Assembly (NCBI GenBank): GCA_023627715.1
Contig: JAMAHW010000011.1
Coordinates: 62,001 to 126,000 of the forward strand
Direction: 5' to 3'
DNA from: Periconia sp. R9002
Taxonomy: Eukaryota > Ascomycota > Dothideomycetes > Pleosporales > Periconiaceae
Length of the DNA: 64,000 nt
This document shows, piece by piece, positions 1 to 64,000 of the stretch. The notes beneath the pieces are model-generated. The model was not told where the DNA came from and did no database searches. It saw only the letters and a program-made list of their open reading frames with translations. The position numbers were made by a program, and so were the translations under genes. The stretch's first letter is position 1. Each line of letters starts with the position of its first letter.

Positions 1-1910
1 GGATTCCTCTTGGTCCAAGCACTCGTTCAAGCCCTTGACAGCACCGGCCAGATATTTCGAAAAGCCTTCCTCATACAACTTTGCCATGGTACTCCACAGG
101 ATGTAACTGGTTTCACGCAGTCTGGGGTGGTCTAGGTGGAGAGCCTCTTCTGAAGCCTCCATCAATGGGAGAACGTAGGGCTCAAAAGGCTCCTTGCCAA
201 CAGCAGAAGCCATCTTGCCCATGGAATCGCAAACAGTGCCGCGGAGATCCAAGTCGTCCTGGCTTTCCTTGATACGGATGTATTGAGAAAGAGAGTTCAT
301 GGTCTGCGCAAAGTAGGGCAAGAATGCGCCCTCAGCAGCAGAAGCGATGGAGCCAACTGCGCTAATGGCTGCGCTCTTTGTCTTGAGGTCGTCGCTGTGG
401 AAAAGATTGCTGAATCGAGGGACCAACTCAGGTACGTACTTGGCTGCCTCCTCAGCATCGAGACCTTCGATCAAGGAATCCACGGCGTTGCAAGTACCGC
501 GCACAATCTGCAGAGTACGCTCATCACCAGAGTTGGAGCTCACAGCAAGGTCGAAGTTTTTGATCATGGCGGGAATGAGACGGCCATGCTCCTTGCCGAC
601 ATCCTCGGCTAGATCATCAGCCAAACGGGCCACACCGTTCAATGCAGCACCGCGAACCTTGATATCCTGATCCTCAAGGAGATGCAAAACCATGGGCAAT
701 ATCTCGTGAAGTTGGGTTGCGATGAAGTCGGGAGCGCCCTCTACGCACATGCCGAGAGCCAAAATACCAGCCTGGCGGTAGTCGGGGTCCTGAGAGTTGA
801 AGTAGTTTCCGAGAGCCTTCAAAAGAGGGATGACGACTTGGCTTGGGGGCAGACTGGACGCAAGAATGTCGAGGAGGCCAAGGGCAGAGCGAGCGGGAGT
901 GACATCTTCGTCGTCGCTGGTGATGTCGCCGAGCTCGGTAACGATCTGGAGAGCTTTGAGAGTGAGCTCCTCACCGATCCTCATACCCTGGATCTTCAGC
1001 TTCTTGAAGCGGACACACTGCATCAGGAAAGCAAGCGCCTGGGACCGGTAATCATCCTCAACTGATGAAGAGGAAGCCATCTCGAGCATGAACTTGACAA
1101 GGTCTCCGAAATGCTTTTGCAAGAGGGCGGATTCGCAGGCCAGAAGAGTTTGGAAGACTTCAAATGCTTGAAGGGCATGGTTCTCATCCCCTTGCTCCAC
1201 GGTGGTCTGCAGAACCTTGACCATGCCGGGAATAGCTTCCTGGAACATGGTAACCTCATTCGGGGTCTCGTCGGGCTCAAGAAGCATGGCAAGACGGCCG
1301 AGAGCAAGCATGGTGTTCACCCTCACTTCAGTGCTCTCAGCATCGTTGAGCGTAGAGCTGAAGAGCTTGTAGAGATCGGCCTTGTTGCCGGGAAACTCAT
1401 CACCGACAGTTTCCAAGGTGGTCCATATAATGAATGTGCCAACCTCCCTGTGACGTGCGTTGGCGCTGGTGGCTGCTTGCTGGAGAAAACTTAGCAGCTC
1501 GGCACCCTCTCCATCCGCAAAATCGTCAGACGCAAAGGCAGAGATGACGCGTGCTGCCGAGTGACGGACAAGCGGTGCCTCCTCTGTCAGCGAGAATTCG
1601 CAGACCTGCCTCCGAAGAGCGGATTTCTGGTCAGCGGGTAGCGCATTCCAGTGTTTAGGGACGAGCTTTCTGGCTTCGACAGCTGCCAGCTGGCGAAGTT
1701 CTTGCTTGGGGTGCTTGCAGACGATCTGGAGGAGAGCATTAAGCGAGCCAGGGGATTTGTAGTAGTTGTTGTTGAGCGTCGAGGTGGCAGACTTGACGCG
1801 TTCGGTATCAGCTAGAGAGCGTTAGTTGCTATTCGCGGTCGAGACACAAGAGAAAGCCACTTACGCTGCAAGAGAGCCTCGAGCAGCTCTACAAACTGCT
1901 GCTCATCCAT
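1..1910 (-). CDS. KAP123: Importin subunit beta-4 / karyopherin Kap123-type, 3' end outside window
   Basis: Nuclear import receptor of the importin-beta superfamily, expected to carry ribosomal proteins and histones through the nuclear pore with Ran-GTP. Exon 1 is 1910-1865 and begins MDEQQFVELLEALLQ. A 53-nt intron (1864-1812, GTAAGT...CTAG) follows, and exon 2 runs from 1811 off the left edge in frame, giving about 619 residues of a family usually near 1,090. The importin-beta N-terminal region (about residues 18-75) contains LAAVEARKLVPKHW, which closely resembles yeast Kap123. The rest is repeated helical HEAT-like sequence, with acidic stretches such as SDDEDVTPARSALGLLDILASS. The C-terminal half and stop codon are not in the window. 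It is transcribed divergently from the DUF2433 gene across about 1.1 kb. The superfamily assignment is secure; Kap123 versus other beta-karyopherins rests on the N-terminus. Confidence 0.88.
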
Positions 1911-3052
1911 GGCAAGTACTCTGTGGATTTGAAAAGAGAATACTGGCCTAAGACGATCAGTTGCTGCACGCAAAAGATCGGAGAAATGGTAGAGTGGTGA
2001 AAAGGAGGGAGGATGATAGAGGGAAGAGAGGAGCGGGGAGGTGGTGCGGAACAAAAAAAATATAAGGGTTTATTTTTTTAGCGGGGCTCGGGGCACGAAG
2101 CAAGGATGTGCCACGGTAGGCCACGCTCGCGTGCGTAGACCAGGCCGTGGTGCGCGCATTCTGCACGTGTACTAATGGCTATACATGTACCGGCAACGGG
2201 CAATGGATACCAATGTTGGAATGACGGAGTGCAATGCAATCGTGTTGTGTAATGAGGGCAAAATGAAAAAGTGAAAAGCCGAGGGAGTGATGCGTGGAGG
2301 AAGAAAGGGTCGTACTAATTAAGGGCTTGGAACGTTTTGTCTGCAACGCAGTCGCAGACGATAGGTTCATGTAGGTAGGCAATGGCTGGCCATGTCGATC
2401 GATTCAGAGGCGTGGATCGAGTGCAGTACAGCGGTGTACACGTCTTTGTGTATACATGTACATATGTATGCATCCATGTAGCGAGGGAGAATCTGTATGT
2501 ATGCTGGTGGACTTGAGTCAATCGAAGTCATGTGATGCGATACACATGCGAGCTCGCGAAGAGGCGTGCATCATGGTAGTGATGGAGATGGAATTGATAG
2601 TCAGCTGAGGGGCGAGGCTCGGTTCGATAGACATGAGATGGAAAGATGCGAAGTAACGGACGAGTGGGAAAAAGAAGAGAGAGGTGAAGTGAGAGGCGGA
2701 CTAGCTAGCTTGATGCCATCTAATAGGCCAGGAGCGCTAGGGGCCCTCTGCGGCAGGTGCGGGTGGGTGAGTTTGCAAAAAGAGCAACCACGACCACCTC
2801 TGTGCCTACCTTACCTTGGTTACTGTTCAACCCGTCGGCGACCTCATCAACCTCCTTCACCCCTCTGCCAACCACCCTACCACGACCCTCTCTATACACG
2901 ATTCAACTCCCAACCGCTCGACGCCCTCCCGAGTTCATCGCCTTTTCCCGTCGTTGCTATCACAAAAGCTTCGATATCGACACTGCCGATCCCAGGCCTT
3001 CTAGGTAGATCAACACCAACTACCACACCACCACACCACATTTTCCATCTCC
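1911..3052. promoter_or_regulatory. Divergent intergenic region between importin and DUF2433 gene
   Basis: No convincing gene. Both neighbours are transcribed away from it, so it should hold both promoters and 5' leaders. The right third (about 2790-3050) is strongly C/T-rich on the plus strand, with repeated CCTACC/CTTCACC-type tracts, typical of a fungal 5' leader upstream of a start codon. An open frame across 2566-3138 is low-complexity Pro/Ser/His sequence and looks fortuitous. Around 2440-2490 there is an alternating purine/pyrimidine stretch with palindromic ACATGTA steps. Confidence 0.5.
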
Positions 3053-5397
3053 ATGGCTTCGGTATGTCCATGACCCAATTCATCTGCCATCTGCTCCATC
3101 GTCCTCGTCTCCATCAACAATCATCCGTTATCCCTTGACCTGTCACTAACTCTACCGCCTATTAGCAAGCTTCCACCCAGCCGCGTCCCTATCCCGCCAA
3201 CTATCTCCCCAATGGTGGAGTTCCCGCGCCCTCAGGTCCCGCCCCCGGCGCCGTCCCGCTGCTTCCCAACCAAGGCCGTGTGATCCAGCAAGGCAGCATC
3301 AGGGTCCTGTGTATCGCCGACGTTCGAGGTACCTATCCACCTTTCGCCTCTTATCGCATCCTCGAGAGCTCCGCACTGACATTTTCCCCCAGGAAATCTT
3401 CAGTCGCTCAACCAGCTCGCCGCTGATGCACGCGCAAACTACATCATCCACACGGGCGATTTCGGCTTCTACGACGATCGGTCGCTGGATCGCATTGCTG
3501 ACAAGTATGTACAACCCTGTATACCATGTTCCCAGACCGCTGACCCGATACGCTTAGAACGTTGAAGCATGTCGCTCAATACTCGCCCTTGCTTTCTGAT
3601 GCCACCAAGCGCTCCATTGCATCCGCACCCCCGCAGCCGCCCATCAAAGAACGATTTGCTCGCGAGCGTCTGCCACTTTCCGAGCTGCCTCTCTTTCTCA
3701 ACAAGCAATACACACTCAATGTGCCTGTGTACACGGTATGGGGAGCTTGCGAAGATGTTCAGGTGCTGGAGAAGTTGCGATCTGGCGAGTACAAGATCGA
3801 TAATCTGCACATCATAGACGAGGCACACTCGCGGCTACTCGATGTTGGTGGGGTCAAACTGCGTCTGTTGGGTCTCGGCGGTGCTGTTGTCATGCACAAG
3901 CTTTTCGACAATGGTGAGGGTCGGACAACCATTGCAGGTGGCCAGGGCACCATGTGGACAACTCTGCTGCAAATGGGCGAGCTGGTCGACACCGCAAATC
4001 GTGTGTACGACCCTACTGAGACCCGCATATTCGTCACGCACGCGTCGCCCGCTCGTGAAGGTTTGCTCAATCAGCTCTCCGTCACCTTGAAGGCCGACTT
4101 TTCCATCTCCGCTGGTCTGCATTTTCGCTACGGAAGCTCCTACAATGAGTTTAGTGTCAACCCCACGCTCGACCATTATCGCGGTAAACTTGCTGCATCT
4201 AAAGCTTCGTTCAATGATGTCTGGGATACTGTCAAGACCGAGGTGGAGCCTGCCGTTGCCGACAGCGAGTCTCAACAGCGTCTGTTGAACCTTGCCTTGG
4301 ACATTGTTACCAAAATGCCCTCGGTCGCTAATGGTGGAAATCCTTTCGGTGGCCCAGCACCTGGTCCTCAGAGCGGCGTCATTGACGAGAGCGCGTTCAA
4401 GAACATGTGGAACTTTAACTTGGCCGATGCCGCATACGGATGGCTTGTCCTGGATGTTGACAATGGCAGGATCGGCACGGAGATGAGAGCGCAGGGATTT
4501 AATTTTGCTCATAGAGGTGGCAAGGTCGCTCCCGCAGGGCAAGCCGGCCAGCCTGCCGCTGCTGCACCCAGCACCACGCCCTCTACCTCGGCTGCTAATC
4601 CCGCTGGTCAGCCAGGTTCCACTCAGGCGCGTCCAGCAGCTGCTCAGTCTGCTCCTACTCAACAACCTCGTCCAGCAGCGGCCACGCCTCCCGTTTCGCA
4701 GCAATCGATCAAGTCCAACCAGCCCCCTCGAACGGGCCCTTCACCTGTGCCTGCCACGCCCAAGGATCCCATCAAGGTAGCCACCCCTCAGCCTGGAGCT
4801 TCACACACGGGCGGCGAAAAGTCGATTCCGAGTGAGGTGAAGCCTAATGGAACTGCCCCTCCGGATAAGACCGCCTCCCCTGCACCTCGGGACCCCCAGG
4901 AGCGTAAAGAGAGCAAGGCCCTCTTCATAATCAACGTCAAGGACGAGGATGAAGCTCGTAACCTTCTCGCGGATGAAGACAAAGCTAAATGCGAAAAGAT
5001 TGAGAAGATTAAGCACTTCTTTGTGGCTCACTTTGCCACTCCTGCGGACATGATGGCTGCTCTGAACCGAGTCGCCCCTGAAGTCAAGAACAACAAGGAA
5101 CAGAGCAAGCCCAGCGTCAAGGTTTATCGTGACCCATCCAACAACCAACCAAGGTATGGAGCTGGTTCATGGCAGGCCAGCAGCAGGGGTGGTGTGCAAG
5201 GAGGCTACCGCAGCGGCGGCGCTTCCGACAGCGAGGGTGGACGTGGTGGACGTGGCCGAGGTGGATCCTACCGTGGCGATCGAGGAGACCGCAACGACCG
5301 TGGGGGTCAGCGTGGACGCGGTGGACGCGGCCGGGGAGGGTACAACCGTGGTGGACAGGGCGAGGGTGCGGCAGCCTCTCCGGCGGGCGAGTCGTAG
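3053..5397 (+). CDS. DUF2433 family, calcineurin-like phosphoesterase-related protein with C-terminal RGG box
   Basis: Predicted 707-residue protein in four exons: 3053-3061 (only nine nt, encoding MAS), 3166-3328, 3393-3504 and 3558-5397. The splice sites are canonical and all phases match. The N-terminal part reads IRVLCIADVRG, then IIHTGDFGFYDD, then YTVWGACED and FVTHASPAREG. These resemble the D-x-H, GD and GNH(D/E) blocks of metallophosphoesterases, but several metal-ligand positions look altered (ADVRG for DxH, WGACED for GNHE), so catalytic activity is uncertain. Then comes a long Ala/Pro/Gln/Ser-rich linker (about residues 400-540), a short predicted folded segment with KALFIINVKDEDEARNLL, and an Arg-Gly-Gly repeat tail (about 625-700) of the kind that binds RNA. 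I recall the architecture as the fungal DUF2433 family; the function is not established. A role in RNA metabolism is inferred from the RGG box. Confidence 0.8.
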
Positions 5398-6018
5398 ATG
5401 ATGGCGACCTTTCCCCAGTGCTCTTGTCTTCCTGATACCCTTTCTTTTATTTCTTTCCTGACATTCTGTCGCCTGGTCGCCTCTTTCTCGGTTGCTGCTG
5501 TTCACTTCCCCTCGGATGGCAGTTTTTGCGTTTCATAGTAGCGGGCTTGGGCTAGAGCTGGGCAGAATCCCAGTGTGGATGGCGCTCAGGGTTTATCATG
5601 GTGCTCGTGCTAGGGATTGTTGGCTTTTCCATGGTCTCCCAGTAGCCTCCTATTCTTTCAAGGCGGGACGTCCTGATCAGACTCCATCCACATTTGGCCT
5701 TGGTCGACGGGTGTGTTCGGGATAGCCATGATTGTCAGAGTATAGTATGTATTGTAATCGATGAGAAGAACCTATGCAGTTTGTGCGTGATTCAGGTGCG
5801 TTGCATCAAAAAGTATTCATTTTATTGCTGAATAGATTCTCATTCACTCCACTGTGCACAACCTTTATGTGGTTTAGCGTACAACTAGTCACTGGCTAGG
5901 TAATATTAATATCTCTTTATCTCGATGCTGATATGGTTGAGTCAAACATATTCAGCACACATATCTATCACCTCGCATATATACTTAAGCCTCAACTCAC
6001 GTATGAACACCCGCAACA
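5398..6018. other. Intergenic region, no gene seen
   Basis: Holds the 3' region of the DUF2433 gene and the promoter of the next gene. It becomes AT-rich after 5750. Open frames here are short and lack homology I can recognise. Nothing else seen. Confidence 0.4.
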
Positions 6019-6927
6019 ATGGGAAAATCCAAGTTTCGAGAAGGCTACATCAACCCCGGAGGCCCAATATGGCTCTGCCCCCAAGACATCGACATGCTGG
6101 AACCGGCCGACGAGCGACCTAAATTCTCCAAACCAACACTCCCTACCTCCTCCTTGACAGACTCTAACCTCTTCAACACCGTACCACGCACCAACTCCTG
6201 GCTGCGCTTCCTGCACCTCTTCCAGCACATCCTCCCCCAGGAAATCCGCGACATCGTATACACATACCTCCTAGACAATGACTCGTACCCAGTCGTTTGC
6301 GTCGAACTACCCACGCCGACATCCACTACTGTACCCATCCCATGGACCATCCTATCCAACCTCAACGCCCCCCTCGCCGCACAACTAACCACATCCTTCT
6401 ACCGCAACAAAACCTTCTGGATCCGCGAACCCTACATCGGCGACTTCTCCTCCTTCCTCGCGCGCGACATCCTCTTCGGCACACCTACCATCCCCTCCCA
6501 GCACATCACGCACTTCGTCCTAGACTTTGGCGCCCTGGATGCTGCGGATCGTGAGAACGTGAGGTGGGTGGGGTTTGCGCGGCATCTCCTTTATCACACT
6601 CCCTCTTTTACCTCTGCCAAAGAGGGATTAAAGGAGAAGAAGAGGAAGTATAAGGGCATGCGTAATGTACCTCACGTCCTGTCTTGTCTAAGTGGCCTCG
6701 CCGAGACGGGTAGGTTGAGGAGGGTCACGGTTTGGTGGTCGTTGAGGTGTGTGGAGTGGACGGTGAGGGAAGTGGGGATGTTTATGGAGGGGGTTGGTGA
6801 GGGGGCTAGGGGGTTGATGGGGGAGGGGGTCGAGGTTGGGATTGAGGTTAGGAGGACGCCTTGGGATGGCGTGGTGGAGGGGGAGGTGAGGTGGGAGGGG
6901 AGGGAGAGGGAGGTGGTTGGAGTGTGA
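6019..6927 (+). CDS. Hypothetical F-box-like fungal protein
   Basis: Single-exon gene of 302 residues; the start sits in the context acaATGg. Residues about 68-86 read FQHILPQEIRDIVYTYLLD, the L-P-x-E-I-R-D-x-I/V-Y-x-Y-L-L signature at the head of a very large group of ascomycete proteins, often labelled F-box-like or 2EXR-like. The middle has LSNLNAPLAAQLTTSFYRNKTFWI, matching the second conserved patch of that group (a residue triplet leading to aromatic F-x-I). The C-terminal third is Gly/Glu/Val/Arg-rich and probably unstructured. No catalytic motif and no membrane segment. The coding strand is C-rich in the first half and abruptly G-rich after about 6545. If F-box-like, it would be a substrate adaptor, but this is inference from one short motif. 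Confidence 0.7.
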   Translation: MGKSKFREGYINPGGPIWLCPQDIDMLEPADERPKFSKPTLPTSSLTDSNLFNTVPRTNSWLRFLHLFQHILPQEIRDIVYTYLLDNDSYPVVCVELPTPTSTTVPIPWTILSNLNAPLAAQLTTSFYRNKTFWIREPYIGDFSSFLARDILFGTPTIPSQHITHFVLDFGALDAADRENVRWVGFARHLLYHTPSFTSAKEGLKEKKRKYKGMRNVPHVLSCLSGLAETGRLRRVTVWWSLRCVEWTVREVGMFMEGVGEGARGLMGEGVEVGIEVRRTPWDGVVEGEVRWEGREREVVGV

Positions 6928-9904
6928 TGGAGGGGGTGGGATTAGGGGGAGTGCGGTAATTTTGGTTGGAGATGTGATATTTGGTCACGATGGGCGTGTA
7001 TGTGTGTGTGCCAGTTTCCACTTGCTATAACACGTGCTACAACGAAGGATGGGATGGGGATGGGACGAACAAGACACGGGAGCAAGGGGTTTGTAGGAAA
7101 TGTTTCAACGGCAGGTTTTTGCCACCTTTTTTCTTTTTTGCGTCATGTGGGAATGAATCTAACCAAATTTTCTTTTTTGAATGAATGACTCTCCTACTTT
7201 CTTCTTCCTTGTTTAGTTCGTCTACTCATCTACTCATCATGTGTTGTCTTTCACCGTTAACAAACCCCACAAGTCTACATCTTCAAACCCTATCTATCCC
7301 CTAATAAAACGCTGCGTGGGCGATCAAACACCTCCCTCCCATCCATTTCCCACAAAACACGAGTCGGAATTCAGAAAGAAGCAACTTCCACACACCTAAT
7401 CAAATACTACTTTTTGCGCATTCAGCCAATGGCGAGTTCAAAGTGCGTTGTATACTAGGTGATTGAACCCGTCTTTTCTCCACACGAATTTCGCAATCGA
7501 GCCAATCAGTGGGGTGTGTTGTAGTTTTGAGTCTTTGGTGAGTTGGTGCGGATGAGGTGGGGGATTTGGTGTCAGAGGAGATTATGGTGCGATTTATATG
7601 GATTCTATTACCTATAATTCTTCTTGTCCTGTTGATATGTGGTGGCGGTGCGCCTGATTCTTAGCGTCGTCGTCTTGCGAAGAGAGCCGCCGGGAATAAG
7701 TCCTAAATACTATGTAGTGTGGTATCGATAAAGAAGCACTACATCGTACTCATATACGGGTTTCTTCTGTAGGGAACACATAAAAAACTCTCTTCTGGTC
7801 TTAGCTATACACATAGGGTCAATGAAATAAGAAAAGGAGACGATCATTCGATTCTTCGGACATCCAAAACTTGCCGAGATATGTGTATGTTGCCGTCGCA
7901 ATATAACTACCTTTTTCCTTGTTAGATGGGAAGGCGGGTACAAGTCTCGCACGTAGAGCGGGATTGCGTAAGTTGCATCACATGGCTTTTCGCTTGCGTG
8001 TTGTAACTTTGAAGGAACGCATACACCACAGTCCACTTTGGGCATCCTCTGCCCTCGATTGGGAGGGCAACTCGTGCGCCGCCGCAGACGCCTCGCGCGA
8101 GAGGAAGAGGTCCCGGGCCCCCCCCTCTCTTGTGAGAAATTAGCTCGTAGGAAGGCATGATGCAGAACATCGAGGTCCGTAGTGTACGCTGTTCTTAGAA
8201 CAGTTCGGTCGGTCGGTGTTGATTGCGTTTCTTGAGAATCGGACAACGGGTTGTTGGTTTTGTTCAGTGTCTTTTTGTTTGAAAGATACGTTTAGCGAAT
8301 CAATGTTTGCAGCTCCACGTGCTAGCGAGTGTGGAGGCATCGTGGGACCTTGGCTTTTGCCATGCTGCCCAATTTGCCAGTTTTGTTTCAGAAACGAAAT
8401 CCCCCATGGCTTTTCAGCTCCTGCATCCAGCTCCAGAAAAGTGCTGCGTGGCTCTCAAGATCCCATCCCACTTTTTGCGACCGACGTGTGGCCGCGTGCG
8501 CGCGCGCGTGCAAATTTTATCCAAGCACATTTGCCTTGGTCTCCGCTGTGGGACGCACAGTATGGTGGAGCGAAGTGGATTTCTCAAGTCTCTGTGACCG
8601 TCCAGGCCTTTCCAAGTCCAGGGTGTAGCTGTGAAGCCGGATGACGGGTAACGTATGTCGTGCTCCCCGCGCGATGTAGCATTTGCCGGGCTCTTCCAGC
8701 TGTAAGGACAACCACACGCCGTTCTTGCGCTAAGAGATGTAGCGTTTAAAAGATCTCGAAAACTGAGATCGGCGTTGGCGTGCCCTACTACTTTTTGTGG
8801 GCAAGGCTTAAGCTAACGCGCGCACACGTGGGCCCATGCACACGCTACAGTCGACTATTCTACACTGTTCTCACTACATTGCATCAGTGAGAGACATAGT
8901 ATCAGTCAAAATAGCTTTTTGAAGTAGGCTGATATCAGCGTTTTACGTTGAAGGGTCTTGGTCTCACTATAGGGGGCCTCAATTGGGTCCTCCATGCAGA
9001 AGGACCAAGAAAAAGCAAACAAACACCGACCAATCGAGTTGAAATTAGCTAATATCACCGTACGGCAAGGGTGTGGCGTCTGGGAAGAATCCGATCGGTT
9101 ATGATGGCTGCCGATTCTTAGAGGCACAGAAGCTCCGGAGTAGCACAAGGGTGTTTTGGACTGGGCTGCGGGTAAGCTTGAGAGTTGAAACGTGAAACAT
9201 GGGCCAGCGGCGGGACGAACCTATTGACAGCGCCCACTCACAGACACACGCAAGCTAAATCTTACGCCAGAAACTGATGAAATGCACACCAACGTCGTGT
9301 GATTCGTCCAACTGCCAAATGAGGAGAAAAATTCTGGTACTACCTTGTCATCTCGCTCACGAGCACATTGAGAGAATGATGAAGGGGGGAAGGCTTTCTG
9401 CTTTCACAGACGAACTGTATACTCATTCAGAAGAAGGATTGGAGGTTGCGTGTAGGCATTCCCAAATGGTATTGTTATGCTAGCTTTTTCTACGGACAAA
9501 ACGCCTGCGCGGGCCAAGGTATGGTCTGTGGGAGTCTTTGCTTCCCCAAAGTCCCTCTACTAATCTCTCCGCGTACCTACCTCAGTGTCAAATCCTGCCG
9601 TAATAGAATGCACATCCTAGACAGACAGAACGCCTAATGCACAACCTCCAGCCCCGGCAGGGGCGCAAACGCCTCACGTAACAATGTGAAGGAAGGTCGA
9701 GTACAAAAGACCCTCTACAACCCCTCATTTAATCACTCAACCAGCCCATTACCACTTCCGAGACTCTCATTCATTCCTTTCCCGTCACTCTTTTTCCCCA
9801 TAGCTCTGGAGCTACAGTACCATACACATTCGTTCAACCGTTATACACACCACCAACTGTTCAACCTTTCCTTTCAATAAAACCCAACACTTTCCACTCT
9901 CAAA
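6928..9904. other. 3-kb intergenic region without a supported gene
   Basis: No reading frame here has recognisable motifs or clear coding composition. The minus-strand open frame 8246-7710 is basic and low in coding signature. A short alternating CG tract (GCGCGCGCGCG, about 8497-8508) lies in the middle. The last 200 nt are CT-rich and ACAC-rich, consistent with the 5' leader of the AA9 gene that starts at 9905. Confidence 0.35.
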
Positions 9905-10765
9905 ATGCAGTACAACATCTTCACCGGCGCTCTTCTCGCCGCCCTCGTCGCTTCCGTCAGCGCCCACACCGACGTCACTGAAGTGCAAATCGGCGGCAAA
10001 ACTTACAAAGGCTTCTATGCCGCCTCTAAGTCTGACTGCAAGAAGGACTCGCCTGCCTGGTGCACCGACCAAGGCTGGGGACACCAGCCGGTCATGGGTG
10101 ACAAGATCAACCACCCCGATATCATTGCACACAAGAACGCAAGCCCGTCCTCCTTCACTGCCGAAGCTCCCGCTGGCTCCAAGGTCACCTTCAAGTGGTT
10201 CCGCACGGGCAGCTGTGAAGCCAAGAATGAGGTCGGCTGGGACTGCTCCCACCACGGCACAACCACCACGTGGCTAGCACCGTGCGATGGCGACTGCAGC
10301 AAGGTCGACAAGACCAAGCTCTCTTTCTTCAAGATCCACGAGAGTGGCCTTCTCGGATACCCCGCCGGCACCCGCTATGCCCAAGGCAACGCCCGCGAGC
10401 AGACGGGCAAGTGGGCCACGGACGTCATCTTCTACGACAACAACAACGCGCAGACGGTGACGATCCCCAAGGATATCCCCGACGGCAACTACGTCCTCCG
10501 CACCGAGGTCATGTCCATCCACAACAACGGCCCCGTTTCCGAGAGGCAGTTCTGGCCCCAGGCCTTCAACATCAAGGTCACTGGTGGATCCGGTTCCAAG
10601 GTCCCCGAGGGCGTCAAAGCTACCGAGATCTACAAGAGCTCCGATGCTCTCTTGACCTTTGATATGTACCAGCACGCTGCTGGTGCCACCATCCAGGTCC
10701 CCGGCCCCAAGCTTGCTTCCGTTGCCAGTGCTTCCAAGAGGAGCCATGCTCGCGACTTTGCTTAG
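9905..10765 (+). CDS. AA9 lytic polysaccharide monooxygenase (former GH61), secreted
   Basis: Single-exon gene, 286 residues. Copper enzyme that oxidatively cleaves beta-1,4-glucan chains in cellulose or hemicellulose outside the cell. A clear signal peptide ends ...VASVSA, and the mature protein begins with His21, the N-terminal histidine of the copper 'histidine brace'. The second brace histidine is in SHHG (116-117), followed by TTTTWLAPCDGDC. FFKIHESGLL, IPDGNYVLRTEVMSIHN and QFWPQAFNIKVTGGSG are the usual AA9 blocks. In the last, Q and the neighbouring aromatic fit the axial-site region, but the usual Tyr appears as Trp in QFWPQ, so the exact axial residue should be aligned. There is no cellulose-binding module; the C-terminus ends in a basic SASKRSHARDFA tail. 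It heads a run of carbohydrate-active genes, is intronless while the second AA9 gene has six introns, and has a perfect hairpin 35 nt after its stop. Confidence 0.93.
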   Translation: MQYNIFTGALLAALVASVSAHTDVTEVQIGGKTYKGFYAASKSDCKKDSPAWCTDQGWGHQPVMGDKINHPDIIAHKNASPSSFTAEAPAGSKVTFKWFRTGSCEAKNEVGWDCSHHGTTTTWLAPCDGDCSKVDKTKLSFFKIHESGLLGYPAGTRYAQGNAREQTGKWATDVIFYDNNNAQTVTIPKDIPDGNYVLRTEVMSIHNNGPVSERQFWPQAFNIKVTGGSGSKVPEGVKATEIYKSSDALLTFDMYQHAAGATIQVPGPKLASVASASKRSHARDFA

Positions 10766-10799
10766 GTGGATATATACTCTGCAGTGTTGTTTTAGTACA

Positions 10800-10831
10800 C
10801 CAAACATCGATGTGATGTCGTCGATGTTTGG
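10800..10831. other. Perfect 11-bp inverted repeat in the AA9 3' region
   Basis: Left arm CCAAACATCGA (10800-10810), loop of 10 nt, right arm TCGATGTTTGG (10821-10831), perfectly complementary. It starts 35 nt after the AA9 stop codon, so it would lie in the 3' UTR. It could be an mRNA stability or 3'-end structure, or a small insertion scar; the sequence alone does not decide. Confidence 0.7.
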
Positions 10832-11177
10832 GCGTGCTCAGGATGGTTGGTTCATCATTGTCTAGCACCATGTTTTCTCTGGATGAGAAGGTGCATTTCT
10901 TCCCTTGTACATATTCATCGCTCTATACCATGACTTGCATTGCATTTCAATCATACGTCGCTTGACTAAAAACAAACCTTACAATGTAAAATTTCTTAAA
11001 AACAAATTGTTTACTCGTGAGCATACGATTCAATGAAAGAAGAGCGATGTGATCCGTCAGATTGACTTGGTCAGTATGTATTGTGTCACTACTGTGTTGG
11101 TGTGAATATTTAGGTCACGTGACTGTGGCTCAGTGTTGGCCGACCTTCCAATTTGAGGGTTCTATGCTGCGGCATCA

Positions 11178-11242
11178 CGAAGCTTACATAAGGAGGGGGG
11201 CAAGGAGGCCTTTTATGCTCCACGGGTGATGATGCTTAGTCA
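11178..11242 (-). mobile_element. Partial copy of a small terminal-inverted-repeat element (family with 21551 and 22265)
   Basis: Read on the minus strand, this copy starts TGACTAAGCATCATCACCCG, continues with GGAGCATAAAAGGCC, and ends with CCTCCTTATGTAAGCTTCGTG. The same order of blocks occurs at 22265 onwards, and a more diverged version at 21551. Only the outer end with the TGACTAAGCA terminal repeat is present; the opposite terminal repeat is missing, so the copy is truncated. The flanking sequence (11260-11400) also has TGTGTGAGGGG and GTAAGGGACC motifs shared with the 21.3-22.5 kb block. Confidence 0.7.
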
Positions 11243-11546
11243 TTTCTATCATCCTTATGAGGGGTAGCTTTTGTAAACGGCAGTTGCGTAAGGGACCAAT
11301 TGTGTGAGGGGTACTTAGTAAGCGACTTCGGTGATGGAAATTTGTAGACCATGGGTAGTTTTGCTTACCTACTTACTTACCCAATCCCTCACACAAATCA
11401 TTGATCCCCCCAATGACTCCTACGCTAATTTGATTGCACTTGAGCACTGCATCTATCCTCGTGACAGCCAGCAAAAGACTCCACCATAGACTCAAGGTTT
11501 TGTTACTGTTGCAAATACTATGTAGTGTCTATATGCTAATGATCTT

Positions 11547-14347
11547 TTACGGCATCTCGACATACCGCCACTTCAAATCCTTCAAGTCTCCTTCTCCGGC
11601 CAATGTGACTTCCTTGGTCTCTCCTGGTACAATGTCAAAGCCATTGTCGCTCAATACTATACCCTCTTTTTCACTAAAAACGAACCCCTTCACTGGCTTT
11701 TGGGCGGTTACATGAGCCTTTTTCCCGCCCTCTAGATAACTAACCTGGACATCACGCCCGTCAAAGCCAAGGTATTTGATAGGATCTGGCCACGAAATAT
11801 CGCTACCAACCTTTTTGCCATCAATCGTCAACGTGACATGAATGACGAATGGATCGGCCGAGGATGGCTGAAATGGAGTCTTGGGATCTGTTCCGTCCAG
11901 GGTAGCGACTTTTTTGCCTTTGATGACTTCCGTGGTTCCATTTGCTGCTACTTCTATCTCTTGGGAGAAGCCTTCTAGGACGTCTTTCCCGCTTTTCACG
12001 GAGATAAATCGTACAGTTACTTCGCCTTTAAGGCCTTGGGTTTTGGAGCTCGCGACCCAACAATCGAATTCTACTTCGCCCCAGATGTTTCGCATGTCAA
12101 TGTGGCTCTAGATGCATGTATAAGTACAATGTCACGTATGGATAACTTGACAAGGTTTTTGTGAAGATTGCCAGTTGAAGCTGGGGTATACATACAGTGT
12201 CTCGATGCCACAGCTTATCGGCTGGTCTGACGGTCCAATCGCAAGTCTTGCGCTGAACGTTGACGGTAATGGGCTGCAACTCACGCTTGATGGCGTAGTA
12301 CCCAGGCTTAGGAGTTTTGAGGTAATCAACAACAGCCCAGCTCATGGTGTGCCAACACTAAAAAGATCAGTAAAACTCATTTGACAAGTGTTCGTGCGCG
12401 CCATCGAACTTCTTGACGTACATCGTTGAGCTGCCACACCAAAACCCCTCCATTCTTCCGCCTCCCAGGCGCGCCCCAGTCACGACGCCATGACTTATAT
12501 GCCCAAGTAAGTGCATCAGCTTGCATCACCTGAGTGAGATGCGTGAAACTCAGGAGATCGTATCGAATGCGGTAATTCTCCGCCACGTACGATATCAGGC
12601 GTCGCTCGTGCCCAATGGCTTTGTTCCGGAAGTCCATGGCCATAGAACCTGGATAGCGATCTTCTTCATGCGTGATACACTTCTCCAGGGTGTCTAAGTG
12701 TGGGTACGCCTCCATCCCGAACTCACTGACGAAGCGGCCGCCCATGGAAGGAAGTCGCTGATAGGGCTCCATGGAACCGTGCCAGAGGTTCCACTGATGA
12801 CAATCGCCTACCGTGAAATCCGGCACCAGTACTGTCGAAGTGCCATTACCAAAGGGCGACGAAGGATGGTACGGTATACCTTTGGTCTCTTCTCCTACGA
12901 TTTTCGGCAGGAGATACTCGTAGATGTATCGTGCTGGGAAATTCGTTTTCAGCCACGACTGAGGATCTTTGTCCTCTTCATAGTTATATTCTAGACCGTA
13001 TCGCTCGACGATCTGGTAGTCCTCATTGTTTCCCGCCCATATGATCAAACTTGGGTGGTTTCGTAGCCTGCGAACATTTTGCCGCGCCTCGGTCTCCACA
13101 GATTCAAGATACGATTGATAGGCAGGATAGTTTGCGCATGCAAAGGCGAAGTCTTGCCATATTAAGACACCTAGCTCGTCGGCAGCGTGGTAAAAAGCGT
13201 CGGATTCGTAGATTCCTCCTCCCCATACGCGCACCATAGTTTGGTTTCCCTCTGCTGCTTTTTTGATCCAAGCATAATAATCTGCATCTGTGAGACGAGA
13301 AAGGAAGGAATCGGCGGGAATCCAACAGCTTCCGCCGCTGAAGATGTCTACGTTGTTGACACGAAAATAGAAAGATGTGCCATCGCTGTCAGGCTCTTGA
13401 ACGAGGTCAACTTTTCGGAAGCCAACGACTTTCGACACTTGGTGTACTGCTGACTCTGAAGACTCGGCTGAACTCAAGGTTGCAGAAAGCTTGTATAAAC
13501 TAGGTAATCCGTAGCCACGAGGCCACCAAAGTTCAGGATGTTCAAGGCTGAAGGTCGTGCTCAAGGTTCCTTCAGGATGTCCATGTGCTTGTTGGAGATC
13601 GCTGTTCCGCAAAATCACACAATCATCCTGTGTAGAAGCCAACTCAGTAGTGACTTGCCCGTTCCCATCGACCTTTGCGAATATTTTCCCAGTAACCTGA
13701 GTCAATTCTGGATTAAATTCGTATTCTATCCAGACGTCCTCAATACGAGCAGAGAAGGTCTCCAGGCGGATCGGCTTCCACGGACCACAACCAAGCAAGA
13801 GAGGACCCCAATCCCATCCCCAGTGATACTGAGTTTTTCGGACCGGTCCACGGGAAACTTCAGTCTGGTGGACAATGAAACGATGCTCGCTATGTTCTTT
13901 CACCAGATCCAGCCCCTTTTGTCTCGCAGACTCAAATTCAATTTCCAAAACGAACTCCTCGGTTGACTTCGCTTGCTTGACAGCATCGCTGATATCGACA
14001 CGGTGTTCAATGAACATGTTTTCTGCTTGTAGGATGCGGTTTCCGTTTAGGTAGACCGTAGCGAACGTATCTAATCCTTCGAAAACCAGCGCAGTTCTGG
14101 CGCTCGGGTTTCCTTTTTGGTTGGGAGGTTTGAAGCTGGTTCGGTATGTCCATGACTCGTCCGCAATCCAACGCGAGGAAAGTTCATTGAGGTCTTTGAA
14201 GGGGTCCGATATCTTGCCGTTTGAGAGGAGGTCCAAGTGAACTTCCGTCGGTACATTGTTCGCCGGCAGATACTCCGAATCCGAGGAACGTTCTCCTTGC
14301 TTGAAGGTCCAGCCTGAAGATAGGAGCTGGGATTCCAGCGGTGCCAT
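11547..14347 (-). CDS. GH2 beta-mannosidase (intracellular type)
   Basis: Predicted 882-residue enzyme in three exons: 14347-12422, 12357-12196 and 12107-11547, all phase 0. It hydrolyses terminal beta-mannosyl residues from manno-oligosaccharides. No signal peptide (starts MAPLESQLLSSGWTF), matching cytosolic fungal mannosidase B rather than the secreted A form. Diagnostic blocks: YHWGWDWGP (174-182), VRVWGGGIYE (372-381), WQDFAFACANYP, the acid/base region NHPSLIIWAGNNED with Glu442, and the nucleophile region RFVSEFGMEAYP with Glu542. The active-site tail WQLND joins exon 2 (CWHTMSWAVVDY), and this conserved W-Q-L-N-D-x-W supports the intron choice. The C-terminus is a beta-sandwich-like domain. 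It shares a 403-bp divergent promoter with an MFS sugar transporter, which suggests the two are co-regulated: uptake of a manno-oligosaccharide, then cleavage inside the cell. Confidence 0.93.
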
Positions 14348-14750
14348 GTTGTAATCTTTGACTATTCACCAGAGGCAAATACAAAGATTATTTGATACCT
14401 GCAGAAACCAGGAAAAGGTTTTCCGAGGATTAAGAAATTGAACCATTTAGCGAAAGAGGTATTCCGCACTGATTCGTCGCCAAGGTGGTGTTCCTTCGGC
14501 TTGCTGCCGAAAGTAGACATGTCAAAATGCGGGGTCCCCTAACGGCTGCCCCAACAGGGCAGTGATCGACGCCCAAGGAAGCTTTTCGCTATCTGATCGT
14601 CCAGAAACAAATGCTTCTGATAGGAAACGGAGAAATGCCGCGTGATCCTGCATAAGACATGTCTGTGCCGGCCCCCGAGACCTTGGTCCTGGGGAAGTCT
14701 TTCTTACTCCACTTGTTTCATACCTATCCGATTGACTGAACATTGATAAG
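14348..14750. promoter_or_regulatory. Bidirectional promoter between beta-mannosidase and sugar transporter
   Basis: 403 bp between two divergently transcribed genes whose products would act in sequence. No gene fits here. No TATA box is obvious for either direction. I did not find a binding site that I would assert. Confidence 0.55.
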
Positions 14751-16749
14751 ATGAGTGAGAAAGAGGTCAAAAACGAAGAGTTTGTTGGAGAGAAGAAACT
14801 GGCTGAAGATGGTACCAAGGTTTTGGAGGAGAGTGAGGTAGAGGGCGTGAACCCGACACTAGCGACCATCATAGCGAAGCATCCACCCAATCCATGGGGG
14901 AAAGGCCACCTGCAACTGTACGCCTTGGCCGCTGTGTGCTTCCTCAATAGCACTATGAGCGGTGAGTTACTTCATACGACCAAGGTTGTTTCTGATTTTT
15001 GTAGGATTTGATGGTTCACTCATGGGCTCTATCAATGCGTTGCCCAACTACACTAAATACTACAATCTCCCTCAAACGGGGACATTGTCTACAGGAATTG
15101 TCTTTGCGATCTTTCAGATTGGTCAGATGTGCGCCGCGCTTTTCGTATGGATGGCAGACTGGTAAGTACTGGCAACAAACGGCGAGCACCGGCTATTGCT
15201 GATCATAGTAGGCTCGGGAGGAAAAAGCTCATCTTCATAGGGGCGGCGGGTACAATTGTGGGTGCGATTGTGACTGCTACAGCGAAAACACTCCCAGTTT
15301 TCATCGGCGGAAGATTCCTACTAAGTTTTGTGTGTAAAACCAAACGAATCTAGTTATTCGCCGTTGCTAACATTCACAGTTTGCGCAACTGGCCTGCGCA
15401 GCAAGCCCTCTGTACCTCATTGAAGTGGCCCCTCCGCAATATCGCGGCACCCTCGCAGGTCTCTACAACACCTTCTTTTATCTAGGATCTATCTTAGCCA
15501 ATAGCTCTGTCTATGGCGCCCACAAGCATCTCTCAGACTCGAACCTCGACTGGCGCCTCCCATTATGGCTTCAGATGATCTGTCCTGGGATTGTGAGCGT
15601 GGTAATACTCTTCTTCCCCGAATCACCCCGATGGCTCGTCGGCGAAGACCGCTATGAGGAGGCCAGAGAATTTCTCATCAAGCATCATGCGAACGGTGAT
15701 GCAGATCATCCGCTCGTCGCTTTGGAGATGGCCGAGATGACGGAATCCCTTCGCAAGGAACCCGTCATAAAGAATTGGCGCCACTTTTTCGATCTATCCG
15801 TATTGTACAGGACGAGAGCAAGGAGATATCGCACCATGCTTAACCTGACGTTTGCTTGGTTTGGACAGTTCAGTGGGAATAAGTAAGCTCCGCCCATATC
15901 TCTGGCAGAAGACTCAGACTGACACCCGCCAGCGTTGTCTCCTACTATCTTCCATATTTGTGTACGTATCACTTGCAAATTGCTGTCAAACTCGCGTAAA
16001 ACGGTACTCGAAGTTTTGGTTTTCTAATAGAACTTAACTAACTATATCCCTCGCATTTAGTGGCGAATGTCGGCATCAAGGATACTGACACCAAGTTGCT
16101 ACTCAACATAATGTACTCGGTCGTTGGGTGGATCTTTGCGACGGCTGGTGCCCGACTACACGATGTCTTCGGTAGACGAAAAATGCTACTCGGTGCCACG
16201 CTCGGCCTCATCATCACCCTCTCCGTCACCGCTGGGACGGCGGCCGGCTACGTCAACACGAAGAGTAAAACCAGCTCGAACGCATCGATCGCATTCATTT
16301 TCATCTTCGGCGCGATATTTGCTTTCGCATTTACGAGCATGCAACCCATCTATCCCGGGGAAGTCATGTCGAATGACATGCGGGCTAAAGGAATGGGCAC
16401 GTACAAGCTCTCGGGCGGACTGGCGGGTTTTGTAAACACTTTTGCCGCACCGATCGCGTTGGCTAATGTATTCGCATTCCAATCATTCGTATGACGGGAT
16501 TTAGCTGACTGTCTACAGATTGGATACTGGTTCTATGTCTTCTTCGTATTCTGGGACGTCTTTGAGTTCACGTTTATGTATTTCTTCTTTGTCGAGACAA
16601 AGGGTCTTACACTTGAAGAGATGGACGAAATTTTCGAGGCAAAGAATCCGAGGAAGGCGAGTACGGAGAAGAAGAAAGTGAAAGTGAAGACCGTCCTGCG
16701 AGAGGATGGAAAGATTGAAGATGAGATTGTAGAGAAAGTGGAGGCTTAG
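14751..16749 (+). CDS. MFS sugar transporter (hexose/lactose-permease-like, 12 TM)
   Basis: 551 residues in seven exons: 14751-14961, 15005-15161, 15212-15329, 15380-15882, 15933-15961 (29 nt), 16061-16467 and 16519-16749; phases all close. Plasma-membrane proton/sugar symporter of the SP family. Family signatures: [15 protein letters not shown] after TM1, [13 protein letters not shown] (motif A) after TM2, [34 protein letters not shown] at the end of TM6, [10 protein letters not shown] in the second half, and [16 protein letters not shown] after TM12. The central loop ([10 protein letters not shown]...) is typical of the lactose/cellobiose permease subgroup. Exon 3 is joined using a GTGTGT donor, the weakest site in the model. 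It sits head to head with the beta-mannosidase, so a disaccharide or manno-oligosaccharide substrate is plausible but inferred. Confidence 0.9.
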
Positions 16750-17383
16750 GGGCACTGGGATGATTGGATGAAGTGAAAGTCAGAAGAACGTGGATAGCGA
16801 AGACGCTGATCCTACTTGGCTATCAGTTGCACTCCTACAAGAATTCGGCTGTTCAATCGCATGGTGTGGCCCTAGCATTCAGCTCATTACTGCTTCGGTC
16901 CCCCAGTCTGAAAATAAAAAAACTCCCGCGTTTCTTCGCTCGATAATGAATCTTTTTGGCACATATGCTAATACAGGCTGACTGGACTGTCAGCTAAATA
17001 CAAAACTAGACATATGCTGCGAGAATGTTAAACTGTTCCATAAGCTTACCACGAAAAGTCCTTTACGAGCTGAAAGCACTAACAAGCATTTCTAATTTGT
17101 AAAAGTTTTACCAGGCTGGCCCCCATCACTGCACGGAAATTTGTGCGATGCGGTGGAAAGGGGGATACGACAGTGGCTAGAGCTACCAGTAAAGAGCCGA
17201 GACGGCCCTGGTAAGGCTGAAACTCAATACATCAGTCAGCACGAACTTACCCGCACTACACCTCAAGAAAAGATTTAGTTTTACGATGGGTTTGATGTAT
17301 TTAAATCTGTGCAAATCCGTGTGGGATTGAATATTCTATGTCGAGCGTTTGTTTATCACTCATTTGGACACTCGTCTACAGAC
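16750..17383. other. Intergenic region with TATA-like box for the next gene
   Basis: No gene seen. TATTTAAA at 17298-17305 lies about 80 bp upstream of the ATG at 17384. It argues that an earlier in-frame codon at 17309 lies outside the transcript. Confidence 0.45.
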
Positions 17384-18943
17384 ATGTTGTACAACATTGC
17401 GTTGATATTTTGCCTTGCGGCCGTCTCTGCACAAAAAACAATTGATTACAAGAAGGCGTGGACTTCGAAAGGCGACAAATTACCCGACTTCTCGTACGCA
17501 GGCTATCATCGATCCGAAGTTTCGCTCCCTGATCCTAACTCAACAGCCACCAAAACAATTAATCCCGGTTCTGGCGACCAGTCTTCCGCTATTCAAGCTG
17601 CGCTGGACGAAGTATACAAAGAGGGTGGAGGCGTAGTACTTTTGAAAGCGGGCACATACGCACTTTCTACGCCACTCGTGATCCAAAATGGAACAGTACT
17701 AAGAGGCGACGGTATCGGTAAAACCATCTTGACCGTCAAAGACTTGAAGCAAGATGTCATCACCATTGGCAAAACAACGGAAAAGGAGAAGAGAAGCGCC
17801 AGTGTCGACATCACAGACAAATACGTGCCAGCTGGCACCTCCACGGTGCAAGTCGCGGACCCTAGCAAGTTCAAGGTGGGAATGACTGTCTACGTGGAGC
17901 GAGATGTCACTCAGAAATGGATTGACGCCATGGGGATGACTGCCTACAAGAAGGGAGGCGACCACGACCGTGACTTCACGTGGATAAAGCCGGGTACTCC
18001 AGTCTCGCAGCCGCGTCAGGTTCGAGTGGTTGAAGGAAAGGCTGTTTCTTTCACGATTCCGCTTACAGATTCGCTCAATTCAGAGGGTGGTTTGATGTCT
18101 CCTAAGCTCACTCCATATGAGGCTCCTCCGCAGCCCCAGGAGATGGGTATTGAGGTACGTGTGTCGCAGTCAAGAAACTCGAAGCAGACACGCAACAAAA
18201 CTATTTGTTTCGAACTTACTAACTCTGTCTGTATTCAGAACCTCAGCATGCGAGTGAACCCGTCATGCTCCGGAAAAGTCCTCACAGACACAACCTGCAC
18301 TCAAAGTGCAGTAAACTTCCCAGCATGGACCATAAATTCCTGGGCACGTAATCTGGATCTCACCGGGTTCAACAATCAAATCAACGTCGAGGAGTCAGCA
18401 GCTCAAATCACAATCACCAACGTGACGATGAACCGCGACGCCCCAACCGATAACGGTGCAGGGTATGCGCTTGACATTGCCATCAGCGGGAATCTAGTCC
18501 TAGTGCACAATTGCAAATCCAAGGGAGCCAAGGAAGCAAGAAGCTACAACGTCGCAACGCAGAAACTAACACCCGGACCCAACGCGTGTGTCGGGTTTGA
18601 AGCCCAGCAACCCGTCCAGAGCATCGAGCCACATCAGAGGTGGGCTCACGGGTTTCTCAATGAAGGCAGCAAAGTCGCCGCTGTGCTTTATAGGAATCGC
18701 GCAGGCGCAGGATCCGGGCACGGCTGGACAGTTACAAATGCTGTTTCGTGGAATTCAAACTCTTCATCGATCGTCATGCAAGATCCTCCACTCGGACAAA
18801 ACTACTGCTTCGGTTGCGTCGGCCCAAAGTCAAAGAAACCTGGAGAAGAATCAAACAGCACTGGAGAATATGGGGATTTTGTGGACCCTCCGAGCTTGTT
18901 CGCACAGCAGCTAAAGGATCGAGGTTTTGATTTTAAGTTGTGA
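17384..18943 (+). CDS. Secreted right-handed beta-helix protein, pectate-lyase-like fold (possible polysaccharide lyase)
   Basis: 491 residues in two exons, 17384-18154 and 18239-18943. The 84-nt interval between them is open in frame, but has a GTACGT donor, a CTTACTAAC branch site and a TTCAG acceptor, so I read it as an intron. The signal peptide MLYNIALIFCLAAVSA ends at A-Q. Next come FSYAGYHRSE, then INPGSGDQSSAIQAALDEV and GGGVVLLKAGTYALSTPLVIQNGTVLRGDG: the start of the pectate-lyase-3-like beta-helix used by several lyases and hydrolases that act on uronic-acid or other plant and microbial polysaccharides. There are several N-glycosylation sequons and a Cys-containing C-terminal half. 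I cannot assign a CAZy family from memory. Its neighbours (AA9, GH2, sugar transporter) support a role in cell-wall polysaccharide breakdown. Confidence 0.8.
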   Translation: MLYNIALIFCLAAVSAQKTIDYKKAWTSKGDKLPDFSYAGYHRSEVSLPDPNSTATKTINPGSGDQSSAIQAALDEVYKEGGGVVLLKAGTYALSTPLVIQNGTVLRGDGIGKTILTVKDLKQDVITIGKTTEKEKRSASVDITDKYVPAGTSTVQVADPSKFKVGMTVYVERDVTQKWIDAMGMTAYKKGGDHDRDFTWIKPGTPVSQPRQVRVVEGKAVSFTIPLTDSLNSEGGLMSPKLTPYEAPPQPQEMGIEVRVSQSRNSKQTRNKTICFELTNSVCIQNLSMRVNPSCSGKVLTDTTCTQSAVNFPAWTINSWARNLDLTGFNNQINVEESAAQITITNVTMNRDAPTDNGAGYALDIAISGNLVLVHNCKSKGAKEARSYNVATQKLTPGPNACVGFEAQQPVQSIEPHQRWAHGFLNEGSKVAAVLYRNRAGAGSGHGWTVTNAVSWNSNSSSIVMQDPPLGQNYCFGCVGPKSKKPGEESNSTGEYGDFVDPPSLFAQQLKDRGFDFKL

Positions 18944-19872
18944 TTTCTTCATTCTCGGATATTGACTTCTGATGCCAATGGGCCATCGGACACAAAAGCT
19001 AGAATTAATAATCACGTTGAACACTTTCCCCAATTGCAGTTGTTGGCGTTTCTAGATTAATATCATTCTCAATCGATGCATCTCTGTTAACCAAAAGCTG
19101 GCGCCACATTCTTCATAGGTGGAACTAAGTCCCCCGTAAGATTTAAAGAAAGGTTGCATCACATGAATGCTGAATCTCACGTTTTCGAGAAGCATCCATG
19201 ATCGCGATCGATGCTGATGAATAAAATGATATCACGCCTCACTACCCTTGGCTTTGATGCGAATTTCTAAAGCCCTATTAATGAATGCCATACCATGCAT
19301 GCAATGGCTGGTGGAATCGTATTGCGCCGTGTGGGGAAATCTGACCATGTGAATCGATAATATATAAATGTTGGCTTCGATGAATTGTTGTCATTCGCTA
19401 GTTTCTTAGGCAAGTGTTCGGCTGCGGCATACGAGCGTCCACGTTCCGGCAAATATTAGATTACTCTGGGGAAATTTTAGATTAACACGAGAAAAAACCA
19501 GGTCACGAACCCCGGCTTAGGATTTGACCAGAAGCCCTCCAAGCCCGTTGGATCATATGGACATGGCCGAAATATGGTGTTGTTGTTGAGGTCGAGGCGC
19601 GATGCCAATTTCACTATGCCGCTTCTCTCCACGCCGTCGCTCGTGGCACCGTCTTTGATCGTTTGCACACACTTTAGGAGGCTTGTGTATTACCTGTAGG
19701 GGTCCGGAGTTGTCCATCCGTGTCCGAATGTGAAGGCAGACGTGCGATCTCTGCCTACTTCGTAGAGACAGAGAGGAAGTATTTAAGCCTGGCACGATCT
19801 GCACCAAACCAGCTCGAACATCCTCAAATCAACTCGATAACCCGGTCAATACTCGCTTCCTCGGTCCTTAAG
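18944..19872. other. Intergenic region with TATA-like box for the second AA9 gene
   Basis: No gene supported. TATTTAAG at 19780-19787 is about 93 bp upstream of the AA9 start at 19873. The rest is AT-rich without recognisable content. Confidence 0.4.
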
Positions 19873-20972
19873 ATGCACGGTACTACCCTGGCTATCGGCG
19901 CCTTTGCCGCACTCCTCGACACCGCGTCTGCCCACGGCTTCGTTACCGGCGTCAAGTCCGGATCCACGTGGACCCCAGGTGCCGACCCCGTCTGGTACTA
20001 CCTCCCTTCGACCCAGCGAGCTCAGACTGCCGGATGGGACGCTCTGAACCAAGATCTCGGCTTGTAGGTATACTCCATGCGTTGAGATTTTGAGGGTTTT
20101 CTATCGGAATGACACTGACTCTGTAAAGTGTCGAGCCTAACAATTTGGGCACCTCAGATGTCAATTGCCACAAGAGCGCTACCGCTGGTCGCTTGTACGC
20201 AGACGTTGCTGCGGGAAGCACCATCCAGCTCCCCTGGAACACATGGCCTAGTGATAGCCACAAGGGCCCTGTAGTATGTATATCTGAGATTGCATCGAAT
20301 ACACGCCGAGACTTCTATGATCTAACTAATGCCTTCTTAGATCAACTACATCGCGCCATGTAACGGTGACTGCACTACCTTGGTAAGCATCTTCGAGATA
20401 TCTCAATAGACGTGGCGGCCTTTGCTGACTATGTCCCAAAGACTCCCACCGCCCTCAGGTGGACCAAGATCCAAGAATCTGGTCTCAGCAACGGCAAATG
20501 GCCTACCGATCGTAAGTTTTGTTATAACCAACATCATCTGCACTTCGCTGACCTGCGTGATAGCCATGCCCAGCAATAACTTCACCCTCACTGCCACAAT
20601 TCCCAAGTAAGTGCCACTAAGATTATAAAGAGGTCAGAAATATGACACCACTAACTCTCTTCCAGGAATTTGAAAGCTGGCAACTACGTCCTTCGCCACG
20701 AGATCATCGCTCTTCATGGGTAAAGAAACCCCCATCCCATTCAAAAGCATCAAATACTAACTCTGTTCAGTGCACAAAACGACAACGGTGCCCAGCTTTA
20801 CATGCAGTGTCTCAACCTCCGTGTCAGTGGATCCGGAAGCGTTGCCCCCAGTAACGGTGTCGCCGGTACCTCGCTCTACACCAAAAACGATCCTGGAATC
20901 AAGTTTAACATCTACACTAACCCTACCTCGTACCCCATCCCCGGGCCTGCCGTCTGGACTGGCGCTAACTAG
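19873..20972 (+). CDS. AA9 lytic polysaccharide monooxygenase, second copy, seven exons
   Basis: 248 residues in seven exons: 19873-20063, 20129-20273, 20341-20382, 20442-20511, 20564-20606, 20666-20719 and 20771-20972; all phases agree. Copper-dependent oxidative cleavage of beta-1,4-glucans outside the cell. The signal peptide MHGTTLAIGAFAALLDTASA is followed by His21, the copper-brace N-terminus. The second brace His is in SDSHKGPV, followed by INYIAPCNGDC. WTKIQESGL, GNYVLRHEIIALHG and QLYMQCLNLRVSGSGS are diagnostic AA9 blocks, and the Tyr of QLYMQC fits the axial tyrosine. No carbohydrate-binding module. Sequence and exon structure differ strongly from the intronless AA9 gene at 9905, so these are distant paralogues, not a recent tandem duplication. 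The first donor is GTAGGT; the alternative GTATAC five nt later would put a stop in frame. Confidence 0.93.
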
Positions 20973-21550
20973 GGTGGTGCTGATATTCGGGCTTATTGGT
21001 TGGATAGATGGGTGGCTGTTCTCTGCTAGGTATAGACGAGGGATTCAGATAATAGTCAATGTAATTAACTACATTGATCCTACTCTTTTTGCTCAAACAT
21101 CTGTGGCGAGAGTAGCAAAGAATTGAATAAGCTTCAATCGCTCAAAATGGCAGTTCACGTGAACTTACGATGATGAACTGTCAGGTATCAAGATCCATTA
21201 TCTATGCAATCTAGCGACTATTTTTGACAAATAGGATTGCACGTATTGTGCGTTTGTAAAGTTTGTTAAGCAGGTTGATGATTGAGTAGAATGGAAGTGT
21301 CGCACAGATTAGGATGGGTAAGGAGGTAATTGAGGGGAAACGATAGAGGAGTCAACTTTTTTGGGACAAGTTCTGTATAGGAATGGGGTAGATTTTCGTA
21401 CAAGAGAAGATTGTGTGAGGGTCATTTGGGAAGGGCAGCTTATGCAAGGGATTTTTTGTGAGGGACGATTTTGTGAGATACTACATAGGTCTGGTACCTA
21501 CATAGGTAAGTAGGTATACGTCAATACTTCCTCCTTACCTAAGAACAAAG

Positions 21551-21648
21551 TGACTAAGCATTATCACCCGTGTAGGATGAAATGCCTCCTTGCCCCTCCC
21601 CTCCTTATGTAAGGCTTTTTCTACTATACGGGCGATAATGCTTAGTCA
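21551..21648. mobile_element. Small palindromic terminal-inverted-repeat element (98 bp)
   Basis: The left end TGACTAAGCATTATCACCCG (21551-21570) and the right end CGGGCGATAATGCTTAGTCA (21629-21648) are inverted repeats with one mismatch over 20 bp. The interior has CCTCCTTATGTAAGG, shared with the copies at 11178 and 22265. No coding capacity. MITE-like by size and structure; the target-site duplication is not clear. Confidence 0.75.
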
Positions 21649-21866
21649 TTTTTGTTCGCCTTACATAACGATGATAAACTATCATGTATTAAGATCCATC
21701 ATCTACCTATAACGTTACAATGAAGCTTAAGGAAGTAGTTAAGTGAAAGCAATAGAGGGCTGTAGTGCAATCCGCTTTTTTGAGGGAGGTCTGTGTGAGG
21801 GGCGTTTGGTAAGGGCAGCTTATGTAAGGGATCTTTCTTGAGGGATCTTTTTGTATGAGGGATTAA

Positions 21867-21890
21867 TGATTAACCAATATCACCCGTGGA
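21867..21890. mobile_element. Fragment of the TGACTAAGCA element (left end only)
   Basis: TGATTAACCAATATCACCCG followed by TGGA matches the left terminal repeat of the copy at 22265 with two differences; the rest of the element is not recognisable downstream. Confidence 0.55.
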
Positions 21891-22264
21891 CTACAAACTT
21901 CTCTCGTAGAGTCGCTTACTAAGCACCACACACACAAAACGTCCCCCATGGGAAACGATCGAAATCATTCACAGTATCAACTCGGGTGGTGGATGACACT
22001 GGTTATGATGCGAGAGCATTGGAGGAGAAATGATTGATAGAATGCTGGAGCAGTACTATGAGAGATGGGGTATACATGTACACATGGATACATACCTATG
22101 TAGGTATGTAGGTATACAGAGAAGCACGTGACTTGGACACGGCGATACATTCACTCAAACATCTGGTACCAAAATCATATAAAAGGTTCTGGCATACGAC
22201 GTGCGTACACATACCTAGGTAAAGGAAGAGCTACCTTCTTATCAGCATATGAGGCAAGCAAAAA

Positions 22265-22380
22265 TGACTAAGCAATATCACCCGTGTAGCATAAAAGGCC
22301 TGCTTACCCCAGGGCCCCCTCCTTATATAAGCTTCGTACTCGCTGCCCTTTCGTGCTCCACGGATGATAATGCTTAGTCA
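22265..22380. mobile_element. Small palindromic terminal-inverted-repeat element (116 bp), best-preserved copy
   Basis: Left end TGACTAAGCAATATCACCCG (22265-22284), right end CACGGATGATAATGCTTAGTCA (22359-22380): an inverted repeat of about 22 bp with few mismatches. The left half continues with TAGCATAAAAGGCC and CCTCCTTATATAAGCTTCGT, which is shared with the inverted copy at 11178-11242. It includes a TATATAA sequence that could act as a promoter. No coding capacity. Confidence 0.78.
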
Positions 22381-22487
22381 TTGCTGGTCGCCATGTACGT
22401 CCCCCCTCTTCTCCATTTGTGTGAGGGACGCTTACCTAAGAGATTGCGGGGTAGTTCTACGTGTAGGTATGAGGGACGACCATTTGT

Positions 22488-22516
22488 ACTCCACGGGTGA
22501 TTTTGCTTTGTAATCA
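22488..22516. mobile_element. Fragment of the TGACTAAGCA element (right end only)
   Basis: CTCCACGGGTGATTTTGCTT then TGTAATCA is a degenerate right terminal repeat; compare CTCCACGGATGATAATGCTT at 22356. It lies next to two TGTGTGAGGGAC motifs. Confidence 0.5.
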
Positions 22517-23175
22517 TTCTCCAAGCTCATTTGTGTGAGGGACATCCGTAAGAGAGCTGCAGCCTTCTCTACTCTCACTCGATGCAGAAAACGTTTGCGT
22601 GACAGCACCTTGTCTTACCCTACCTATATCATCGCCCTCCCACATCACTCCACACCTAGCGTTCGTACCCTCTGTCGTGTACACTTTCCATTCGTGACCA
22701 CCTCACACGCGATTCGTCCGAAACCCGACGGCTACTCCATGGCGCGAGCCGCTACTAGTCCATCACTCCGAACCAACACTAGAACTCTAGAATCGTCATG
22801 TCACACTACCAAGCGCCAGAAAGCGTCACTAGCTCGTTTACACACGGCTTTCTCGAGCGGTTCGGTCGTTTTTTCGTGGTCCTGCCACAACGGCGCGACC
22901 TGCCTGCCCCGGATTTCTAGTCCATTTTGGGTATGGAGAGGATGGAAAATGAGATAAGGTGATACTGATAGACGTAGAATGCGCTGGATGGGTCGCCCAA
23001 GGTGGGATTCGTGGTTCGCAAATGTGTGCGTTTGGGTACAGGATGCGGGGGTTCAGTTACTGCTTTCATAAGGTGGAGGGTTGTTGGTTGAGGTTGGCTT
23101 ATTATATACTTGGGCAGTTACGTTCTGCTACGATAGCATTCTTGGATTCTTTTGTTCCGTCAGAACACTGTCACG

Positions 23176-24948
23176 ATGCAACGCGACCTCGGGAAGGCGA
23201 CTGACGTGTCCAGTCGTGTGGACAGTCCCTACTCGTACCCCGACCTGTCTATCGACGTGTTGTGCATTGGAGCTGGCTTCGCCGGATGCTACCTCTTGCA
23301 CACGCTCAGGAAAGCAGGCTTCAAAACCAAGATCATCGAGGCCGGTTCCGACTTCGGCGGTGTCTGGCACTGGAACTCGTATCCCGGCGCGCGCGTTGAC
23401 TCACAGTGGCCCATTTACGCGCTTGGAATTCCCGAGGTGTATGAGAACTGGACGTGGAGCGAGCACTATCCCGGGGAGAAGGAGCTGAAGAGATACTTCC
23501 AGTTTGTGGGGGAGAAGCTGGATCTGCGCAAGGATACCGAGTTTGGCAAGAAGGTCGTGAGCGCTGAATGGGATGAGGAGGGGAAGGAATGGAAGGTCAA
23601 ATGCGACGATGGGTTCTTAGTGCACACCAAGTTCCTGATTGCTGGTATTGGGTTCGCGGCCAAGCGATATTTTCCGCCTTGGAAAGGACTTGATAGCTTT
23701 AGGGGCGTGATGCACCACTCAAGTTTTTGGCCGGAACACGTCGATGTGAAAGGAAAGCGAGTTGGCGTGATTGGAACTGGTGCTACGGGGTTGCAGATAA
23801 TACAAGAATGGGGCAAGGAGATTGGTGAAGAAGGGTCCTTGACCGTGTTCCAACGGACACCCCCGACAGCCGGACCTATGAGGCAGAAGAGGATTTCTAA
23901 GGAAGAGAACGAGGAGATGAAAGCTAGATTGGCCGACGTATACAAAGAGAGACTTAAGACGGAAGCGGGATTTACCTACAGCACGAGAACGGAACTAAAG
24001 ATGTCAGATCACACATTAGAAGAGCGCGAGAAGTTTTTCGAGGAGCTGTGGGAAATGGTCAGTGACATTCTACGCCATCTACATGCCACCATTCTAACTC
24101 CAACAGGGCGGCTTCCGCTTCTTTTCCAATACCTATGGAGATATGATGACAAACCGTGAAACCAACCGAGCAGCCTACGACTTTTGGGCGCGAAAAGTAG
24201 GTCAACTCAGTCGCCTCACATAGATTATATAGTAACCAAACAACAGACACGAGCGAGAGTGCATGATCCGCGCAAGCGAGACCTTGTAGCCCCTCTCGAG
24301 CCTTTGCACGTATTTTGCGGGAAGAGGCCTTCGCTGGAGCAAGATTACTACGAGCAGTACAACAAAAAGAACGTAGACATTGTCGACCTCCGGGTGAATC
24401 CGATTGTCGACATTGTACCGGAAGGCGTGCAATTAGAAGACGGCACGATACACGAGTTGGACATCATCGCAATGGCTACCGGCTTCGACATGGTCACTGG
24501 CGGATTGAAGGACATTGATATACGGGGTTCGAACGGAGACCTGCTGCGGGAGAAGTGGGACAAGGGAACCTACACGCACTTGGGCATGACGACGTCGTCG
24601 TTTCCCAACTTCTTCTTCCTCTACGGGCCTCAAGGGCCAACGGCGCATTCCAATGGGCCGAGCTGCGTTGAACCGCAGGCTGACTGGATTTTGGGCGTGC
24701 TCCAGCACATGCGCGAAGAGGGGATGGTGAAGCTGGATGCCCGGCCCGAGGCTGAGGTGGCGTGGAAGCAGCTGGTGCACGAGAAGAGCGTTGTCTCGCT
24801 GCGGCACACGATGCTGAGCTCATACAATGGAGGCAACATTCCGGGCAAGATCGTGGAGCCGTTGAACTACACTGGAGGCCTTCCGGATTACATTGAGAGG
24901 ATATGGAAAGAGCGCGACGGAGGGTTGGCAGGTTTCGTGGTGAGTTAG
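23176..24948 (+). CDS. Flavin-binding monooxygenase, Baeyer-Villiger type
   Basis: 557 residues, exons 23176-24057, 24107-24196 and 24247-24948, all phase 0. FAD- and NADPH-dependent oxygenase that would insert oxygen next to a ketone, giving an ester or lactone. Two Rossmann motifs: GAGFAG at 32-37 for FAD and GTGATG at 200-205 for NADPH. Between them is the Baeyer-Villiger fingerprint F-x-G-x(3)-H-x(3)-W-P (FRGVMHHSSFWP, 175-186). EAGSDFGGVWHWNSYPGARVD is the class B FMO pattern. A later ATATGF-like block (MATGFDMVTGG) closes the FAD domain. The ATG at 23176 is used because the upstream in-frame extension starts at TTG. No membrane or targeting segment is seen. No biosynthetic core gene (PKS, NRPS, terpene synthase) lies nearby, so a catabolic role is as likely as a secondary-metabolite one. 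Confidence 0.93.
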
Positions 24949-26449
24949 TGGTGGTTAACACATGATAGTATAAGGACGAGCGCGCAATGCTTATCATGCC
25001 ACGAATGGAGATTTTTCGGTTGTCTTATTGTCTACAACTGTTGCGTGATGATGACGAGTGTTTATGCGGACCGAACGAAGTTTAGTATAACGAAGGCTTT
25101 GACACGTGCTCAACAGTCTATATATGGAGTAGTGGCACGGTATGGTAACGTTGGCGTAGAAGATGATGGCAAGATGTGCACGCCTCAGACATCGATGGAA
25201 CGCCTGGCGGTGGTAATACGGCAATGCGCTCAGCACGTCGACCCGGACTCGGAAGGGCATGAGCCGCTCGTGTTTCTAGTTCACTGTTGCATGGGCGGCT
25301 AGGTGTCAGGTGCAATGATCGACGAGGACGTACGGTACAGTACAGACATGACAAGTTGAGGATGAATCGAATGGGAGCATGTAAACGACGAGCGTGTAGG
25401 ATAGAAGATTATAGTTGACGCTACCATTGCGGCTATTCTGGTGGTGATGAGGGATGGAATGGAGGGTAGAGGAACAGGCTAGCGCATTTCCCGAATGGGG
25501 ATTTGAGACGCAGCCAGGGTGGTGGGGCAGAGCTTGATTGGCGGGGTGTGGCGTTTCACGTTCGGAGTTCATGATAATCCCAAATCGGCAGGGGGGGCCA
25601 ATGTCGCTGTCGCCATCCCCTTCTCTCCCTGTTTCTCTGCTCTGCCCTGCTCTGCCCTGTCCTGTCCTTTCTTATCTCCTCACATCCAGCCGCCAGCCTT
25701 GCATTCCCCCTACATATTTACAACTAACTGCATCAACTTTCGCTTTCACTTGTTCTCGAGTTTTCCTTTTGTCGCTATTGAGAAGCACTGTTGCTTCACA
25801 TCCCTCGTTCTGCTGCCCATTGCGCGCGCGCGTTCCCCCCTCGGGCGCTGACCTCCACTCGATCCTTCACCCGTGCTTCACTCGAACAACGCACAATACC
25901 AACCTCAAATCGTCCTCAATTGTCGCAGTACGACTCGACTAGAAACGGCTCCTCGCTCAATAGATATAAGTTTCTACCCACTGTCCACGACCCACTCGGC
26001 GAAACCCCATCCGTTGCTGTCGCTCGGTCCAAACGTTATCGGCCTTTTGCCTCAGACACTTACTGCCCCATCTGCTCCCTCTTGCATCATGCGCGGTAGC
26101 AGCTCTTAGCATTGCCAATCCATCAATCGCTTTTGCTCTCGCCAACCCAAGCCGCCTGTCGTTTACCCACCCACCCACCTCCCTACAGTACCTACCTTTC
26201 ACCCTTCCCTGTCGCTCCTTCACCCCCAATTGTGGTGCAGCCGGTCTGTACCACCACCATCCGTTACCAGCAACACCACCAGCTATTCCGTGGAGCGCGA
26301 CTTGATGTCGTCGTAGAACCCGAGTCACTCTTTACCACAGCTGGGCTGCATTGTCCCCGCGATTCCGTTGAGCGGGCATTCATTCTCCTATCTTGCCTAC
26401 CTACTATACCACCTAATACCTTCCTTCCGCCTCCAATAAAATCGCAATC
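24949..26449. other. Intergenic region with long pyrimidine-rich leader
   Basis: No gene supported. From about 25600 to 26449 the plus strand is C/T-rich, with many short open frames, and looks like the promoter and a long 5' leader of the Kch1-like gene. It includes the alternating tract GCGCGCGCGCG near 25822. Confidence 0.45.
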
Positions 26450-28407
26450 ATGGGCTGCTGCGGTGATCGCGAAAAGGGCATCACTGTCTCTGAACAGCAG
26501 AAGTGGGACTATATTGTCAGTCAATGCCTTTGCGGCGCCATTTCTCGTACCATTGCTAACGTCACTAGACACTCTCTGATTTCAAATCTACATCCTGCCT
26601 TGCTCCCCTCTCGTACGTTTGGTTGTGGGTTCTCGTCTTGATTTCGGGTGCCGTGTACGGTGCCGACGCCTTCACCGCTGTCAACCTCCTCGCCTTCGAC
26701 AAGTGGTCCAGCCAGGTCAAGCCCAAGGTCAGCTTCGAGGTCGCCAAATGGATCTTCGCTGTCTGCATCATCCTCTCCTACGCCTTTCTCGTCTACCGAT
26801 GGATCAGGGCCATCCGTGTCATTCGGTCTGGCAGCGTCGCCGAATGCTATCTGGAACCGCTTGCTGCCATCTGGCAGAGTATGCGTCTGACCAAATCTGG
26901 CCAGGGATGGCGCCGTTTCCTTGTCTTTGCCGAGCTCACAAAGTCCAGAAAGGGCGTCGATTACATTGCGCTATTCGTATACTTCCAATTCAAAGGCGCC
27001 TTGATCATCATTCTAGCCCAAGGTCCCCGTATTGCCATTAATGCTCTAACGCTGTGGGCTGTCGTCGAAGCTCAATTGATCCCCACCGGTGACCATGCAT
27101 CCAAGGAGCACAGTGCCTTCGTGCAGTTCTTCCGAAACATTGAAGAAATGGCTAGGACCGGAAACAGGCAAGAAATCATCGTCTACTTCACCATGTTGTT
27201 CTCCCTGGTCATTTGGGTCATTGCTGCACTCTCACTCCTCATCTCCTTCATCCTCTACATCTTCTACCTGTGGCACCACGTCGACAAGTCGGATGGCAGC
27301 CTTACCAAGTATTGCCGGAGAAAGATTGAGTCCCGTCTTGAACGCATCGTGAGCAAGAAGATCAAGAAGGCGTTGGAAAAGCAGGACATGAAGCGCAGGA
27401 AGGAGGAACAGATTGCGGTGAGCAAGGGCGAGACAACCGCAAGACTGCCCACTCTTCCAAAGCTGGCCGACGACGACGCCATGTCGGTCTACTCTATGAG
27501 CACTACCACGACTACCTTGCCGCCTTACTCCAATGGACCTTCTAGGACCAACACCATGAGCACCACGCGCACGGGTGGGATGGCCATGAAGCAGCCCACT
27601 CTTCCCTCTCTGGACGAACGGCCGATGCCTGCCCGCTCCGACACGCAAGGAACCGCTTTCTCCACTGCCAGTAATGCTCCTTTGTTGGGTCAAGCGGCTG
27701 AAATGGGCCTCTCTTCTCCTCTACCTCCTATGCCCACGCGAGAACCCAATTCCGACTACTTTAATGGCCCGCCTCCTCGTGGACCGCCACCGAATGGCAT
27801 GGCCGGCCGACCCTTCTCCCCCATGTCTCAAGGGCGATCTTCCCCAGCTCCACGCGGTATGCCTCCACGCCTTGACACCCAGTTTGGCGGTCGCAATTCG
27901 CCTGCACCTTCGCAAGGCGGCTACGGTTCATACTCAAACCGTCGGCCTGGGGGCCCTCCCCTGAACAACGACCCAACCTTTTCTCCCTACAATAACAATG
28001 CGCTTGCGTCCGGCCCCTCTTACGAGATGTCCCCGGTTGACTTGTCCTCTTCCAACTACGCGCCTGCACCTCAGCAGAACTACGAAAGCCCTGTGGTTAT
28101 GGATGACTACAGACCACCTCAAATGCCAGGCATCTTGCGTCCTGGTTCCCCAGCGCAGATCCAGCCACAAAACCAGGGAATGCCCGCCAGGGCTGGAACA
28201 GCTCCGCCATCAAACCCGCGCGCCGGATTGCCTGCCACTCTGCAATCGGCCATCCAACGCCGCGAAGCGTCCCAGCCTCTTCCCTTTCGAGGACCGGGAA
28301 CTCCGCAACAGCGAAGCGCTACTGCACCATTGAGTCAACCTGGGCATGGACCAGGCCCTACTGAGAGGAGCAACACTCCTCAAGGACAGGGCTTCAATGG
28401 TTATTAG
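26450..28407 (+). CDS. Kch1/Prm6-type plasma-membrane protein (putative low-affinity K+ influx channel)
   Basis: 634 residues; exon 1 26450-26515 (MGCCGDREKGITVSEQQ...), a 53-nt intron (GTCAGT donor, GCTAAC branch, CACTAG acceptor), exon 2 26569-28407. The N-terminus QKWDYI joins SDFKSTSC, a pattern I associate with yeast Kch1/Prm6, proteins needed for K+ influx during calcium-linked pheromone or ER-stress responses. Four or more membrane segments are visible: VWLWVLVLISGAVYGADA, WIFAVCIILSYAFLVYRWI, FKGALIIILAQGPRIAINALTL and MLFSLVIWVIAALSLLISFILYIFYLW. A basic cytosolic segment follows (RRKIESRLERIVSKKIKKALEKQ). The C-terminal half is a long Pro/Ser/Gly/Asn-rich tail, much longer than in the yeast proteins. 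The early MGCC could be a lipidation signal, which is inference. Family call fairly firm, transport function by homology only. Confidence 0.85.
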
Positions 28408-29880
28408 ATGCTTAGCACCTTTTCCTTATTCTGATTCCATATCATTGGATTTCCATGCCTTTTAGGCAACGCATCAACTCCTTTATGCATTCAACGGCGT
28501 TCACTTCTCTCTTTGTTAGATACAGAGCACTCACATTTTACTACGATACATATTCATTCTCTCGCCATTCGACGTAGGGCGAGAGAGGAGGCTTGACGAA
28601 TTATTGAACGCGCTTGCTCACCTTCGAGATACCCTTGCGCCGCTGGTCTCGAGCGTCCACATTCACTACCCATTTTTTGGAGATGGAGTTTTCTTTTTTC
28701 ATGTCCAGTTCAGTCTGGAGCTACGATGGATAGGTGGAGACGGACAGAAGGTGACGGCTTTGATTGGGGAAGATACCATACTTTGGGGCTCACATTTTGG
28801 GGAGATGGGAAGAAAGAAAACCTTCACTTTTCTTGTACGATATGGTACTGCGTATATACTGTCTTTGCATGACGGCGACTCGAATTGCAACTATCGCCCC
28901 AAATGACTTGTCTACTTGTTCTTGTGCTATTCTTGCGTGATGTTTTTTCGTGCGGGATCTACAAATATTTCCAGTCGAGACCGAATTCTGAGGACGATGG
29001 AGCTGCGGCGTTTCGACCACATTGACTAATTATGGTATACGTACAGAGGGGTGACACGCCAGGAAGCCACATCTCAGGAGGACTAATAGGTTCTACAAAT
29101 TAGAAGCTCTACGACCTACATAGTATGTCTAGTATAGTTATCTAATTTGTGAATAACGCCTAGTACACTAGCTACCCGATATGTGACCTCCCGGCGTGTC
29201 ACCCCTCTGTACAATTCAAATGTTATAAATGCTAGCTCAGCTCGAGAATGCCTCGTTCGACATTCCATCCCGGCGAAACTACCAAGCTCACTGATACACA
29301 ACGCGGTGAATATTTGCACCTGGCTCCCGAGGACTCCGAGCTCCAGTTCCTTACTGACTTCTCGGTACAAAATCCAACTCGTACGAAGGCGGGGAGTAGA
29401 ACCGCCTTTATCGCCTGCCAATGACTTCTTGGAATTCTCATCTCACAATGCCTTGACATTAGCCAAGACACCGATCGAGAGATATAACGTTCTATGCTAT
29501 CACTTTTTAGCTCCCGAGCCAAACTCCCACATGGGCCTCCCATCTTGCAAGCCTCACATCCATCACGTGTTAATCTTGGCATGTCTCGCCAGTCACCATT
29601 CCTACACTTCTTTCCCACCCATTTCCCGCCAAGATCGGGCGATTTGGTAGTATGCTGCTATCATAGCATGAACGTCCTATTGAAGATTCTAGAGGAACAT
29701 GCAGCACACAAAAAACGGCGGCTTGTTTGGAATCAACACGATGATCGCCGAGGTTCACTGGCTACTTGGATTCCCACATGCAGCGATTTATTTGATATTG
29801 ATACCGCTGCCTCCGTCTAGAACCGTCGCTTTCCCTCCCATTCCAAGTCGATCTTGGCCTTGCGAAACGGAAAAAAAGAA
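28408..29880. other. Intergenic region containing a MITE-like element
   Basis: No gene supported. The first part is the 3' region of the Kch1-like gene. A 172-bp inverted-repeat element is at 29041-29212. The rest carries only fortuitous open frames on both strands. Confidence 0.45.
29041..29212. mobile_element. 172-bp MITE-like element with 20-bp perfect terminal inverted repeats
   Basis: Left end GTACAGAGGGGTGACACGCC (29041-29060); right end is its exact reverse complement (29193-29212). The inverted repeat continues inward, with mismatches, to about 38 bp (AGGAAGCCACAT against the complement of ATGTGACCTCCC). An inner pair, ACAAATTAGA (about 29095) and TCTAATTTGT (about 29139), extends the palindrome, so the whole unit could fold into a long hairpin. 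No coding capacity. Flanks are ...GTATAC and AATTCA..., and no clear target-site duplication is visible. It is not related in sequence to the TGACTAAGCA element family. Confidence 0.85.
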
Positions 29881-31440
29881 ATGGAATCTCGACCACCTTG
29901 GAATCGACGCTCCGGACAATTCGACACGTATTTATGCGTTTCATTGACGTTCGCTGCCGCGACGTTTAGTTTGCTCTTGCGGATCGTCGCGCGGAGGATA
30001 ACGAGAGTGTCGCTCTGCTACGACGACGCGTTTGTGTTTGTTGCGTATTTTTTCGCGGCGGTGTGGGTGGGGTTGGTTTTGTACTGTAAGAATCAATCCG
30101 TGGGGAGTGAAAGGGGTTGTGGTGGGAAGAGACTAGCTAACAGGTAGTCTGTAGGGCTCCAGAATGGACTTGGTCTATTGCTGATTGATATTGATCTGCC
30201 GACTGAGACGGCGCTCGAAATATCGAGATTCGTGCATTGGTGCGGCGAAATCGTGTACGCTTCGTCTCTGGCCTTCTCACGGCTTTCCATTTTGGGGTTT
30301 TACTGGCGTGTGTTTAAGACGTCGAGTATCAGAGTTCCGATACAGGTGTTGGCGGTTTCTACGGCTCTTTGGTTAGTACTTCGGGTGCGTATCTCCCCAA
30401 TTGTCCTTCTTACACTCCCTTTATGAGCATAAATTAATTGGTCTTAGACTCTCTTAGCAGTATTCCACTGCGTCCCCATCGAGAAGTTTTGGCACCAATC
30501 GCTACCCGGCCGCTGCGACATCAACGACAACACGTTGTTCGTCGCAACTGCCATCATCCACCTCATCTTCGATCTCAAAATCCTGTCCCTCCCCATCGTC
30601 GAGGTGCGCAAGCTGCAGATGCCCAAAGCGCAGCGCGTCGGGATCGTCGCCATGTTTGGGTTTGGGATCTTCGTCTGCGCGGCGAGTGTCATGGTGATTA
30701 TTCAGAGTGAGAAGTATGATGCGGGGAGTGCTGAATTACCTCGGATTACTCCGCCGATTTTCACTTGGGTGACGGCTGAGATTAACCTTTCGATTGTTTC
30801 TGGTACGATGAATCCATTATTTCAGTCTTACAATTACTTGCTACTGCTACATTTTACAAACAAGAGCTAATACAATTTGATAGCATGCCTTCCCACACTG
30901 CGTCCTATCTATCTCTGCATGATCGGCCGTCCTTTACGACCTCCTCCCTCCCTCCAGACCCCATGGCCACACCCTCAATCCCACCCCGACACCCTGAAAT
31001 CAGCCTCAGCACACGATGACCTTCCCATCAAACGCCCTTACTCTTCCTTCGCAATCGACTTCTCTGCGCTATCACGCATTCACCCCCGCCACCACATCCA
31101 CCCACGCCACATGCGCCCCTACTCGTCATTTATCCCCGGTTTCTCCCACACGAACCCATCCGTTCCAGGAAAAGAAGGGCAAAAGTCGACATCGGAGAAG
31201 AAAGATGCCATGATAGTTACGCTGGAGAACGATTCAACTAATCAACTTGAATGCAATCACGGAAACCAAACAGTCGTGACAGGGCCAGTGAAGAGCGGGA
31301 GTAGTGGCGATAGCAGGCCCAGGGGAGTGGTAGACCAGGGCGTACCACACCAGAATCCGACCGAGAGTGATCAGTGCGAGGGCAAAGCTGGAATACTGGT
31401 GACGAATGAGACGGTGGTGAGGGTTAGCTACGTTTGCTGA
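29881..31440 (+). CDS. SAT4/rhodopsin-domain integral membrane protein (PTH11-like group)
   Basis: 448 residues, exons 29881-30085, 30155-30384, 30448-30802 and 30884-31440, phases consistent. Seven-helix protein of the fungal 'rhodopsin domain' family that includes Pth11-related receptors. TM segments visible: YLCVSLTFAAATFSLLLRIVARR, CYDDAFVFVAYFFAAVWVGLVLY, IVYASSLAFSRLSILGFYWRVF, VPIQVLAVSTALWLVL, FVATAIIHLIFDLKILSLPI and VGIVAMFGFGIFVCAASVMVI. The family patterns YDDxF at TM2, FHCVPIEKFWHQSLPGRC after TM4 and a polar cytosolic tail are present. There is no CFEM domain and no signal peptide. The tail (from about residue 270) is Ser/Pro/His-rich. The first ATG of the frame is at 29881; further upstream only TTG codons continue it. 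Ligand and function are unknown. Confidence 0.85.
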
Positions 31441-32354
31441 TTGTTGAGTACCTAGATTTCGGACTTGGGCTGAAGTGGATGTGGTTTGTGCTGTTCTGTC
31501 TTATCCGGGCACGAGGGTGTTGAAATGGGATGCATGAGTAACTACTCACCACCCTGTATACAATGCTTCGAGGAGCTTTTCCTCTGATTATTTTAGTTCT
31601 CTTAAAAGTACGTAGGATACTAGGAGAGTATATACATATTATTTTCACGCTGGATTTTCTACAGTTCTGATGACAAATATATTTGAAGAGAGATCCTACG
31701 TTATGAAAAACCCAATTGACTGCCGGATATAACGAAACCCGCGTGCCTGGGTACAGAGCCGTTGGTCGTCGAGATCCGACGTAGGCCAACGGATCGAAGT
31801 CCACATAATGCATCGTAACCTCCCTGCTTAAGTTTCCCACAAACTTTGCACCGTCAATAGGCGGAAGAATGTAATGATCATTTGATTCTTTGTTTTTGTT
31901 GAGGTAGAACGCCTCCTGATTGTTCAAAACAAAAAAAAGGAATAATAATCATTCGTTGGTCACAACGCCTGGTACAGTACAGTGAAGTGGGTGACCAATG
32001 ACGAAGTGACATCCATCCATTCGCACTGTACACGAATTCTCCATGGCTGTTCCTGCTATTATAAAATAGTTGTGGACGACGACGTTGGTGGGTTTGAATG
32101 AAGGTCCCGTAATTATCAACGACGCTGATATCATCGAATCGGGAACTGTTGGGAGGTTCCACCAGCACCAACAACACGCACGTTGAGGCAAGATGGAAGA
32201 ATTTCCTCGATCCCTTATATATTTAGTTACCTGGACATGCGCAGAATTGAATCCCCCCAGTCCGTCGTCGCCCCTCTGCCCTTCCTCTGCTGCCTCCTTC
32301 TCCCTCGCTTATAACGCACAGCAGAGAGGCAGGTACCATCGTACGCAGAAAACA
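31441..32354. other. AT-rich intergenic region with degenerate repeat copies and a TATA box
   Basis: No gene seen. 31553-31640 is a diverged copy of a sequence at 36613-36700. 31884-31928 shares TTTTGTTGAGGTAGAAC and CCTCCT(G/A)ATTGTTCA with 48121-48165. TATATATT at 32216-32223 lies 132 bp upstream of the transporter start chosen at 32355, and so argues against the earlier in-frame ATG at 32193, which lies before the box. Confidence 0.55.
31553..31640 (+). repeat. Degenerate dispersed repeat, copy A
   Basis: Pairs with 36613-36700. Aligned blocks: ATACAATGCTT/ATACAACGCTT, CTTTTCCTCTGATTAT/CTTTTCTTCTTACAAT, and an identical GTAGGATACTAGGA. AT-rich, probably a decayed transposon remnant. Confidence 0.5.
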
Positions 32355-34088
32355 ATGCCGGACCAAAACTCCTCCCAAACGATGTCCTACGAGCACACCA
32401 AGAACGAAGTACGAATTTGCTCGGCGGAGCTCCCGCTACTGCTTCCACCTCAAGCCAGCGAGGTGCGAGTCGACACTCCCTCGGCACCGACCATCCCCGT
32501 GCCAGAATGGAAACCCACGGAGGGTTTCTGGCCGTCCTTGATGGCCATCTGCATCCCGCTTCTGCTCTCTGCCCTCGAAGGCAGCGTCACCAACACCGCC
32601 CTCCCCACCATCTCCGAAGCCCTGAACCTCGGCACCATCTTCTCCTGGGTCGCGACTGCCTTCCTGCTCGCGAGCACCGTCTTCCAACCGCTGTACGGCC
32701 AGCTAGGCGATGTATGGGGCAGGAAGTACCCGATGATGATCGCGGTGGTTGTTTTCGCCCTTGGGAGCGCCGTCGCTGGTGCCGCGCACTCGGCCGGTGC
32801 TCTGATCCTCGGCCGGATCATCCAGGGGTTTGGCGTAGGTGGGATTGACCTCTTCTCCGAGATGATCCTGTGCGATATCATCCCCCTGCGGCGTCGGGGC
32901 CCCTACATCGCCATCAAGCATGCCGTGTTTGCGGTGGGGACGGCGCTGGGTCCGCTCCTGGGAGGAGTGTTTGCGGAGCATGAGTGGCGGTGGTGCTTCT
33001 TGATCAACATCCCCATCTGCGCCATCTCGGTCTTCATCTTGTACTTTTATCTCCAGGTCAAGAGTGTGCCGTCGACGATGGGGCTGAGGGAAGAGCTCAA
33101 GAAGGTGGATTTCTACGGGACGTTTCTCCTCACTGGATCCGTCATCATGATCCTCGTCGCTCTTTCCATCATCGACGCTCCGTATCCGTGGCGGCACGCG
33201 GCAGTCGTGACGCCCCTGACGCTGGGGACCCTCGGGATCGTTGCGTTTGGGGTTTTTCAGCGGTCCGAATACTGCAAACACCCCATCATGCCGCCGTCGG
33301 TCTTCTCCAACCGCACTACCAACCTCTCCTTCGCCCTGACCGCCATCCACGGGTTCGTGACGTACGGGTTCCAATTCTACCTCCCGCCGTTCTTTCAAGC
33401 CGTCAAGGGCTCTTCCCCAACGACATCCGGCCTGGAAGTACTACCAACCACGCTCATCATCGTCGTGGTCGCGGCCATCGGGGGACCGCTTCTCACGTAC
33501 TGGGGTCGATACAAGCCCATCCACATCATCGGATTCAGCTGCATGACGCTCGGTCTCAGCCTTTCCATAACCCTCAAACGCAGCACGCCCGTACCAGCCT
33601 GGCTCTTCTTCCAATTCCTGGTTGCCTTTGGTTCCGGCGTGGTCGTTTCGTGCATGCTCCCAGCCGTGCAGGTGGCGTTGCCAGATTCCGCTATAGGCCA
33701 ATCTGCGGGATCGTGGGCGTTTCTCAGGGGCACGGGAAGTCTGTTCGGCGTGGCGCTTCCGGGCGCCTTGTTCAATCTGCAGTTCTCGAGGTACTTGCCT
33801 CGCATATCATCCGACGTGGCCAGGGCCCAGCTCGCGCATGGTCAAGCGTATCAGCGCGCTACAACGTCGTATATCCACGGCTTCCCTCCCGATATCCAGA
33901 AGCAGATTGTGCTGGGCTTTGAGGTGAGCTTGAAGTGCGTTTGGATCGTCATGGCGGTGGTGGTGGGTATCGGGTTGGTCCTGACGTGGCTTGAAAAAGA
34001 GCACAAGATGAGGAAGGATCTGGACAGCGCTTTTGGGTTGAAAGACGCGGAAGCTGGTACCGCGGAAGCCGAGGGAACTACGGCTTAA
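32355..34088 (+). CDS. MFS transporter, DHA2-type drug/proton antiporter (14 TM)
   Basis: 577 residues, one exon. Exporter of toxic or secondary compounds by proton antiport at the plasma membrane. After a 60-residue hydrophilic N-terminus, TM1 (LMAICIPLLLSALEGSVTNTAL) carries the DHA2 L-x(3)-L-D/E-x-T-x-V-x-x-A-L pattern. GQLGDVWGRKYPMM is motif A, LILGRIIQGFGVGGIDLF is the motif B/TM4 region and FAVGTALGPLLGGVF is motif C of antiporters. FLINIPICAISVFILYFYL and later helices bring the count to about 14, and the tail is acidic. I use the ATG at 32355 (context aacaATGc), because a TATATATT box at 32216 makes the in-frame ATG at 32193 unlikely. The gene is intronless and clearly more GC-rich than its AT-rich surroundings. 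No biosynthetic gene adjoins it, so its substrate is unknown. Confidence 0.9.
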   Translation: MPDQNSSQTMSYEHTKNEVRICSAELPLLLPPQASEVRVDTPSAPTIPVPEWKPTEGFWPSLMAICIPLLLSALEGSVTNTALPTISEALNLGTIFSWVATAFLLASTVFQPLYGQLGDVWGRKYPMMIAVVVFALGSAVAGAAHSAGALILGRIIQGFGVGGIDLFSEMILCDIIPLRRRGPYIAIKHAVFAVGTALGPLLGGVFAEHEWRWCFLINIPICAISVFILYFYLQVKSVPSTMGLREELKKVDFYGTFLLTGSVIMILVALSIIDAPYPWRHAAVVTPLTLGTLGIVAFGVFQRSEYCKHPIMPPSVFSNRTTNLSFALTAIHGFVTYGFQFYLPPFFQAVKGSSPTTSGLEVLPTTLIIVVVAAIGGPLLTYWGRYKPIHIIGFSCMTLGLSLSITLKRSTPVPAWLFFQFLVAFGSGVVVSCMLPAVQVALPDSAIGQSAGSWAFLRGTGSLFGVALPGALFNLQFSRYLPRISSDVARAQLAHGQAYQRATTSYIHGFPPDIQKQIVLGFEVSLKCVWIVMAVVVGIGLVLTWLEKEHKMRKDLDSAFGLKDAEAGTAEAEGTTA

Positions 34089-34877
34089 ATGTATGATTTT
34101 CGCGGAGGCATCAATGTTGTATATATTTGCATTCTGGAGTTGGGCTGCCGTTGTTTTGATATCGTTTTGGAGCATGTGGCTATCTCTGATGTGTCCGTCA
34201 CGCAGAGCTTTAGCCCAGTCATTGATACCACAAAAGTCTTTTCCTTTTATATAAAAGTTATTAGACGGACGGCACGATAGAGATATCTTTAGAGTAATGA
34301 CGATTTCGAACCTTCAACGACTAGAGCGGACTAAACTCTTGAAGTTAGCGTCCACGTCAGCCGAGGCTGTTTATTCTAGTTTATACCGAAGTGCCCCTTC
34401 CCTTTTCGTAGTTGAATTTTCTTTTGCCCATATTTTTATCTGTAGCTATTGAACAAAGGGCCTGAGAAGATGAGGATTCTCTGACAGACCTAAGTTTGTG
34501 ACCATGAGTGTGAATTCTCTTGTCCAGAGCCATCTATTTCTGTTACGTTTTGTGGAGACGTCAATCAACGGCGTTGTTTAGTCTAGAAAACTCCACATCA
34601 AGACACATATGTGCGTGTACCATACCTAGGCCAGTCTTCGGCTATACGATGTGAAATGACCTCGGTTTCGGGCATAAGGGGGACAGACTAGCCTCAGCTA
34701 TTTTAGAACTGAGCGGCGTTTCCTTGGGTTGTAGATGAATTTGAGTTCACTGTCGCACTGGCAAGTGGTTTGTTTAGCTTTCACGAGCAAAAAAACTGAG
34801 AAAGGGAGCCGAAAAATCTACAGAACAGAGCCGATATCTCACGAAGAAACGCAACCATCTCATAAAAAAAAACAGTC
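34089..34877. other. Intergenic region, no gene seen
   Basis: AT-rich, no supported frame. The last 20 nt are an A-rich run (CATAAAAAAAAACAGTC) directly before the SET gene start. Confidence 0.4.
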
Positions 34878-35471
34878 ATGTCTCCAGCAGCTCTACCCAC
34901 CACCCCCCTTCCAAACCCAAACCAACAAGAAACAACATCGTTACCCAAACCCCAAACCCCAATCCCAGCTTGGGTCCAACCCGACCTCACCCGCCTCCTC
35001 CATGTCGAACACAACCCAGGAGCCTACACCTCCCGCGCCACCTCCCTCGTCTCCCTCCCACCCGGCGCCCTCTTCGCCCGTATCACCACCGCAACCCCCG
35101 CCTCCCCCGCCTACTCCACCGTTCAAACCGGACCATCGTCCCACGTCGAACTCAACTCGGACCTCCTCTACGTCAACCACTCCTGCCGCCCGTCTCTCGA
35201 ATTCGACATGGAGAGATGGGAGGTGCGTGTGAGCAGGCATCTGGAGGGGGGATTGAAGGAAGGGGATGAGCTGACGTTTTTTTACCCGAGCACGGAGTGG
35301 GATATGGCGCAGAAGTTTGAGTGTCGGTGTGGGGAGAGGGAGTGTTTGGGGTGGATTGGGGGGGCGAGGGAGATGGAGGGGAGTGTTTTGAGGGGGTTTT
35401 GGTTGAATGGGTTTGTTGTTAGGATGTTGGGGGAGGAGGGGAGGGGGGATGTTGATGGGGTACGAAGATGA
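34878..35471 (+). CDS. Short SET-domain protein (putative lysine methyltransferase, post-SET-like cysteines)
   Basis: Single exon, 197 residues. Matches the short fungal SET proteins seen in many ascomycetes. Visible SET elements: PPGALFARI (61-69) as the first SET strand, YVNHSCRPSLEFD (98-110) with the N-H-S-C motif of the pseudoknot, GDELTFFYPSTEWDM (129-143) with the catalytic-region tyrosine, and FECRCGERECLGWIGGA (147-163) with C-x-C-x(4)-C post-SET zinc-ligand cysteines. The substrate is unknown and need not be a histone. The N-terminal 40 residues are Pro/Thr/Gln-rich. The coding strand is C-rich up to about 35210 and then strongly G-rich, the same switch seen in the gene at 6019. Confidence 0.85.
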   Translation: MSPAALPTTPLPNPNQQETTSLPKPQTPIPAWVQPDLTRLLHVEHNPGAYTSRATSLVSLPPGALFARITTATPASPAYSTVQTGPSSHVELNSDLLYVNHSCRPSLEFDMERWEVRVSRHLEGGLKEGDELTFFYPSTEWDMAQKFECRCGERECLGWIGGAREMEGSVLRGFWLNGFVVRMLGEEGRGDVDGVRR

Positions 35472-38400
35472 TGTAGTAAGGAGGTGTTCTGGAGAAGGGA
35501 GAGGCGTTGCGGCTGATCACATGACGGACGGTACGCAGTTGAACCGTTCCTGAGCTACAATTGATCAATTCGATGTACACAAGAACGATCAGGTAAACCG
35601 CACACTACGACGAAACCAGTCAAAACATCGCATTCAAACAACCCCAAAACGTACAATTCAGGCATCCCTCCCTTGCCCGAAAAGAAATCCCTATGAGGCC
35701 TAATCGGACGGATCTATGAAACAAAAATCCTACAGACGCTAGACATCTTTACCTACCTATACATGTACCTAGTTCCCTACCTTTTTACCGCGCGGAATTA
35801 CCAAGATAAGTAACACTACGTGAACATTGATGCTCGAGCGCAGTGATTGAGTGAGTGACATGCAGATAATTTCAAAGATCCTTGTCCAACCAACCACATG
35901 CAGATACATATCAATCAGCCTCACATACACAACACCGGAACGGAAAACTGAACCTACTAGTTTGACGGACACCACGCCGCATGCATGCAACGTCTTCGAC
36001 ACACGAATCCGTTTTGCATTCGCCGTAGAACGGACGGGGGAGGGGATGGGGGAAGTTTCACATCGACGTACAAACAAAGCGGACAAAAAAAGTAAATGTT
36101 TGTTCTGTTGTGTACGGCGGAGTGAGTGAGTGGTTTGGCCGTAATTTTTTGAAGGCCGGCAGGCCTGACCTAATCATCCATAGTGCAAAAGAAGTACACA
36201 ACACAAGACGCAGAAAACAAAACAACCCATCTAGACAAAATCCCCCGAGAAGACAAACACAAGAAGAAGAAAAATTCAAAGAGTTACGATAGGCACCCTA
36301 CTTGGTTTGAAGCTTACAGTAAGTCCATAACGGACCTACTTACCTTAGGCCACCTAAGAATAGTCAAACAAACACCGATGGTGTGTGTCACAGTGTGGCG
36401 CAAAAGGATGCCGAATGTTTAATGTAAGCATAATCTCCCCCCTGTCAGCTCCTACGTACCTACCTATTTACCTATGTACGGTACTTGATCCTAATCCCGC
36501 TAGACTATACGAGAAAAGGAACATTTGAGATTTGGGATTTGATCCTACAGACGGGTGTATGTAAGCACACAGCCACGCGGGTGTGGAAATAGCCCGCACT
36601 CATAACACTGACCAGTCCACATACAACGCTTTAAGAACCTTTTCTTCTTACAATCTTAGTCCTTATAAAGATAAGTAGGATACTAGGATAATATTCCTAT
36701 AGTATATTTTTAGTACTTCTCCTCTAGGTTTACTACTTAAGAATATAGTATTTTTTTTATAGAGATACTACAGGTGCTTTACAATGATATTTAATGTTTG
36801 TGAGTGCAGGATATATTGACACCCGCGTGACAGCTTGGAGGGAAAAGAAAGGAAGAGATTACGTATGAAGTTGTGCGCTTAACGAATCATACCTTGACGC
36901 TGCCTGAAAAGTGTACATAGACCGACTTGTAACTCTTCAAACATGCACACACACAAACCTACTTGGTTTACCATCACCACAACATTCGAAGTCACTTTTT
37001 GGCATACCCCCTGTATAACCTTACCTTTCCTTTTTGTCGCGCGAGCCACCCCTCGCCTGCGCACACACTGACCATACACAGCAAGCATCGTATTCCTCTT
37101 CCTAATCCTCTTCGCACGTACCTAATTCCCTAATTCCTTTTCTTTGTCCTTATTCGCACGTACCTAGGTAATCCTATCCGCACCTCTCTTCCGTGAGATT
37201 ATCCAAAGTTCCACGGACTTCCGCGCGCGGGCGCGCTCGTGTAGGTATGCGTGAGGCCTCAGCCACACAGAGACACGAACGCACGGCCCGGAACGCCGCA
37301 TGTTTCGAAACATGATGTCTGATCTGACCCCGTGGCCCGGCGTGGGAACGAATGGTTTGCCGGATTGGGATGTGTGTAGGTAGGTGGTGAGTATGTATGG
37401 TAAAGATGGAGAGAGATACTGGGACGACAAGAAATGTGACGAAATGAAATGGGATGGGGAGGGCGGAGTTGCTTTTTTCGTTTGAGGATGATGGTGTCGC
37501 CATGTTGTTTTACTCGGATATGAATACGTCCTCAAAGCGTACATAGTTGCTTGGCTGTGAGTCCCTGTTCACATTTGCATCACATAGCCAGATGGGTTCA
37601 AAGACACCTACCCATCTCTACCCCGCACCATATTGAACAACCACCACGGAATCAGTCGAGGCGGGGTACGCTCCTGGTCGATCAAACATACAAACTCTAA
37701 ATCAATGCTCAAACTCCTCTCTGCATATGTCCCTGCATACCCAATCACCGCATCTGTTCGGTCCCGCAGGGTGTGGAAGAGAACATGCAGGTACGATGCG
37801 ATACGGAGTAATGATTAGGGTTCCTGAAGGTAGATTTGGATTGATGGGGTTTTCGACTTCAAGTCCTGTGAGCTGGTATGAGATGAAACAAGATACATCC
37901 TATGGTTAGACTTGATTGGCTGTTTGGAGCAACACATGTTTGGTTGAGACTTGTGCGCACATACCTACCCGTAAAGCGCCGAGTTTATTCTGCCGTTCGG
38001 GGTTGTCTGTGTTTGAAGATGGTTGTACCTACTGTGCGACCCCATGCGACGGGCTACCATGCGACGGAGATCCGAAGGAGATTGTGATGCGGTTGCACGG
38101 TGCGCGTGTTCAATCTACGTATGACGAGATTGCTTGAGGTGTAGCACTCTGAAATCTCCATCGCAAGTTCACGCCGAGTCGACATGTAGTCGCGACATTA
38201 GTGAACTACTTTCGCATTCTCGAACCGGTCGGTAGTTAGGCAACCCGTAGCCTACGGTTGATGTGTATGTGTAGTGACGGCACATCGCTCCGTCGTGTTA
38301 GCGTACCGCGGCGCAAGCGCACATCACACAGATCACAGGCTACTACCTACCACCGCGGCCACACACCACGGCGTTGCCAAGAGCATCATTCACAGAAAAA

Positions 38401-40705
38401 CCCTTTCGTCCAGGTGGTCACATTTCACGTGCGATGCTGCCGAACCAACAGACGGTGAGTTGTCAGACAAGGTCGTCGAGTGGAGACGTGCGATGATAGC
38501 GGCACGAGTGGATACCCGTCCACTACGTATCGATAAGCACACACAACGGCCATGTTCATTTTGAACTGCATCATTCTAGGCCTTTGAGATGTGCTGGTGC
38601 GAGTCACGAGCGAGATTCGATCTGCGAACGAGGAGCAGCTCGGGCCGGGAATGCGTTGGGGATCCTAGGCCCCGAGTAATCATGAGTGACGGGACTGGTT
38701 GGGGTCGGGAGAAGTGTGACGATGCGGTGAGATTGTACGTTGATGACGATGTTGAGGTGAGGACTGGAGCGCTGCCTTTCTTTGGTTCGGCATTTGTTGT
38801 TGCTGCTGATTGCTGCTGAGTGTTGTTCTGATTACGTCGCAAAGGTTTTGCACTGATCCTTGTCTGTTTGGTGGCATGGTTCCCGGTTTGTACCGTGCCT
38901 GACGTTTCTCTATCGTTTCCAAACCGACTTTACATCATATCTTGTAGATATCCTGGCAGTAAAGCTGCACATTCTCAGTAAGAGCGCCGAAGCAAGATTT
39001 GGCCTCGCATGGGAGCAGGGTAGGGAAAAGTTCTGTTTTGCTCGGAGTGGCTTTTTTTTTTTCTTTTTTTCTGAAAAATCTCTTTGCAAAATGCAAGAGA
39101 GTGGCAACCCCCCCATCGAGCGTCCCACATGGCTTCTCCAAGGCATCACGGGACGGGAGCGAAGGCGTAGCCCTGTGAACGACGGCGAACGACCAGCTGA
39201 AGTCGACGTGTCTCCATGTGCGCTAGGAACGAGATCAAGGTTGACGGTTGGATCTACGGTGCCGCTTGACGGGTCCACCAGCATTCCCGAAGATGCAGAG
39301 GTTAGCGTTGTGAGGGGCTGATGAGAGGGTGCCTCAACAAGAAGAGTCTCTCTCTCCATCAGCAGCGGTGGCTTATCGGCAGAGGTGGTAAAGAGGGTTG
39401 GTTGTTGTGCGTTTGCGTCACTGTACAGAAGAAGATGCAGCAGAAGCGGATCGGCAGAGGAGAGGGTGTCTGTGACAGGTGCGGTACCTAGTAATGGCGT
39501 GGACGTGGATGGGCTGATTACTTTCTCCACCTGTGGCGTTCTAGACAACGAAAAGGCGAGCAGAGGGAGGTTTGGCAGGCACACCAATGAGGAAAGGCGC
39601 CTTGTCCACATTGGCGCCGTTGACGGCCTATTGCGCGTCCCCATTCATCATCTCATTTCACCAGCTTGACGAATCTTGGGGAGTTACTACTTAGGCCGCG
39701 GTAATTGTGTAATAATCATTTTGTATACAGACAGCACAGCGCTGCACTGGGTAGGTATGCCGTGTACTTTTTATTTAGTGGTAATCAATCCATCAATCAA
39801 TTTCACGGTAGTGCGTGCGCTGTCCAAGCAACGGTGCAGCAGCGGCAGGTGCATGCCTAATGACATACAGTACCGTCAGTACAGTCAGTACCGTGATTAG
39901 GGTCGGTCGGAGATGCAGGGCATAAGCATGCGCTGACGGGCAGCGAACAAGTAGTTAAAAGCGAGAGAGGTGCAAACATGAGGCGGTTGAATTGATTGTT
40001 TATTATGCTGGCCATGTGTTTGTGTGGGCGAATCGAGTGGATACGTACATAAGGTAATCAGATAGGTAGCAGGAGAAAAATACCAGAGATGGCCAAGCCC
40101 GAAAGGGCTAGGGAGGTGCAGGGGATAGGACTAGCGCCAGGGGAAAGACGCAGGAACCAATGGCGGGTGCAGATCCCCCCTAAAGCTGCCAGGCACAGGG
40201 CCCCCCGATTCGCGGGCCTGGAGATGAAATGACCCAAGGCCGCAACGGCTGCAGCACCTAACGAGGCATTATTACTGTACAGCGCAGTATTGTACTGTAC
40301 AACTCACCCACCCTCGTCGTCTCTCCTCTCCGTTGCCGTCCTTGTCCGCCCCACAGACCCCGGCCACCTGCCGTCTTGTCGTGCCCTGGCCCTCTCCCTG
40401 GTCCTGATGGCCGGGCCCATGCACCTCGCTCGCTCGCCCGCCCGCGATTCAGCCTGCGGCCGCCCTGGTCCTTCCTTCCCTTTATCTCCCTCCCTTCCCC
40501 TTCGGCTGAACCTCTTTTTCCCTCCCTCATTCAATCCCCTCTTTATCACAATAGCAGATTGGTTGCGTTACACTCCTTTACGCCGCCCATCACTATTCTG
40601 TTAGCCATTCGTTTAACCCTCTTCCTTCCCACCACAAATCTACATACATAACTCAACCACTCGATCCTCTTCCCTGCCCCGGACAACAGATATCCCGTCG
40701 CAAAA
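35472..40705. other. 5.2-kb gene-poor region
   Basis: I find no gene I can support. Contents: a degenerate repeat copy at 36613-36700; a TACCTAGGTA palindrome at 37161-37170 and many ACCTACCTA-type tracts (35748, 36456, 37375); a T-rich run at 39052-39070; a short GNRA-type hairpin at 40096-40109; and a pyrimidine-rich leader from about 40300 to 40705 in front of the next gene. The minus-strand frame 39644-38910 (244 codons, Ser/Thr/Leu-rich) is the only long one, and it runs through the T-rich tract as poly-lysine, which argues against a real protein. Confidence 0.45.
36613..36700 (+). repeat. Degenerate dispersed repeat, copy B
   Basis: Partner of 31553-31640, with the identical core GTAGGATACTAGGA and similar flanks. 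The region around it (36650-36790) is very AT-rich. Confidence 0.5.
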
Positions 40706-41799
40706 ATGCACTTCTCTACCTCCACCGTCCTTTCCACCTTGGCTGTCGCTGGTTCCGTCGCCGCCAACAACCTCCAGCACGGCCACGCTCACTTCCACGC
40801 CAAGCGCGATGTGTACGACCTCCTACCTTGCATCTCAATAACTCCTGTGCGCCCAAAAGCTGACCATGTCACAGAGAAAAGCGCCAGTACGAAGGTGTCG
40901 ACTGGGCCAAGGCCCTCAAGGATGTCGACTGGACCACTGTCAAGTACGACGGCGCCAACTCGGCTGCTCCTACCCCAGCTCCCGCTGCTCCTGCCTCCAA
41001 GGAGCCCGAGGTGGTCGCCGCCGCCGCCGTGAAGACCACTGCCGCCGCCTCCAAGCCCTCTACTTCTGCTGCCGCTCCCGCTAAGCCGTCCGAGTCCAAG
41101 GCCGCCGACTCCAAACCCGCCACTGGTGGCCTCGCATCCGCCCTCACGGATCTTTCTTCCTGGGCCAAGCTCGGTGTCAAAGGCTCTGGCTTGAACGCAA
41201 AGACTGCCGGTGCCAACATGTGGCTCGGTGATGATGGCAAGTACAAGGCTACCTTCACCAACGACGGCGACAAGGCCGTTGCCCTCTTGTGCTGGGAAGC
41301 CAAGACCATGTGGATCAACGCCAACACGCCCGAGATCTTCGTCAACCTCAAGGGCGGCGAGTCCGTCACCGTCTCCATCCCCAACGGCAAGTCCGGAGGC
41401 TGCGGTGCCGCTCTCCCCGACTCCACCCTCTTCATGGGTCTTCTCAATGAGTCCATCCTCGAGTTCACCGCCGGTGACAACGAGAAGGGTTGCTTCGACA
41501 TCTCCCGTGAGATCTCCATGAAGGGCGTGGTCCTCACCTCCAAGGGTTCCAAGTGCACCTCCGGTGTCGTTAACAACGAGAACTCGTGCGTCTTCGTCTG
41601 CAAGAATGGCAACTCGTGCGAGGCCGCCGGCACCTACGGCATTGCCCTTGGCTCTGCTACCAAGGGTCCCTGCATGGTTGGCAAGGCTGGTGACGGTGGC
41701 TCTTCCGGTGGTTGCCAGTTCGGCAGCAACGGTGAGCACATGCAGGTCACCATCGCCAGCCACCGCAACTGGCCCGCCGTCAAGGGCGAGGTTTTGTAA
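40706..41799 (+). CDS. Secreted cysteine-containing protein with Ala/Pro/Lys linker (possibly Asp f 4-like)
   Basis: 343 residues, exons 40706-40812 and 40875-41799; the 62-nt intron uses GTACGA and ACAG. A signal peptide (MHFSTSTVLSTLAVAGSVAA) is followed by a His-rich stretch (NLQHGHAHFHAKRD). Two KR dibasic pairs (about 33-34 and 38-39) could be Kex2 sites, giving a mature start at QYEGVDWAKALKDVDW. An Ala/Pro/Ser/Lys linker (about 60-110) leads to a beta-rich C-terminal domain with WLGDDGKYKATFTNDGDKAVALLCW, GGCGAALPDSTLFMG, GCFDIS and about eight cysteines. This recalls fungal secreted proteins annotated as Asp f 4-like or thaumatin-like, but I cannot confirm either from memory. Codon use is strongly biased to C/G-ending codons, suggesting high expression. 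An alternative splice using GTGTAC and CCAG would remove VEKRQ. Confidence 0.72.
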
Positions 41800-44003
41800 G
41801 CGCTGGACCGTCTACCGTCGAACGTCAGCCTGTACATGAAATGCTCTTGTAGCCCTCGATATCCCCCCATCTGTTTCCGCGCGCGCGCGAAATGTTCGCT
41901 TCTATGAATGAGCTGTCAAGACCATATGTGTAGTTACCTTTTGATCCGCCTCTTTTCTTACCATGTTTCTTTCTCTCTGGATACCCCTTCTGTCGTACCA
42001 CATATCCAAATCAAATGCAATTGCACACCTTCGAAAGAACATACGTTTATCTTGATATCAAAAGAGCGCCTTTTTCAAGACATCGAGGGGAACTACTAGC
42101 ATTTCCGAGCCCGTCAAACGAAACCCATTCACTTCAGAATCAAACATTGTGTGTATATTCGTCCATCACCTTTTATCATATTGCTTTTTAACTCTGGATT
42201 TTCCTTCCATTATACAACATGGACATGAAATGGCGTTTTTTTTTTGTCTTGATAGTTTCAATTTCTCATGAATGATAAAAGTTTATAAAACCATAAATTT
42301 TGGGGCGAGGGTGATGTTTGTGAATGTTGTGCTGTTGGTGTGATGGATGACATGGGTGGGCGGTATGGTGTGTATATGGCATATGCGACAGGCATGGGGA
42401 TCGATGCTGCAATTTCGATATCTACGAATATCACTCGCCGTAAGAATCCACATCGGACCGAAGAGAAGATGGATTTATTAACTGGTGGTGAGTTACGTAT
42501 ACGACGCATGCACGCACAGAAAGCAAGGAATAAAGAAGAGGAGTCTCTCTACCAATACCGCCCCATCCCCTCGTCCTCCTTTTCACCACGAAGACTCAAA
42601 AATCTCCACTGCGTCTTGATCCTGGATATACATGTATGTATCGCGGGTACGAAAGTTCCGTGTTATAGCTGTATACAGTAGGGGTGAGGCTGGTTACGAT
42701 ACATACTTACCCGCTCCGTGTAGTGTCTCAGTCTGCTAAGAAATGGTATGTAGTTTCTCGATATTTGCATAAAAACAAACAGGCAGACATGGAACGGAGT
42801 GTGTACCTAGCTAGCTACCTACCTACCTATGTACGTTCTGTCGGTATATATACATAAATCCAGACACGTACGTACCTATGTACATAGTCAACACCACCCT
42901 CTCCACACCTACTCCTCTCCACACCAACCCAAACCAAACCAAACCAATCCAATCCAATCCCTTACTTACTTACCCATCCCACCCCATATACAAACCATAT
43001 ACCCTTCACCACTTCATCCACGGCGAGCCGCGAGTGTGTGACCCTTGATATGAAGCCTGAGGTTTTTGCAGCTCGTAACTAGATGTGATTTAAGAGTACA
43101 TACGTTTTGGCGATGCTTTGAGTGCGCATTCTTCAGGGGATATGCGTATAACGCCACACAACTACTCACAACCCTACATAATCAAATCCATACTTACATA
43201 TAAGTATACCGTTAATACCTCATCAGTAACCTTAGTTTAACCGAACCAGACATCCTACATACCCTTTCGATATCGTTTGTAAAGGAGGGTGTGGGTACGC
43301 TTGGTATTCGAGTGAGTTTTTACGTAGGTAAGTAGGTAGGTACTTTATAGATACCTGTAGGTAGGCAGGTAGTTGTGGTGGGTTTATGTAAGGTAGGGAT
43401 ATCGAGGTGAATATCTTGTGAGAAGAGTTGGGTTGAGGGAACGGGGGTGGGTAAAAGGTATGTGGTTGGGTTTAGAGAATGTGTGGGTATCGAAGCGAAT
43501 GGCTTGTAAGAAAATTCGGGTTGAGATAACCAGACTACCCACATACCCGTTACATATTGTTTATGAAGGGGTATGTGGATATCCGAGGCACGTTAGACTA
43601 TATTGTGTCAATATCTATGATACCTGCAATATGAACACCAGCCGTTAAACGTATATAAATGCCAATTTGTATTCACGTGGCCACGTGGTCAAGTGCACAT
43701 GTAACAATGGGGGACGCGCATCACATTCAGCAGTATCTCGAAATGAAGAGTGTGCGTGTTATCATTGTATTCAAGTACCTATCGACAAAAGATACAGAGC
43801 TCGATTCCCAAACACCAGATCAAAATAACAAGGTGCTCTGCTTGCAGCCAACCGTCCTTTCCATCCTCACTTGCTCTACTCATACACGCGCAAGCCATCT
43901 ATCGTAGTTGCACATCATAAAACTCATTCTAATTTCGAAACTTTTCTTTTCTTTCCAACGAAGCCTCATATTGACTTCTGGGTAATGTAATCATCATCAT
44001 CAT
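41800..44003. other. Intergenic region with short diverged tandem repeats
   Basis: No gene seen. (CG)n tract at about 41879-41890. ACCTAC/AGCTAG tracts near 42807-42830. CCAAACCAAACC/CCAATCC short repeats near 42925-42960. Two diverged repeat pairs are listed separately at 43244-43587. Both flanking genes point their 3' ends into this region. Confidence 0.5.
43244..43587. repeat. Two interleaved pairs of diverged repeats (X1-Y1-Y2-X2)
   Basis: X1 43244-43312 and X2 43528-43587 share AACCAGA, ACATACCC and a T-A-T-(C/T)-G-T-T-T block followed by AAGGGGTATGTGG-like sequence. Y1 43396-43437 and Y2 43485-43525 share TATCGA(G/A)G(T/C)GAAT, CTTGT(G/A)AGAA and GGGTTGAG. All copies are in the same orientation. 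Differences are mainly transitions. Confidence 0.6.
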
Positions 44004-46362
44004 CTACAACTCGTCGTGACCAGGCTCCGAGTCATCGTCGCCACCAGCACCGCCCTCGTACAACTTGGAGGTGATGGGGTAGGCCACGCCGCTCAAGCTC
44101 TCGAACTTCTCATCAAAGTCCTCGGCAACAGCGGAAGCTGCGTTCTCCTCGAGCCAGTCCTGAGTCTCCTTGATAGCCTCGAGGAGGGTCTCCTTGTCAT
44201 CATCATCGATCTTGCCACCAAGACCCTTCTCGTCGTTGATCTGGTTCTTGAGGCTGTAGGCGTAGTTCTCGAGCTTGTTGCGGGACTCAATGCGCTCCTT
44301 GGTGGCCTTGTCCTCCTCGGCGTACTTCTCAGCCTCCTCAACCATGCGCTCAATGTCCTCGGCGGTGAGACGGCCCTACAAATTTGTCAGTACTCGAAAT
44401 CAATTTTAGAACTGGATAACCCACTTTATCGTTTGTAATAGTTATTTGTTCTGACTTGCCAGTGCCCTTATCGACAGCGGAGACCTTGAGGATACCATTG
44501 GCATCAAGCTCGAAGGTGACCTCGATCTGGGGAACGCCACGGGGCGCGGGAGGGATGTTGGTAAGCTCAAACTTGCCGAGTTGGTTGCTGCAAGAATAGT
44601 CAGTAAAACAGCGATCACGAAAGAGGTGATGGGTTTTCTGAAATAGGTTTCACGTACTACACAGTTGTTAGTATTTCACTTTTTCTAAGACTGGAGGGGA
44701 GTTACTAACCTTATCTTTGGTCATCGTACGTTCGCCTTCGAACACCTGGATCAAAACCACGGGCTGGTTGTCGGCGGCGGTGGAGAAGATCTGAGACTTC
44801 TTGGTAGGGATGGCAGTGTTACGCTTGATGAGGTGGGTCATGACACCGCCGGTGGTCTCGATACCGAGGGTAAGGGGGTTCACATCCATGAGAATGACAC
44901 CTCCGGCACCCTTGTCACCAGAGAGAACACCACCCTGAACAGCAGCGCCGTAAGCGACAGCCTCGTCGGGGTTGACATCCTTGCGAGCCTTCTTTCCGAA
45001 GTACTCCTCAAGCATGGACTGGACCTTGGGAATACGGGTAGAACCACCGACAAGGACGATTTCGTGGATGTCGCTCTTCTTGAGCTTGGCGTCCTTGAGA
45101 ACCTGCTCGACAGGCTTGAGAGTCTTCTTGAAAAGATCGGCGTTGAGCTCCTCGAACTTGGCGCGGGTGAGAGTCTCGGAAAAGTCCTCGCCCTTGTGGA
45201 AAGATTCGATTTCGATCTTGGTGGTCTTCTGGGAGGAGAGCGTGCGCTTGGCCTTCTCCACCTCGCGCTTCAGCTTACCCATGGTCTTTGCGTCCTTGGT
45301 GATGTCGACACCCTTGTCCTTGTTGTACTTCTTGGCGAAGTGGTTGATGACACGGTTATCGAAATCTTCACCACCAAGATGGGTATCACCGGCAGTCGAA
45401 AGAACCTCAAAGACGCCCTCTTCGATAGTAAGGATGGACACATCGAAAGTACCACCACCGAGATCGTAGACAAGGATCTGGCGTTCAGGGTCATCGGTCT
45501 TGTCGAGTCCGTAGGCGAGAGCGGCGGCGGTGGGCTCGTTCACAACACGGAGAACGTTGAGACCGGCGATAGTGCCAGCGTCCTTGGTGGCGGCACGCTG
45601 GGCGTCATTGAAGTAGGCGGGGACGGTAACGACGGCGTTCTTGACGGTCTCGCCGAGATAGCTCTCAGCGACCTCCTTCATCTACAGAATGGTTAGGACT
45701 GCGGTCTTAGATACGCTTGGTGAAATTCTTACCTTGCCGAGAACCATGGCGGAAATCTCTTCGGGGGTGAAGGTCTTCTCCTCCTTCTGGACTTCGACCT
45801 TGATGCGGGGCTGACCATTCTTGTTGACGACGCTGAAGGGGAAGTGCTTGATGTCATTCTGAACCTCCTTCTCGTTGAACTTGCGACCGATGAGACGTTT
45901 CTGTCTAGTGTTAGCATCTCTGTTTGGAGGGCAGCGGGTAGGGCATTACTCACCACATCGAAAATGGTTCGGTGAGGGTTGCTGGCGTACTGGTTCTTTG
46001 CGGCGTCACCGACGAGACGTTCCTCATCGGTGAAGGCGACCCAGGAGGGAGTGATACGGTTACCTAAAAGGAACAGCTGTCAGTTTGGAGCCAATGGATG
46101 TCAGCGGAAGTCGGCGCTCACCTTGGTCGTTGACCATGATTTCCACCTTTCCGTTCTTCATGATACCCACACATGAGTAAGTTGTGCCCAAATCGATACC
46201 AATGACAGGTCCGGTGATACCGCTCTCGTCGGCTTTGATGGGTTCCTGGTCGGCAGCGCGAGCTGTCTTTGCCATCATCAAACCTCCGACGAGGACGAGG
46301 AGGAGATAGAAGGCAATTGACCATGTTGAGCGCCGGTCGGCGCCCCTCGATGGGCGTGCCAT
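44004..46362 (-). CDS. KAR2: ER Hsp70 chaperone BiP/Kar2
   Basis: 674 residues in six exons: 46362-46122, 46063-45954, 45900-45733, 45681-44711, 44587-44425 and 44375-44004. ATP-driven chaperone of the ER lumen, acting in translocation, folding and the unfolded-protein response. The ER signal sequence ([23 protein letters not shown]) is followed by the Hsp70 nucleotide-binding domain: [37 protein letters not shown]. Then come the substrate-binding domain ([18 protein letters not shown]) and an acidic lid. The C-terminus ends in HDEL, the ER-retrieval signal. Length and all signatures are standard. The fourth intron, 44710-44588, cannot be a single canonical intron and is read as a stwintron (separate entry). 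This restores [13 protein letters not shown], the expected Hsp70 sequence. A candidate UPR element lies upstream near 46773. Confidence 0.97.
44588..44710 (-). other. Candidate spliceosomal twin intron ([D1,2] stwintron) in KAR2
   Basis: Read on the minus strand, the exon ends GATAA and the next base, G (44710), is the first base of the outer donor. An inner intron follows at 44709-44657 (53 nt): GTTAGT donor, TACTAAC branch, TGTGTAG acceptor. Removing it joins that G to TACGTG (from 44656), making a GTACGTG donor. The outer intron then ends at TTGCAG (44588), with TTACTGAC as branch site. Two splicing rounds give GAT-AA/C-AAC-CAA, that is D-N-N-Q, exactly the Hsp70 consensus. Using the GTTAGT donor directly with the last acceptor shifts the frame. 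Both parts have complete donor, branch and acceptor signals. Confidence 0.88.
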
Positions 46363-48940
46363 GAGGGAAATGTGTATAGGTGTGGGTTTGTGGTGGTGTT
46401 GCAAAAAGCGACGTCGATGCTCAAGAAGAGCTCGAACCGTGGGTAGTTGTGGGGTGGAGCAGTCGAAGAGCTCCGGGTATCTTGAAGAGAGGAAAAAAGG
46501 AAAAAGGCAGACAAAAAAAGGCGCCTGTGGGTGGGTTGAATGGGTGGAATGGAGAGAACAACAAGAAGCTGCGGGTATGGGTAGAGCGAGTTAATATATG
46601 GAAGTCGAGGCGGTTATGGGAAGACGAAATGTAAATGTGGTCTCTTGGATTGTGGAGGCCTCACCGCCTTCTGCAAGGGGTTTAGGGCGAGGGAGCTAGA
46701 GCCACATTTCCTCTTGTTTCTGAGCCGGAAGTGCACATCAGCCTCAATCTGAATCTTCTTCATGCGCAATCAGGACACGTGTAGGTAGCCAAGCCTGGCC
46801 CTTCTCCAGTCATGCCATCCGTGTTGGCTACAGCTAAACGACCAGAAGCTTCCGCTCCTATTTCTACTCCAATTATTGCCTGCCTATTTCCTTCTGCAAC
46901 ATTCTATCCAGTACCTGCCTAGCATCATGATATAATGGATGTCCCTACTCTCCCCTCCATGTCTCACCCACCCCGCCACCCCTTATCGACTATCGCACGT
47001 GGTCCATGCGCCTTTCTCTCCACCGTGTCCTTTCACGGCCTTGCCAAGCTCCGCTCTTTCACGCTTCCATCCCAACCACCACATGGCCAGTGCTACCTGC
47101 CTCTACCTTCTTGCAACGTCGCCTCGCCACACTTTCACTCATCATAAGCCAGATTGCCTTGTCTCACATGGTACCTTGGACACGTTGCAACAATCCATCT
47201 TTGACAGCGCTTGACTATGCCATGCGCTTGTGTTTCTGTTCTACACGCTTGGTTGAACCTTTGTCCATCGTTCCTTGATTTCATTAACCTGCCTCCAGTC
47301 ATTAAAGTCACTTTATCCCAAACCATTCACTATCCTGCCACAGTGAACCTTGCAGCCTTGCAAACACCATCGTTTTCTCACTCTTGAAGTGTCTCATCTT
47401 CCTACCCATCGGAACTTCTACTGCTTTGCTTCCCTGCCCAGGCCCGCCAACAAACTGTTTCAATGCTTGTTTGCCTCGTGGGCCTATCAAGTCGTGGCTC
47501 TGCATACCGTATCTGGATATTTCAAAAACCATTGATCGCAGCACTAAAAATTGGCATTCTATGGCATGGGGTACCTTTGTCGTGTGGTAGCTATGTCAGC
47601 ACCAAGACCGAGCTGCCCCCGATCCTCTCCGACGTCATGCATTTATTTTCTCGCGAGGCTTTCCAACGAACTGCGTAACAATACGGTCAGCGGCAAGATC
47701 GAGCAGCAGTAAGCAGGTACGGTAGATGAATATGAATCAAAAATTGACGACTAGGCGGCGACATGGTAATTGTTCTGAAGTGTCGGAGCTGCACCGGCCT
47801 GGCTTGGTGAAAGGTCATTGCCACCGCATAATTGCAAGCATAGCATGACAATAATCTGAGTAGCTTACTAGCCAGAACCAGGATGAAACTTCACAACGTT
47901 GCCTTTTCAGGTATATCTTCATGGCAGTATAGATCGCAGCACTAAATATTGGCACTGGGCATTCCGGCCATACTCGGCCGCGAAATTTCGCCGGTGGAAC
48001 TGCGATGGAAGATTCTCATTCCATCCATCGGCAGGTCGCGCCTCAGGTTCACAGGTGAAATATATCGAAATGATTTTTTGACATCAAAGACGGTTCGTCT
48101 TTTTGGCTTCTTACTTTTGGATCTTTATTTTTGTTGAGGTAGAACCCTCCTAATTGTTCACCAAAAAATATCGGAAGCTGGGAATCGAAGGATCTACAGG
48201 TCGCGCCCCAGGCTCACAGTGAGATACATCGGAAATAAGGTGGAGACTGGGCATCGAAACATCGGGATTTACTCGCAGCTATCGGGATCTCCACGGGGTA
48301 CTTTAGAAGCGTCGGGAAGGATGTACATAGTACGGCGAGTTTGGGGCTGTACTACCTCTTGTTTTTCTAGAAAATTTCACTCGACTACCGCATGATTTAG
48401 GCGTGTGTTCTGCGCCCAAGGATGTTGCTCAAGATGGCTCAATCATTGACTCGTGTATTCGAGTAAAGATTCAAGGGAAAAAGGTTGTCTTCTAATCAAA
48501 TACCAGATGAATAGTAAACCGATGCACAGTGATGCTGACCAGTGATGATGCTAGCATTGGCATCGGACGCAAAGTGGACCCTGAAGTACCACACGAATAT
48601 GCTGACAAACACATCAGGCTATCTGCCATCTTTTAGCTATTCTGCGGCAAACGTCAAACCATGTGGGATAGTTGTAATGCTACCTACCTTATAAATCATC
48701 CTAGCCACTACAATGCCATTGGCTCGGACTAGTGGGGCAAAAAGACATCATCTCGCGTTCCGCGGTCAATTCCTAGAAACACCTAAGGTGGGGTGTTTGT
48801 ATAAAAGGCCTCGTTTTGCGCCTGATGTCCTCATAGTTTTCTTTTGCACCTGCAATCGACCAGTCTCCTCTTCGTTTTAGATTCTGCGTTTTAGATTCTG
48901 ACATTGTGCTTGTTCTGTTCTCCGTTATACTACTACAACC
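46363..48940. other. Intergenic region: KAR2 promoter, old repeats, Old Yellow Enzyme promoter
   Basis: No gene supported. GGACACGTGT (46773-46782), 410 bp upstream of the KAR2 ATG, resembles a yeast UPR element (GGACAGCGTGTC) with its spacer base missing, and contains a CACGTG core; binding by Hac1/HacA is only a suggestion. The sequence around 47534-47559 recurs at 47932-47954 (GATCGCAGCACTAAA(A/T)ATT then GGCA). 48121-48165 matches 31884-31928. TATAAAAG at 48800-48807 is 134 bp upstream of the next start codon. Confidence 0.5.
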
Positions 48941-50452
48941 ATGACGACTGTAAAACACTCTCACCATGGAGTGCCCAAACAAGTTGAAGGCGAAGATGTA
49001 CTCGCAAACAGGCCCGCTCCAGGCATCTCCTACTTCACCCCTCTCCAAGACCCCCCAGCTGGAACCGCGCTCGGTATGAAAGATGGCAGCGACAAGATCC
49101 CCAAGCTCTTCCAACCTCTCAAACTCCGAGGCCTCACGCTCCAAAACCGCATCGGCCTCCCCCCGCTATGTCAATACTCTGCCCAGGACGGTCACCTGAC
49201 CGACTGGCACCTCACCCACCTCGGCGGCATCCTCCAGCGCGGCCCAGGTCTGACCATTGTCGAAGCCACAGCCGTAGTCCCCGAAGGACGCATCACCCCG
49301 GAAGACTCTGGACTCTGGAAAGACTCCCAAATCGAGCCGCTCCGCCGCATCGTCGAATTCGCACACTCCCAAAACCAGAAAATCGCCATCCAGCTCGCCC
49401 ACGCCGGCCGCAAAGCCAGCACGGTAGCCCCCTGGCTCAGCCAAGGCGACGTCGCGGGTGAAGACAAGAACGGCTGGCCCGACAACGTCAAAGCCCCCAG
49501 CGCCATCGCGTACAACGACCGCCACGCGCAGCCCAAGGAAATGACCAAGCAAGACATCGAAACCTTCAAGCAGGCCTTCAAAGACGCCGTCGGCCGCGCC
49601 CTCAAGGCCGGCTTCGACTCGATCCAAATCCACAACGCACACGGCTACCTCCTGCACTCGTTCCTCTCCCCGGCCTCCAACAAGCGCACCGACGAGTACG
49701 GCGGCTCGTTTGAAAACCGCATCCGCCTCACCCTCGAAATCGTCGACATCGCCCGGAGCTCCGTCCCCGACGACTTCCCCCTGATGCTGCGCATCAGCGC
49801 CACCGACTGGCTGGAGGAGTCCGACGAGCAAGGCTGGACCCTCGACGAGACGGTCAAGCTCGCTGAAATCCTAGCCGACCGCGGCGTCGACCTCATCGAC
49901 GTCTCCTCCGGCGGTCTCCACGAGAAGCAGAAGATCAAGGGCGGCCCTGGCTACCAGGAGCCCTTCGCCAAGGCCGTCAAGGCCAAGGTCGGCGACAAGA
50001 TGCTCGTCAGTGCTGTTGGCAACATCACCGAGGGCAAGCAGGCGAATTCGTACGTCGAGAACGACAACATCGACTTCATCTTCGCCGGCCGCATGTTCCA
50101 GAAGAACCCTGGTTTGGTGTGGGCATGGGCGGATGACTTGGGCGTTGAGGGTCGATGGGCGAACCAGATTCGATGGGGATTCGGCGGCAGAGGGAAGAAG
50201 TGAGTGTTTTTCTCCATCCTCGTCCGCCTCCTCTCTATCAGTCCCTTTCCCTCCCTGCCTGCGTTCTATAGATGTAGATATCATACCCTAAATCCTTCGC
50301 CATACATAGACAAGCGGAAAATCTCAAAACCAAAACCAACACAAAATCCAAAATCTAAAATGTACGTGAATTCTAACCCTTTTATGCAATCTTCTAGAAA
50401 TGACGTTAAGCGCCACCCGAAGAACGAGGCGGCAGTCGAGGAGAAGAAGTGA
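48941..50452 (+). CDS. Old Yellow Enzyme family NAD(P)H:flavin oxidoreductase (YqjM-like), with alternative 3' exon
   Basis: FMN enzyme that reduces activated C=C bonds; TIM-barrel fold. If unspliced, the frame ends at 50203 (420 residues, ...GGRGKK). However, the stop codon overlaps a GTGAGT donor at 50200, and splicing to an acceptor ending at 50397 joins AA to AAATGAC. This continues K-N-D-V-K-R-H-P-K-N-E-A-A-V-E-E-K-K to a stop at 50450-50452, for 438 residues. The last exon has strong coding codon bias, so I give the longer form. Key residues: Cys77 in PPLCQYS (the YqjM Cys26 position), His231/His234 and Tyr236 in IHNAHGYL, SNKRTDEYGGSFENR, and phosphate-binding SAVGNIT and FIFAGRMF. The N-terminal 50 residues extend beyond the usual barrel. 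The basic C-terminus (RGFGGRGKK) is unusual. Substrate unknown. Confidence 0.9.
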
Positions 50453-50857
50453 AGTCATAAACTCATGATATTGAATTTCCCGTAACATGTATTTAAGAGT
50501 CAAGACATGGATGGGTAGTTCTGTCTCGATCCTTCTATCAACTACGATAATGAAGATTCCTCGTTCTTTTTATGTGCCCGTCCTTCTATGTTTGGGTAGA
50601 CATACATGTACCGTTTCCCTATCCTATACTATATGAATCGTATCATGTTGAGGACATGAGTGATTGTGATTGCGAATCTGCACATGGCCCTTTTGTTCCA
50701 AACTCCATGATTAAAGAGACACTGGAGTGTCGTCGCTGAGAAAAAAAGGAATAAGATCAACTGTTATAAAGAGTTGAACCTTATTAGAGTATCTTGAAAG
50801 CCTTGTAGGCAGAAAATATTAGGTAATGTTACTCTAAGACACTACTAAGGGATAGTA
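50453..50857. other. Intergenic region before the assembly gap
   Basis: 3' region of the Old Yellow Enzyme gene, then AT-rich sequence. 50745-50830 is weakly similar, in reverse, to the AT-rich repeat at 36613. No gene seen. Confidence 0.4.
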
Positions 50858-50957
50858 NNNNNNNNNNNNNNNNNNNNNNNNNNNNNNNNNNNNNNNNNNN
50901 NNNNNNNNNNNNNNNNNNNNNNNNNNNNNNNNNNNNNNNNNNNNNNNNNNNNNNNNN
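50858..50957. other. Assembly gap (100 N)
   Basis: Exactly 100 N, the conventional length for a gap of unknown size. The right edge is a GAAGAAGTA microsatellite, the left edge unique sequence, so the true gap probably contains more repeat. Confidence 0.99.
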
Positions 50958-51047
50958 GAAGAAGTAGAAGAAGTAGAAGAAGTAGAAGAAGTAGAAGAAG
51001 TAGAAGAAGTAGAAGAAGTAGAAGAAGTAGAAGAAGTAGAAGAGGTA
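50958..51047. repeat. (GAAGAAGTA)n microsatellite abutting the gap
   Basis: About ten near-perfect 9-bp units, degrading into GAAGAGGTA and GAGCAAGAG to the right. Any protein read through it is low-complexity and is not a gene. It lies just downstream of the first small membrane-protein gene (51153-51320, minus strand). Confidence 0.95.
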
Positions 51048-51152
51048 GAAGAGCAAGAGCAAGAGTAAGTAAGAGCAAAGAATAGAATTGTCTATTACGA
51101 ATCAAAAACCGAATTAAAAGTAAACGTAAACTCACCAATACCATCCAGTCAT

Positions 51153-51320
51153 TCACGTATATCCCCGCCGTTTCAAGTACTGCAAGACCGCCATAACCAA
51201 GGATCCAACAGCGATAATGATGGTCGTGATGCCGATGAGGAGGTTCTGGAGCCCCGGCTCGCTTGCTTCGCTTGGGGGGAGGATAGGAAAGGTTGCGTTG
51301 GTTTTGGGGAGGGTTGGCAT
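51153..51320 (-). CDS. Small single-pass membrane protein, family member 1 (55 aa)
   Basis: Starts MPTLPKTNATF; context ACCATGCC. Residues 8-10 are N-A-T, an N-glycosylation sequon. A Pro/Ser/Glu stretch to about residue 22 is followed by GLQNLLIGITTIIIAVGSLV, which with MAVLQY forms one transmembrane helix. The tail is KRRGYT. The neutral or acidic N-terminus with a sequon and the basic C-tail predict N-terminus outside or luminal and C-terminus cytosolic. Three more genes with the same layout follow at 52856, 54257 and 57799, all on this strand. I do not recognise the family. No enzyme motif. A TTATAA sequence lies about 100 bp upstream on the coding strand. A larger overlapping open frame on the same strand (51532-51173) is a Pro/Ser-rich shadow. 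Confidence 0.8.
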   Translation of the reverse strand: MPTLPKTNATFPILPPSEASEPGLQNLLIGITTIIIAVGSLVMAVLQYLKRRGYT

Positions 51321-52855
51321 GGTGGAAGTTTTTTTCGGAGGGGAGGGAAGAGGGGGAGTTTTGTTTTGAGGAAAGTTGAGGACGATTGATGGAATGAGGA
51401 GGGAGGTGAGGTGCGATTATAAGGTGGAGGGGAGGACGATTCTAGCACTTGACTTGCCAAAGGTGAATGGTGCGCATCGTTTTCTCGATTGCCGTAACGG
51501 GCCATGTGCATAAGCTCCACATCCCTAGCCAAGCCTGCTTACCTCCTTATTTAAGTCCGGAGTGCACATAAAGACCGCTTTTTCTTCCTCGTATCTGTTC
51601 GATCCCAGCAAACACCGTGTCATCTTGTAGCACATCTGCTTGCAACGGTGGATTGGTCGGCCCATGGGTTTTGCATCTCTAATAACGTCAACGATTTCCA
51701 CGGTAGACATTTTCCAGAACTGGCAATCATTGTTAATTTGAAAGCCGTGCACGTAAAGGAAGAAGATGAGGTCCAAGTTGCAATTTTTGGATATGTGTGG
51801 GGTGCAGGGGAATACTGCGGCGCCTTACTAGGGTGGATAAGCGACGGTTATCACAGTTGCTTGTTAGGGTAGGTGGTGGCTTCTTTACGGTAAGGCGGTC
51901 GATTTCTTGCGGTTGGCGGTTGCTCCGGCAGGAAAGTTGATAGTGGTTGCTCGTGTTCGTCCCGTGAAATCCGTATCCGCAAACACGGATCACGAGAGTG
52001 GCACCCTTACACACGAGGGATTTGAGTCGCACCCTTACAGGTGAGGATTTTCAGTGCGGACTGAGCATCTAACGCATCCCGTATCCATGTTTCCGCCCAA
52101 CTCACACATCATCCCACGTCACCCAAACTTGCCTCAGGAATCTTTCCTGCAAAATCTTGGCACTCATCCCCTTCTTTGAATAGATAATTGCTGTCAATTG
52201 TGTGCCCAGTGTAAGCCTTGCACGTGACTAGTATCCTCCCAAGTGCTCCCGAGGTCGCATTGCAGTGAATGCTGCGCCCCCTTCTCACACTCTGCTGCCT
52301 GCACCTGACATGATGGCAGTTTGCTTGGCAAATTTGAGAGTGACTTCTGGAGCATATTTAAGTCTACTGTAGCTTTTGTTACCTGGTTAAGCTTTCACCT
52401 GGCCTTTCTGCAAACTTTGGACTTTGAACGTCGATAGAGCGTGTAGAGATTGCGTGCACCTCAAGTTTGGGACTTATTTATTGAATTGTGAGATCACCGC
52501 AAGATTTCGAACCGTCGGCTGCCTCTTAGGTAGTGATGGTGGATTCGTGAAACGTGATGGTTATTTTTTGAAGTAAAAGATATTGACTGGACATGCTTTT
52601 AACATTGTATACGCTTTCAATCATACTATCAAACACACGGTTGCCTTAGGCGTATGTCATCCACAGCACATGGAACGTCCTATACACGATCCGTGGACCA
52701 GATTAAGCACTGTAATACCGCTGCAACCCAACACTAGATAAGTAACAGACCGCTGTTCTCATGCATAGCCTCACTTCGCACTCTCGGTCTACTCTGAAAA
52801 TATGAGAATCCACACTGTTGCTGAAGAGTCACGGACTTTAGTTTCACTCACCGAT
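51321..52855. other. Intergenic region between small genes 1 and 2
   Basis: No further gene seen. Promoter of small gene 1 at the left. The stretch 52080-52850 has no frame above background. No other copy of the LLIGIT-type helix found on either strand here. Confidence 0.4.
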
Positions 52856-53029
52856 TTATTGTCTATTCTTTGCCCGCTTGATCAACTGAAGGACCGCAAC
52901 GGCCAAAGAAGCTATCGCGAGAAGTATAGTTGTGATACCGATGAGTAGATTCTGAAGGCTTGGTTCGGCTGGTTCGGTTGGAGCGATGATGACGGGGATG
53001 CCCGTGTTGTTTTTGGGAAGAGAGGGCAT
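52856..53029 (-). CDS. Small single-pass membrane protein, family member 2 (57 aa)
   Basis: Starts MPSLPKNNTGI; N7-N8-T9 is a sequon. Pro/Glu-rich to about residue 22, then SLQNLLIGITTILLAIASLA plus VAVLQL as the membrane helix, and tail IKRAKNRQ. Closest to member 1: both begin MP(T/S)LPK and share LQNLLIGITTI. The open frame extends upstream to 53188, but the 5' part contains a GTATGT donor (about 53117) and a CTACAG acceptor (about 53060) compatible with a 5'-UTR intron. A TATATAAA box lies at 53216-53209 on the coding strand, so I start at the internal ATG (53029) that matches the other members. Another in-frame ATG, four codons upstream, is possible. Function unknown. Confidence 0.8.
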   Translation of the reverse strand: MPSLPKNNTGIPVIIAPTEPAEPSLQNLLIGITTILLAIASLAVAVLQLIKRAKNRQ

Positions 53030-54256
53030 GATGGGTTTCATGAACTTCTCACAGTTACTGTAGAGGAAAGATGATATAGCTATATGAGGAGACGAAAAGG
53101 GTTTCTTTGGAGAAACATACGTGGAAATTGATTGCGAAGATGAGTCTTGTGGAATTCGTGATTGAATAGGCAATACGGGGGGCCTCACTTGCAGTCGATG
53201 AGCATGGCTTTATATACGCGTGGCAGAAGCGGACGTTCGGCTGATGGGCACGTTAGTAGAGTTACCGCAGGTACAATTTTCTGTTGCCTCTGGACCCTTC
53301 CGTCTCATCGTGATCGTGGGGTCTACCAAGTATCCATTGATGCAGTGAGCATTAGGGATGCGGCAACTGCCGTGATTCGGGGACGTCGGTGGCTAGCCAA
53401 GTGCGCTTTTCCGCCTTGGTCTAGCGTCTGTTTTCACCACCAATACATCATTCGCTCACGATGGCTTGCAGAGGACAACCAGTTCGCCAAGCCGAAGACG
53501 CTAAGCTACATCGATATGCAATATCTGTGCCTGACCCCAAAGTCTGCAACAGCCCATTACGGGCGTCTTCAGATTGGAGTGGGCATGTGGCGAGGGCCAG
53601 CCAGCTGCACACCCACCCTCGCATAATCCAGCGAGACGCACCGACGCCGATTTCTCGGATGACAACGTCTTCAATTACTTGTTAGTATGCTCAATTTACA
53701 CTCTACCCGTCAATGATACATATAGATATGTGACCTAAAACGTATTACAGCCCAGCGCGGAAGGTCGGCCTTAATGGTGTCAGACGAAATGTAAAGAATC
53801 GCCCGCTCACAGCTAAAACACTATTATTGGTTTTCTCTTGTCGCATTTCGTGTGCAGCTCGAGACACGGGTTATAGTGGTGGTAGTGCCAACAGAAACAG
53901 TCTCCCGACCACTTATAGCCATTAACTGAGAGCGCGGGTGAGCTGTGAGGCAGGCGAGCGGCGAGGGGCAGGGGAGACAGCCCAATGGCGGCTCTGTCCG
54001 GGCCCTACGGGGCCGGTCTGGCAACACGCCAGACCGGCGATCATTCACTGGCAGGGGCTTGGAAGGATGCGTAACCCTGAATGGCCGTGCGGCGGATTAT
54101 ATAGTCAAACTCACTATCTAGAATTCTTCTGTACGATGACTAAATTGCTTTCCTCCCCCAAGCCTTATTCCGGACTCGTAACAAGCACCGCATCCTAAGA
54201 GAATTAGAAACCACTTTTACACAAAATTCATGAATATCTTACCGTTGTATATCTCT
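53030..54256. other. Intergenic region between small genes 2 and 3, with GC-rich hairpin
   Basis: No supported gene. 53930-54100 is clearly GC-richer than its surroundings and contains a perfect inverted repeat (54012-54038). The plus-strand frame 53162-53626 has no recognisable feature. Confidence 0.4.
54012..54038. other. Perfect 11-bp hairpin with 5-nt loop
   Basis: Arms GCCGGTCTGGC (54012-54022) and GCCAGACCGGC (54028-54038), loop AACAC. Very stable for its size. Terminator-like in form, though not followed by a T-run, and no gene end adjoins it. Confidence 0.8.
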
Positions 54257-54421
54257 TCATTGTTTCCTGCGCCAGACCAGCTTGATAATAGCTACACCCA
54301 AAGTCGCAATAGCTAGGAGAATCGACGTAATCCCGATCAAGAGTTCCTGGAGATTGAACTGAGAAGATTGGCCTGGAGGAACAAAGGAAGCAGTTGAGTT
54401 CAAGAAATGTATCGAGGCCAT
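54257..54421 (-). CDS. Small single-pass membrane protein, family member 3 (54 aa)
   Basis: Starts MASIHFLNSTAS in context ACCATGG; N8-S-T10 is a sequon. The linker has Pro/Gln instead of Pro/Glu. The helix is NLQELLIGITSILLAIATLG plus VAIIKLV, and the tail is WRRKQ. It differs from the others in the first seven residues and in the E for N at the helix start. The frame is open upstream for another 150 codons, but that part is low-complexity, overlaps a tandem duplication (54772-54920) and contains a TATA-like TTTATATTTA near 54713, so it is probably promoter and leader. Function unknown; same orientation and layout as its three relatives. Confidence 0.78.
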   Translation of the reverse strand: MASIHFLNSTASFVPPGQSSQFNLQELLIGITSILLAIATLGVAIIKLVWRRKQ

Positions 54422-55294
54422 GGTTTGCTGAACGACCTTGTGTAGAATACAGGAGTTTTGGTAGAAATTTTTGAGCATATTCTTTTCGATCAAGATATAC
54501 TGCCAGGGACGTGGTTGTGGAGCTTTTGCTGTTTGAGAGCCGAGCAGGGAGGCAGTGGACCCTGGACTTGTACGGCAGCGGGAGCTGGAGTGGAGGGGCG
54601 CGCATCGGTTTGTTTCGCTGCCAAGCGCAAGCCCCTGCCATTGTAGAAAACGAGGGAGTGTAGTCAACTCGTGGCACGTCAGGTTCTCATAGACATAAAC
54701 TCTCATAAATATAAAAATCCCGTTTTTCTTTCTTCTACAAGGTTCGTCTCTTTCCATGCTGCCTACCCCAGCGCGTCCGTGCTCTGCTCGACCCAATGTC
54801 CCAAGCTCACTTAATACCCTCGACTCTTCTGCCGCACAAATCCAGGGCGTCCGAGCTCTGCTCGACCTCGGAGGCTCGCACATACAATCTCACTTTGATG
54901 CCCTCTGCTCTTCTGCACGCACACTCACATCTTAAAATTCGCTTGAAAAGCCAGCATTGGTCCTCCCCTCAGCCCAGTCGTCCCTTACGCCATATCATCT
55001 TCCTCCAAAGTTTTGCTCCCATTATTCTGGATAAGATCATGATTGAATAACTTAGCACAGTTGATAAATACAATTCCAACAGATCACAAAAGACCAGTAG
55101 GTATTTGACCAGCTCCATAAAGACAAGGAAGGAAACCGCTCCCTCATTTCTGGCCCAGTAACCCTTACCGCTCGGCAGCTACATTTCCTACCAGGCCAAA
55201 GTACACATCACAGCACATGCGAACGACCTTCTGTTCCTAGCCTTCTACATCAGTCACCTGAACACATACCAACGATTGTACACCAAAGGAGATC
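54422..55294. other. Intergenic region with a 70-bp tandem duplication
   Basis: 54772-54839 and 54842-54920 are two diverged tandem units sharing GCGTCCG(T/A)GCTCTGCTCGACC and CTCTTCTGC(C/A)(G/C)(C/G)ACA. No gene seen. The right part is the leader of the gene at 55295. Confidence 0.5.
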
Positions 55295-57016
55295 ATGCCT
55301 CAGGTTACGATCGATCACTATTTCCCGCCCCGTAGACTGCGTTCCAATACTCCCAGTCCGTTTCTCACCCTTCCTCCCCTAGTGCGCGCGCAGATCTATA
55401 TCATGGCAAACCTCGGTCCCGACCGCTTCGTGGACCTCAATTGCTGGACCCAGGAACGGTGTCCCAGTGCCGCAGGCCTAATCGACGAGCCAAACCCCCA
55501 TACAGACACAACCATTTGGCTCCAACGCGAGTATGAGGAGCGAAATCCACCCGATCCACTTCCTGTAAGCTTGCTTCGAGTCTGCAAAATGGTATCACAA
55601 GAGGCTCAAGATATGCTCTATGAGAGCAACTGCTTCGCAATATCCCAACGAAGCCCGGGAGGCTTACGCGCACTTCAACAGTTGAGCGCACATGCAATTA
55701 AGAGTCTGCGAACCCTAATCGTCCACATAACGCCGTGTGCCTGTCTGGCACCACACTGCGTGAATATTCCTCGGCAATCGCCACATGTCGTCGAGTCTTT
55801 CCAAAACCTTGCTTTGAAGGGCCACTTTCCCGGTGCTAGGGACCCGTCGCACGACCGACCACTGTCCAACACTTCCAGGACAGATAGATGCATTTTAGAG
55901 CAGTGGGAAAAGGTCTGCCGTCCACTTTCAGAGCACACCGTGTCAGGCCGACTTGCACTATACGTCATCTGCCACGTCAAAAACGTGCCGATTGCAGAGC
56001 AAATTACTCAATCGCTTTACCAGCTCCCAAGGCTCCGCGAATGCGGCATTTGCTTTGGCCACTCCACTCATGGGAATGGTGGAGAACTTCGTGATCAAGC
56101 GACCGCGGCCGTGCAGCGTCTAACCCATAAAGATGTGTTAGTGCCACAGCATCCTTTCCCGTTTCTTAGCCTCCCAAGGGAGCTACAGCTCCAGATTTTG
56201 GCAGACAGCCCCCTCGTTCAAGATGCGTGTGTACGCATATCCGATGGAAGATTTCTCGGCAGTCACCTAGTGCACAGCTGCGATAATGCTAAGATCAGGG
56301 TTAATAACGATTCAAGTATTTCACTGGCAACTTTCTGCGCGAAAGAATGCGCAGCGTATCGCAAAGGCTGTAGCAGCGCTACCTACGCTTCCTATTTTAC
56401 CCAGGTCTCTTGCGTGAGCAAGGCGTTTGCAGAATTGGCCACCGATGTCTTCTTTTCTCGCAACGCATTTAGGATATATACCTGGCGTGCTGAGCTAGGG
56501 TGGAAGGACAAGGGCAACTTCAAAGGGATGCATTCCTTCTTAGCCGGCCTTCCACTGCCCGCCCTGAGACGGATCCGTCGACTCACCATCTTGCTGCCCC
56601 CAGTTGGCGACGCAAGCCTCGCCAACGGACCACCAGATTGGATGCTATGGGAGTCAAGTATTCAGATCCTTGCGGCATCGGCAGCGTTACACGGGTTGGT
56701 CCTCACTATTAAAATTGGGGAGTATTGGTGGCGTCATCCAGATGATGTACCAAGGGAGCACTTTACTAAGGAGAATGAGATGCAGACACTACAGGCATAC
56801 AGAGAGATTTGTCGACCTCTTATTCAACTGCGAGGACTCTACCTGCTTTTCCTTTATGTCCCCTGTCCGTTTGGTAGAGAAAACGAGGAGGCAAGAGTTG
56901 AAGTAGAGCGTGGGCTAGAGCAAACAGTCATGGGCGCTGATTACGACGCGTACTCTATAGGGAAACCGCCACCCGATGAATATACTCGTCCCTTTCTCGA
57001 AGACTTCTGGCAATAA
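55295..57016 (+). CDS. Hypothetical protein with F-box-like second half
   Basis: 573 residues, single exon, start context atcATGc. Two similar halves: residues 26-36 (LPPLVRAQIYI) begin a first fungal L-P-x-x-x-R-x-x-I-Y-type module followed by VSLLRVCKMVSQEAQDMLYESNCFAI. Residues about 285-305 (FPFLSLPRELQLQILADSPL) start an F-box-like helix, followed by a conserved FTQVSCVSKAFAELATDVFFSRNAFRIYTW block in which members of this group test for outlier residues. Cysteines (CAKECAAYRKGC, about 350-365) could bind a metal. No signal peptide or TM helix. It is the only other gene within the small membrane-protein cluster, on the opposite strand. An SCF adaptor role is possible but unproven. Confidence 0.75.
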   Translation: MPQVTIDHYFPPRRLRSNTPSPFLTLPPLVRAQIYIMANLGPDRFVDLNCWTQERCPSAAGLIDEPNPHTDTTIWLQREYEERNPPDPLPVSLLRVCKMVSQEAQDMLYESNCFAISQRSPGGLRALQQLSAHAIKSLRTLIVHITPCACLAPHCVNIPRQSPHVVESFQNLALKGHFPGARDPSHDRPLSNTSRTDRCILEQWEKVCRPLSEHTVSGRLALYVICHVKNVPIAEQITQSLYQLPRLRECGICFGHSTHGNGGELRDQATAAVQRLTHKDVLVPQHPFPFLSLPRELQLQILADSPLVQDACVRISDGRFLGSHLVHSCDNAKIRVNNDSSISLATFCAKECAAYRKGCSSATYASYFTQVSCVSKAFAELATDVFFSRNAFRIYTWRAELGWKDKGNFKGMHSFLAGLPLPALRRIRRLTILLPPVGDASLANGPPDWMLWESSIQILAASAALHGLVLTIKIGEYWWRHPDDVPREHFTKENEMQTLQAYREICRPLIQLRGLYLLFLYVPCPFGRENEEARVEVERGLEQTVMGADYDAYSIGKPPPDEYTRPFLEDFWQ

Positions 57017-57117
57017 TACGAAAGGCTAGGACCTACAACTCGCGAACTTCAAACGTAGAATAGTTAGCTTAGGGTAGAGATAACAAGAACTCTAAATTGT
57101 ACTAAGGCCCCTTAAAG

Positions 57118-57141
57118 TATATATATATATATATATATATA
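57118..57141. repeat. (TA)n microsatellite
   Basis: About 12 TA units in the 3' region of the F-box-like gene. Confidence 0.95.
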
Positions 57142-57250
57142 CCTATCTAGGCTTATAACCTCTAAGAGAATATAAAACGTAGTTGATCTGTACTTTGCTT
57201 GATCCTTGTATATTTCAACAATCCTATTTCATCTACTAGAGAAGGCAACT

Positions 57251-57274
57251 AAAAAAAAAAAAAAAAAAAAAAAA
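57251..57274. repeat. 24-nt poly-A run
   Basis: Uninterrupted A24. It may mark the end of a retroposed copy, but no recognisable body lies upstream of it; simple slippage is enough. Confidence 0.95.
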
Positions 57275-57798
57275 TCAAGTTGTACGCCGGAATATAGATG
57301 AAAGGAAGCTAACGATGGAGAATAAAATAAAAGGGAAAATTGAGTAGGGTCTAAGACAATTGGAAACCCTACGCCGCGCGAAACGAGAAGGCGGGTAACG
57401 TTCTTAACTATATGCGCCGCTTCCTCTTCTACGCCATCTTGCTAAACGCGAAAACGCCGCCCTCATTACATGACGCCCAACCCCCAGTATCTTCCGTGGA
57501 AAAGTAATTTACGGACGCCCAACCAACCAATGAACTGCACCAATACTCCAGCCTGATACTTTTTTAACATCATCCCAATTGGGCAGAGAACAGTAAAGTA
57601 TTCAAATACGATCAAACGAGTAATTTTCAGCCTTATCCTTCCCACCTGATTACATACTCTCAAAACCATGTGACTTCAGTCGGTGAACTGCTCCTTTAGG
57701 TTGTCGTTGTAAACACTTGCTCCGCATCAGCACCAACTTCACTGGAAAAAGTGGACTTGAAAACAGAAGAAACGAACATACGGGAGAACATGTTTTTA

Positions 57799-57960
57799 TT
57801 ATCTCCTCCGTCTCATTAACTGCATGATAGCCACGCCTAAAGTAGCAACGGCAATGAGAATGCCTGTAATACCGAGTAATAGATTTTGAAGACTTGACTC
57901 GGGAGGATCGGCGGGGAAAAGTGAAGGCACGGTAGAGTTTGCGGTCTTTAAAGGAGGCAT
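57799..57960 (-). CDS. Small single-pass membrane protein, family member 4 (53 aa)
   Basis: Starts MPPLKTANSTVP in context TACCATGCC; N8-S-T10 is a sequon. Linker Pro/Asp/Glu/Ser. The helix is SLQNLLLGITGILIAVATLG plus VAIMQLM, and the tail is RRRR. The frame upstream continues only to a TTG, so the ATG at 57960 is the first start. A TTTAAATA box lies near 58086. Shares with the other members M-P/A at the N-terminus, the sequon, L-Q-N/E-L-L-I/L-G-I-T, A-V/I-A/G-S/T-L and the basic end. Confidence 0.8.
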   Translation of the reverse strand: MPPLKTANSTVPSLFPADPPESSLQNLLLGITGILIAVATLGVAIMQLMRRRR

Positions 57961-60082
57961 GGTATATTCGAGAGTATCCTTCAATGGAGCAAAGGAGAAA
58001 ACTTATGGTATGTTGGTGACGGGAGATATCTGAAGAATGACTGTAGAGAAATATTTGGTTGGACTTTTAAGAGCATTCTGTGCATTTAAATACTGCGGAT
58101 GTAGGACGGGGCAACCCTCACCAAAACCAATTCCGTAGTCTCCCCGAAGCACCGAAGCCTAGTGGACATGGGGCTAGCGCGGATGCTCACTGAGGCTTGT
58201 GTCGCAGTTGCCGGATGAAAGTTGAAAGCTGCCTTGCATATTACCTGCGTTGAATTTAGTTATACCGAATTTTCTCAGCGAACCGTCCTAATTTATTTTA
58301 CTCTCAGCCAATGGTAGAACATATATTTTCCCTCACTCGTCCAATCGCACGAGCCGCGCATTCCGGTCAGTCACTGGTATGTCTTGTGAAATACCTTGCA
58401 GCGCGCCACCGTATAACAATACACGTGCAGCACACACCGTATGATAATATCTACGTTCTACGTCGGCTTTTTGTTTTTTTATTGGCCAGCGATTCAGAAC
58501 TTCTGAACCACTACGTATGCAAGGCAAGCTTGTGGCTGCTACGGTGTGCCGCCTTTTTCACTTGGGCAGCTACGTCCCTACGCTTCAGGAACAAAGATCG
58601 TCTTGTGGAAAGACCCATACACTTCGGCTTAGACACAGAAGTCCGTGTGGCGATTACCGTCATTCTGATAAGTCGCTGATCTTAAGCCCCGAATTCCGAA
58701 GGACGAGCCATACTTTTGGGATGTAGTAGGGTCGACAACAACGATTGATGGTAAAAGAATGAGATCTCTACATAAGAAGGGCCTAGAAATGACTGCGAAG
58801 AAGACGGTCGATTGCTTGCATCAACAAAACGATCTAGAGCATGTAGTTTGGTAGGATTCCCAGCTCTTCTCTTCACACCCTGTTCAAAGAATGCATGAGT
58901 TGTGGTTGGCGTTCAATAAGTAAGCTGAACGGTTAAGCGTCCACGGCGTGGCACAAAAGAGTAGGATTAAGGATGAGACTAACGTCAAGTGGATCCGCGA
59001 CACGATCGATAGTGGAGCACTGGAGCATTAGATTATACTTCTAGGAAGAAGGGTGGCTTATGAATACGACGGAAGAACACAAGAATGCGGCTCTTACACT
59101 TTTCGATGATTGGATGATAACGAGATTCCTTTTCAGGTAGGTACTATGTGGCTTATAGCAGCATCACATATACCCATCAGTACATACGATACTCGTATAT
59201 GCATGCATCTGTCTCTCTCCTTCGCATTACATATGCAAAGGCCATGTTCCACCCATTCGCTCCTACGGCGTAGAAAGTTTCCGCAATAGCAGCTTTACGA
59301 CTACCGCATCTGACCAATTTGTATATCTTCGCGCCACTGCCGGCAGAGATGGTACCATTCAATCATCAAGAAATGCTTCCAGGATCGGTAATGCGTGAAC
59401 AGGCAGGAAATAAACATTAAATATATACCTAGGTACGTATGTATGTAGTCTAATGAATGCAGTGAAGGCTATATACAGGGATGCTTCCTCACGAATAGCT
59501 CTAGAGTACGAAGCGCGTTCATATCTGGTTGATTCTCAGTATGACTGCCTCTAGCTCGACTCTTTGAAGCCATGGGGCATCCGAGCCGTGTGGTGTGCAC
59601 GGCAATTGCAATTTTTGGTGGGTTGAATGAAGATGTCTTTGATGATGGGCTTGTTTCTTTGTTGAGGTGATGCGCAGTGCGATACTTTGAGTCCGGATTG
59701 ATCGATAGTGACATCTTTCCAAGGATGCATTGGCTGAGGAAGCATTACATGCGACATTGTGCGCATGCGCCTTGAAATTGGAATCCCGACAAGTTTCAAG
59801 TAGACGGTTTCGAATTGTTTCAGAGATGGTGGGGAAAGGCACCTTCAACATGGATTGTATGACTGCCGATGTGGTGCTCTTCAATGGCGCCTTGGTGCCT
59901 GTCGCATCAACAAAGAGTCGAAGCTCACAGTACGTTCGTGCCTGACCGGTATCATCTCTGCTGTATCATTGCCGAAGTCATGGCAACAAGCTCAATCGGA
60001 ATCTCGCTTTAGCGCCTAACACATCCAAGCCGCTGTTGAATTAACCTCAACGCTAGCGAAGTGAGGGTTCGCTGGTTCTTAA
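57961..60082. other. Intergenic region without a supported gene
   Basis: No gene seen. Contains a TACCTAGGTA palindrome at 59426-59435. The longest frames (58311-58679 plus; 59884-59519 minus) have no motif and no coding bias. Confidence 0.4.
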
Positions 60083-61054
60083 TCATTCATGACTAATATA
60101 CCCTCGGAAGCTTTCACAGCTTAGGTAGTTGTTTTCGATAAATGCAGTGTCTAATCGGAAACCATAAACATTTCTCCATTCGTGCTCTTTTGTGAAAGGG
60201 TGGATGTTGGCTCGCACAGTTCCTTTGACACGCTCAATGCCCTTCTCGGCAGAGGAGACGGTGGTGTTGAAGAGTCGGATCATGTTGTCGCATGTCTTGC
60301 CGTCCGCAAACGTAGGTTGATTGGTAAAGTTCTTGAAGAAAGACAGCGGGTACATTTCCTCTTCCGTGGAGGAAAAAAGAGTGCTAAGGGACTCATGACC
60401 TTCAAGGCTCGAGGCGCTGAAATAGGTGGTCCCATGTTTCTTGGAGCTGGGTACTGCTCGATAGGCATCACATCCTGGATCGAAAGATGCTGGATACGTG
60501 TTGGTTCCGTAGTCCCCGGCGCCCTTGAGCGCAATCTCGTGGCCAGCGGTCATGAGTAGTGATGGTGCCCATTTGAAGGAGGAATAGCCGTCACCCAGCA
60601 AGTCAACAAACGGAAATTCAACTCCAGTGCGCTACAAAGATTAGCTTTGTGGGAAGTGAATTATGAACAAGCAACTTACAGAGAAATCATCGATCTTGTA
60701 CCCGAAGGCTTGAACTTCATGGTCATGCATGGCTTGCACAATGGCAGGATACATCCCAGCTGGAAACGACGGGAGCAGCTCTCGGTAGGCGTGCTCGAGA
60801 ATACCATATTGGGAGGGAATGAGTTTTCGGGCAAGTGTCAAAGGAATAGGCAACACTGCTATCGTTCCATTTAACGTGCCCGTTGCATTGTTGGGAAATA
60901 GAGCTGCTATCGGGTTCGGTTGATCTATGCTCGTACAAACATCGAGGACAGACAGATTGGGTACTGAGTTGTACGATGATGAAGCATATCGTAGTACAAG
61001 CAACGAGAGGAACGAGAAGGCGAAGTACTGCAAGTTTGACGGTTTGGAGCTCAT
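60083..61054 (-). CDS. Fungal acetoacetate-decarboxylase-like protein with signal peptide or anchor
   Basis: 307 residues, exons 61054-60680 and 60631-60083 (intron GTAAGT...TTTGTAG, 48 nt). N-terminal hydrophobic stretch (LQYFAFSFLSLLVLRY, residues 8-23) as signal peptide or anchor. The folded part has LTLARKLIPSQYGIL, PAIVQAMHDHEVQAFGYKIDDFS and then RTGVEFPFVDLLGDGYSSFKWAPSLL. I associate the last with fungal proteins annotated as acetoacetate-decarboxylase superfamily; I cannot identify the catalytic lysine with confidence. Several N-glycosylation sequons (NATG, NGTI, NFTN, NTTV) fit a secreted or luminal location. An alternative in-frame start, 61132 (CACCATGTGG), adds 26 residues. A TATATG box near 61215 on the coding strand rules out the first ATG at 61189. 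Substrate unknown. Confidence 0.72.
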
Positions 61055-61908
61055 CTTGGGATGGTGTGTGATGGTGAGGAGAGCGAGAATGGGATGTGAA
61101 AGAAGCGCAACATCGAGATACGTATTCCACATGGTGAGTAAGATGTGATTCTGAGAACAAGGGAACGCAAGTAGTACAACAGCCCTCATTCATGGAGCGT
61201 ACCCATCTTGCATATAAGGTAGCTAAAGCCCAAGACTATCACTCGGAAACGTCTCAAGCCGGCGCACGGACCCTCTCACACCTCACGAGCGCGCGCTCAA
61301 TGGTAGCGTCCCATGGCGGAAATGAAGCAACCGACTAATGAAATCAATCTGAGAGCTCATCTGACATGTTCTTTCGGGTCCACTTGCACTTGTGGGCGCG
61401 AGGGCGTGGAAACTCTGCGTTCCGGATACGAAGGATCAGTGGGGACGACTTGCTGGAGCGCTGGCTGGCACTGGCGGGACAGTGAGCCACCGAGATTTGG
61501 ACGCCTCGAGATGTCATCAGCTCGAGTAAACCTTCTCTCGGGAAATTCTGTCAACCAAGCGGCGTGTATTGTTGCCGCCGGATGGCAGGCAGATGCAGAG
61601 GGCGTGTCAGTAAGAGTTTCAAGCCGCCTAGAAGTTTGGAGAACGAGTACGTGCACGCTAGGCTCAATCCATCCGCTCCATGCCTAGGTAGGTATGCAAC
61701 CCATCCTCCCAAACGACACAAGCAACAGAAAAGCATTCCTTTTGTAACTGGGATCGCGATATTTGAGATGCTATGATCCGGATGGTGATTTTTTGCAGCA
61801 CAAGTCATCTATACTCGGAGCACTTCATTATGGATTTGGCGGCGCTTGTGTGCAAGTTGTAAAAATTATTAAGTGAGTATTCAGAGCAGTATGTATGAAA
61901 AACGTGCT
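61055..61908. other. Intergenic region
   Basis: Promoter and leader of the gene ending at 60083 (TATA-like sequence near 61215), then sequence with no gene seen. CCTAGGTAGGTATGC near 61683 resembles the dispersed TACCTAGGTA motif. Confidence 0.4.
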
Positions 61909-63225
61909 TCATGCAGCACTGCTGGTCTTCGCTTTCAAGTATGTCTCCACTTGGACATCATCCATGCTTGAAACCTTGTCTTCCAAACTCTTCGGTTCTT
62001 CTTTCACTTCCTTTCTGTTCCTCTCGGGCGATGTATCGTTACTGGTGGTTTCCGAGCCGGAACTGCTAGCGGTCCTCCCAAAACCTAGCGATGCAAAGCT
62101 CGAGTAGATTGAATTAGCGAGCACAGATGCAGTAGTCGCTTTGTCTTCCCGCGTCTCGCGGTCCTTATCTTCTGTTTCTGATAGAGGTGCCAAAGAGGAT
62201 GATCGAGAGCCTAAGGACGTTGGCGTTCCCAATGAGGAGGATGAATCGGGCTGCTCTATGGACTTCCCAGCTTCCCCGTCTATATTGGTTGGCGTTTTGC
62301 GTTCCTGCTCTTGTTCCTGTTCTGCCTTTTCTCTCTCCTCTCCTTGCAATGTCTCTTCCAGTTGCTGCCCGAATAGAAGATTGAAGATGACCACAAACAA
62401 GACTTCTTCCGTACTTCTATCCTTCACAACGAATCGTAACGCGTGCGTCTTATCATCAATATATCTCACCACCGAGATGGAAAACCCCGGTATTCTCAAC
62501 GCAAAGTTTGCAAAGTCGAGGTAAGGGTTGAAAAAATCAGCTTGATACAACCGGCCAGCTTCAAACACAAAATTCTCTCTCTTTTTCTCATCCAAGAAGA
62601 ACTTGCGCCTCTTGGATGTTTTCGCTGGAACGTGTTGGTCGGCGCGGATACGCTGCCCACTCCCATGAGCCCCCTCTTCAATAACGCCCATCATCTCCCC
62701 GTCATGCGTTTTGAGCTGTTGTTCCGCGGAAACTTCTGAAGTATGCTCGCCGATTCGAAACCCAAAAAATGAAGACAAGCCAGGTCCATACAGATAGGGT
62801 TTATCTGAATAGGGATCCGAGTATACACCCGGGTCTAGAATTGTGGTGACAATTTTCATGGCATACCTAAATCCTGGGGGCAACCGATCTCTTATTGAGT
62901 GGTCAAAATCGAACCCTGTGACCAGATCGTTGCCTTTTATGTCCCGTTTTGGAATGAAGGAGAACCCTATTGAATAGCGGTCTGAGGTGTGAAGCGGGTG
63001 CGAAAAATAATCTGATGTAGATGGCGATCCCCGTGGGAGTCCGTGATAATCGCGTATCTTTACTTTGAGGTAGCATGTCATGAGGTCATTTTCGATAACA
63101 TGCGCATCGTCGCCGTTGACGGCGACTTCCTTGTGCGTCGATGTGTCATATGACGATCCCGCTGTAACTCGAAGTAGGTACTTGTCGCGAGCTGGGTCAA
63201 CAACTCCGCCTTCTGAGCCTTTCAT
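61909..63225 (-). CDS. DUF1769 family protein
   Basis: 438 residues from the ATG at 63225 (MKGSEGGVVDPARDKYLLRV). Cytosolic protein of unknown role that is conserved in fungi. N-terminal YLLRVTAGSSYD begins the domain. FFLDEKKRENFVFEAGRLYQADFFNPYLDF and then PGFSISVVRYIDDKTHALRFVVKD (about residues 208-285) are the diagnostic DUF1769 core. The C-terminal 120 residues are Ser/Glu/Lys-rich and disordered, with SSLGTPTSLGSRSSSL and a final coiled or acidic segment. The open frame continues upstream to a TTG at 63363, passing a TTCTAG splice-acceptor-like site before GCCTCAG. A short upstream exon is therefore possible, and a TATA-like AATATAAGG lies near 63412. Confidence 0.85.
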   Translation of the reverse strand: MKGSEGGVVDPARDKYLLRVTAGSSYDTSTHKEVAVNGDDAHVIENDLMTCYLKVKIRDYHGLPRGSPSTSDYFSHPLHTSDRYSIGFSFIPKRDIKGNDLVTGFDFDHSIRDRLPPGFRYAMKIVTTILDPGVYSDPYSDKPYLYGPGLSSFFGFRIGEHTSEVSAEQQLKTHDGEMMGVIEEGAHGSGQRIRADQHVPAKTSKRRKFFLDEKKRENFVFEAGRLYQADFFNPYLDFANFALRIPGFSISVVRYIDDKTHALRFVVKDRSTEEVLFVVIFNLLFGQQLEETLQGEEREKAEQEQEQERKTPTNIDGEAGKSIEQPDSSSSLGTPTSLGSRSSSLAPLSETEDKDRETREDKATTASVLANSIYSSFASLGFGRTASSSGSETTSNDTSPERNRKEVKEEPKSLEDKVSSMDDVQVETYLKAKTSSAA

Positions 63226-63688
63226 GATGACTCGTAAGAGGGGAGCAAAATCGAGCTGAGGCCTAGAAAAATGATGAAGGAGTAAGAAAGACTGCGCAAG
63301 GAACAAAACAAGGCGGCACAGTATTAAGGTAGTAGATTTGCATGTGAAGGTTGTGCAAAGCAACGGGGCAACATGGAATGGAGTGGTGTTTCTTGGGTGG
63401 GGGCAGCCTTATATTTGAAGGGGCAAAGCTTATTGCTAGCCTTAGTTTAGAAGTCGATAGATCTCTACTTATAACCACACATGGTTTACGATAAGCGCAA
63501 ACGTATGCTGCCGCGTGTTGAGTTTCGGGCGTCTGTCAAGTTCATTGCTGGAGATGACGACAGGGATGGCATTAGGGCCAATAGACGGGCACTGTGGCGC
63601 CGTTAGCGTGGCTGTGCAAGGTTACTCCACCATCAACGCCATCTTAGAGCATTCTCAGGATGAAATAAAATTGGGTATTAACTAGCAT
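63226..63688. other. Intergenic region
   Basis: Promoter of the DUF1769 gene. The coding strand near 63384 has a short upstream ATG frame (MLPRCF..., about 16 codons) between the TATA-like sequence and the main start. No other gene seen. Confidence 0.45.
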
Positions 63689-64000
63689 CTAAGACTTCTT
63701 GAATCGCCCCGTGAGCCTGGCCATTTTATTCTGTAGAACGGATTTGAAACCACCCGTCTGGGGAGCCTCGTCTGCAGCCACGAAGCGCCTGACGAGTAGA
63801 TTGAAAATATTTCCAAAGCCAAGCGCCATCACTGTGCTCGTTAAAATGATGACGTTATACGGCATACTGAAATCCGGGGTTGGAAGCGACAGCAGCAAAG
63901 GAGTTGTTCGTAGGTAGATGCCCTTTCTATCGCCGGACAGGTTGGGCGAAAGAATGCGAATGACGGCTGGTGCAGCATCAAAGCCGCGGTTCGCATCTGG
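63689..64000 (-). CDS. GPI16: GPI transamidase subunit Gpi16/PIG-T, C-terminus only
   Basis: The last 103 residues of a gene that continues off the right edge. Part of the ER GPI-transamidase complex that attaches GPI anchors to proteins. The visible part reads SPNLSGDRKGIYLRTTPLLLSLPTPDFSMPYNVIILTSTV; DFSMPYNVIILTSTVMALGFGNIFNLL is the conserved single transmembrane segment of PIG-T. It ends in a short cytosolic tail (KMARLTGRFKKS). Stop at 63689-63691. The luminal N-terminal domain and start are outside the window. Confidence 0.9.
   Translation of the reverse strand, partial: PDANRGFDAAPAVIRILSPNLSGDRKGIYLRTTPLLLSLPTPDFSMPYNVIILTSTVMALGFGNIFNLLVRRFVAADEAPQTGGFKSVLQNKMARLTGRFKKS

Follow-up and report, generated by a model that had tools for sequence, protein, structure and literature searches.

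Phospholamban and sarcolipin are examples of small membrane regulators built on a single helix that packs in a heptad-like manner, and in yeast the protein Pmp1 combines a single span with a basic tail. When PMP1 and PMP2 are deleted together, the specific activity of the H+-ATPase falls by 50%, according to a passage of PMC6521590 that cites Navarre 1994. The locus described here lies in a window of 64,000 nucleotides (the whole stretch of DNA analysed) from Periconia sp. R9002 and appears, from its sequence, to hold membrane microprotein genes that make up an old tandem family. The family is most likely new and unnamed, within a broad kind already known (membrane microproteins), and has hardly any entries in protein catalogues; a narrow search of open-access papers found no literature on it.

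The four reading frames (c1-c4) are intact, encode 53-57 aa with no internal stop, and lie on the minus strand within about 7 kb. The first, c1 (51153..51320), encodes 55 aa with the sequon NAT at N8 and the tail KRRGYT; c2 (52856..53029) encodes 57 aa with NNT at N7 and the tail KRAKNRQ; c3 (54257..54421), the most diverged of the four, encodes 54 aa with NST at N8 and the tail WRRKQ; and c4 (57799..57960) encodes 53 aa with NST at N8 and the tail RRRR. All follow a common plan: a short N-terminus with one N-x-S/T sequon, a Pro-rich linker, a transmembrane helix marked by LQ[NE]LL[IL]GIT, and the basic tail. Direct reading of frames and motifs thus bears out the earlier note, which had described four minus-strand frames of one design; the sequon that it placed at residues 7-10 is present in all four copies, its exact site now being refined to N7 (N-N-T) in c2 and N8 in the others. 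When each copy was compared with the window by tblastn, the best match to another copy had an E value between 1e-16 and 3e-10. Run against the window in all six frames, a profile of the four copies retrieved c1-c4 with E values of 1e-30 to 2e-32, followed by a match at E 1.9; since the profile was made from the copies themselves, its informative part is the absence of further members.

Two annotated relatives were found, one copy per species as against four here: DM02DRAFT_612652 of Periconia macrospinosa (P0001; 57 aa, E 7.8e-20) and an unnamed protein of Periconia digitata (P0003; 56 aa, E 1.5e-14). They are uncharacterised and give no function name, and both align with c2 end to end (84% and 59% identity, respectively), resembling it in length, start, sequon, helix and tail. 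A transcriptome of P. digitata spanning 12 conditions is available (PMC10483032). The placement of both relatives in Periconia (order Pleosporales) agrees with the class of fungus expected in the earlier note. The alignment of all six proteins begins at one shared Met, and the agreement of the two annotated relatives supports the shared start of c1-c4; an extra in-frame ATG lies four codons upstream of the c2 start (53041), and c3 sits inside a 208-codon open frame when the first ATG is counted. The copy c2 is nearer to the P. macrospinosa relative than to its own paralogs (44-56%), so at least c2 seems to have separated from the other copies before the two species parted; additional copies, either missed in annotation or since lost, can be expected in P. 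macrospinosa. The 42.9 Mb of the Periconia sp. R9002 genome yielded no copies beyond c1-c4. Two weak matches in this genome (C80, 29% identity, E 0.29; C31, E 0.195) are without the common plan and were taken as chance. A 95 aa protein (P0002, E 2.8) has LQNLLIGI in common with the family in a different layout and was dropped, and the 67 stretches of viral contigs that fit a pattern included no relatives.

The four frames are almost certainly real protein-coding genes, and their differences point to purifying selection on the encoded protein. Codon pairs of the core differ at positions 1, 2 and 3 by 0.32, 0.09 and 0.65 per pair. In the two independent pairs the counts are 19, 11 and 31 differences in 54 codons for c1-c2 (Fisher position 2 versus 3, p 1e-4) and 22, 10 and 34 in 52 codons for c3-c4 (p 3e-6). 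Over the six copy pairs, NG86 gave dN of 0.34-0.63, with dS of 1.4-2.7 in five pairs and undefined (saturated) in one; dN/dS was 0.15-0.27 where defined, with dS close to saturation, and not near 1, the value that the earlier note had set against genes. The same note's view that conservation is strongest in the helix and the kept sequon holds when the copies are compared. Amino-acid identity among the copies (37-56%) exceeds what a rough simulation of neutral change produced: 12% on average and at most 33% in 5000, with internal stops in 89%. Codon adaptation stands above that of random synonymous recodings in c1 (fraction 0.0005) and c2 (0.007) but not in c3 (0.14) or c4 (0.37), so that codon choice supports two of the four copies only. 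The crowding of four copies into 7 kb could also be read as a dispersed repeat or transposon fragment staying open by chance, the source of the helix match that the earlier note had considered. However, similarity ends at the start and stop codons, none being found beyond them, and in each of 18 comparisons the flanking DNA matched only at the level of shuffled sequence. The third-position pattern, the lack of additional copies in the genome and the relatives annotated in two species argue in the same direction, and on present data we regard this reading as already refuted, its probability being negligible. Within 500 nt of the copies there is no clear signal of RIP: TA/AT is slightly raised (0.79-0.95; window 0.75), and (CA+TG)/(AC+GT) is 1.04-1.23 (window 1.17). 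It is also very unlikely that the copies are terminal exons of longer, unrecognised genes: the open frame does continue upstream of c2 and c3, but the 0-400 nt upstream carry no similarity, the six proteins share their Met, and the two relatives are catalogued as proteins of 57 and 56 aa. The codon-level data speak for a conserved protein family, for which the search turned up only two annotated members, one per species. In fungal genomes, membrane proteins as tiny as these easily escape notice.

How these proteins sit in the membrane can be approached through the sequon and the distribution of charge, which together favour a topology that is probably N-out/C-in. The sequon stands at residue 7 or 8 in all six proteins with varying residues (NAT, NNT, NST, NSS); products of per-sequence shuffle chances are 4e-4 for the six and 3e-3 for c1-c4, although these are related rows and the values no strict p. 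Net charge is -1 or -2 ahead of the hydrophobic core and +3 or +4 behind it in the five proteins measured, so that all five have the greater positive charge C-terminal to the helix that is typical of type III (N-out) proteins; the P. digitata protein, judged by eye outside that count, has -1 before and +2 after the core. A basic tail behind a C-terminal helix is, on the other hand, a known signature of tail-anchored proteins of mitochondria and peroxisomes, and in the five proteins measured the 19-residue stretch of highest hydrophobicity stops 8-10 residues short of the C-terminus and is followed by such a tail. Insertion into the mitochondrial outer membrane or the peroxisome, with a cytosolic N-terminus, the basic tail inside the organelle and an incidental sequon, therefore keeps an appreciable minority chance; a sequon kept in six of six proteins while its residues shift would be purposeless in the cytosol, an argument that is not conclusive because the rows are related. 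Rather doubtful is a role as small pore-forming or membrane-active peptides, of a defence or self/non-self type, that would oligomerise in the membrane. The proteins are tiny, helix-centred and encoded in tandem, with relatives found so far in Periconia only and a weak heptad stripe of small residues. Against this, the helix evolves slowly under purifying selection, and Pfam recognised no NLR, effector or immunity genes among 23 neighbouring ORF pieces (of 63 open stretches of at least 150 aa). As far as sequence analysis could address them, the stress, transporter and defence roles suggested in the earlier note gained no support.

The heptad pattern of the helix is only suggestive of packing or oligomerisation. 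A helix is predicted at residues 23-56 of c2, with pLDDT of 93-94 over residues 31-50 (alignment of six rows). Helix columns that are always small repeat at lag 7 in four pairs (p 0.006 for this lag alone, 0.08 allowing lags 3, 4 and 7). The invariant columns L25, Q26, L29 and T33 (c2 numbering) fall off this stripe, and of eight settings for the helical moment of conservation one falls below 0.05. Permutation p values for the heptad are 0.005-0.05 with four proteins, 0.002-0.02 with five and 0.02-0.13 with six, the signal being weaker with more proteins.

Behind each stop codon, on the minus strand, we describe a candidate 3'-UTR intron as a new feature of the four copies. That of c1 (51092..51135; 44 nt, GTGAGT...TAG) begins 17 nt past the stop, and that of c2 (52794..52851; 58 nt, GTGAGT...CAG) 4 nt past it. 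The candidate of c3 (54195..54242; 48 nt, GTAAGA...TAG) begins 14 nt past the stop and has a donor that fits the looser pattern only, and that of c4 (57742..57781; 40 nt, GTATGT...CAG), the shortest, begins 17 nt past the stop and contains no branch-site-like hexamer. All four copies thus carry a candidate of 40-58 nt at 4-17 nt past the stop. The pattern occurs in 2 of 212 other ORFs of 45-70 aa and in 11 of 580 others of 30-120 aa, under a rule defined after the four copies had been seen and with a control that holds three of them (c3, whose first-ATG frame is 208 aa, is left out). The presence of such a candidate in all four argues for transcription of the copies.

Our best overall explanation, held tentatively and at a little under even chances, is an old tandem family of N-out, glycosylated microproteins whose helix docks on its own kind or on a larger partner. 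The chain is so short that the helix would leave the ribosome only around termination, which suggests post-translational insertion by a route of the EMC or GET type. The mildly acidic N-terminus would then enter the ER lumen and be N-glycosylated once, and the basic tail would remain cytosolic, where it could bind acidic lipids. A small residue recurs in the helix at intervals of seven (G, A and A, residues 31, 38 and 45 of c2), next to L, I/V and L; the helix may pack on itself or on a larger membrane protein's helix, and this packing would tune the partner's activity or stability. As isoforms, the four copies might each serve a different partner or condition; no partner gene was evident among the neighbouring ORFs scanned. 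Such an accessory or regulatory mechanism is possible but slightly less secure still. A more specific version is improbable as a whole: in it, the Periconia lineage has N-glycosylated N-out microproteins that build homo- or hetero-oligomers along a left-handed heptad of small residues. They would serve as exchangeable subunits, in effect a four-member code, on a single membrane partner that all have in common, and each gene would keep a regulatory intron directly behind its stop.

Searches of Pfam, NCBIfam and PDB gave weak matches only. The helix and basic end of three of the six members match DUF202 (PF02656; best E 0.021) at 14.3-15.7 bits, under the 23.4-bit cut-off, so that membership was rejected; generic membrane-helix similarity is the likeliest explanation. 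NCBIfam, searched with c1-c4, matched three families with one member each (best E 0.0017). A PDB profile search with the four copies returned two matches (E 1.4 and 1.7), neither of the phospholamban/sarcolipin kind, which are animal proteins, unlike the fungal c1-c4. None of the six proteins matches PF08114, the family of the yeast plasma-membrane ATPase proteolipids Pmp1 and Pmp2, at E 1, nor does the genome of Periconia sp. R9002 contain a match, a search that lacks a positive control since 14 control genomes also gave none over the cut-off. Compared with Pmp1, the N-terminus of the c1-c4 family is longer, Pro-rich and sequon-bearing. The likeness to Pmp1 and Pmp2, very small membrane proteins encoded by two isogenes, is one of working: most likely, the c1-c4 family is no member of theirs but would work like them.

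The four small minus-strand frames described in the earlier note are indeed present: translation of the window yields frames of 53-57 codons, with no internal stop, at 51153..51320 (c1, 55 aa), 52856..53029 (c2, 57 aa), 54257..54421 (c3, 54 aa) and 57799..57960 (c4, 53 aa). When aligned, they show 15 invariant columns, of which 11 fall within L24-A44 (c1 numbering). A profile of the four recovers the same frames from the six-frame translation of the window (next match, E 1.9), and single searches of the 42.9 Mb genome with c1, c2, c3, c4 and a 56-aa Periconia digitata protein (P0003) lead to the same four places, using a tool that ignores introns and whose counts for large families are lower bounds. 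Two extra weak matches in the genome were inspected and judged not to be copies. Between c3 and c4, the tandem array is broken up by a plus-strand gene for a 2EXR/DUF7730 protein (573 aa, 55295-57013). An imperfect direct repeat (28 nt, 79%) lies between c1 and c2 at 51996-52051. An assembly gap of 100 N (50858-50957) lies downstream of c1, some 200 bases from its stop; beside the gap, at roughly 50958-51045, is a 9-base microsatellite, (GAAGAAGTA)n.

The helix match could reflect either conserved coding genes, as previously proposed, or a repeat element, and the evidence favours the former: flanks are at shuffle level, third codon positions differ in excess and dN is below dS. Flank similarity exceeded that of shuffles in none of 18 comparisons (0-200 and 200-400 nt upstream, 0-200 nt downstream), whereas the coding parts did so in all six pairs, if weakly for c2-c3 (0.04). 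The pairs c1-c2 and c3-c4, which are independent of each other, differ in 11/54 and 10/52 codons at position 2, and in 31/54 and 34/52 at position 3; across all pairs, the core differs at rates of 0.32, 0.09 and 0.65 at positions 1, 2 and 3. NG86 estimates of dN are 0.34-0.63 across the six pairs; dS is 1.4-2.7 for five of them and undefined for the sixth; YN00 and LWL85 agree on the few pairs they covered. Constraint lies mainly in the helix, since neither independent pair reaches significance over the N-terminal part by itself (p 0.10 and 0.13), although c2-c4 does (p 0.006).

Behind each stop lies a candidate intron. Donor-like hexamers (GTGAGT, GTGAGT, GTAAGA and GTATGT in c1 to c4) start 17, 4, 14 and 17 nt past the stop, and the candidates, 44, 58, 48 and 40 nt long, end at a pyrimidine-preceded AG. 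The c3 donor matches only the looser of two donor patterns, and the c4 candidate has no branch-site-like hexamer. In the window and 30 kb of adjacent sequence, such an arrangement also lies behind 2 of 212 other ATG frames of 45-70 aa and 11 of 580 other frames of 30-120 aa; within the window it is found at 2.3% of all positions, or 3.6% when no pyrimidine is required. The pattern strongly hints that the copies are transcribed and spliced, short of proof because the rule was defined after the copies had been inspected.

Relatives were found in other Periconia. Against about 5.8 billion proteins, c2 had one candidate scored and returned, DM02DRAFT_612652 of Periconia macrospinosa (P0001; 57 aa, 84% identity). 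The four-copy profile gave P0001 plus one chance match, and a profile built on the C-terminal 40 residues additionally gave P0003, from a gene set whose evidence includes transcripts from twelve conditions (PMC10483032). In the alignment of six, every copy differs from both P0001 and P0003. These Periconia members give a lower bound on the family's range, since a word-based search has little power for proteins this short and small genes often go unannotated.

All six proteins carry an N-x-S/T sequon at N7 or N8, 16-19 residues ahead of the helix-opening LQ; c2 and its relative P0001 keep it on different asparagines (N7 and N8). Net charge is negative ahead of the hydrophobic core and positive past it in the five proteins measured, and AlphaFold, given the six-row alignment, predicts for c2 one helix (23-56) after a low-confidence N-terminus. 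Sequon, charge and predicted helix favour an N-out/C-in orientation. They are also compatible with a mitochondrial or peroxisomal tail-anchored protein, a possible alternative; insertion routes described for such membrane proteins include GET and EMC (PMC8657811). In the helix, a 3-4 heptad of invariant or nearly invariant residues (c2 numbering: L28, G31, I/V35, A38, L42, A45) is suggestive, with p values, allowing for register choice, of 0.005-0.05 for four proteins, 0.002-0.02 for five and 0.02-0.13 for six; L25, Q26, L29 and T33 are invariant off the heptad.

Among 23 pieces from the window's 63 open stretches of at least 150 aa, Pfam recognised ordinary fungal genes, including the 2EXR/DUF7730 gene that separates c3 from c4, an NADH:flavin oxidoreductase (PF00724), a Duc1 protein, HSP70, an AA9 enzyme, a KCH potassium channel (PF16944; 26569-28404, E 6.6e-91), an MFS transporter and a glycosyl hydrolase 2; none indicated a partner for the four copies. 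The HSP70 antisense strand (44689-45693) matches NAD-GH (PF10712; E 1.9e-74), a family probably built on HSP70 mirror frames rather than a gene. Just past the window's right end (sequence L016), open frames resemble by eye an aspartic protease (3732-5236) and a hybrid sensor kinase (6818-9907).

These results establish a family of genuine, old and hardly annotated genes with a clear anatomy and a putative function. Pfam matches to the four copies were all under curated cut-offs, and adding P0001 and P0003 gave nothing stronger; NCBIfam, searched with the four copies, gave three scattered weak matches and PDB two, both with E >1. A Pmp1/Pmp2 profile matched neither the six proteins nor the genome, and the likeness to these yeast proteins would be one of mode, not membership. 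Conserved small frames have been overlooked before in fungi (PMC7394265), and this family belongs, as a new member, to the broad kind of membrane microproteins.
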